A stretch of 29,565 nt of DNA from a virus: positions 1-29,565 of the IMG/VR virus record IMGVR_UViG_3300048929_000802; one strand, 5' to 3'. The position numbers and the translations under genes are program-made. This document shows, piece after piece, positions 1 through 29,565 of this stretch (position 1 is the first letter of the stretch; each line of letters starts with the position of its first letter). The notes beneath the pieces are model-generated. The model made no database searches, was not told the origin of the DNA, and saw nothing but the letters and a program-made list of their open reading frames with translations.

Positions 1-297
1 TTAGCCAGTTTTCTGGTCTGAGTGGGATGACGTTGTTGTCTGCTGCCCAAAGTGCGCGAGAGCCGGTGCAATCTGCCCAGCTTCAGGTGATATCGTCTCT
101 GTCATGAACCACATCGTATATTTTTTGAACTGAGGATGATTCAAAATCTTCATCACCGCCTGTATGCCCATATCTTTTACACCCTTCTCGTAACTCGAAA
201 GAGAGCTGTATGGAACACCTGTTAAGTCACTGAATTCTTTCCTATTCATACGTTCCGACTCACGCATGATCGCTAGCTTTTCATTTACGGGTATCAT
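1..297 (-). CDS. C: P2 C-type immunity repressor
   Basis: This is the prophage repressor that keeps the lytic genes silent by binding operators in the divergent promoter region just upstream. The product is 98 aa from the ATG at 297, close to the 99 aa of P2 C. An N-terminal helix-turn-helix (about residues 15-40, with DLTGVPYSSLSSYEKG) is followed by the C-terminal segment of P2-family C repressors (QIAPALAHFGQ, ending SDQKTG). There is no peptidase domain, so RecA-driven self-cleavage is not expected. I chose ATG 297 over a GTG at 309 because a GGAG lies 11 nt upstream of the ATG but abuts the GTG. The stop codon is at the window edge; int is expected beyond it. Confidence 0.93.
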   Translation of the reverse strand: MIPVNEKLAIMRESERMNRKEFSDLTGVPYSSLSSYEKGVKDMGIQAVMKILNHPQFKKYTMWFMTETISPEAGQIAPALAHFGQQTTTSSHSDQKTG

Positions 298-316
298 CGT
301 AATTAACACTCCACTA

Positions 317-345
317 TTGATAGAAAAACGATAACGGAGTAATCT
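317..345 (+). promoter_or_regulatory. Rightward early promoter (Pe-like)
   Basis: A good sigma-70 promoter points toward cox: -35 TTGATA at 317-322, a 17-bp spacer, and -10 TAATCT at 340-345. Transcription should start near 352. The position between C and cox matches P2 Pe, and a repressor half-site lies in the spacer. I found no comparably clear leftward promoter for C. Confidence 0.7.
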
Positions 346-359
346 TAAATTCGTTATCG
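329..359. promoter_or_regulatory. Probable C repressor operator pair
   Basis: A perfect 8-bp inverted repeat, CGATAACG (329-336) and CGTTATCG (352-359), has its arms centred 23 bp apart. One arm lies inside the early-promoter spacer and the other at the predicted start site, which is how a dimeric repressor would block the promoter. P2 C also binds two spaced operators here. Assignment to C is inference from position. Confidence 0.6.
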
Positions 360-363
360 CAAA

Positions 364-401
364 CTAATGGCTCCAATATGGCAATTAATAGCCATTAGGA
401 G
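364..401. promoter_or_regulatory. Inverted-repeat cluster, possible Cox sites
   Basis: Nested dyads lie between the early promoter and cox: CTAATGGC (364-371) pairs with GCCATTAG (391-398), and inside it ATGGC-N8-GCCAT (378-395). Cox of P2 and Apl of 186 bind repeated short sites in this interval to repress the lysogenic promoter. These repeats are candidates; they do not obviously match the P2 Cox consensus. Confidence 0.35.
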
Positions 402-432
402 CAATTAAAACACTAACGAGGAATACTCACAA

Positions 433-708
433 ATGAATAGGGTCATTGATAGTGTGAGCGACGCCGTTCCATACCAGGAATTCGCGCGCCTTATTGGTAA
501 AACACCTGCAGCCGTTAAAGGCATGATTGAGAAGGGCAAGCTGCCTGTAGTCGAGATGACTGATCCGCAGTCAACGAGTGGGCGCGCAGGGGAATATTGG
601 GTCTACCTGCCAGCATGGAACAAAGGAATGAAAATGGCTTATGACAGCCGTCCTAAAGAGATTCGCGATGGTTGGCTGATGTGGCTCGGATTAGGGGGGC
701 CAGTATGA
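433..708 (+). CDS. cox: Cox excisionase / lytic switch repressor
   Basis: A small winged-helix-type DNA-binding protein with two roles in the P2 family: it represses the C promoter and acts as the directionality factor for excision with integrase. At 91 aa it has the length of P2 Cox. Family blocks are clear: AVPYQEFARLIGK near the N-terminus, GMIEKGKLPVVEMTDPQS in the middle, and PKEIRDGWLMWLGLG near the C-terminus. GAGG at 418-421 precedes the ATG by 11 nt. It is the first gene of the early operon, and its TGA overlaps the next start (ATGA). Confidence 0.96.
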   Translation: MNRVIDSVSDAVPYQEFARLIGKTPAAVKGMIEKGKLPVVEMTDPQSTSGRAGEYWVYLPAWNKGMKMAYDSRPKEIRDGWLMWLGLGGPV

Positions 709-878
709 AGAATGAACCTCGTTGCATTGCACAGTTGCTTAGAAGAGAAAGCCCTAATCCGATCAACTTCACTATCACTCACGGTCGCGGACGCAAGGGC
801 ATCATCATCCGAACCCGTAAGACGGGTGTTATCGAGAAGCTTCGTCGCTTGGTCAAAAAGAGAGGACTGTGGTTATGA
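705..878 (+). CDS. Small basic early protein
   Basis: A 57-aa basic protein in the P2 orf78 slot between cox and B. The start at 705 overlaps the cox stop and its own TGA overlaps the B start, so translational coupling on both sides supports a real gene. It is rich in Arg/Lys (HGRGRKGIIIRTRKTG, then KLRRLVKKRG). It may belong to the small proteins annotated as Fil-like (DUF2724) in 186-type phages, but I cannot confirm that from sequence alone. No enzymatic motif is visible. A nucleic-acid-binding or host-modifying early role is only a guess. Confidence 0.75.
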   Translation: MKNEPRCIAQLLRRESPNPINFTITHGRGRKGIIIRTRKTGVIEKLRRLVKKRGLWL

Positions 879-1375
879 CGGTAATGACACTTGATGTGAT
901 CCAGAAACAACCAACAGCACTTCGCGGTCTGGTCTGCAAGTATCTGGCTCAGCCTCGCTGGCAGGACACTTGCGATTTTTACAATCAGATGATGGAGCGG
1001 GAGCGTCTTACGGTTTGTTTCCACGCACAATTAAAACAGCGTCACTCTGTCATGCGCTTAGAGGAAATGACCGAAGCCGATCGTGAGCGTCTTGTTTGTG
1101 CGCTTGATGAATTGAGAACTGCATTCGCCCGGCACCGCCAACTTGGCACGTCAAAAGCAACTTTCATTAGTCGCCTGACCGTTAGCCAAAGGCGCTCACT
1201 GTTTCTTCATGCAGGACTGACAGAACAGGAATTTATGATGCCGCACTGGCGTTTAAATGAAGGGGACTGTTATTGGCGTGACAAACTTTTCCGCGCTTTG
1301 CGAGAACTGTTTAGCCTTTTTGAGTACGCACCAACCATTTTAACCTCGGTAAAACCTGAGCAGTATTTACATTAA
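875..1375 (+). CDS. B: Replication protein B
   Basis: P2 gpB is needed for lagging-strand synthesis and is thought to help load the host DnaB helicase. The ATG at 875 gives 166 aa, the length of P2 B, and overlaps the upstream stop (ATGA). A GTG six nt earlier is possible but breaks this arrangement. Family-like segments include MTEADRERLVCALDELRTAF and FISRLTVSQRRSLFLHAGLTEQEF. The protein is mostly helical and charged with no enzymatic motif. It is read with A from the early promoter. Confidence 0.88.
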   Translation: MTVMTLDVIQKQPTALRGLVCKYLAQPRWQDTCDFYNQMMERERLTVCFHAQLKQRHSVMRLEEMTEADRERLVCALDELRTAFARHRQLGTSKATFISRLTVSQRRSLFLHAGLTEQEFMMPHWRLNEGDCYWRDKLFRALRELFSLFEYAPTILTSVKPEQYLH

Positions 1376-1441
1376 TTAATCTGGATTCGTTTTATTACGC
1401 GCCTTACAGCGTGGGGACTCCTTTTGTCTGGAGATAGGCAA

Positions 1442-1651
1442 ATGCAAACACAAAACACAGTACCAGATGGCAAGTTTTCCGCTCTTCTGGAGCAGGCAGT
1501 AAACGAAGCACAGCGCGACCTCGCGACACGATTCTCATCTCGATTTGACGGGCTTATCGCGCATATCAGCAAGTCTGAGCTCAATCGTACCGAGATTATC
1601 GAGTTATTAGGTCAAGAGTCGGCAAATCTGCACAACTCAATTTTCGATTGA
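1442..1651 (+). CDS. Small early protein (possibly DUF2732)
   Basis: A 69-aa protein in the P2 orf80-83 stretch between B and A. The ATG at 1442 is preceded by GGAG with about 8 nt spacing; a TTG at 1424 would extend it but has no ribosome binding site. The composition is helical (SALLEQAVNEAQRDLATRF, then RTEIIELLGQESANLHNS) and resembles the small DUF2732 proteins found at this position. The function is unknown in the family. It sits in the early operon, 31 nt ahead of the next gene. Confidence 0.75.
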   Translation: MQTQNTVPDGKFSALLEQAVNEAQRDLATRFSSRFDGLIAHISKSELNRTEIIELLGQESANLHNSIFD

Positions 1652-1682
1652 GCAGGCTAACCACTTTTAAAAGGAAGCCAGA

Positions 1683-1946
1683 ATGAGCATACGCATCGAG
1701 ATAAATAACCAGTACGTCATCACCAGTGACCGCTATCAATTCATTTTGCAGGAGAAGAAGACCGCAACATCCGGGAAGAACAAAGGCAAGGATTGGCTGG
1801 ACGTTGTGGGTTACTACCCAACTATCCCTAAGCTTATGTCAGGCCTGGTATTGCATGATCTTTTGACCAGCGATCTTATTGGCTTCTCAGCTTTGGAAGC
1901 TCGAATTGAACGCCTGGGGAAGCAATGTCTGGAAGCCTTTAAATAG
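1683..1946 (+). CDS. DUF5405-like early protein
   Basis: An 87-aa protein directly ahead of A. The start follows an AAGGA box (AAAAGGAAGCCAGAATG). The opening IRIEINNQYVITSDRYQFIL and the following GKNKGKDWLDVVGYYPTIPKL fit the DUF5405 family of P2-like phages, always found just before A. The function is unknown. It ends with TAG at 1944-1946, one nt before the A start codon, so translation of A is probably coupled to it. Confidence 0.82.
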   Translation: MSIRIEINNQYVITSDRYQFILQEKKTATSGKNKGKDWLDVVGYYPTIPKLMSGLVLHDLLTSDLIGFSALEARIERLGKQCLEAFK

Positions 1947-1947
1947 T

Positions 1948-4245
1948 ATGTCCATCGAATCTCGGGGGCGTATTGCCCCCTCGCCACCACCACCATTTTT
2001 GAAGGGTACCAGTGATTCATTTGTTGGTGCTTATCCCTGGAATAACGTCAACAAAGAGGCTATTGGCCGCGACAGACCCCTTACACGTGCCGAACTCCGT
2101 CAGGTGCAAGGTGTTTTAAACCGTATTGACCGTCTGCCATTTTTCCTGCAAACGCTGTTTACATCGCGTTATAACTTCATCCGCCGTAAAAAGAGCCCTT
2201 TGGGTGGGCTGCATTTCCTTAAAAACACGTTTGAGCGCAAGTTGCTGCCGCGTCTTGAGCGTGTTAATGAGCTGTGCGGGATGAATGAATCCGCCTCGAT
2301 TGGGTTTATGTCCGAGCACGACCAGTATGCGCGCTTACCAGATATGAATGACAAAGAGCTCAGGAAATTTGCGGCCAGAATTGCCTCTCAGCTCTGGAGC
2401 AAATACGAGGAGTTAAGCGACGCATGGGCGGAGGCTCACGGCGGGAAAGAGACACTTTTCACCGATGAAGCTCAGTCGCACCTATACGGGCAAGTGGCCG
2501 GTATTGCTCGCGCATTTAACATCACCCCGATGTACTGGAAAAAATACCGTAAGGGTCAGATGACGATCCGCATGGCATTTTCCGCTATTTCACGACTGAT
2601 TAAAGACGAGTGGTGGGTCAACCAGCTCAAGGCGCAGCGGATGCGCTGGCGCGAGGCGCTGCTCATCGCAGCAGGTGAGGTCAACAAAGACCGTTCACCT
2701 TACGCAAGCAAAATAGCGATCCGCGATGTTCACGCGCGCCGCCAGGCTAATCTCGAATACCTGAAATCCTGCGAGCTGGAAAACAAAATCACCGGCGAGC
2801 GTATCGACCTCATCAGCAAGGTCATGGGGAGTATTTCAAATCCTGAGATACGCCGCATGGAGCTGATGAACACCATCGCCGGGATTGAGCGCTACGCGGC
2901 CAGCGTTGGTGACGTGGGGATGTTTATCACGCTGACCACACCATCGAAGTATCACCCGACCCGTCAGGTTGGCAAAGGTGAAAGCAAAACGGTGCAGCTC
3001 AATCACGGCTGGAACGAAACAGCATTCACACCCAAAGACGGCCAGTGCTATCTCTGCCGAATCTGGAGCCTGATGCGTACCGCATTCAAAGATAACGATT
3101 TGGAAGTGTACGGGATGCGCGTTGTCGAACCGCACCACGACGGCACGCCGCACTGGCACATGATGCTGTTTTGCAAACCCGGTCAGCGTAAAGCCATTAA
3201 CGAAATTATGCGTCGATATGCCCTCAAAGAGGACGGGCACGAAAAGGGCGCGGCAAAACAGCGCTTTGAGTCCCGTCATCTTAATCAGGGCGGCGCGGCG
3301 GGTTATATCGCTAAATACATTGCCAAAAATATCGACGGCTACGCGCTCGACGGCCAGCTCGATCACGACACCGGCAAGCCCCTGAAAGATACGGCCGCAG
3401 CCGTCACCGCATGGGCGTCTACATGGCGCATCCCGCAGTTTAAACCAATTGGACTCCCCACAATGGGCGCTTACCGCGAACTGCGCAAGCTTCCGCGCGG
3501 CGTAAGCATTGCCAGCGAATTTGACGACAGGGTCGAGGCCGCGCGAGCTGCTGCAGATGAGGGGGATTTTGAGAGGTACATCATCGCGCAGGGTGGGGCA
3601 AACATGCCGCGTGATGCTCAGGCCGTCAGGGTCGCCCGTAAGGTGACGGATGAGGTCAACGAGTACGAGGAAGATATAGAGAGGGTGGTCGGTATTTATG
3701 CCCCTCACCTCGGGGCTCACCGTGTCCATGTAACCCGTACAGCCGAATGGCGAATCGTTCCAAAGGTTTTGGCCGTTGAGCCTTTGACCTTAAAAAGCGG
3801 CTCTGCCGCGCCTCGGAGTCCTGTCAATAACTGTGGAAGGCTCACCGGATGTGGCGATCCAGTTATGACACCCACACCGTCTGAGCAAGCCGCAGCGGTG
3901 TTAAATCTGATTGAGCGCGGGGTTATCGGCTGGAATGAGCCGGACGTCGTGAAGGTGCTTAACGGGGCGTTAAAAGCTGGCGCACCGCGCAAACATCGGC
4001 AGCAAAGAAGCAATGCGCAGCTCAAAACCAGCGAGCAAGTGCCATCAGCCAGGATGACAAAGCTCGAAAGGGATCGCGTCGCAAAAATTCGTTTCGATTT
4101 AGCTCAGGAGGGCATTAGCCCGGAACGGTGGGAGCTTGATGCGCTGGCGCGTGGGGCAACGGTGATTTATGGCGATAAAAAATTCAGATATCCGACTGCT
4201 GATGAGTGGCCGGGTCATACACACAAAACGGAGTGGAGTTTATGA
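1948..4245 (+). CDS. A: Replication initiator endonuclease gpA
   Basis: gpA nicks one strand at ori, stays covalently linked to the 5' end and starts rolling-circle replication. The ATG at 1948, just after the previous stop, gives 765 aa against 761 for P2 A. The HUH metal motif is H402-W-H404 within GTPHWHMMLF. The two catalytic tyrosines are Y453 and Y457 in YIAKYIAKN, equivalent to P2 Y450/Y454. In P2 the origin lies inside this gene; I could not place the nick site. In P2 the protein acts mostly in cis. The 3' end overlaps a tiny ORF (ATGA at 4242-4245). Long open frames on the opposite strand are shadows of its codon bias. Confidence 0.97.
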   Translation: MSIESRGRIAPSPPPPFLKGTSDSFVGAYPWNNVNKEAIGRDRPLTRAELRQVQGVLNRIDRLPFFLQTLFTSRYNFIRRKKSPLGGLHFLKNTFERKLLPRLERVNELCGMNESASIGFMSEHDQYARLPDMNDKELRKFAARIASQLWSKYEELSDAWAEAHGGKETLFTDEAQSHLYGQVAGIARAFNITPMYWKKYRKGQMTIRMAFSAISRLIKDEWWVNQLKAQRMRWREALLIAAGEVNKDRSPYASKIAIRDVHARRQANLEYLKSCELENKITGERIDLISKVMGSISNPEIRRMELMNTIAGIERYAASVGDVGMFITLTTPSKYHPTRQVGKGESKTVQLNHGWNETAFTPKDGQCYLCRIWSLMRTAFKDNDLEVYGMRVVEPHHDGTPHWHMMLFCKPGQRKAINEIMRRYALKEDGHEKGAAKQRFESRHLNQGGAAGYIAKYIAKNIDGYALDGQLDHDTGKPLKDTAAAVTAWASTWRIPQFKPIGLPTMGAYRELRKLPRGVSIASEFDDRVEAARAAADEGDFERYIIAQGGANMPRDAQAVRVARKVTDEVNEYEEDIERVVGIYAPHLGAHRVHVTRTAEWRIVPKVLAVEPLTLKSGSAAPRSPVNNCGRLTGCGDPVMTPTPSEQAAAVLNLIERGVIGWNEPDVVKVLNGALKAGAPRKHRQQRSNAQLKTSEQVPSARMTKLERDRVAKIRFDLAQEGISPERWELDALARGATVIYGDKKFRYPTADEWPGHTHKTEWSL

Positions 4246-4331
4246 AAGATTACATGATTCGAACTAATTCCTATGCGACCACATTTCCACCGACACGCGG
4301 TCCAATAATCCCGCCACCACGTAGCCAATAG
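4242..4331 (+). CDS. Tiny ORF coupled to A
   Basis: A 29-codon frame whose ATG overlaps the A stop codon as ATGA, the same coupling used elsewhere in this operon. The peptide is proline-rich toward its end (FPPTRGP, IIPPPRSQ). I do not recognise it. Either it is a real coupled small protein, or the remnant of a longer gene lost when accessory DNA was exchanged here. Confidence 0.35.
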   Translation: MKDYMIRTNSYATTFPPTRGPIIPPPRSQ

Positions 4332-4334
4332 GAA

Positions 4335-4427
4335 ATGCCGCTAGTGCTGGAGCTTGTTTTCGGTGCTGTCGGGGTTGAACAACGGGCGGGTGAGGCGTTA
4401 GAGTCTTTCTTTTTTTTATTGACTTAA
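4335..4427 (+). CDS. Tiny ORF at the cargo junction
   Basis: A 30-codon frame (MPLVLELVFGAVG...) with AGGA just upstream of its ATG. Its first two thirds have phage-like base composition. Then it runs into a T-rich tract at 4411-4419 and stops at 4425-4427, just before the AT-rich DUF2971 gene. It looks like the start of a resident gene cut off by the cargo insertion, or a chance frame. Confidence 0.25.
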   Translation: MPLVLELVFGAVGVEQRAGEALESFFFLLT

Positions 4428-4437
4428 AGGGGCCAGA

Positions 4438-5256
4438 ATGATTCTTTCAAGTGAAACGCATATCTTCAGGTTTAGAGGGGATAATATCAATACTATAAAT
4501 GAGCTTGTTAATAATGCTATTTGGCATTCCAAAAATAGTATTCTTAATGACCCATTTGATATGTTTTATCATTTTGATAAAGAGTCTCTTAGGCAGTTTG
4601 ATAAATCGGACCTTTCAACTCTGGTAGATAGGTTGGATACAATTACAGGTGAGGGGGAATGGCTTCGAGAGCTACTAGATAGAAATGAACTTAATGAAAT
4701 TTATCAACGCATTGATGATGTGTGGGGAGATAGTTTTGCTAAAGGTTTTCTAAAGGAGTTTCAAAAGAATGTTGCCGTTGCCAGTTTTACTAAGAACTAT
4801 AATAGCAGATTGATGTGGGGGTATTATGGGAGCGGAATGAAAGGAATATGCTTTGCATATAATAAAGAAAGATTGAAGAATTCTGGTATTGAACTTTCTG
4901 ATGTGACATATGACGTTAAAGCTCCTAAAGTTGATCTTTATAAACATCTTCTTGAGATGACTCGTGGTGAGACGGCATCTATAAATTTTGACTTTGCACT
5001 TGTTAAACATTCTGATTGGGAGCGGGAGGAAGAGGTAAGAAGCTTGTATTTCCTCGACAGTGATGCTGTTTACGAACATCAGAGTGGTATTGAGGTACCC
5101 CTGCAAGGCTGTTGCATTGATACGATAATTATTGGCGAACGTTTAGTCGGAGATATGCGGGTTTTCATTGAAAATTTCGCCAAAAAAAATGGCATTGAAA
5201 TAATGATAGCAAAAGCAGATTATACAAATTATAAAATACAGCTTGGGTCTAATTAG
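4438..5256 (+). CDS. DUF2971 protein, accessory cargo
   Basis: A 272-aa protein with the DUF2971 pattern: LNDPFD (36-41), VASFTKN (114-120), LMWGYYGSGMKGICFAY (125-141) and KHSDWEREEEVR (190-201), then IDTIIIGER (227-235). DUF2971 proteins have no settled biochemical role; some are found among phage-defence genes. GGGG lies 7 nt before the ATG. It is much more AT-rich than A and Q, which indicates recent acquisition. It lies between A and cos, the place of tin/old in P2, so a role in superinfection exclusion or abortive infection is a reasonable inference. No signal peptide or membrane segment is visible. It has no clear promoter of its own and may be read through from A. Confidence 0.8.
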   Translation: MILSSETHIFRFRGDNINTINELVNNAIWHSKNSILNDPFDMFYHFDKESLRQFDKSDLSTLVDRLDTITGEGEWLRELLDRNELNEIYQRIDDVWGDSFAKGFLKEFQKNVAVASFTKNYNSRLMWGYYGSGMKGICFAYNKERLKNSGIELSDVTYDVKAPKVDLYKHLLEMTRGETASINFDFALVKHSDWEREEEVRSLYFLDSDAVYEHQSGIEVPLQGCCIDTIIIGERLVGDMRVFIENFAKKNGIEIMIAKADYTNYKIQLGSN

Positions 5257-5317
5257 CCCATGCATGCATCAGGTGCATGAGTTTGCATTTGTTTTTTATT
5301 TCAGGATTTGCCAGCCA

Positions 5318-5333
5318 GCGCCAGCGCTGGCGC
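5318..5333. repeat. 16-bp palindrome left of cos
   Basis: GCGCCAGCGCTGGCGC is a perfect 16-bp palindrome about 50 bp from the cos cut site. Terminase recognition in P2/P4 needs sequences flanking the cut, so this is a candidate terminase or architectural protein site. The function is inferred from position only. Confidence 0.5.
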
Positions 5334-5384
5334 GGCTCGGGGCTTGAGATGCACCTGCATTAAAAGCGACCCATTAAGCGGGCA

Positions 5385-5403
5385 GGCGAGGCGGGGATAG
5401 CAT
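5385..5403. other. cos site (19-nt cohesive end)
   Basis: GGCGAGGCGGGGATAGCAT matches the 19-nt P2/P4 cohesive end GGCGAGGCGGGGAAAGCAC at 17 of 19 positions as I recall that sequence. It lies between A and Q as in P2. Terminase (gpP/gpM) cuts here, so in the virion the DUF2971 gene is at the right end of the linear DNA and the HEPN-motif gene at the left end. Confidence 0.88.
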
Positions 5404-5474
5404 TGCGCGACGAGGTAACAGTAATTATTCATAACTGTACGTTAGTAAATTTACCTTAAGTTGTTGGGGGCGAA

Positions 5475-5543
5475 TTAATTCCGCATTAGCCGTGGATTAT
5501 AAGTTATTTAGTGTTGATTTCTTACTATTGGCGAGGTTAAGAT
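5475..5543 (+). promoter_or_regulatory. Candidate promoters of the HEPN-motif gene
   Basis: Two sigma-70-like promoters precede the gene at 5607: TTAATT (5475-5480)-17 bp-TATAAG (5498-5503), and TTGATT (5514-5519)-18 bp-TAAGAT (5538-5543). Either would let the gene be transcribed in the lysogen independently of the lytic operons, as expected for defence cargo. Confidence 0.45.
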
Positions 5544-5606
5544 GAAGTAAGATTTTCCATTGGCATTTTCTATTTCTAAAGAATGTTTATTTAGGGGGTT
5601 AGAATA

Positions 5607-6854
5607 GTGGATATTATTACTGCAAAAAAAACTTTTAAAGAAAAGTACTCAGTTCCATTTTTAGAATTGGTTGATGAACATCACAGCGAGCTTTTTTTTA
5701 AGACAAGACATAATGATATAGTTAAAGTTTCTTCGGAAGAACTACAGTCTTTTATTGATTTTGAAAAAACAAGAGATGATTTCATAGCCGGTCCGGTAGA
5801 ATGTTCTATGTGTAGTTCTAATTATCGTGAGCAAGTAATCAGTTCTGGAAGTCGCTATTTCAATTCTTTTTTAATTGCTCGGCGAGGTCCTTTTATTTTT
5901 GGAGATAAGGAAAGTGGCGGTATTTATGCAGAAATAGGTGAGGCAAGCGATAACTTCAAGAACTTTTTCCGTTTTAGTGAAGGGTACCTGGAACATTCTA
6001 TTGAACGAATCACTAGGCGTCCAAACTATAGTGGTAACAGTTTTTTTGATATCCTATATACCCCTTTAACTATTCGTGTGTATAACATCGGAGCTTCTGA
6101 TCACACCCAGGCAATTAAGAAAAGCCAGAATATAATTGAAGGTTGTCTGTTCAATTTGTCCTATTTAAAAAATATTGCATTATCACCTGATGAAAAATGG
6201 CCTCGTCGCTCAGAGAATCAGAGGCCATTTCAATTTGGAGAGCGTGATATTAATGGGGTTTACCCATTACCAAAAGGAAGTTTAAATACAGATATTCTTA
6301 GGTTTTATCAGCGTGGAATGGCTACGGACGATCCAGTCAATCAATATTTATCGTTTTACCAAGTGCTAGAGTATTTCTTTGTTTCTATTTCGGATGAAGA
6401 GTTATATCGCAAGATGTCTGCTATAATCAATAACCCGGCGTTTTCTGCTAAACCCAAACAGCTAGATAAACTAATTCAGGAAACTGCGAATCACAAACGA
6501 GAATCGGATGAAACAGAAATGTTGAGAATGGTGCTAAAGCATTATGTAGATGAGTCTGAGTTAACCGACTTTATTGAAGAGTATGAAGCTTACCTTGATG
6601 AATCATGGTTTACGAAAAAAAGAAGCGTATTTGGTGAAGAAAATGATATTCGACTTCAGCAAGGTCATGTTATTGGGAATGTATCGAAAAGGGTTAAGAT
6701 AATAAGGAACACGTTAGTGCATTCATCCGATCGCTATAATCGTAAAGATGGTTATATTCCAAATTCTCACTCGGAAGGAATTGTGAAAAAAGAAGTTCCA
6801 CTCGTTAAGTATCTTGCTGAACGGGTTATTATTGCTAATTCGTATAATCGTTGA
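5607..6854 (+). CDS. HEPN-motif protein, putative anti-phage RNase
   Basis: A 415-aa protein starting at GTG 5607, with TTAGGGGG 8 nt upstream. The C-terminal third (about 240-400) is helical and carries YQVLEYFF (251-258) and R367-N-T-L-V-H372, the R-x4-H signature of HEPN ribonucleases, in the arrangement of ApeA-type HEPN domains. The N-terminal 230 residues are an unrecognised domain with one C-x2-C pair (66-69) and might act as a sensor. No transmembrane segment or signal peptide is seen. HEPN proteins of this kind cut RNA to abort infection. The gene is strongly AT-rich, has its own candidate promoters and sits alone between cos and portal Q, where P2 has no gene. The defence role is inference from motif and location. 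It could instead be the toxin of a two-gene module, but no antitoxin-like gene adjoins it. Confidence 0.7.
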   Translation: MDIITAKKTFKEKYSVPFLELVDEHHSELFFKTRHNDIVKVSSEELQSFIDFEKTRDDFIAGPVECSMCSSNYREQVISSGSRYFNSFLIARRGPFIFGDKESGGIYAEIGEASDNFKNFFRFSEGYLEHSIERITRRPNYSGNSFFDILYTPLTIRVYNIGASDHTQAIKKSQNIIEGCLFNLSYLKNIALSPDEKWPRRSENQRPFQFGERDINGVYPLPKGSLNTDILRFYQRGMATDDPVNQYLSFYQVLEYFFVSISDEELYRKMSAIINNPAFSAKPKQLDKLIQETANHKRESDETEMLRMVLKHYVDESELTDFIEEYEAYLDESWFTKKRSVFGEENDIRLQQGHVIGNVSKRVKIIRNTLVHSSDRYNRKDGYIPNSHSEGIVKKEVPLVKYLAERVIIANSYNR

Positions 6855-6863
6855 CAAATATAA

Positions 6864-6896
6864 CCCTTGGTTACTTCTTTTTAAAGAAACCAAGGG
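6864..6896. terminator. Hairpin between convergent genes
   Basis: CCCTTGGTT (6864-6872) and AACCAAGGG (6888-6896) form a perfect 9-bp stem with a 15-nt loop that can pair further (CTTCTTT with AAAGAA). It lies between the stop of the HEPN-motif gene and the stop of Q on the other strand, as expected for a shared terminator. Neither side has a strong T-run, so efficiency is uncertain. Confidence 0.5.
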
Positions 6897-6958
6897 CTTG
6901 AGATGATTTACTTGGGGATGTATCTATAATAACTATAGTGGTTTGGATAGCATACGCA

Positions 6959-7981
6959 TCAGCTACCCAATTCATATTCCTTAAATCTGATCACCTCCAT
7001 ACCGAGCCAGTCGTTTATCTCTTTGAAACGCTCCTGCAGCGGCGTCAGCTCGTTGCGCACAAACACCCGCGCCACCTTCTCGATATCGCCCATCGAGCCG
7101 ATATTTTCAGGCTTGCCGCCCATGAGCTGGAACGGCACACGGTGCGCATCGAGCAGGTCAGCGGCGCTCACCTTCTTGATGTTAAAAAAATCATCCTTGG
7201 TGGCGACTTCACTCAGCGGCACGATCTTAATGCCGTCCGGTTTCCCGTTCGGGGCATAGAAAAACAGGTTTTTAAAATTCCCGAGTCCTTTCGAGTCGCG
7301 CATCGCGGAGCGCAGCGCCTCGACGTCGGTGCTGCTTTGCGCCGCGTCGGTCACGTACATGATGTAACCCGCGTGCGCGCCGTTCTGGTAATACTTGCGA
7401 CGGAACAGCGTGGCGGATTCGTTCAGCCAGGCGGAATTTAGCGCGCTCAGGTATTCCGGCATCCCGTAGAGCTCCTGATTGATATCAGGCTCAAGCAGAT
7501 GAAACACCGAACCGGGGGCGAACTGGTGCGGGTGGGTAAAGCTCGACACGTACCAGTAAACGCCATCCTCGACACCACGGCGGGTGTATTTGGCCGGGGA
7601 GGTTTCCAGTTTAAAGAGCTGGCCGGTTACGCTCATGCGCTTTTCGAGATAGCCGTTGGCAAACACCAGATAATCAAGCACAAGGCGGCTGAAGTCCTGA
7701 CGCGACAGCAACGGGTGCGGGATAAAGGTGCTGGTCAGAATGTTGCGCTTGACGTAAATCGGGGAGCTGTGGTGTACGGCGGCGCGCAGGCTTTTTGCCA
7801 GTCCCGAGAAGTTGACCGGCGGCTCGTACCATTTGCCGTTGTTGATGCATTCGACATAGTCGAGGATGTCGCGGCGATCCAGAACGGGTGACGGCTCACC
7901 AAAGGTGAACGCCTCCATTTTCTGCGGCGCGCTGGTGGTCATGTTGGTCTGTTTTGGCTGTTTCTTTTGGCGTTTTTTCAT
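6959..7981 (-). CDS. Q: Portal protein gpQ
   Basis: The dodecameric portal at the capsid vertex, through which terminase packages DNA and to which the tail attaches. It is 340 aa against 344 in P2. Family segments include LNSAWLNESATLFRRKYYQNGAHAGYIMYVTD and the C-terminal DAHRVPFQLMGGKPENIGSMGD block. The N-terminus is Lys/Gln-rich (KKRQKKQPKQ). It is transcribed leftward with P, whose stop lies one nt before the Q start region, and is probably co-expressed from the promoter in the P-O interval. In P2 the portal N-terminus is processed during head maturation. Confidence 0.97.
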   Translation of the reverse strand: MKKRQKKQPKQTNMTTSAPQKMEAFTFGEPSPVLDRRDILDYVECINNGKWYEPPVNFSGLAKSLRAAVHHSSPIYVKRNILTSTFIPHPLLSRQDFSRLVLDYLVFANGYLEKRMSVTGQLFKLETSPAKYTRRGVEDGVYWYVSSFTHPHQFAPGSVFHLLEPDINQELYGMPEYLSALNSAWLNESATLFRRKYYQNGAHAGYIMYVTDAAQSSTDVEALRSAMRDSKGLGNFKNLFFYAPNGKPDGIKIVPLSEVATKDDFFNIKKVSAADLLDAHRVPFQLMGGKPENIGSMGDIEKVARVFVRNELTPLQERFKEINDWLGMEVIRFKEYELGS

Positions 7982-7982
7982 C

Positions 7983-9752
7983 TTAGTTAATATCCAGAAT
8001 GGAGCTTGATTGCATACCGCTACCGGCGGAAAGCGGCTCGTTTAACAGCGCGTGCATGGTTGCCCACGCGATATCCGCGTGGCTGACTTCCTCGCTGCGG
8101 CTGGCTTCGTAGGTGGCGCTGCGGCCACTGCTGGTCATGGTTTTGCGGATAGCCATAAATGACTGCGTGATGTCGGTCGCCCCGGCGTCATATTCCAGAC
8201 ACCCGCGCCTGATGGTGTCTTTTGCTTTGAGTACCATTGCGGTTTTCATTTCCGGCGTGTAGCGGATGGCGCGCGCCGCCGGGAAGAATGAGCGCACGAG
8301 CTGGTAAACACCTTGGCCAATGCCGGTTGCATCGATGCCGATATAGTCGACGGTGTATTTCTCGGTCAGCGCCCGGATGGCCTCGGCCTGTGCGGCAAAG
8401 TCCATGCCTTTCCACTGGTGGCGCTCAAGGATGCGGAACTTGCCACCGGCAACCAGCGGCGGAGCCAGTACCGAACAGCCTGCGCTGTCGCCGGTGTGTG
8501 ACGGGTCATAACCAATCCAGACCGGACGCCAGTTAAACGGACGGTCGGCAAAGGGTTCGAAGTCCTCCCATTCTTCCATCGCGTCGACCATACAGCGCTG
8601 CAGCTCCTCGAACGGGAATACCGACGCTTTATCGTCGACGAACTCGCACATAAACAGGTTACGGAAGTCATCCGCGCTGTTTTCCTGCTTAAGCTGGTCG
8701 AGGTTAAACAGGGTGCAGCCACCGGCGAGCGCGTCCTCAATGGTGACAATCTGCCGCCATTGTCCATCCGCGCACAGCACGCCACCGGCAAGCGCCTGAT
8801 GACTGATATCAATGTCGACGCGCTCGGCGGCGCTGCTGCGGCCACGGTTAAACAGCTCGCCTGACCAGAACGGGTAAGCACCGTGCGCCAGCGTCGACGG
8901 AGTCGAAAAATAGGTGGTGCGCAGGTGCGACTGCGAGGCCATACCCGAGGCGACTTTTCGCAGCTTCTGGAAATTGGGGATCCAGAAAATTTCATCGACG
9001 TACAGGTCGCCGTTGTGGCTCTGCGCGGTGTTGGAATTGGTACCAAGAAAAATCAGCTCAGCGCCATTGTTGCCGATGACGATCGGGTCGCCTGACAGGT
9101 CGACGTCAACCAGACGGGCAAATGCGATGATGTACTTACGGAACACGTAAGCCTGCGTTTTACTGGCCGACAAAAATATCTGGTTTTGCCCGGTCTTGAG
9201 CGCGCGCAGGAGGGACTCGCGCGCAAAGTAGAACGTCGCGCCAATCTGGCGGGATTTTAGGATGTGGCGGATGCGGTGCTCTAATCCCGCTTTATGCCAG
9301 CGGAGCTGATACTCAAACGACTGGTCGAAGAAAATCTCTTCCAGCTTCCCGATAGCCTCCTCGCTGAAATAGTTACGTTTCGGCTTTTTGCGATCCCCTT
9401 TGTTGCGGCTGGCGATATTAGGGTTTAAATCCACCTCGTTTCCGGTCTGGCCGTAGCGGTTAACGCGCGCGAGACGCTCCATCTGGCGCGACAAAAAATC
9501 AGCGACTTTGAAGTCATGCGCGGTCAGGTCTGGCTTTGCGTAGAGCTGGATAAGTCGCGCCTCTAGCGTCGATTCCACGCGGTTAATCGGCGCGGTTTCT
9601 TCCCATCCATCACGCTGTTTCCAGCTCTGCACGGTCGGGTGCTTGAGCTGCAGCATCTCGCAGATTTGCGGGACGGCGAACCCCTGCCAGTACAACAGCC
9701 GCGCCTGTCGTCGCGGGTCATTGAGCAGTGAAAGGTCTGTTGAAATGGTCAT
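7983..9752 (-). CDS. P: Terminase large subunit gpP
   Basis: The packaging ATPase, which works with gpM to cut cos concatemers or circles and drive DNA through Q. The ATG at 9752 gives 589 aa (P2 about 590) and has GAGG 6 nt upstream; an upstream TTG adds 10 residues without a ribosome site. An N-terminal helix-turn-helix (about 25-50, PQICEMLQLKHPTVQSWKQR) is followed by the ATPase with a divergent Walker A KSRQIGAT (166-173) and Walker B DLYVDEIFW with D253-E254. The RNase H-like nuclease fold has acidic residues D416 (GYDPSHTGD), D474 (IGIDATG) and D560 (SHADIAWA). Confidence 0.96.
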   Translation of the reverse strand: MTISTDLSLLNDPRRQARLLYWQGFAVPQICEMLQLKHPTVQSWKQRDGWEETAPINRVESTLEARLIQLYAKPDLTAHDFKVADFLSRQMERLARVNRYGQTGNEVDLNPNIASRNKGDRKKPKRNYFSEEAIGKLEEIFFDQSFEYQLRWHKAGLEHRIRHILKSRQIGATFYFARESLLRALKTGQNQIFLSASKTQAYVFRKYIIAFARLVDVDLSGDPIVIGNNGAELIFLGTNSNTAQSHNGDLYVDEIFWIPNFQKLRKVASGMASQSHLRTTYFSTPSTLAHGAYPFWSGELFNRGRSSAAERVDIDISHQALAGGVLCADGQWRQIVTIEDALAGGCTLFNLDQLKQENSADDFRNLFMCEFVDDKASVFPFEELQRCMVDAMEEWEDFEPFADRPFNWRPVWIGYDPSHTGDSAGCSVLAPPLVAGGKFRILERHQWKGMDFAAQAEAIRALTEKYTVDYIGIDATGIGQGVYQLVRSFFPAARAIRYTPEMKTAMVLKAKDTIRRGCLEYDAGATDITQSFMAIRKTMTSSGRSATYEASRSEEVSHADIAWATMHALLNEPLSAGSGMQSSSILDIN

Positions 9753-9816
9753 GCTTGCCTCGTTTTGGGTGTTACGTGGCAAGGCTAAGGAAATGAGATG
9801 TTATTAGCGCTAAGTG

Positions 9817-9839
9817 CCTGTTGTATCAGATCTAACAGG
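9817..9839. promoter_or_regulatory. Dyad in the divergent P/O promoter region, probable Ogr site
   Basis: CCTGTT-N11-AACAGG is a perfect dyad centred at 9828, containing GTTGT (9820-9824) and ACA (9835-9837). P2-family late promoters need Ogr or Delta bound at a TGT/ACA dyad about 55 bp upstream of the start. From this centre that would place starts near 9884 for O and 9773 for P, both just upstream of the genes. One site may serve both operons. The TGT-to-ACA spacing differs from the published N12, so the assignment is inference. Confidence 0.5.
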
Positions 9840-9918
9840 AGCGCAAGCGGTGGCTGATACGGGTCAGAGTCGGGAAACTAAACCCGACCCGAAAACCCAA
9901 CATCAGGACACCTGAACA

Positions 9919-10773
9919 ATGGCAAAGAAAGTTTCTAAATGGTTTCGCATCGGCGTCGAGGGTGACACCTGCGATGGCCGCGTCATCAGCGGCGATGATA
10001 TTCAGGAAATGGCCGACACGTTCGACCCGCGCGTCTACGGCTGCCGCATCAACCTCGAACATATCCGCGGTCTTATGCCTGACAGCCCGTTTAAACGTTA
10101 TGGCGATGTGACCGAGCTTAAGGCGGAGATTATCAGTGATGACTCTGTCCTCAACGGCAAAAAGGCGCTGTTTGCCAAAATTGCCCCGCTCGACGAGCTG
10201 GTCAGCATGGTGCGTGCCGGGCAGAAGGTTTACACCTCCATGGAGATCCGCCCGAACTTCTCAAACAGCGGCAAGTGCTATCTGATTGGGCTGGCCGTCA
10301 CCGATGACCCGGCAAGCCTCGGCACGGAATACCTCGAATTCTGCAGCCGCGCCACGCAGAACCCGCTCGCCGGTAAAAAAGACCAGCCGGACGACGTTTT
10401 TTCTGTGGCCTCACTGGCTGAGCTGGAGTTTGAGGACGTCCCCGACACCATGCTCAACAGCCTGACCGACAAGGTCAAAGCCATTTTTGGCCGTAAGCAG
10501 GCCAGCGATGACGCGCGTCTCGCCGATGTACATGAGGCGGTGACCACCGTCACCGAACAGGTGCAAACCAATCTCAGCGCCACCGACCAACGCGTCACCG
10601 AGCTCGAGACCGCTTTTGCGCAGCTTAAGCAGGACGTGACCAGCAAAGTCGATAAAAACGCGCAGGCGTTTACCTCCCTGAAAAACTCTCTCGACAGTAC
10701 CGAAAGCCAGAGCCAGCCGCGCCGCGAGCTTTCAAAAGGCGGGACGGGCGACGAGCTGCTGACCAACTGCTGA
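9919..10773 (+). CDS. O: Capsid scaffold and maturation protease gpO
   Basis: gpO directs assembly of gpN into procapsids and then cleaves N, Q and itself. At 284 aa it has the length of P2 O. The serine protease triad reads D19 (TCDG), H48 (NLEHIRG) and S107 (VYTSME), the same positions as in P2. The C-terminal half (about 200-284) is a helical scaffold segment (VHEAVTTVTEQVQ... VTELETAFAQLKQDV). It is the first gene of the rightward capsid operon. Confidence 0.97.
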   Translation: MAKKVSKWFRIGVEGDTCDGRVISGDDIQEMADTFDPRVYGCRINLEHIRGLMPDSPFKRYGDVTELKAEIISDDSVLNGKKALFAKIAPLDELVSMVRAGQKVYTSMEIRPNFSNSGKCYLIGLAVTDDPASLGTEYLEFCSRATQNPLAGKKDQPDDVFSVASLAELEFEDVPDTMLNSLTDKVKAIFGRKQASDDARLADVHEAVTTVTEQVQTNLSATDQRVTELETAFAQLKQDVTSKVDKNAQAFTSLKNSLDSTESQSQPRRELSKGGTGDELLTNC

Positions 10774-10779
10774 TAACAC

Positions 10780-10798
10780 GCCGGGTGCATTGCCCGGC
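10780..10798 (+). other. Stem-loop between O and N
   Basis: GCCGGG (10780-10785) pairs with CCCGGC (10793-10798) around a 7-nt loop, between the O stop and N start. It lacks an immediate T-run. It may be an mRNA processing or stability element that raises N expression relative to O. Confidence 0.4.
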
Positions 10799-10828
10799 CT
10801 GAACCCTTTTACCCGAACAGGAAAAACC

Positions 10829-11896
10829 ATGCGTAAAGATACCCGCTTCAAATTTAATGCCTACCTGTCCCGCGTCGCGGAGATGAACGGTATTTCCACC
10901 GATGACGTGGCGAAGAAGTTCACCGTCGAGCCGTCGGTCACACAAACCTTGATGACGACCCTGCAGATGTCATCCGCTTTTCTGACCAAAATCAACATCG
11001 TGCCAGTCGACGAGCTGAAAGGTGAAAAAGTCGGGGTGGGGGTCAACGGTACGATTGCGAGCACCGCCGACACCACCGGTGATGATGAGCGTAAAACCGC
11101 TGACTTTACCGCGCTGGAGTCATTTAAATATGAGTGCGACCAGATTAACTTCGACTTCCATATCCGCTACAAACAGCTCGACCTGTGGGCTCGATTCCAG
11201 GACTTCCAGATTCGTATCCGTGACGCCATCATCAAACGTCAGTCCCTCGATTACATCATGGCCGGTTTTAACGGCATCGAGCGCGCGGCGACGTCTGACC
11301 GTAAAAAAAATCCACTGCTGCAGGACGTGGCGATTGGCTGGCTGCAGAAATACCGCAATCAGGCTCCCGCGCGCGTGATGTCCAAAATCACCGACGAGGA
11401 AGGTGCTGTTATTTCCGACGTGATCCGCGTGGGTAAAAGCGGCGACTATGCGAACCTCGACGCGCTGGTCATGGATGCCACCGGCAACCTGATTGACGAG
11501 ATTTATCAGGATGACCCGGAGCTGGTTGTCATCACTGGCCGTAAGCTGATGGCGGATAAGTATTTCCCGATCGTCAACAAAGAGCAGGAAAACACCGAGT
11601 CGCTGGCCGCTGACATCATCATCAGCCAGAAACGCATCGGCAATCTGCCTGCCGTGCGCGTGCCTTACTTCCCGGCTAATGCCCTGATGGTGACGCGTCT
11701 CGACAACCTGTCTATCTACTTCATGGATGACGCACACCGCCGCAGCATCATCGAGAACCCGAAGAAAGACCGCATCGAAAACTACGAGTCCATGAATATT
11801 GACTACGTGGTCGAGGCTTACGCTGCCGGTTGCCTGATTGAAAACATCAAGCTCGGTGACTTCACCGCACCTGCAACACCGGAAAGCGGAGAGTAA
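10829..11896 (+). CDS. N: Major capsid protein precursor gpN
   Basis: The HK97-fold capsid subunit, trimmed by gpO during maturation. The ATG at 10829 (MRKDTRFKFNAYLSRVAEM) matches the P2 start and gives 355 aa (P2 357); AGGA lies upstream. Typical blocks are KFTVEPSVTQTL, KYECDQINFDFHIRYK and RIGNLPAVRVPYFP, and NYESMNIDYVVEAYAAGCL near the end. An upstream in-frame start at 10790 has no support. Confidence 0.97.
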   Translation: MRKDTRFKFNAYLSRVAEMNGISTDDVAKKFTVEPSVTQTLMTTLQMSSAFLTKINIVPVDELKGEKVGVGVNGTIASTADTTGDDERKTADFTALESFKYECDQINFDFHIRYKQLDLWARFQDFQIRIRDAIIKRQSLDYIMAGFNGIERAATSDRKKNPLLQDVAIGWLQKYRNQAPARVMSKITDEEGAVISDVIRVGKSGDYANLDALVMDATGNLIDEIYQDDPELVVITGRKLMADKYFPIVNKEQENTESLAADIIISQKRIGNLPAVRVPYFPANALMVTRLDNLSIYFMDDAHRRSIIENPKKDRIENYESMNIDYVVEAYAAGCLIENIKLGDFTAPATPESGE

Positions 11897-11899
11897 GCC

Positions 11900-12655
11900 A
11901 TGATGAGTCCCGCAGCGCGTCACATGATGCGGGTCTCGGCCTCTGAAACTGCGCGGCGGGCTGCTGTCCCGCTGCGCAATGCAACTGCCTATGAGCAGAT
12001 GCTCGTGAAGCTGGCCGCAGACAACCGTACGCTAAAACAAATCAGCTCTAAAGAGCGTAAAGCCGCGAAAAAGCGCGAGCTGTTGCCGTTCTACCTGCCG
12101 TGGGTGGCTGGCGTCCTCGAAAACGGCAAAGGGGCGCAGGATGACATCGTTATGACTGTGATGCTCTGGCGTCTTGATGCTGACGATATCGCCGGGGCGC
12201 TGGAAATAGCCCGTTACGCCATGACCTACGGCCTCACCATGCCGGTCGGTCGCCGTCCGACCCCGTGCCTGCTGGCCGAAGAGGTCACGCTCGCCGCGCA
12301 GCGTCTGATTGCGGCAAAGCAGCCGGTTGAACTGGCGAACCTGCTCGACACCCTCGCGCTAACTGAGCGTGCGGATATGCCCGACATCGTGCGTGCGAAG
12401 CTGCACAAAATCACCGGCTACGTGCTGCGTGATGCGGAGCAACTGCCGGAGGCGCTGGCGCACCTGCAGCGTGCGATCCAGTTAGAGAGCTCCATCGGCG
12501 TTCGAAAAGACATCGAGCAGTTAGAGCGTCAGCTCAGGCCAAAACCCGAACCGGCACCGAAAACCCAAAAGACTAAACCGCGCGCGCGCAAAGTCGCCGC
12601 TAAACCGGCGGCACGGCGCGGGCGTCCACCAAAGGCGGCAAAAGCCGCAGGTTAA
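11900..12655 (+). CDS. M: Terminase small subunit gpM
   Basis: The partner of gpP, reported in P2 to supply the cos-cutting endonuclease activity. It is 251 aa (P2 247). Conserved segments are AAKKRELLPFYLPWVAGVLE, GAQDDIVMTVMLWRLDADDIAGALEIARYAM and DMPDIVRAKLHKITG. The C-terminal tail is highly basic with Ala/Pro/Lys runs and RRGRPPKAAKA, an AT-hook-like stretch that could bind DNA. Two adjacent ATG codons (11900, 11903) are both possible; the first is used here. It lies 3 nt after the N stop. Confidence 0.94.
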   Translation: MMSPAARHMMRVSASETARRAAVPLRNATAYEQMLVKLAADNRTLKQISSKERKAAKKRELLPFYLPWVAGVLENGKGAQDDIVMTVMLWRLDADDIAGALEIARYAMTYGLTMPVGRRPTPCLLAEEVTLAAQRLIAAKQPVELANLLDTLALTERADMPDIVRAKLHKITGYVLRDAEQLPEALAHLQRAIQLESSIGVRKDIEQLERQLRPKPEPAPKTQKTKPRARKVAAKPAARRGRPPKAAKAAG

Positions 12656-12754
12656 CCGAGCGCTCCCCGAGCCGGGCGGCACGCCGGTCAATGCGGGTAT
12701 TTATTGCCCTGACTGCGACCGGCGTCCACCGCCCACCCATTACCCGAGGTTGTC

Positions 12755-13261
12755 ATGACGACGCTGATTATTGAGCCAAAAAAAGAGCCGCAGGATGTGC
12801 CGGGCGTGGTGATACCGCCACCGGGCGTGAGCGAGCCGGTAATCAAAAACACCCCGTTTTTTCCTGACGTTGATCCAAAGCGCGTGCGGGAAGAAATGCG
12901 ACTGGAGCAGACCGTTTCCCCCGTTCGCCTGCGCCGGGCGATTAAGACCGCCATTGCGGAGACTAACGCGGAGCTGAGCGACTGGCGCGAAATTCAGCTC
13001 GATGCCGGTTACGCCACGCTGGCGGATGTCCCGACCGACAAGCTCGACGGCGAGAGCGTGCGCGTTTTCCACTACTTCAACGCCGTGTGTTCGATGACGA
13101 CGGCCACGCTTTATGAACGTTTTCGCGGCGTGGATGCGACCGCCAAAGGCGACAAAAAGGCTGACAGCATCGACAGCACTATCGATGAAATGTGGCGGGA
13201 TATGCGCTGGTCTGTCGCGCGCATCCAGGACAAAGCGCGCTGCATCGTGGGGCAAATCTGA
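12755..13261 (+). CDS. L: Head completion protein gpL
   Basis: gpL fits below the portal to complete the filled head. It is 168 aa (P2 169). Typical are PFFPDVDPKRVREEMRLEQTV, then the dense helical RLRRAIKTAIAETNAELSDWR and the C-terminal DEMWRDMRWSVARI. The stop overlaps the X start (TGATG). The 100 bp between M and L contains no further gene. Confidence 0.95.
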   Translation: MTTLIIEPKKEPQDVPGVVIPPPGVSEPVIKNTPFFPDVDPKRVREEMRLEQTVSPVRLRRAIKTAIAETNAELSDWREIQLDAGYATLADVPTDKLDGESVRVFHYFNAVCSMTTATLYERFRGVDATAKGDKKADSIDSTIDEMWRDMRWSVARIQDKARCIVGQI

Positions 13262-13464
13262 TGAAAGCCTACGCGCTTCAGGGCGACACCCTCGACGCGA
13301 TTTGCGCCCGGTACTACGGGCGCACTGAGGGCGTGGTCGAAACCGTCCTAGAGGCTAATCCCGGTCTGTCTGAGCTCGGTGTGATCCTGCCGCACGGCAC
13401 GGCAATAGAGCTGCCCGAGACCGAGAGCGCGGCCAGAACCGAAACGGTGAATCTATGGGACTGA
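13261..13464 (+). CDS. X: Tail protein gpX
   Basis: A 67-aa LysM-like tail protein (YALQGDTLDAICARYYG... VLEANPGLSELGVILPHGTAIELP), the same length as P2 X. In P2 X is an essential tail gene located ahead of the lysis genes. The start is set by the overlap with the L stop at 13259-13261. The LysM-type fold suggests peptidoglycan contact during tail assembly or infection. Confidence 0.95.
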   Translation: MKAYALQGDTLDAICARYYGRTEGVVETVLEANPGLSELGVILPHGTAIELPETESAARTETVNLWD

Positions 13465-13466
13465 GT

Positions 13467-13676
13467 ATGGAAAAAATCACCACGTTTATCGCCTACTGGC
13501 TGGCCGTGGGGCTGGCATATGTCGGGGCAATGTCGCCCGAGAAGATGGCGCTTTACGTGGGCGGCGGATGCGCCATTTTTACCGCGCTGACGAACTACTG
13601 GTTTAAGCGCAAGACGTACCTCTATCTGACATCGCTCGGACTCGATAAAGGGGCTATTCGTGAAATCAATCGTTAA
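13467..13676 (+). CDS. Class II-like holin
   Basis: A 69-aa membrane protein that would permeabilise the inner membrane and trigger the SAR endolysin. It has two hydrophobic segments, about residues 5-22 (FIAYWLAVGLAYVGAM) and 28-46 (MALYVGGGCAIFTALTNYWF), then a basic tail. It is unrelated in sequence to P2 gpY (93 aa, three segments) and resembles the HP1/S21-type holins, so this lysis gene was exchanged. A second in-frame ATG lies at 13455, overlapping the end of X, and would add four residues (MGLS). GGGA at 13457-13460 best serves ATG 13467. Confidence 0.82.
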   Translation: MEKITTFIAYWLAVGLAYVGAMSPEKMALYVGGGCAIFTALTNYWFKRKTYLYLTSLGLDKGAIREINR

Positions 13677-14169
13677 AAAATGCAGTGTGGCCGCCGTGCT
13701 GGCGCTGGCAGCGCTGATGCCTGACTTTCGTCTGCTTAACACCTCGCCCGGGGGGCTGGCGCTGATTGCCGACCTCGAAGGTTGTCGCCTGACGCCTTAC
13801 CAGTGCAGCGCGGGAGTGTGGACGTCGGGCATCGGCCACACTGCAGGCGTCGTGCCAAAAGGGGAAATCACCGAACGTCAGGCGGCGGCGAATCTCGTCG
13901 CGGATGTGCTGAACGTCGAGAAACGTCTGGCCGTATGCACGCCGGTGAAAATGCCGCAGCACGTTTACGACGCGCTGGTCAGTTTCTCATTCAACGTGGG
14001 AACCGGTGCGGCCTGCCGGTCGACGCTGGTCTCGTTTATTAAGCGCCAGCAATGGCCGCAGGCGTGCGACCAGCTCACCCGCTGGGTTTATGTGAATGGC
14101 GAAATTAACAAGGGGCTGGAAAACCGCCGCGCGCGCGAGCGTGCTTACTGCCTCAGGGGGCTTCAATGA
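13660..14169 (+). CDS. SAR endolysin, P1 Lyz-like lysozyme (GH24)
   Basis: A phage lysozyme of 169 aa, starting at GTG 13660 after AAAGGGG and overlapping the holin end. The N-terminal signal-arrest-release segment (about 8-20, weakly hydrophobic and Ala-rich) lets it be exported by Sec and held in the membrane until the holin acts. The T4-lysozyme-type triad is E40-x8-C49-x5-T55, with Cys replacing Asp. Cysteines C8 (in the SAR segment), C42 and C49 sit as C13/C44/C51 do in P1 Lyz. There the catalytic Cys is caged by a disulfide and freed by the SAR Cys. P2 K has the same task but lacks this control. Confidence 0.9.
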   Translation: MKSIVKKCSVAAVLALAALMPDFRLLNTSPGGLALIADLEGCRLTPYQCSAGVWTSGIGHTAGVVPKGEITERQAAANLVADVLNVEKRLAVCTPVKMPQHVYDALVSFSFNVGTGAACRSTLVSFIKRQQWPQACDQLTRWVYVNGEINKGLENRRARERAYCLRGLQ

Positions 14170-14591
14170 AACTGATGTTGTTTTTACTGGCCGCGCTGAT
14201 TGCGGTTGTGCTCTGGCAGCGTCATGAAAACGGCAAGCTGACGCGCTCGTTTGAACGGGCAAACAAGGTAGCCACTGAACAAAAAACCGCGATCGGGATG
14301 CTGGAAAATCAGCTTTCCGTCTCGCAGCGAATCGCCAGGACGAACGAAACCGCGCAGGTCAGTTTACGCGGCGAACTGCTGGCCGCCGGTGCGATGGCCG
14401 TGCGGCGTGAAGAAACCATTACGAGGCTGATAAATGAGAATGAAACCTTACGCCGCTGGTATAGCGCTGAGCTGCCTGATGTTGTGCGTCGGCTGCACAC
14501 CCGCGCCGCCTGCGCCTCCGCCGGTCATTGTTTACAGCGCCTGCCCGAAGGTGAGCTATTGCCCGATGCCGGGAAGCGACCCGGCCACTAA
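14166..14591 (+). CDS. lysB: LysB, i-spanin (Rz-like)
   Basis: The inner-membrane spanin subunit. It is 141 aa, the length of P2 LysB, with an N-terminal membrane anchor (residues 2-17, LMLFLLAALIAVVLW) and a periplasmic coiled coil (about 25-110, rich in Glu/Arg/Gln). It joins LysC to bridge both membranes and disrupt the outer membrane at lysis. The ATG overlaps the endolysin stop (ATGA at 14166-14169). LysC is encoded in another frame over its last third. Confidence 0.88.
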   Translation: MKLMLFLLAALIAVVLWQRHENGKLTRSFERANKVATEQKTAIGMLENQLSVSQRIARTNETAQVSLRGELLAAGAMAVRREETITRLINENETLRRWYSAELPDVVRRLHTRAACASAGHCLQRLPEGELLPDAGKRPGH

Positions 14592-14724
14592 TGGCGACCT
14601 GAGCGCCGATATTCGCAGGCTTGAGCACGCGCTCGCCGCCTGCGCGCTGCAGGTTGAAACCGTCAAAGACTGTCAGGACAAACTCGATGAAGAAAGCACG
14701 CAGCCTGCGCGAAGCGCTGATTAA
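14434..14724 (+). CDS. lysC: LysC, o-spanin lipoprotein (Rz1-like)
   Basis: A 96-aa outer-membrane lipoprotein, the partner of LysB, read in the +1 frame relative to lysB and starting inside it. The signal peptide ends in LMLCVGC with lipidated C21; Cys at -3 is unusual for a lipobox but the context fits. A Pro-rich stretch follows (TPAPPAPPPVIV). GAGG at 14422-14425 is 8 nt before the ATG at 14434, which favours it over the in-frame ATG at 14440. The 3' end overlaps R. Confidence 0.88.
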   Translation: MRMKPYAAGIALSCLMLCVGCTPAPPAPPPVIVYSACPKVSYCPMPGSDPATNGDLSADIRRLEHALAACALQVETVKDCQDKLDEESTQPARSAD

Positions 14725-15154
14725 AGCCGTACCGCAACTGGAAACAAACCCCGAAATGATGCGTATCTTTGCCGATGAGGGCAATATCGATGCGCGGCTC
14801 GCGGCCACGCTGTCACACGAAAAGATTTACACACTGAATGTGATCGTGTGTGACTTTGTGGGCGACCCCGATTTGATATTCGTGCCGGTGGCCGCATGGC
14901 TGCGTGAGAATCAGCCGGATATCTGCACGCTCGATGACGGTCGCAAAAAGGGCTACCGTTTCCAGATGGATTTAAACGACGGGGACAGTGTTGATATCAG
15001 CATCAGCCTGCAGCTCACCGAGCGCACCATCATCAAAGAGGAAAACGGCGCGCTGCACGTCAGCTATGCCCCGGAGCCGCCACCGCCGGAGCCTGTCACC
15101 CGGCCAAAAGAGCTCTATATCAACGGCGAACTGGTGAGTAAGTGGGATGAGTGA
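14687..15154 (+). CDS. R: Tail completion protein gpR
   Basis: A tail completion protein, 155 aa, equal to P2 R. The P2-like start MKKARSLREALIKAVPQL fixes the ATG at 14687 inside the end of lysC, in another frame. The middle contains IYTLNVIVCDFVGDPDLIFVPVAAWL, and the tail carries a Pro/Glu run (APEPPPPEPVTRP) before YINGELVSKWDE. Its stop overlaps S by 8 nt. Confidence 0.93.
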   Translation: MKKARSLREALIKAVPQLETNPEMMRIFADEGNIDARLAATLSHEKIYTLNVIVCDFVGDPDLIFVPVAAWLRENQPDICTLDDGRKKGYRFQMDLNDGDSVDISISLQLTERTIIKEENGALHVSYAPEPPPPEPVTRPKELYINGELVSKWDE

Positions 15155-15596
15155 CTTTAAGCCCTTTGAGGACAGGCTCAATGGTCTGATTGCTGCCCTG
15201 TCACCGGCAGGACGTCGGAAGCTGGCCGGGGAGATTGCAAAGGAGCTGCGCAAGTCGCAACAGCAACGCATCAAACAGCAAAAAGCCCCGGACGGCTCAC
15301 CGTATCAGGCGCGAAAGCGCCAGCCGCTCAGGGCAAAGACCGGGCGAATAAAAAGGGCGATGTTTCAGAAGCTGCGCGCGAGCCGTTACATGAAAGCCAC
15401 TGGCCGTGAAAACAGTGCAGTGGTGGAATTTACCGGCAAAGTGCAGCGCATCGCTCGCGTTCACCAGTACGGGCTAAAAGACCGGCCAAACACGCATGCA
15501 AAGGACGTGCAATATCCAGAACGCCAGTTACTCGGATTCAGCCGGGAGGTTAAACAGCTCGTCGAGACGCTGATAATTAAACACCTCACTCGCTGA
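15147..15596 (+). CDS. S: Tail completion protein gpS
   Basis: A tail completion or virion morphogenesis protein of 149 aa (P2 150). It is strongly basic, with EIAKELRKSQQQRIKQQKAPDGSPYQARKRQ and the family motif VHQYGLKDRP in the C-terminal half. It is the last gene of the O-S operon before the accessory insert; in P2 the next block is orf30 and the V promoter. Confidence 0.94.
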   Translation: MSDFKPFEDRLNGLIAALSPAGRRKLAGEIAKELRKSQQQRIKQQKAPDGSPYQARKRQPLRAKTGRIKRAMFQKLRASRYMKATGRENSAVVEFTGKVQRIARVHQYGLKDRPNTHAKDVQYPERQLLGFSREVKQLVETLIIKHLTR

Positions 15597-15598
15597 TC

Positions 15599-15673
15599 GT
15601 TGTCACAACGACCACAAAACACCGTTCCATTGCCGCTGGCCTCGCCCGGCGGCATCCTTTTTCCATGAATAAT
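15599..15673 (+). repeat. Left copy of duplicated V upstream region
   Basis: The segment starts with GTTGT (15599-15603) and runs to ATGAATAAT (15665-15673). Its last 45 nt (15629-15673) match 17346-17390 at 40 of 45 positions, and GTTGT occurs at exactly the same 30-nt distance in both. The frame opened by the ATG at 15665 has only nine codons before TAG, a dead gene V start. GTTGT followed 10 nt later by ACAAAAC is a candidate late-activator site. The accessory DNA between the two copies was therefore inserted at, or recombined into, the V start. Confidence 0.75.
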
Positions 15674-15777
15674 CTAGATTTTTCAGTCAGATAGTACATT
15701 GTTTCCACTGGATGATTTGGGGTAAAGCGAAGCCTGCTTTCAAAGTTCGATTTGGCAAAAAAAATCACACTGATAAA

Positions 15778-15808
15778 TTGTTATGATTCTGATAAATGAT
15801 GCTATGCT
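15778..15808 (+). promoter_or_regulatory. Promoter of candidate small RNA
   Basis: -35 TTGTTA (15778-15783), a 19-bp spacer and extended -10 TGCTATGCT (TATGCT at 15803-15808). The spacer is long but the TGn extension compensates. Transcription should start near 15815, about 75 nt before a strong terminator. Confidence 0.5.
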
Positions 15809-15814
15809 TAGAGT

Positions 15815-15892
15815 GCTTCATCAGAAGTTCATGTCTGGTAAGCAACCTAATTTTTCAAGCCTATCACAATGTGTTGTTAGGCTTTTTTTTTT
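15815..15892 (+). ncRNA. Candidate small RNA with intrinsic terminator
   Basis: About 78 nt between an extended -10 promoter and a terminator. A small 5' hairpin CTTC-ATCA-GAAG (15816-15827) is followed by a single-stranded CTAATTTTTC stretch suited to Hfq binding, and then the terminator hairpin. A 21-codon frame at 15831-15896 runs through the terminator stem and T-run and has no good ribosome site, so an RNA is more likely than a peptide. No known sRNA is recognised. Confidence 0.45.
15857..15892 (+). terminator. Intrinsic terminator of the candidate small RNA
   Basis: AAGCCTA (15857-15863) pairs with TAGGCTT (15878-15884). Inner CACA/TGTG pairing is possible, and a run of ten T follows (15883-15892). 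It points rightward and would also stop late transcription coming from S, which makes a separate promoter for V necessary. Confidence 0.85.
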
Positions 15893-16025
15893 ATGAATTA
15901 AAAGTTCCCAATAAGGTTTTTGAATATCTTCTTTGTTTGGGTGGTTCTCGTTAAATGGTTTGGATTGTTGTTTGTTTATAATTGATGAGTCATAAAGCTA
16001 TTAATGTGCTCATCTCCCCTCTTTC

Positions 16026-16054
16026 TTGACTGGTGTAATGTTCTTTTATATCTT
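16026..16054 (+). promoter_or_regulatory. Promoter of the C4/IsrK-like RNA
   Basis: -35 TTGACT (16026-16031), a 17-bp spacer and -10 TATCTT (16049-16054), with a predicted start near 16061, exactly at the beginning of the structured RNA segment. This is the best sigma-70 promoter in the insert. A perfect TATAAT at 15977-15982 upstream has no convincing -35. Confidence 0.65.
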
Positions 16055-16060
16055 ATCAGT

Positions 16061-16248
16061 GTGGTGAATCCCCCTAAGCGGAGGGGCGAACCAGTCATAC
16101 AAACTTGCAGTATGCTCGCAGTTCTTTGGACTGGCAAAGAATTACCGGGAGGCACCCGGCGCCACAATTCATCACTGGTAATTCTTAACCGTACTGGCTT
16201 GATGATTTCTTAACCCTTACCTTTGAAAAGGTATGAGGTTTTTGTTTT
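16061..16248 (+). ncRNA. C4/IsrK-like structured phage RNA
   Basis: A structured transcript of about 188 nt. It begins GTGGTGAATCCCCCT..., with hairpin CCCCT (16071-16075)/AGGGG (16082-16086). It then has CCAGTC (16091-16096)/GACTGG (16129-16134), and AAGAATTACC (16137-16146)/GGTAATTCTT (16177-16186), with CCGGG/CCCGG (16145-16159) as an alternative or inner hairpin. The opening resembles the C4 antisense RNA of P1/P7 and related prophage RNAs (IsrK region of Gifsy-1) that control antirepressor expression. The GGGAGG at 16147-16152 looks like a ribosome site, but no ATG follows at a useful distance, so the expected downstream small ORF is lost. Identity is from memory of the motif and needs a covariance search. 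Confidence 0.45.
16212..16248 (+). terminator. Terminator of the C4/IsrK-like RNA
   Basis: TACCTT-TGAA-AAGGTA (16218-16233) forms a 6-bp stem with a tetraloop. It is extended by AACC (16212-16215) with GGTT (16237-16240) and followed by TTTTTGTTTT. It bounds the structured RNA on the right. Confidence 0.7.
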
Positions 16249-16434
16249 AAGGTTGCAATGCAATTTATTCAATACGATACGGTTTAAATGTACGCTTTCG
16301 CCACCCCGGTTATTTCTTTGAAAGTAAATTAATTTATTTAAACTTATATTTTAGCATCTAAAGGTTTTTTTTGAATTTTATGGCATTTTTGGCATAACTA
16401 AAGTTTATGCGTGTGAGTTAGCTTTGATTAATTC

Positions 16435-16451
16435 TAACTTTTTAAAAGTTA
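16435..16451. repeat. 17-nt palindrome upstream of the GGDEF remnant
   Basis: TAACTTTTTAAAAGTTA is a perfect palindrome around a central T, 29 nt before the ATG of the decayed GGDEF gene. It could be an operator for that gene or just AT-rich chance. The surrounding 16249-16480 holds no gene I can support. Confidence 0.35.
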
Positions 16452-16480
16452 ATTTTATTTGACAGTTAAAGGTCATTCGC

Positions 16481-17000
16481 ATGTTAAGAAGAATAAAATA
16501 TAAACCCATTGGCCTTATGTGTTTTTTGTTGTTGATGTGTGGTTTAATGTTGATGCTGTTTAAAGTTTATGGGCTATATGTTGATAATGTTAATGGGGGG
16601 TGCTCCAGTTATTTTTTATGGTGCTTTGGTAATATTGATGATTTTTAATTGTTTAATTGTAATCACATTGGTTTTGAAGTTTATCTGTGACAGAAAAGGT
16701 ATGTTTCTTATCCCTGGGAGGGGAGGAATTTTCCATATTATTATCCGGCCAATCTCAGCAAAATGCCCTGGTTATTGCTAATCGCATTAAACACAGAATT
16801 GACTATGATTTGCGAGTTAAGAAAAAAGGTGGTGTTAACGAACCTGTCACTGTGAGTATGGGTATCTACTCATTAACTGAAGGAAAATTAAATGAGGTTG
16901 ATTTTGTCGGTCGAGCAGATAAAACCTTGTGTCAAGCAAAAAAAATGACGAGCGAAATTGCATTAGGGTCTGGTCGAAAAGCTAGGTTTTTTGTTTTGAA
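16481..17000 (+). pseudogene. Decayed diguanylate cyclase (GGDEF)
   Basis: Remnant of a membrane-anchored GGDEF protein, the family that makes cyclic di-GMP from two GTP. The ATG at 16481 has AAAGG 8 nt upstream. Residues 9-34 are a membrane segment (PIGLMCFLLLMCGLMLML...). The frame reaches N-I-D-D-F at 16631-16645 and stops at TAA (16646-16648), where the family has Lys (AAA): one substitution. Beyond it the same frame reads LFNCNHIGFE, matching the usual xxNDxxGHxxGD. A shift then leads to LGGEEFSILLSG (about 16711-16746) in another frame. The domain tail VTVSMGIYSL...FVGRADKTLCQAKK follows to about 16949. An intervening segment of the domain also looks shortened. The 3' frame stays open to 17211 but ceases to look like the family. 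The end given is approximate. Confidence 0.6.
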
Positions 17001-17106
17001 GGATGTTGTTTTTTGTTACTGCTTTGAGCTATCAAAGAGGTGTGGTTATAGGCTAGATGAAGATTTATCAGTGATTGTTGAATGGGTGATGGGAGTTTGT
17101 GAAATT

Positions 17107-17145
17107 AAAAAAGCGGGGAGGGAGACATCATCTTACCACCCCGCT
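17107..17145 (-). terminator. Intrinsic terminator on the minus strand
   Basis: AGCGGGG (17112-17118) and CCCCGCT (17139-17145) form a 7-bp GC-rich stem with a 20-nt loop. On the minus strand it is followed by six T (17112-17107); on the plus strand no T-run follows. No minus-strand gene precedes it, so it implies an unannotated leftward transcript from 17145-17330, or a relic of one. Confidence 0.6.
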
Positions 17146-17315
17146 AAAAACCTCATGCACATTCTTATTATTACTACATCGGCTATTATCCCTAAGTTTT
17201 GTTTTTTTTAAAGTTAAAACTATGAATGTGTTAAATTTTAGAAAATAACCCCCAGGTTAAAGGTGTGAAATATTTGTTATTAAAGTGAGTATTTGAAAGA
17301 AATTAAAAATCGTCA

Positions 17316-17390
17316 GTTGTACTATTCATGGCAAAACGCTATTTAATTGCCTCTGGCCTTGACCGGCGGCATCCTTTCCCCATGAATAAT
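17316..17390 (+). repeat. Right copy of V upstream region with V start
   Basis: This copy leads into the functional V gene. GTTGT (17316-17320) is followed 10 nt later by GCAAAAC, parallel to ACAAAAC in the left copy. The 45 nt ending in ATGAATAAT match 15629-15673 with five mismatches. It probably keeps V under late control despite the insert and its terminators. The start codon is only 66 nt from GTTGT, shorter than at O (99) or FI (91), so promoter geometry is unsure. Confidence 0.6.
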
Positions 17391-18023
17391 ATAAATTCTC
17401 TGCAGGAAATCGCACGCGCGATCCGCAACCTTATCCGCACCGGTATCGTGACCGACGTCGACCTCGACGAGGGACTTTGTCGCGTCCAGACCGGCGGCAT
17501 CGAAACCACCTGGCTTAACTGGCTTACCAGTCGCGCCGGTCGCTCTCGCGTGTGGTGGGCTCCCTCAGTCGGTGAGCAGGTGTTATTGCTGGCCATCGGC
17601 GGCGAGCTCGATACCGCTTTTGTGCTGCCGGGCATTTTCTCTGATGACCATCCCGCGCCCTCGGCCTCACCCGATGCGCTTCACGTTTCCTTTCCTGACG
17701 GGGCGGTTATCGAGTATGAGCCAGAAAACGGCGCGCTAACCGTGTCAGGTATCAAAACCGCAGACGTCACCGCGTTGGACTCCATTACGGCCACCGTGCC
17801 GGTGGTGCTGGTGAAAGCGTCGAGCCGCATCACGCTCGATACGCCGGAGGTGGTTTGCACCAACAAGCTGACGACCGGCACGCTCGAAGTGCAGAAAGGC
17901 GGCACCATGCGCGGGAACATCGAGCACACCGGCGGGACACTGAAATCAAACGGCGTGCAGGTGGATAAGCACGCGCACGGCAACGTACAGAGCGGCGGAA
18001 GCTGGACTAAGGGGACGCAATGA
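17382..18023 (+). CDS. V: Baseplate spike protein gpV
   Basis: The trimeric membrane-piercing spike at the tip of the contractile tail. It is 213 aa (P2 211). The N-terminal OB-fold part begins MNNINSLQEIARAIRNLIRTG, and WWAPSVGEQVLLLAIGGELDTAFVLPGI follows. The beta-helical region carries VTVSGIKTADVTALDSITATVPVVLV and ends with H-x-H (KHAHGN) near the C-terminus, which in P2-family spikes helps bind an iron ion in the apex. The start at 17382 follows the P2 alignment; an upstream in-frame ATG at 17328 lies in the repeat. Confidence 0.95.
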   Translation: MNNINSLQEIARAIRNLIRTGIVTDVDLDEGLCRVQTGGIETTWLNWLTSRAGRSRVWWAPSVGEQVLLLAIGGELDTAFVLPGIFSDDHPAPSASPDALHVSFPDGAVIEYEPENGALTVSGIKTADVTALDSITATVPVVLVKASSRITLDTPEVVCTNKLTTGTLEVQKGGTMRGNIEHTGGTLKSNGVQVDKHAHGNVQSGGSWTKGTQ

Positions 18024-18370
18024 CGGTGCGTTATCTGGGAATGAACGGCCAGACCGGGCTCAGTATCACTGAGGTTGAGCATATCCGGCAAAGCGTGCGC
18101 GACATTCTGGTCACGCCGGTTGGCTCACGTGTCATGCGCCGTGAATATGGCTCGCTCCTGTCGCAGATGATTGACCAACCGCAGACCCCGGCGCTGCGCC
18201 TGCAGATTATGGCCGCGTGCTATTCCGCGATCCAGAAGTGGGAGCCCCGCGTAAATCTTACGACCATCACCTTTGAACGGTCTGAAACCGACGGCGGGCT
18301 GTATGTCGACATCACCGGCACCCGCTCCACCGGCGGCCAGCCTTTTTCACTCACCATTCCACTGAGTTAA
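18020..18370 (+). CDS. W: Baseplate wedge protein gpW
   Basis: A T4 gp25-like baseplate component that starts sheath polymerisation. It is 116 aa (P2 115). The core TPVGSRVMRREYGSLLSQMIDQPQTPALRLQI contains the conserved EYG-type motif of gp25 proteins. The ATG overlaps the V stop (ATGA). Confidence 0.96.
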   Translation: MTVRYLGMNGQTGLSITEVEHIRQSVRDILVTPVGSRVMRREYGSLLSQMIDQPQTPALRLQIMAACYSAIQKWEPRVNLTTITFERSETDGGLYVDITGTRSTGGQPFSLTIPLS

Positions 18371-18375
18371 ACGCT

Positions 18376-19284
18376 ATGGCAATTGTTGACCTTAACCAGC
18401 TCGCCGCGCCTGACGTCGTGGAAGAACTGGACTATGAAACCATCCTCAGCGAACGAAAGGCGACGCTCGTCTCGCTGTACCCGGAAGACCAGCAGGACGC
18501 CGTCGCGCGCACGCTCTCGCTTGAGTCTGAGCCGCTGGTAAAGCTGCTGCAGGAAAACGCCTACCGGGAAGTTATCTGGCGACAGCGCGTCAATGAGGCT
18601 GCGCGCGCGGTCATGCTGGCCTACGCCACCGGCGCAGACCTCGACCAGTTAGGCGGAAATTACAACGTTGAGCGCCTTGTCATCACCCCTGCAGACGACA
18701 CGACATTACCGCCGACGCCTGCCGTGATGGAGTCGGACACCGACTACCGGCTGCGCATTCAGCAGGCCTTTGAGGGGCTGAGTACCGCAGGCTCTACCGG
18801 CTCCTATCAGTTTCATGGTCGCAGCGCTGACGGGCGGGTCGCCGATATTTCGGTAATAAGCCCGGAGCCTGCGTGCGTCACGGTTACGGTGCTGTCACGC
18901 GAGAATAACGGCGTGGCGTCTGACGAGCTGCTCGCCATCGTGCGCAACGCGCTGAACGATGAGGACGTCAGACCGGTCGCTGACCGCGTGACCGTGCAGT
19001 CGGCGAATATAGTCGACTATAAAATCACCGCATCGCTTTACCTTTACCCTGGTCCCGAAAGCGAGCCTGTGCTCAGTGCGGCGAAAGCAAAGCTGCAGGC
19101 GTATATCACCGCGCAGCACCGGCTCGGGCGCGATATCCGCAAATCGGCGATTTATGCCGCGCTCCACGTTGAGGGCGTCCAGCGTGTCGAGCTGGCCGAA
19201 CCGGTGGCCGACATCGTGCTCGATGCCACGCAGGCCTCATGGTGCAGTGACTACCGCGTCACCATAGGGGGTAACGATGAGTAA
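18376..19284 (+). CDS. J: Baseplate wedge protein gpJ
   Basis: A Mu gp47/T4 gp6-like baseplate wedge protein. It is 302 aa, the P2 length. Characteristic are VVEELDYETILSERKATLVSLYP, the segment AYATGADLDQLGGNYNVER, and the C-terminal RLGRDIRKSAIYAALHVEGVQRVEL. It follows W by 5 nt and overlaps I by 8 nt. Confidence 0.96.
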   Translation: MAIVDLNQLAAPDVVEELDYETILSERKATLVSLYPEDQQDAVARTLSLESEPLVKLLQENAYREVIWRQRVNEAARAVMLAYATGADLDQLGGNYNVERLVITPADDTTLPPTPAVMESDTDYRLRIQQAFEGLSTAGSTGSYQFHGRSADGRVADISVISPEPACVTVTVLSRENNGVASDELLAIVRNALNDEDVRPVADRVTVQSANIVDYKITASLYLYPGPESEPVLSAAKAKLQAYITAQHRLGRDIRKSAIYAALHVEGVQRVELAEPVADIVLDATQASWCSDYRVTIGGNDE

Positions 19285-19810
19285 TACCCGCCTGCTGCCG
19301 GTGGGCTCGTCACCGCTTGAGGTGGCGGCGGCGCGTGCCTGCGCTGAGATTGAAAATACCCCTGTCCCGCTGCGTCGTCTCTGGAGCCCTGACGACTGCC
19401 CGGCAAATCTGCTGCCGTGGCTGGCGTGGGCGTTTTCCGTTGACCGCTGGGATGAGAACTGGCCGGAGGCCACAAAGCGCGATGTGATCCGTGCAGCGTG
19501 GTTTATCCATGCGCACAAAGGGACGATTGGGGCAGTGCGTCGCGTGGTGGAGCCGCTCGGCTATCTGATTAACGTGTCCGAGTGGTGGGAAACTAACGAC
19601 CCGCCCGGCACGTTTCGCCTCGATATCGGTGTGTTAGAGACCGGCATCACCGAGGAAATGTATTACGAGATGGAGCGGCTCATTGCGGATGCAAAGCCAG
19701 CCAGTCGCCATCTTATCGGCCTCAACATTATTCAGGACGTGCCGGGCTATCTGTACACCGGCGCGTTGACGTATGACGGCGACACCATCACGGTTTACCC
19801 GGATAAGTGA
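19277..19810 (+). CDS. I: Baseplate/tail protein gpI
   Basis: A baseplate protein linking the wedge to the tail fibre. It is 177 aa (P2 176). Family block: LLPWLAWAFSVDRWDENWPEATKRDVIRAAWFIHAHKGT, then RRVVEPLGY. It lies between J and H and ends 7 nt before the H start. Confidence 0.95.
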   Translation: MSNTRLLPVGSSPLEVAAARACAEIENTPVPLRRLWSPDDCPANLLPWLAWAFSVDRWDENWPEATKRDVIRAAWFIHAHKGTIGAVRRVVEPLGYLINVSEWWETNDPPGTFRLDIGVLETGITEEMYYEMERLIADAKPASRHLIGLNIIQDVPGYLYTGALTYDGDTITVYPDK

Positions 19811-19817
19811 GAACACA

Positions 19818-21914
19818 ATGACAGTAAAATATAAAACGGTCATCACCAAAGCCGGTGCGATTAAGCTTGCTGCAGCGACCGTCCCGAACGGAAAAAAAGT
19901 GAATTTCACGGTGATGGCCATCGGCGACGGCGGCGGCGCATTGCCGGTGCCTGATGCCAGCCAGACGAAACTCATCAATGAGGTCTGGCGTCATGCGCTG
20001 AACAAAATCAGCCAGGACAACAAGCATCAAAATTATGTGATCGCGGAGCTGCTCATCCCGCCTGAAACCGGCGGTTTCTGGATGCGCGAAATGGGGCTCT
20101 ATGACGACACCGGCACGCTGATTGCCGTCGGAAACATGGCGGAAAGCTATAAGCCGAAACTTGAGGAAGGGTCAGGCCGCGCGCAGACCGTGCGTATGGT
20201 CATCATGGTCAGCGACATCGAGTCAGTCGAGCTGACGATTGACACCTCAACGGTCATGGCAACACAGGACTATGTCGACGATAAGCTCGCAGAGCATGAG
20301 CAGTCACGCCGTCATCCTGACGCCACGCTCAGTGAAAAAGGGTTCACCCGGCTAAGCAGTGCGACCGACAGCACGTCTGAGACGCTCGCCGCGACGCCGA
20401 AGGCAGTCAAGGCTGCGTATGATCTTGCCAACGGAAAATACACAGCTCAGGACGCGACCACAGCGCAAAAGGGTATCGTCCAGCTCAGTAGCGCGACCGA
20501 CAGCGCGTCTGAGAGCGTCGCAGCGACACCGAAAGCGGTTAAGGCAGCATATGACCTTGCTAACGGAAAATATACGGCTCAGGACGCGACCACGGCGCAA
20601 AAGGGTATCGTCCAGCTCAGTAGCTCGACCGACAGCGCGTCTGAGAGCGTCGCAGCGACGCCGAAAGCGGTTAAGGCCGCATATGACCTTGCCGCCGGTA
20701 AATATTCGGCTCAGGACGCGACCACGGCGCAAAAGGGTATCGTCCAGCTCAGTAGCGCAACTAACAGCACCTCTGAGACGCTCGCGGCTACGCCAAAAGC
20801 AGTGAAGCTGGTCAGTGATGACGTGAGTAACCTCAAAAACAACCTGCGGGATGCTGCTTACAGAAACGTAGCCGATAAAGCTGCGGGTGATTTAGTACCG
20901 GTTGGGTATAAAGGGAATTTTGTTTCGTCCTGCAACCATGACCCGATTAATTTTGCGACATATCCTTTTGCGGTCGGGGAATCGCTGTTTATTGATGTGC
21001 GCTACTGCACCAATACGCCGCAGTTTCTCAAGCAGGATTATTATTATATTGAGGTCATCTCGGCGACCAGCCCCTCCTATGGCGGCCTCTATAACCGCCC
21101 GCTGATCCAGTTCGTAAGCTATACGAATTCAACGATTCTTTTTGCCATACGTGAAGATGACGGTGCAAGTGTCGGCTGGCGTTATTTCAGGGCGGTGCAA
21201 TACGACGCGGATAATAATAGCGTTACAGCGCCCGGTGCGTTCAGGGCATTTGACGGGATGACAGAACTTGCAAGAAATGCCATCTATATTCGCGGAAGTG
21301 GCAACAAACATCTTTGGTTCCACGATATCAACGGTCAGGAGATGGGGCTCGTTTATGCTTCTGATGACAAGACGCTGCACCTGCGGGCGGGTCAGGGGCG
21401 ATCGCTTGAGATTTATTCTAACGGCAACGTCACGGTAAATGGTTATCTTGGTGCCACTGATGATATTTATTCAGGGCGGAATATCAGCAGTGCCGGACTA
21501 ATTCAGGCAGGTTCCGGGTTATACGATACGCCGGGGGTGCGCACGTATTCGCCCAATAATCCGCCGCCAAAAGTGGCTTACACGCAGGCAGAGAGCGATT
21601 CACGTTATCAGCCTGTGGGGAGTTATGCCCCACCAAATACGGCCGGGTGGAATGGTGGTTTTATGTGGTGGCGGTGCGCCAGCACCGGAGCTATGCGACA
21701 GTCAGGGGTAACGGCAAACGTGGCAAACGGCGGGCGCGTTACCTTTCCGACAGCGTTCCCAAATGCAAGCATTTCGGTAGTTGCTAACCAGTACAGCAAT
21801 GTCGGGTCTGGCGGAACGGCCATGCAGCCTTTTGACATGGACAGAACCGGCTTTAATTTGCGTATTGCCGGTGGCGGTACGGTTAATCTCGTCTGGAGCG
21901 CGGAGGGTTATTAA
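19818..21914 (+). CDS. H: Tail fibre gpH
   Basis: The receptor-binding tail fibre, 698 aa (P2 669). The start at 19818 (MTVKYKTVITKAGAIKLAAAT) aligns with P2 H. Residues 1-160 are the conserved baseplate-attachment domain (GGFWMREMGLYDDTGTLIAVGNMAESYKP). Residues about 175-335 are phage tail-fibre repeats (TAQKGIVQLSSATDS...). The distal half is unlike P2: a beta-rich part (about 345-590), then YTQAESDSRYQ and a gp53-like C-terminal domain (about 600-698, RQSGVTANVANGGRVTFPTAFPN ... TVNLVWSAEGY). The distal part sets host range and has been exchanged relative to P2. Confidence 0.95.
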   Translation: MTVKYKTVITKAGAIKLAAATVPNGKKVNFTVMAIGDGGGALPVPDASQTKLINEVWRHALNKISQDNKHQNYVIAELLIPPETGGFWMREMGLYDDTGTLIAVGNMAESYKPKLEEGSGRAQTVRMVIMVSDIESVELTIDTSTVMATQDYVDDKLAEHEQSRRHPDATLSEKGFTRLSSATDSTSETLAATPKAVKAAYDLANGKYTAQDATTAQKGIVQLSSATDSASESVAATPKAVKAAYDLANGKYTAQDATTAQKGIVQLSSSTDSASESVAATPKAVKAAYDLAAGKYSAQDATTAQKGIVQLSSATNSTSETLAATPKAVKLVSDDVSNLKNNLRDAAYRNVADKAAGDLVPVGYKGNFVSSCNHDPINFATYPFAVGESLFIDVRYCTNTPQFLKQDYYYIEVISATSPSYGGLYNRPLIQFVSYTNSTILFAIREDDGASVGWRYFRAVQYDADNNSVTAPGAFRAFDGMTELARNAIYIRGSGNKHLWFHDINGQEMGLVYASDDKTLHLRAGQGRSLEIYSNGNVTVNGYLGATDDIYSGRNISSAGLIQAGSGLYDTPGVRTYSPNNPPPKVAYTQAESDSRYQPVGSYAPPNTAGWNGGFMWWRCASTGAMRQSGVTANVANGGRVTFPTAFPNASISVVANQYSNVGSGGTAMQPFDMDRTGFNLRIAGGGTVNLVWSAEGY
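20445..20815 (+). repeat. 132-nt tandem repeats in the tail fibre gene
   Basis: Units begin at 20445, 20577 and 20709 with GCTCAGGACGCGACCAC. Each complete unit is 132 nt (44 aa: AQDATTAQKGIVQLSS... AYDLANGKY); a diverged half-unit precedes them and the third is incomplete. Units are nearly identical at DNA level, so copy number can change by recombination and alter fibre length. Confidence 0.9.
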
Positions 21915-21916
21915 TC

Positions 21917-22342
21917 ATGGGTTATGTATATCGTGCCAGCACGGGCGGCTTTTATTGCGATGAGCTCGAAGCCGAATATCGCAAGGCGGGAACGTGGCCG
22001 GGCTTCTTTGTGCGCGTATCGGATGAGGACTACCGCAACCTGATGGAAGGACTTTCACAGGGTAAAATCATTGTTCCGAATAAGCAGTGTTATCCGGTAC
22101 TGCAGGAGCGACCGGCTCCTACCCGTGACGAACTTATCGCGGAGGCGGAGGAAAAGCGCCGGGCGTTGATTGAGTCTGCGCTGCAGTCGGTTTCCGTTAT
22201 CCAGCTCAAGCAAATGAACGGGCGCAGTTTAACCGAAAAAGAAGTCACCAGACTGAATGACGTGCTTGATTATATCGAAGCGCTTGAGGCGACAGATACC
22301 GAAGCCGCCCCGGTTATTCACTGGCCTGAATTAGCCGCGTGA
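21917..22342 (+). CDS. G: Tail fibre assembly protein gpG
   Basis: A Tfa-type chaperone that trimerises the fibre and may stay at its tip. It is 141 aa, shorter than P2 G (175 aa). The C-terminal half has the family pattern PTRDELIAEAEEKRRALIESA, LTEKEVTRLNDVLDYIEALEATD, and ends in HWPELAA. It starts 2 nt after H and has probably been inherited together with the distal fibre domain. No Z/fun-like gene follows, unlike P2. Confidence 0.88.
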   Translation: MGYVYRASTGGFYCDELEAEYRKAGTWPGFFVRVSDEDYRNLMEGLSQGKIIVPNKQCYPVLQERPAPTRDELIAEAEEKRRALIESALQSVSVIQLKQMNGRSLTEKEVTRLNDVLDYIEALEATDTEAAPVIHWPELAA

Positions 22343-22346
22343 ACTG

Positions 22347-22371
22347 AGCCCTCCACCCGGAGGGCTTTTGT
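22347..22371 (+). terminator. Terminator of the V-G operon
   Basis: AGCCCTCC (22347-22354), loop ACCC, GGAGGGCT (22359-22366): a perfect 8-bp stem with tetraloop, followed by TTTTGTTTGTTG. It lies just after the G stop and ahead of the F operon promoter region. Confidence 0.9.
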
Positions 22372-22373
22372 TT

Positions 22374-22393
22374 GTTGTTTTATCCCTCCGCCA
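22374..22393 (+). promoter_or_regulatory. Candidate late activator site for the F operon
   Basis: GTTGT (22374-22378) followed by TCCGCCA after 8 nt resembles the GTTGT-N8-TNANNCA consensus described for the 186 late activator B, with one mismatch. It is 91 nt before FI, a distance like that of the site before O. Transcription would start about 25 nt before FI if the spacing of P2 late promoters holds. Confidence 0.4.
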
Positions 22394-22464
22394 ACGCCCT
22401 TTCATCGCGCCTGCAGAATACACAACAGAAAATAGTCGCACCCCTTAACCACGGAGTTAAACAG

Positions 22465-23658
22465 ATGGGCGACTATCATCACGGCGTCGAGGTCATCGAG
22501 ATTAACGATGGCACGCGCACCATTTCCACCGTCTCAACGGCCATCATCGGCATGGTCTGCACGGCCAGCGATGCAGACGCAAAGACTTTCCCCCTAAACG
22601 AGCCGGTGCTGATTACCAGTGTGCAAACGGCGATCGGCAAAGCCGGTAAAAAAGGCACGCTGTCAAAATCCCTGCAGGCCATCGCCGACCAGTGCAAGCC
22701 GGTCATTGTGGTGGTGCGCGTTCCCGAAGGTATTGAAAACCCGGACGACCCGGAAGCGGCGCAGAAAGAGACCATTTCCAACATCATCGGCACGACCGAC
22801 GAAAACGGCAAATACACCGGGCTGAAAGCGCTGTTAACAGCGAAAACCGTCACCGGCGTTAAGCCGCGCATTCTCGGCGTACCGGGGCTGGATACGCAGG
22901 AAGTGGCGACCGCGCTTGCGTCAACCTGTCAGAGCCTGCGCGCGTTCGGCTACGTGAGCGCGTGGGGCTGCAAGACCATTTCCGATGCCATCAAATATCG
23001 TGAAAACTTCAGCCAGCGCGAGCTGATGGTCATTCACCCTGATTTTCTGGCATGGGACACCACAGCAAACGAAACCGATATTGCATGGGCGACCGCCCGC
23101 GCGCTCGGCCTGCGCGCCAAAATCGACCAGGAGACCGGCTGGCACAAAACGCTGTCTAACGTCGGCGTGAATGGCGTCACCGGCGTCAGCGCCTCGGTCT
23201 CATGGGATTTGCAGGAGCAGGCCACCGACGCCAACCTGCTGAATCAGGCCGGGGTGACAACGCTCATCCGCAACGACGGCTTTAAATTTTGGGGCAACCG
23301 CACCTGCTCTGACGATCCGTTATTCGTGTTTGAAAACTACACCCGCACGGCGCAGGTGCTGGCCGACACGATGGCGGAGGCGCACGCGTGGGCGATGGAT
23401 AAGCCCGTTTCCGCAACGCTTATCCGCGATATCGTCGCCGGTATCAATGCCAAATTCCGCGAGCTGAAAAATAACGGCTATATCGTTGACGGCTCCTGCT
23501 GGTACGACCCGGAGTCAAACACCGTGGAAACCCTCAAAGCCGGGAAGCTGTATATCGATTACGACTACACCCCCGTCCCGCCGCTGGAAAACCTGACCCT
23601 GCGCCAGCGCATCACCGATACCTATCTGGCAGACCTGTCAGACTCGGTCAACAGCTAA
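22465..23658 (+). CDS. FI: Tail sheath protein gpFI
   Basis: The contractile sheath subunit, 397 aa (P2 396). The start MGDYHHGVEVIEINDGTRTISTVSTAI equals the P2 start; upstream in-frame codons reach into the terminator region. The core has KPRILGVPGLDTQEVATALAS, and the C-terminal assembly handshake region is RNDGFKFWGNRTCSDDPLFVFENYTRTAQVLADTMAEA. GGAG lies 8 nt upstream. Confidence 0.97.
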   Translation: MGDYHHGVEVIEINDGTRTISTVSTAIIGMVCTASDADAKTFPLNEPVLITSVQTAIGKAGKKGTLSKSLQAIADQCKPVIVVVRVPEGIENPDDPEAAQKETISNIIGTTDENGKYTGLKALLTAKTVTGVKPRILGVPGLDTQEVATALASTCQSLRAFGYVSAWGCKTISDAIKYRENFSQRELMVIHPDFLAWDTTANETDIAWATARALGLRAKIDQETGWHKTLSNVGVNGVTGVSASVSWDLQEQATDANLLNQAGVTTLIRNDGFKFWGNRTCSDDPLFVFENYTRTAQVLADTMAEAHAWAMDKPVSATLIRDIVAGINAKFRELKNNGYIVDGSCWYDPESNTVETLKAGKLYIDYDYTPVPPLENLTLRQRITDTYLADLSDSVNS

Positions 23659-23670
23659 GGAGCTCAGAGC

Positions 23671-24189
23671 ATGGCGTTACCACGCAAACTGAAATACCTG
23701 AACATGTTTAACGACGGTCTCAGCTACATGGGCGTCGTTGAATCCGTCACCCTGCCAAAGCTGACCCGAAAGCTGGAGAAATATCGCGGCGGCGGGATGC
23801 CGGGCTCGGTGTCGATTGACCTCGGGCTCGATGACGATGCGCTGTCGCTTGAGTGGACGCTGGGCGGCCTGCCAGACGTTGAGCTGTGGGCGCAGTACGC
23901 GTCACCGGGCGCGGACAGCGTGCCGCTGCGCTTCACTGGCTCATTCCAGCGCGATGACACCGGCGCAATTTCTGCCGTTGAGGTGGTCATGCGTGGCCGT
24001 CACAAGGAGTACGACGGCGGCGAGAACAAACAGGGCGAAAGCGGCACGACCAAAATGTCCACAGAGTGCGCTTATTACCAGCTCACCATTGACGGCAAGG
24101 AGGTCATCGAGATTGACGTCATCAACATGGTGATGAAAGTCGACGGCGTCGACCGTCTGGCTGAGCACCGTCGGGCGATTGGCCTGTAA
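23671..24189 (+). CDS. FII: Tail tube protein gpFII
   Basis: The inner tail tube subunit, 172 aa, equal to P2 FII. Segments: ALPRKLKYLNMFNDGLSYMGVVESVTLPKL, then KYRGGGMPGSVSIDLGLDDDALSLEWTLGG and the C-terminal EVIEIDVINMVMKVDGVDRLAEHRRAIGL. It lies 12 nt after FI with AGGAG upstream of the ATG. Confidence 0.97.
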   Translation: MALPRKLKYLNMFNDGLSYMGVVESVTLPKLTRKLEKYRGGGMPGSVSIDLGLDDDALSLEWTLGGLPDVELWAQYASPGADSVPLRFTGSFQRDDTGAISAVEVVMRGRHKEYDGGENKQGESGTTKMSTECAYYQLTIDGKEVIEIDVINMVMKVDGVDRLAEHRRAIGL

Positions 24190-24195
24190 CCCGTT

Positions 24196-24220
24196 GACCG
24201 GTCAGCCTGACTGGCCGGTC
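24196..24220 (+). other. Stem-loop between FII and E
   Basis: GACCGG (24196-24201) pairs with CCGGTC (24215-24220), with further pairing inside. It stands between the abundant tube protein gene and the low-level chaperone gene. Only short T tracts follow, so partial termination or 3'-end protection is more likely than full termination. Confidence 0.45.
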
Positions 24221-24249
24221 GCTTACTGAATTTAAGAGAGAGCAACATC

Positions 24250-24558
24250 ATGGAAAACATCAACGAAACCGCCATCACCGAAACCGAAAACCCGAATATT
24301 GTGATCCTCGATAATCCCGTCATGCGCGGTGAGCAAAAAATCGAACAGGTGACGCTGACCAAACCCAATGCCGGAACCCTGCGCGGTGTCAGTCTGGCTG
24401 CGCTGGCAAACTCTGACGTTGACGCGCTGATTAAGGTGCTGCCGCGCATGACATACCCGGCGCTGACCGAGCCCGAGGTTATGCGTCTGGAAGCGTCAGA
24501 CCTGATTTTGTTCGCCGGTAAGGTGGTCGGTTTTTTGTCGCCATCTTCGGCTCGCTGA
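24250..24558 (+). CDS. E: Tail assembly chaperone gpE
   Basis: The shorter product of the tail chaperone pair that guides tube assembly on the tape measure. It is 102 aa (P2 91, with an extra Thr/Glu-rich N-terminus here). The core MRGEQKIEQVTLTKPNAGTLRGVSLAALANSDVDALIKVLPRMT is typical. Zero-frame translation ends VGFLSPSSAR. The slippery run at 24531-24537 gives the extended form. Confidence 0.95.
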   Translation: MENINETAITETENPNIVILDNPVMRGEQKIEQVTLTKPNAGTLRGVSLAALANSDVDALIKVLPRMTYPALTEPEVMRLEASDLILFAGKVVGFLSPSSAR

Positions 24559-24713
24559 CCTTCCCGGAAAACCTTACGGTCGATGACCTGATGGCGGATA
24601 TCGCGGTGATATTTCACTGGCCGCCATCAGAACTGAATTCCCTGAGCGTGACCGAGCTCATCACATGGCGCGAAAAGGCGCTGCAGCGAAGCGGACACCA
24701 CCATGAGCAATAA
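24250..24713 (+). CDS. E+E' frameshift fusion
   Basis: A -1 ribosomal frameshift on T-TTT-TTG (24531-24537) fuses E to the E' frame and yields about 154 aa. The extension reads VAIFGSLTFPENLTVDDLMADIAVIFHWPP... LITWREKALQRSG, clearly protein-like and P2-like, and ends at TAA 24711-24713, overlapping the T start. In P2 the same heptamer in E is a demonstrated programmed frameshift. The E:E+E' ratio controls tail assembly. Confidence 0.88.
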
Positions 24714-27150
24714 CGTCAGACTTGAGGTACTGCTGAACGCAGTTGACCGGGCAAGCCGACCGCTTAAAGCTATCCAGACTGCCAGCAAGACCCTTGCTGG
24801 CGATATCCGCACTTCTCAAAACAGCCTGCGCGATCTGAATGCGCAGGCGTCCCGAATTGACGGATTCAGGAAAGCGAGCGCACAGCTTGCCGTGACAGGC
24901 CAGTCGCTTAACAAGGCCAAACAGGAAGCCGCCGCGCTGGCCGTGCAGTTTAAAAACACGCAGAACCCTACAACCGCACAGGCGCGGGCGATGGAGGCGG
25001 CAAAGAAATCCGCCGCTGACCTGCAGCTCAAATACAACAGCCTCAGGCAGTCGGTACAGCGCCAGCGCACCGAGCTCGCGCAGGCCGGTATTAATACCCG
25101 CACCCTGTCGGCGGATGAGCGCCGCCTGAAAACTAGCATCAGTGAGACGACCGCTCAGCTTAACCGGCAGCGCGAGGCGCTGGCGCGGGTCAGTCAACAG
25201 CAGGCGCGACTCAGTCGCGTTAAAGAGCGTTATCAGGCCGGTAAATCTCTTGCCGGAGGCGCTGCAGCGGCAGGCGCGGCGGGCGTCGGTATCGCCACGG
25301 CGGGAACGATCGCCGGAGTGAAATTACTCACGCCCGGTTATGACTTTGCACAGAAAAACTCTGAGCTGCAGGCCGTACTCGGGGTCGATAAACAGTCGCC
25401 CGAAATGGAGGCGCTGCGCAAACAGGCGCGCCAGCTCGGGGACAATACCGCTGCGTCTGCAGATGATGCGGCCAGCGCGCAGATTATCATTGCGAAAAGC
25501 GGCGGGGATGCCGCAGCGATTCAGGCGGCGACGCCGGTCACGCTGAATATGGCGCTGTCTAACCGGCGCTCGATGGAAGAAAACGCCGCGCTGCTGACGG
25601 GGATGAAATCCGCGTTTCAGATGTCTAACGACCAGATCGCACACATCGGCGACGTGCTGTCGATGACTATGAACAAAACGGCCGCTGACTTTGACGGACT
25701 GAGCGACGCGCTGACGTATGCTGCGCCGGTGGCAAAAAATGCCGGGGTCAGTATCGAGCAGACCGCCGCAATGGTCGGCGCACTCCATGACGCCAAAATC
25801 ACCGGCTCGATGGCAGGGACCGGAAGCCGTGCCGTCCTCAGTCGACTGCAGGCTCCGACAGGTAAGGCATACGAGGCTATCAAAGAGCTCGGCGTTAAAA
25901 CGTCTGACAGCAAGGGCAACACGCGCCCGATATTCGCCATTCTGAAAGAAATGCAGCGCAGTTTTGAGAAAAATAATCTCGGAACAAGCCAGAAAGGCGA
26001 GTACATGAAAACCATCTTTGGTGAGGAAGCCAGCTCGGCGGCGGCGGTACTGATGACCGCGGCCTCAAGCGGCAAACTCGACCAGCTCACGACGGCGTTT
26101 AAAGCCTCGGACGGGAAAACCGCTGAGCTGGTCAAAATCATGCAGGACAACCTCGGCGGCGACTTCAAAGAATTTCAGTCAGCCTATGAGGCCGTCGGTA
26201 CTGACCTGTTTGACCAGCAGGAGGGGTCACTGCGTAAGCTCACCCAAACTGCCACGAAATATGTGTTAAAGCTCGACGGCTGGATCCAGAAAAATCAGGG
26301 GCTGGCGCAGACCATCGGCATCATAGCAGGCGGCGCACTGACAATTATTGGCATCCTCGGGGCAATTGGTCTGGTCGCCTGGCCGGTCATTACCGGCATT
26401 AATATTTTGATTGCCGGTGCATCACTGCTCGGGACGGTTTTCTCTGTGGTGGGCGGTGCCATCATGACCGTGCTTGGGGCGCTTACTTGGCCGATTGTGG
26501 CTATTGGCGTTGCCATCGTCGCCGGTGCGCTGCTTATCCGCAAATACTGGGAGCCAATAAGCGCATTTTTCTCAGGCGTAATGGAGGGGCTAAAGCAGGC
26601 TTTTGCCCCTGTAGTGGAATTATTCGAACCGTTAAAGCCGGTTTTTGACTGGCTGGGTGACAAACTTAAAGCGGCGTGGCAGTGGTTTAAAGACCTGATC
26701 GCACCGGTTAAGTCGACGCAGGAGACGCTCGACAGCTGCAAAAATGAGGGTGTGATGTTCGGTAAGATGCTGGCCGAAGCGCTGATGTTACCGCTCAAAA
26801 GCTTTAATACATTGCGTACCGGCGTTAACTGGCTGCTGGAAAAGCTCGGGGTTATCAATAAAGAATCAAGCGACCTTGACCAGAAGGCCGCAAAAGCCAC
26901 TGCCGCCACCGGCTCGCAAAATAAATCTTATATTCCGGCAACCTCAGCATATGGCGGCTATCAGGCATATAAGCCGGTAACGGCGCCGACTGGTAAGACT
27001 TACGTCGACCAGAGCAAGCCAGAATATAACATCAACCTGAATGGTGGCATCGCGCCGGGCAGCGACCTTGACCGGCAGCTCCGCGAGGCCGTCGATAAAT
27101 TCGACCGGGAAAACCGTGTGCGTCAGCGCTCAAGTATGCGCCATGACTGA
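24703..27150 (+). CDS. T: Tape measure protein gpT
   Basis: It sets tail length and is threaded through the tail tube. It is 815 aa, the P2 length. Residues 1-175 are coiled coil (KAIQTASKTLAGDIRTSQ... LNRQREALARVSQQQARLSRVKERY). A conserved tape-measure domain follows with Ala/Gly-rich segments. A hydrophobic block at about 540-620 (IIAGGALTIIGILGAIGLVAWP... AIVAGALLI) may enter the host membrane at DNA injection. The C-terminus ends VDKFDRENRVRQRSSMRHD. The ATG overlaps the end of E'. Confidence 0.96.
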   Translation: MSNNVRLEVLLNAVDRASRPLKAIQTASKTLAGDIRTSQNSLRDLNAQASRIDGFRKASAQLAVTGQSLNKAKQEAAALAVQFKNTQNPTTAQARAMEAAKKSAADLQLKYNSLRQSVQRQRTELAQAGINTRTLSADERRLKTSISETTAQLNRQREALARVSQQQARLSRVKERYQAGKSLAGGAAAAGAAGVGIATAGTIAGVKLLTPGYDFAQKNSELQAVLGVDKQSPEMEALRKQARQLGDNTAASADDAASAQIIIAKSGGDAAAIQAATPVTLNMALSNRRSMEENAALLTGMKSAFQMSNDQIAHIGDVLSMTMNKTAADFDGLSDALTYAAPVAKNAGVSIEQTAAMVGALHDAKITGSMAGTGSRAVLSRLQAPTGKAYEAIKELGVKTSDSKGNTRPIFAILKEMQRSFEKNNLGTSQKGEYMKTIFGEEASSAAAVLMTAASSGKLDQLTTAFKASDGKTAELVKIMQDNLGGDFKEFQSAYEAVGTDLFDQQEGSLRKLTQTATKYVLKLDGWIQKNQGLAQTIGIIAGGALTIIGILGAIGLVAWPVITGINILIAGASLLGTVFSVVGGAIMTVLGALTWPIVAIGVAIVAGALLIRKYWEPISAFFSGVMEGLKQAFAPVVELFEPLKPVFDWLGDKLKAAWQWFKDLIAPVKSTQETLDSCKNEGVMFGKMLAEALMLPLKSFNTLRTGVNWLLEKLGVINKESSDLDQKAAKATAATGSQNKSYIPATSAYGGYQAYKPVTAPTGKTYVDQSKPEYNINLNGGIAPGSDLDRQLREAVDKFDRENRVRQRSSMRHD

Positions 27151-27162
27151 GGGGGATAAAGC

Positions 27163-27627
27163 ATGTTAATGGTTTTAGGTTTGTTTGTGTTTGAGCGCCG
27201 CACGCTGCCCTATCAGTCCATGCAGTATTCGAAGGATTATCGCTGGGCGTCAAACGATCGTATCGGCAAGCCACCGGCTTACCAATATCTCGGGGAAGGG
27301 GAAACCACGCGCACGCTGTCGGGCGTGCTCTATCCCGAAATTACCGGCGGACGTCTGTCACTGACCGCCATCGAGCTGATGGCAGACGAGGGGCGCGCGT
27401 GGCCGCTGATTGACGGAACGGGCATGATCCACGGCATGTATGTCATCGACAAAGTGACGCACACGCACACCGAGCTATTCAGCGACGGAGCAGCGAGAAA
27501 AATCGAGTTTAGCCTTTCCCTTAAGCGGGTCGATAAATCGCTGGCGGCCATTTATGGCGACCTGAAAACGCAGGCCGACAATCTGGTCACGTCTGCGGGT
27601 GACTGGCTGGGAGGGCTGGCGGGATGA
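27163..27627 (+). CDS. U: Tail terminator-type protein gpU
   Basis: A P2 gpU family tail protein, 154 aa (P2 159). Segments: LPYQSMQYSKDYRWASNDRIGKPPAYQYLGEGE, then GVLYPEITGGRLSLTAIELMADEGRAWPLIDGTGMIHGMYVI and FSLSLKRVDKSLAAIYGDL. GAGGGGG precedes the ATG. Its stop overlaps the D start (ATGA). Confidence 0.95.
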   Translation: MLMVLGLFVFERRTLPYQSMQYSKDYRWASNDRIGKPPAYQYLGEGETTRTLSGVLYPEITGGRLSLTAIELMADEGRAWPLIDGTGMIHGMYVIDKVTHTHTELFSDGAARKIEFSLSLKRVDKSLAAIYGDLKTQADNLVTSAGDWLGGLAG

Positions 27628-28793
27628 TTACAGGTATGAATATTCAGGCCGGGGCGAAGATTGCCCCGGCGTTTATGCTCAAGCTCGATAACGACGATAT
27701 CACCCAGGATTTTAGTGACCGCCTTATCAGCCTGACCATGACCGATAATCGCGGATTCGAGGCCGACCAGCTCGATATCGAGCTCGATGACACTGACGGC
27801 CAGATAGCAATGCCACCGCGCGGCGCAACGTTGACGCTGTGGTTAGGCTGGCAGGGATCCGCGCTGATAAAAAAAGGGACGTTCACGGTCGACGAAATCG
27901 AGCACAGGGGCGCACCTGATACGCTGACCATCCGGGGGCGAAGCGCCGATTTTCGCGGGACGCTGAACTCTCGCCGGGAACAGTCATGGCATGACACCAC
28001 GCTTGGGCAAATTGTGGAGACGATTGCGGCACGCAATAAGCTGACGGCCAGCGTGGCCGACACGCTGAAAGCCGTCGCCGTGCCTCACATTGACCAGTCG
28101 CAGGAATCCGACGCGGTGTTTCTGTCCCGCCTGGCTGAACGGAACGGGGCGTCGGTTTCGGTAAAAGCAGGGAAACTGTTATTCCTGAAAGCGGGGAGCG
28201 GTAAGACGGCCAGCGGAAAGCCCATTCCGCAGATGACGCTTGAGCGCGGGGACGGCGATCGTCATCAGTTTGCCATTGCTGACCGGGAAGCCTACACCGG
28301 CGTGACGGCAAAGTGGCTGCACACCAAAGACCCGAAGCCGCAAAAGCAAAAGGTGAAGCTCAAGAGAAAGCCCAAAGAGAAGCACCTCCGCGCGCTGCAG
28401 CACCCGAAAGCGACCAAAGCCCCGGCAAAGGCCAAAGCCCAAAAAGAGCAGGAAGCGCGCGAGGGTGAGTATATGGCCGGTGAGGCTGATAACGTGCTGG
28501 AGCTTACAACCATTTACGCGACAAAGGCGCAGGCCATGCGCGCCGCTCAGGCGAAGTGGGACAAGCTGCAGCGCGGCGTTGCGGAGTTTTCAATCTCGCT
28601 GGCGATAGGTCGGGCAGATTTATTTCCTGAAACGCCAATCGCGGTGAAAGGGTTTAAGCGCGTCATAGACGATCAGGCGTGGATAATCAGCCGGGTGGTG
28701 CATAACCTCAGCGGGAACGGCTACACGACGGGCTTAGAGCTTGAGGTTAAGGTTTCGGATGTGGAGTACGAAAGCGAAGAATTAACGCAGTGA
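27624..28793 (+). CDS. D: Baseplate hub protein gpD
   Basis: The T4 gp27-like hub, which holds the spike and the tube. It is 389 aa (P2 387). Conserved: SLTMTDNRGFEADQLDIELDDTDG, RGRSADFRGTLNSRREQSWHDTTLG and IDQSQESDAVFLSRLAERNGASVSVKAGKLLFLKAG. A very basic insert rich in Lys/Pro (KPQKQKVKLKRKPKEKHLRALQHPK) is shared with P2. The ATG at 27624 overlaps the U stop; an internal ATG at 27636 is less likely. In P2 gpD shares structural identity with the gpV-binding core. Confidence 0.95.
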   Translation: MITGMNIQAGAKIAPAFMLKLDNDDITQDFSDRLISLTMTDNRGFEADQLDIELDDTDGQIAMPPRGATLTLWLGWQGSALIKKGTFTVDEIEHRGAPDTLTIRGRSADFRGTLNSRREQSWHDTTLGQIVETIAARNKLTASVADTLKAVAVPHIDQSQESDAVFLSRLAERNGASVSVKAGKLLFLKAGSGKTASGKPIPQMTLERGDGDRHQFAIADREAYTGVTAKWLHTKDPKPQKQKVKLKRKPKEKHLRALQHPKATKAPAKAKAQKEQEAREGEYMAGEADNVLELTTIYATKAQAMRAAQAKWDKLQRGVAEFSISLAIGRADLFPETPIAVKGFKRVIDDQAWIISRVVHNLSGNGYTTGLELEVKVSDVEYESEELTQ

Positions 28794-28869
28794 TTTGTTT
28801 TTAAGTGTTTGTTATATAAGGATAAAGTGAGTAAAATTAATTCATCGGAAATTAAATGAGGTGCTCGCC

Positions 28870-29091
28870 ATGTTTCACTGTCCAAAATGCCATTTTGCCG
28901 CTCACGCCCGCACAAGTCGCTATTTTACTGACACGACCAAAGAGCGGTATCACCAGTGCACAAACATCAACTGCAGCGCGACGTTTGTGACCACCGAAAC
29001 GGTCGAGCGCTTTATTGTATCGCCGGGAGTAGTAGTACCAGCGGCACCGCACCCGACATCATCCGGCCAGCAACAAATGCACTGGCAGTGA
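28870..29091 (+). CDS. ogr: Late gene activator Ogr
   Basis: A zinc-finger activator that recruits RNA polymerase alpha subunit to the late promoters. It is 73 aa (P2 72). C4, C7, C30 and C35 (CPKC... CTNINC) bind zinc exactly as in P2, with HARTSRYFTDTTKERYHQC between. The start at 28870 (MFHCPK) has GAGG 9 nt upstream. In P2 ogr is the last gene before attP and is read through from D as well as from its own promoter. The 76-bp gap after D is AT-rich and may hold that promoter, but I see no clean -35/-10 pair. Confidence 0.97.
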   Translation: MFHCPKCHFAAHARTSRYFTDTTKERYHQCTNINCSATFVTTETVERFIVSPGVVVPAAPHPTSSGQQQMHWQ

Positions 29092-29097
29092 CCAAGA

Positions 29098-29124
29098 GAA
29101 AGCCCCGCAAATGCGGGGCTTTTT
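29098..29124. terminator. Terminator after ogr, bidirectional
   Basis: AAAGCCCCGC (29099-29108), loop AAAT, GCGGGGCTTT (29113-29122), followed by TT on the plus strand; on the minus strand the T-run comes from the AAA before the stem. It separates ogr from the convergent gene on the minus strand and can serve both. Confidence 0.88.
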
Positions 29125-29133
29125 ATATACCGA

Positions 29134-29565
29134 TTACTTAAAAAGCCGCGTGTGTGAAAGCATGACCGCTTTAGCTTTTACTTCCGTTTCTTTCCCCATT
29201 TCATTACAGGTATCGAGCGGGTTTTCCAGCACATAACCCTGTGCTTTATGCTTGTTGAGAATGTGCAGCTCTTTGACGGTCTTCAGATACTTGACAGGGA
29301 CATCCTTAGTCCAGATATCCATGCAGGCACCGGCGCTTATAATCGCATCGTAGACGGTAGGGGTGATTTGGTTCTCGTTGAGTGTCACCGTTAGCGTATC
29401 ACTGCTTTTCGAAACCTCGATCGGCTGCCATGGCTTAAGTGATTTTTTGAGAGTGGCGACGTCATTTGCCTGTGAGGTAAAGGACATGAAGGCGAGGGAA
29501 AGCAGGAGCGTCAGTTTCAGAAGCTTCAAAATAATTTCCTTATTAAACAAATAGTTGAAATTCAT
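29134..29565 (-). CDS. Exported protein of unknown function
   Basis: At least 143 aa, with the ATG exactly at the window edge; a further upstream start cannot be excluded. A signal peptide is clear: Lys residues at 9, 14 and 17, hydrophobic core about 18-30 (LTLLLSLAFMSFTS), cleavage likely after SQA (residue 33). The mature part is about 110 aa with two cysteines (GACMDIW and DTCNEMG) that could form a disulfide in the periplasm. I do not recognise the family. It lies after ogr, where attR and the host chromosome are expected, so it is either a lysogenic-conversion gene or a host gene. Lower GC than the tail genes fits transfer. Confidence 0.65.
   Translation of the reverse strand: MNFNYLFNKEIILKLLKLTLLLSLAFMSFTSQANDVATLKKSLKPWQPIEVSKSSDTLTVTLNENQITPTVYDAIISAGACMDIWTKDVPVKYLKTVKELHILNKHKAQGYVLENPLDTCNEMGKETEVKAKAVMLSHTRLFK

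Follow-up and report, generated by a model that had tools for sequence, protein, structure and literature searches.

The question raised by this locus is what is encoded by a single AT-rich gene between the cos site and the portal gene of a P2-like phage, and whether it serves in defence against other phages. The window (the whole stretch of DNA analysed, 29,565 bases) is an IMG/VR virus record with P2-type genes. Enterobacter phage ENT4 was the best-ranked record for it in the phage collection; of the first 25 kb, 57% aligned at 89.5% identity.

The gene at 5607-6854

The gene (hereafter the HEPN gene) occupies positions 5607 to 6854 on the plus strand, starts with GTG and encodes a protein of 415 aa with two domains. 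Its GC content was 35.7%, against 53.1% across the window. The longest chance open reading frame (ORF) in 2000 first-order Markov sequences modelled on positions 5407 to 6937 had a median length of 66 aa and a maximum of 161 aa, compared with the 415 aa found here. The GTG start is supported by alignment with L015, the closest homologue, which begins at the same place. ORF length relative to the Markov sequences, together with base composition, confirmed the 415-aa AT-rich gene of the initial annotation as a real gene.

No ORF of at least 60 aa was listed in 5257-5606 or in 6855-6937, and the longest antisense ORF inside the gene comprised 41 codons. The initial annotation had also credited the gene with promoters of its own. 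This was not borne out by a sigma-70 scan of positions 5250 to 7000, which returned four sites against 6.2 expected and none on the plus strand. A possible terminator stem-loop with a poor T tail was located 3' of the gene on the plus strand (6864-6896; −15.2 kcal/mol, z −4.49 relative to 200 shuffled sequences), and was not detected by the terminator scan.

A variable cargo site adjoining cos

The gene is bordered on the left by the cos site (5385-5403, plus strand), in which 17 of 19 bases, the first 13 included, are those of P2 cosL, and on the right by the portal gene, equivalent to P2 Q (6959-7981, minus strand; Pfam Phage_portal, 1.6e-12). In the P2 record the stretch from cosL (1-19) to Q (187-1221) contains a putative terminator only, which agrees with the earlier description of a lone gene in a gap empty of genes in P2. 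On the A side of cos, the window carries a DUF2971 gene (4438-5256, plus strand; GC 35.8%), assigned by Pfam DUF2971, phrog_1762 and PADLOC PDC-S31 (1.1e-31). PDC-S31 is a PADLOC candidate defence gene.

Seven relatives carrying the DUF2971 gene at the same place (L002 and L009-L014) were compared with the window by blastn. Homology stopped at 5409 and restarted at 6975-7001, inside the portal gene, and the ENT4 breakpoints (5409 and about 6975) matched those of the relatives. No trace of the HEPN protein was found by tblastn in these eight loci. By both measures the stretch 5410-6974 is absent or replaced in the seven relatives and in ENT4. Since the DUF2971 gene was present and the HEPN gene missing in 7/7 relatives, the former was ruled out as an obligate partner and was treated as separate cargo. 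The two blastn matches were separated by 179-207 bases in six of the seven; in L011 the gap was filled by 1.76 kb of other sequence holding two different ORFs, of 225 and 226 aa (L011:7027-8615), so the portal side of cos accepts varied cargo.

The A-Q interval as a whole has been described as a defence hotspot (PMC9122126, sections 8 and 10; also PMC9519451, in part), in which genes of other roles are present too (PMC9122126, section 10). The HEPN gene is variable cargo of this P2 A-Q (cos) hotspot and adjoins cos, as the earlier proposal of exchangeable cargo at a published defence site had held. It resembles old, tin and other P2 A-Q cargo in being exchangeable and located between A and Q (PMC9122126, section 10) and differs in its side: the P2 record has old and tin on the A side of cos, whereas the HEPN gene lies on the portal side. 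The ENT4 A-Q cargo, also on the A side, comprised an AAA_13 protein of 742 aa (2.8e-109; L109:866-3094).

Sampling and distribution of the family

Homologues were collected by a scan of one genome per species, in which 70 loci were confirmed. The alignment contained 61 rows: the window protein, 52 of these 70 loci and eight of ten from a second set. Fragments, frame-broken copies and L036 (a duplicate of a plasmid gene) were left out, as were the full-length rows L069, L074, L076, L078 and L083. The 70 loci came from archaea and from phyla including Pseudomonadota, Chloroflexota, Bacteroidota, Bacillota and Actinomycetota. The nearest homologues were L015 (63% identity), L016 from Hahella (50%) and L017 from Anaerolineales (49%), and the window protein was grouped with these three in the tree at starred support; such mixed taxa among nearest homologues suggest transfer. 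In Hahella, the homologue was preceded on its own strand, at a distance of 68 bp, by a DUF4062 gene (L016:4740-5918), a possible local partner.

The family was rare: among 392 genomes from the taxonomic family to which Citrobacter youngae belongs, two carried it, that of C. youngae itself being one of them. A relative with 28-30% identity overall, and 35% over residues 146-410, was present in 39 of 5426 E. coli genomes. In the three loci examined, it alone was annotated in the interval from delta to the next host gene, in an element encoding a TOPRIM/DUF927 protein, psu, delta and, in one locus, an integrase. This element is read as a P4-like satellite. L091, L023 and L086 contained no copy of the P2 cos sequence at up to three mismatches; the satellite slot was accordingly assigned from the order of the genes (psu, delta) and from PMC9122126. 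In Citrobacter youngae (L023) the relative was located between a DUF5343/HEPN_Swt1 pair and an integrase. That pair (L023:935-2165), of which the HEPN_Swt1 gene matches PADLOC PDC-M34B, lay directly upstream, placing two HEPN proteins side by side next to an integrase. A further relative (L086) belonged to another P2-like element, whose portal gene, 54% identical to that of the window, was some 4 kb away; an SRAP gene and a DNA methyltransferase gene (L086:3274-5840) lay between this relative and the portal gene.

Among 131 neighbours of homologues, each of the 25 PADLOC families listed (of 264) matched at most three, in a count made without a control set; these were restriction-modification and mads models, and phage integrase was matched by two neighbours. 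Searches of the INPHARED phage set returned only chance matches for the window protein and no match for L015 or the E. coli relative. The DNA of the HEPN gene had no match in the E. coli genomes, PHROGs and NCBIfam contained no family for the protein, and no relative was confirmed in an IMG/VR scan queried with just the protein, a scan from which the window's own record was possibly absent.

The C-terminal half

The C-terminal half (residues 222-415; 6270-6851, plus strand) contains the motif R367-N-T-L-V-H372, with R367 encoded at 6705-6707 and H372 at 6720-6722. An R-x4-6-H pattern occurred in 88% of 5000 shuffles of the protein and RNxxxH in 3.7%, so the motif by itself counts for little and the case is carried by conservation. 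R367 and H372 were identical in 61/61 aligned homologues, and the position following the arginine (368) was N in 54, C in six and D in one. The motif was present in 75 of the 79 homologous ORFs examined; the other four were frame-broken (L025), only 67 aa long (L084), split between frames (L088) or ended before the motif region (L079). The genome scan pattern was built around residues 247-255, which makes Y251 and E255 (6369-6371) invariant partly by construction; for E255 the invariance is not independent evidence. R367, H372, E75 and P385 were outside the selection in the 52 genome rows.

An AlphaFold2 model of the whole protein had a mean pLDDT of 91.6 and a pTM of 0.83. Helices were predicted at residues 228-239, 243-255/258-274, 355-371 and 387-410, with the motif closing the long third helix and E255 within the second. 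In the published description of the HEPN topology, helix 3 ends in the motif and helix 2 carries an acidic residue (PMC3710099, in part), and the modelled helical fold and the placement of both motif and acidic residue fit that description. In structure comparison of this half, 1wwp, which is listed as HEPN (PMC3710099, in part), ranked top with a Z of 6.6 over 106 residues and an rmsd of 2.9, a Z below 8, which may reflect merely a common helix arrangement. Further matches were three chains of MntA-HepT (Z 5.2-5.5), Csm6 (4.1) and RnlA (3.6). HEPN proteins made up four of the six matches at Z of at least 5, the other two being unrelated proteins matched through a single helix. With the whole model as query, Foldseek returned nothing at E≤0.001 in PDB or BFVD; sequence searches of the PDB found no relative, giving three chance matches with phmmer and one match at 0.066 with a profile. 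The initial annotation of a HEPN-type C-terminal half with an R367-x4-H372 motif was upheld by the quality of the model, by structure matches led by HEPN proteins at modest Z and by the conservation of both residues, and this half is very probably a HEPN domain.

The N-terminal half

Residues 1-194 (5607-6188, plus strand) are predicted to form an alpha+beta domain, for which a sensor role is proposed. When residues 1-205 were modelled alone, the pLDDT was 90.0 and the pTM 0.85. E75 (5829-5831) was the sole N-domain column invariant in 61/61 rows. A profile built from the 44 distant members alone recovered the window N-domain at 1.3e-9, and the close and distant profiles aligned over 180 columns with 97.9% probability. 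Reversed sequences, as a control, scored 0.75 or worse. L028 belongs with the close set and was dropped from this test. In the two-way search, 9/16 close and 9/44 distant rows passed 1e-3, so the domain is divergent. Judged by these profiles, it is homologous across the family.

In a neighbour control, three of the 131 neighbours matched the N-domain. Each was a separate ORF just upstream of a short HEPN ORF (L048:2212-2841, L075:5339-5782 and L077:5183-6064), and the three are read as split-off N-domains, arising from split genes or frame errors. Because of this arrangement and the family-wide homology, the domain is held to travel with the HEPN domain of the family. The initial annotation had not recognised the domain, and the searches bore this out: Foldseek with the N-domain alone gave a best E of 0.046 (TM 0.2), VIA-align gave no row at Z of at least 5 (best 4.5, over 39 residues of FosA3), and neither provided a convincing solved fold, nor was a family found in Pfam, PADLOC, PHROGs or NCBIfam.

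Proposed function and alternatives

The HEPN fold of the gene product is well supported, and we infer a defence role from position and precedent. The reading we favour, and judge fairly likely to be right, is that a P2-like temperate phage carries, as cargo, a stand-alone immune effector consisting of one protein, whose N-domain senses a competing phage and whose HEPN RNase aborts infection. The N-terminal domain (1-194) would recognise a sign of infection by another phage, and recognition would free the C-terminal HEPN domain (222-415). The latter would dimerise, bringing the R367 and H372 residues of its two copies into one cleft, and would cut RNA. The infected lysogen would then die or stall before the competitor multiplied, that is, by abortive infection.

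This reading is supported by the match of the HEPN half to DzbB, a defence protein, in 59 of the 61 members (PADLOC PDLC03836, best 1.5e-13); by the exchangeability of the cargo within the A-Q hotspot and the occurrence of relatives as E. coli satellite cargo or near a portal gene (L086); and by the precedent of Tha, an HEPN RNase of prophages that has been tested and that has both R-x4-H and an N-terminal part (PMC11087260, in part). It is weakened because structure matches stayed below Z 8, two of the six best rows were unrelated proteins and Foldseek was empty at E≤0.001; because the window protein's own scores against DzbB (E 0.0021) and MauJ were weak; and because the hotspot also houses genes with other roles.

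MntA-HepT, the second-best structural match, has HEPN toxins, and the gene might accordingly be a toxin or maintenance gene whose RNase retains the prophage or excludes superinfecting relatives, protection against unrelated phages being incidental. We consider this unlikely, as no candidate antitoxin was found among ORFs of at least 60 aa in 5257-5606 and 6855-6937 or among antisense frames, which reached at most 41 codons; trans-acting or shorter inhibitors lie beyond the reach of that search. A half-share in a two-gene system with the DUF2971 gene across cos would suit the low GC of both genes (35.7 and 35.8%), their positions flanking cos and the candidate defence status of PDC-S31. The 7/7 relatives with DUF2971 and no HEPN gene, and the satellite relative standing alone in three loci, argue against such a pairing, to which we assign very little probability.

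A non-immune RNA-processing or regulatory enzyme would be in keeping with the Pfam name MauJ, as PF17419 matches 54/61 members. That name mirrors one annotation, however, and a family that is exchangeable phage and satellite cargo, sparse in genomes (2/392) and without an adjoining mau gene in the window makes this account improbable. Loss of the motif in some HEPN families (PMC3710099, Table 1, in part) leaves room for a fold that only binds nucleic acid without catalysis, which the invariance of R367 and H372 in 61/61 rows renders hardly credible.

The immune-effector reading can be extended tentatively. The family may form an unnamed stand-alone immune system, common to bacteria and archaea, in which a conserved N-domain keyed by E75 senses infection and activates the HEPN RNase. 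It would occupy cargo slots of P2-like phages and P4-like satellites, and its versions may target the same rivals or each other. Consisting of one small protein and occurring in several phyla as well as in both kinds of element, it is easily cloned and tested.

Comparison with known systems

Among the papers listed in the literature search, none dealt with this family or with WP_001008529; supplementary tables were outside that search, and the satellite relative may be there. Uncharacterised HEPN systems were named in the P4 hotspot by Rousset et al. (PMC9122126), and four validated HEPN systems have been reported (PMC13092281, in part). The Pfam MauJ profile (PF17419) matched the 54 members at E≤0.01, whereas the window protein scored 27.5 bits over 48 of 116 positions, just under the cut-off of 28, and the methylamine context was absent. 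The name MauJ (methylamine utilisation) reflects a single annotation.

Kinship to DzbB of Dazbog is seen in the HEPN half of nearly the whole family, but the match of the window protein is partial (DzbB 195-307 of 341). DzbA is a name in the Dazbog context, for the DUF262 gene. Dazbog includes such a gene (PMC10952713, in part), and Pfam detected no DUF262 in gene A, the DUF2971 gene or the portal gene, with no other ORF of at least 60 aa between the DUF2971 and HEPN genes. None of nine places in two genome searches extended to DzbB positions 1-114. Membership of Dazbog was ruled out because no DUF262 gene is adjacent and DzbB is not matched over its full length, its first 114 positions being unmatched.

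ApeA likewise combines an N-terminal domain and a C-terminal HEPN domain in one protein, but ApeA-NTD1 is about 300 aa and mostly beta (PMC3710099, Table 2), whereas the window N-domain is 194 aa and predicted to be alpha+beta. HEPN_Apea matched 1/61 members (0.0022); the window protein itself had no hit at E≤1 to the Apea-type HEPN profile or to the ApeA N-terminal domain, and ApeA membership was rejected. Tha, from Staphylococcus aureus prophages, is similarly a single gene encoding an N-terminal part and a C-terminal HEPN RNase with R-x4-H (PMC11087260, in part). It differs in its length of 301 aa, in an N-terminal part without a recognised domain and in an antisense inhibitor gene, which was not seen in the window. 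Homology to Tha was rejected, as hhalign of the 61-row alignment against Tha-1 of 80alpha gave a probability of 0.4% over 18 columns. By analogy, the protein probably works in a Tha-like manner, as a resident prophage protein whose N-terminal part detects a component of a phage, after which its HEPN dimer degrades RNA.

The gene had been proposed as undescribed. This was too broad for the HEPN half, to which DzbB of Dazbog and Pfam MauJ are related, HEPN effectors and DzbB-like HEPN domains being already known. It held for the N-domain and for the combination: by sequence comparison, the N-domain and single-protein form correspond to no family in Pfam, PHROGs, NCBIfam or PADLOC-DB 2.0.0. The effector is thus of a known type and the sensing half is unrecognised. 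If the proposed function is true, the protein adds to these systems a one-gene sensor-RNase, with a defined N-domain and one invariant residue from which a phage trigger can be sought.
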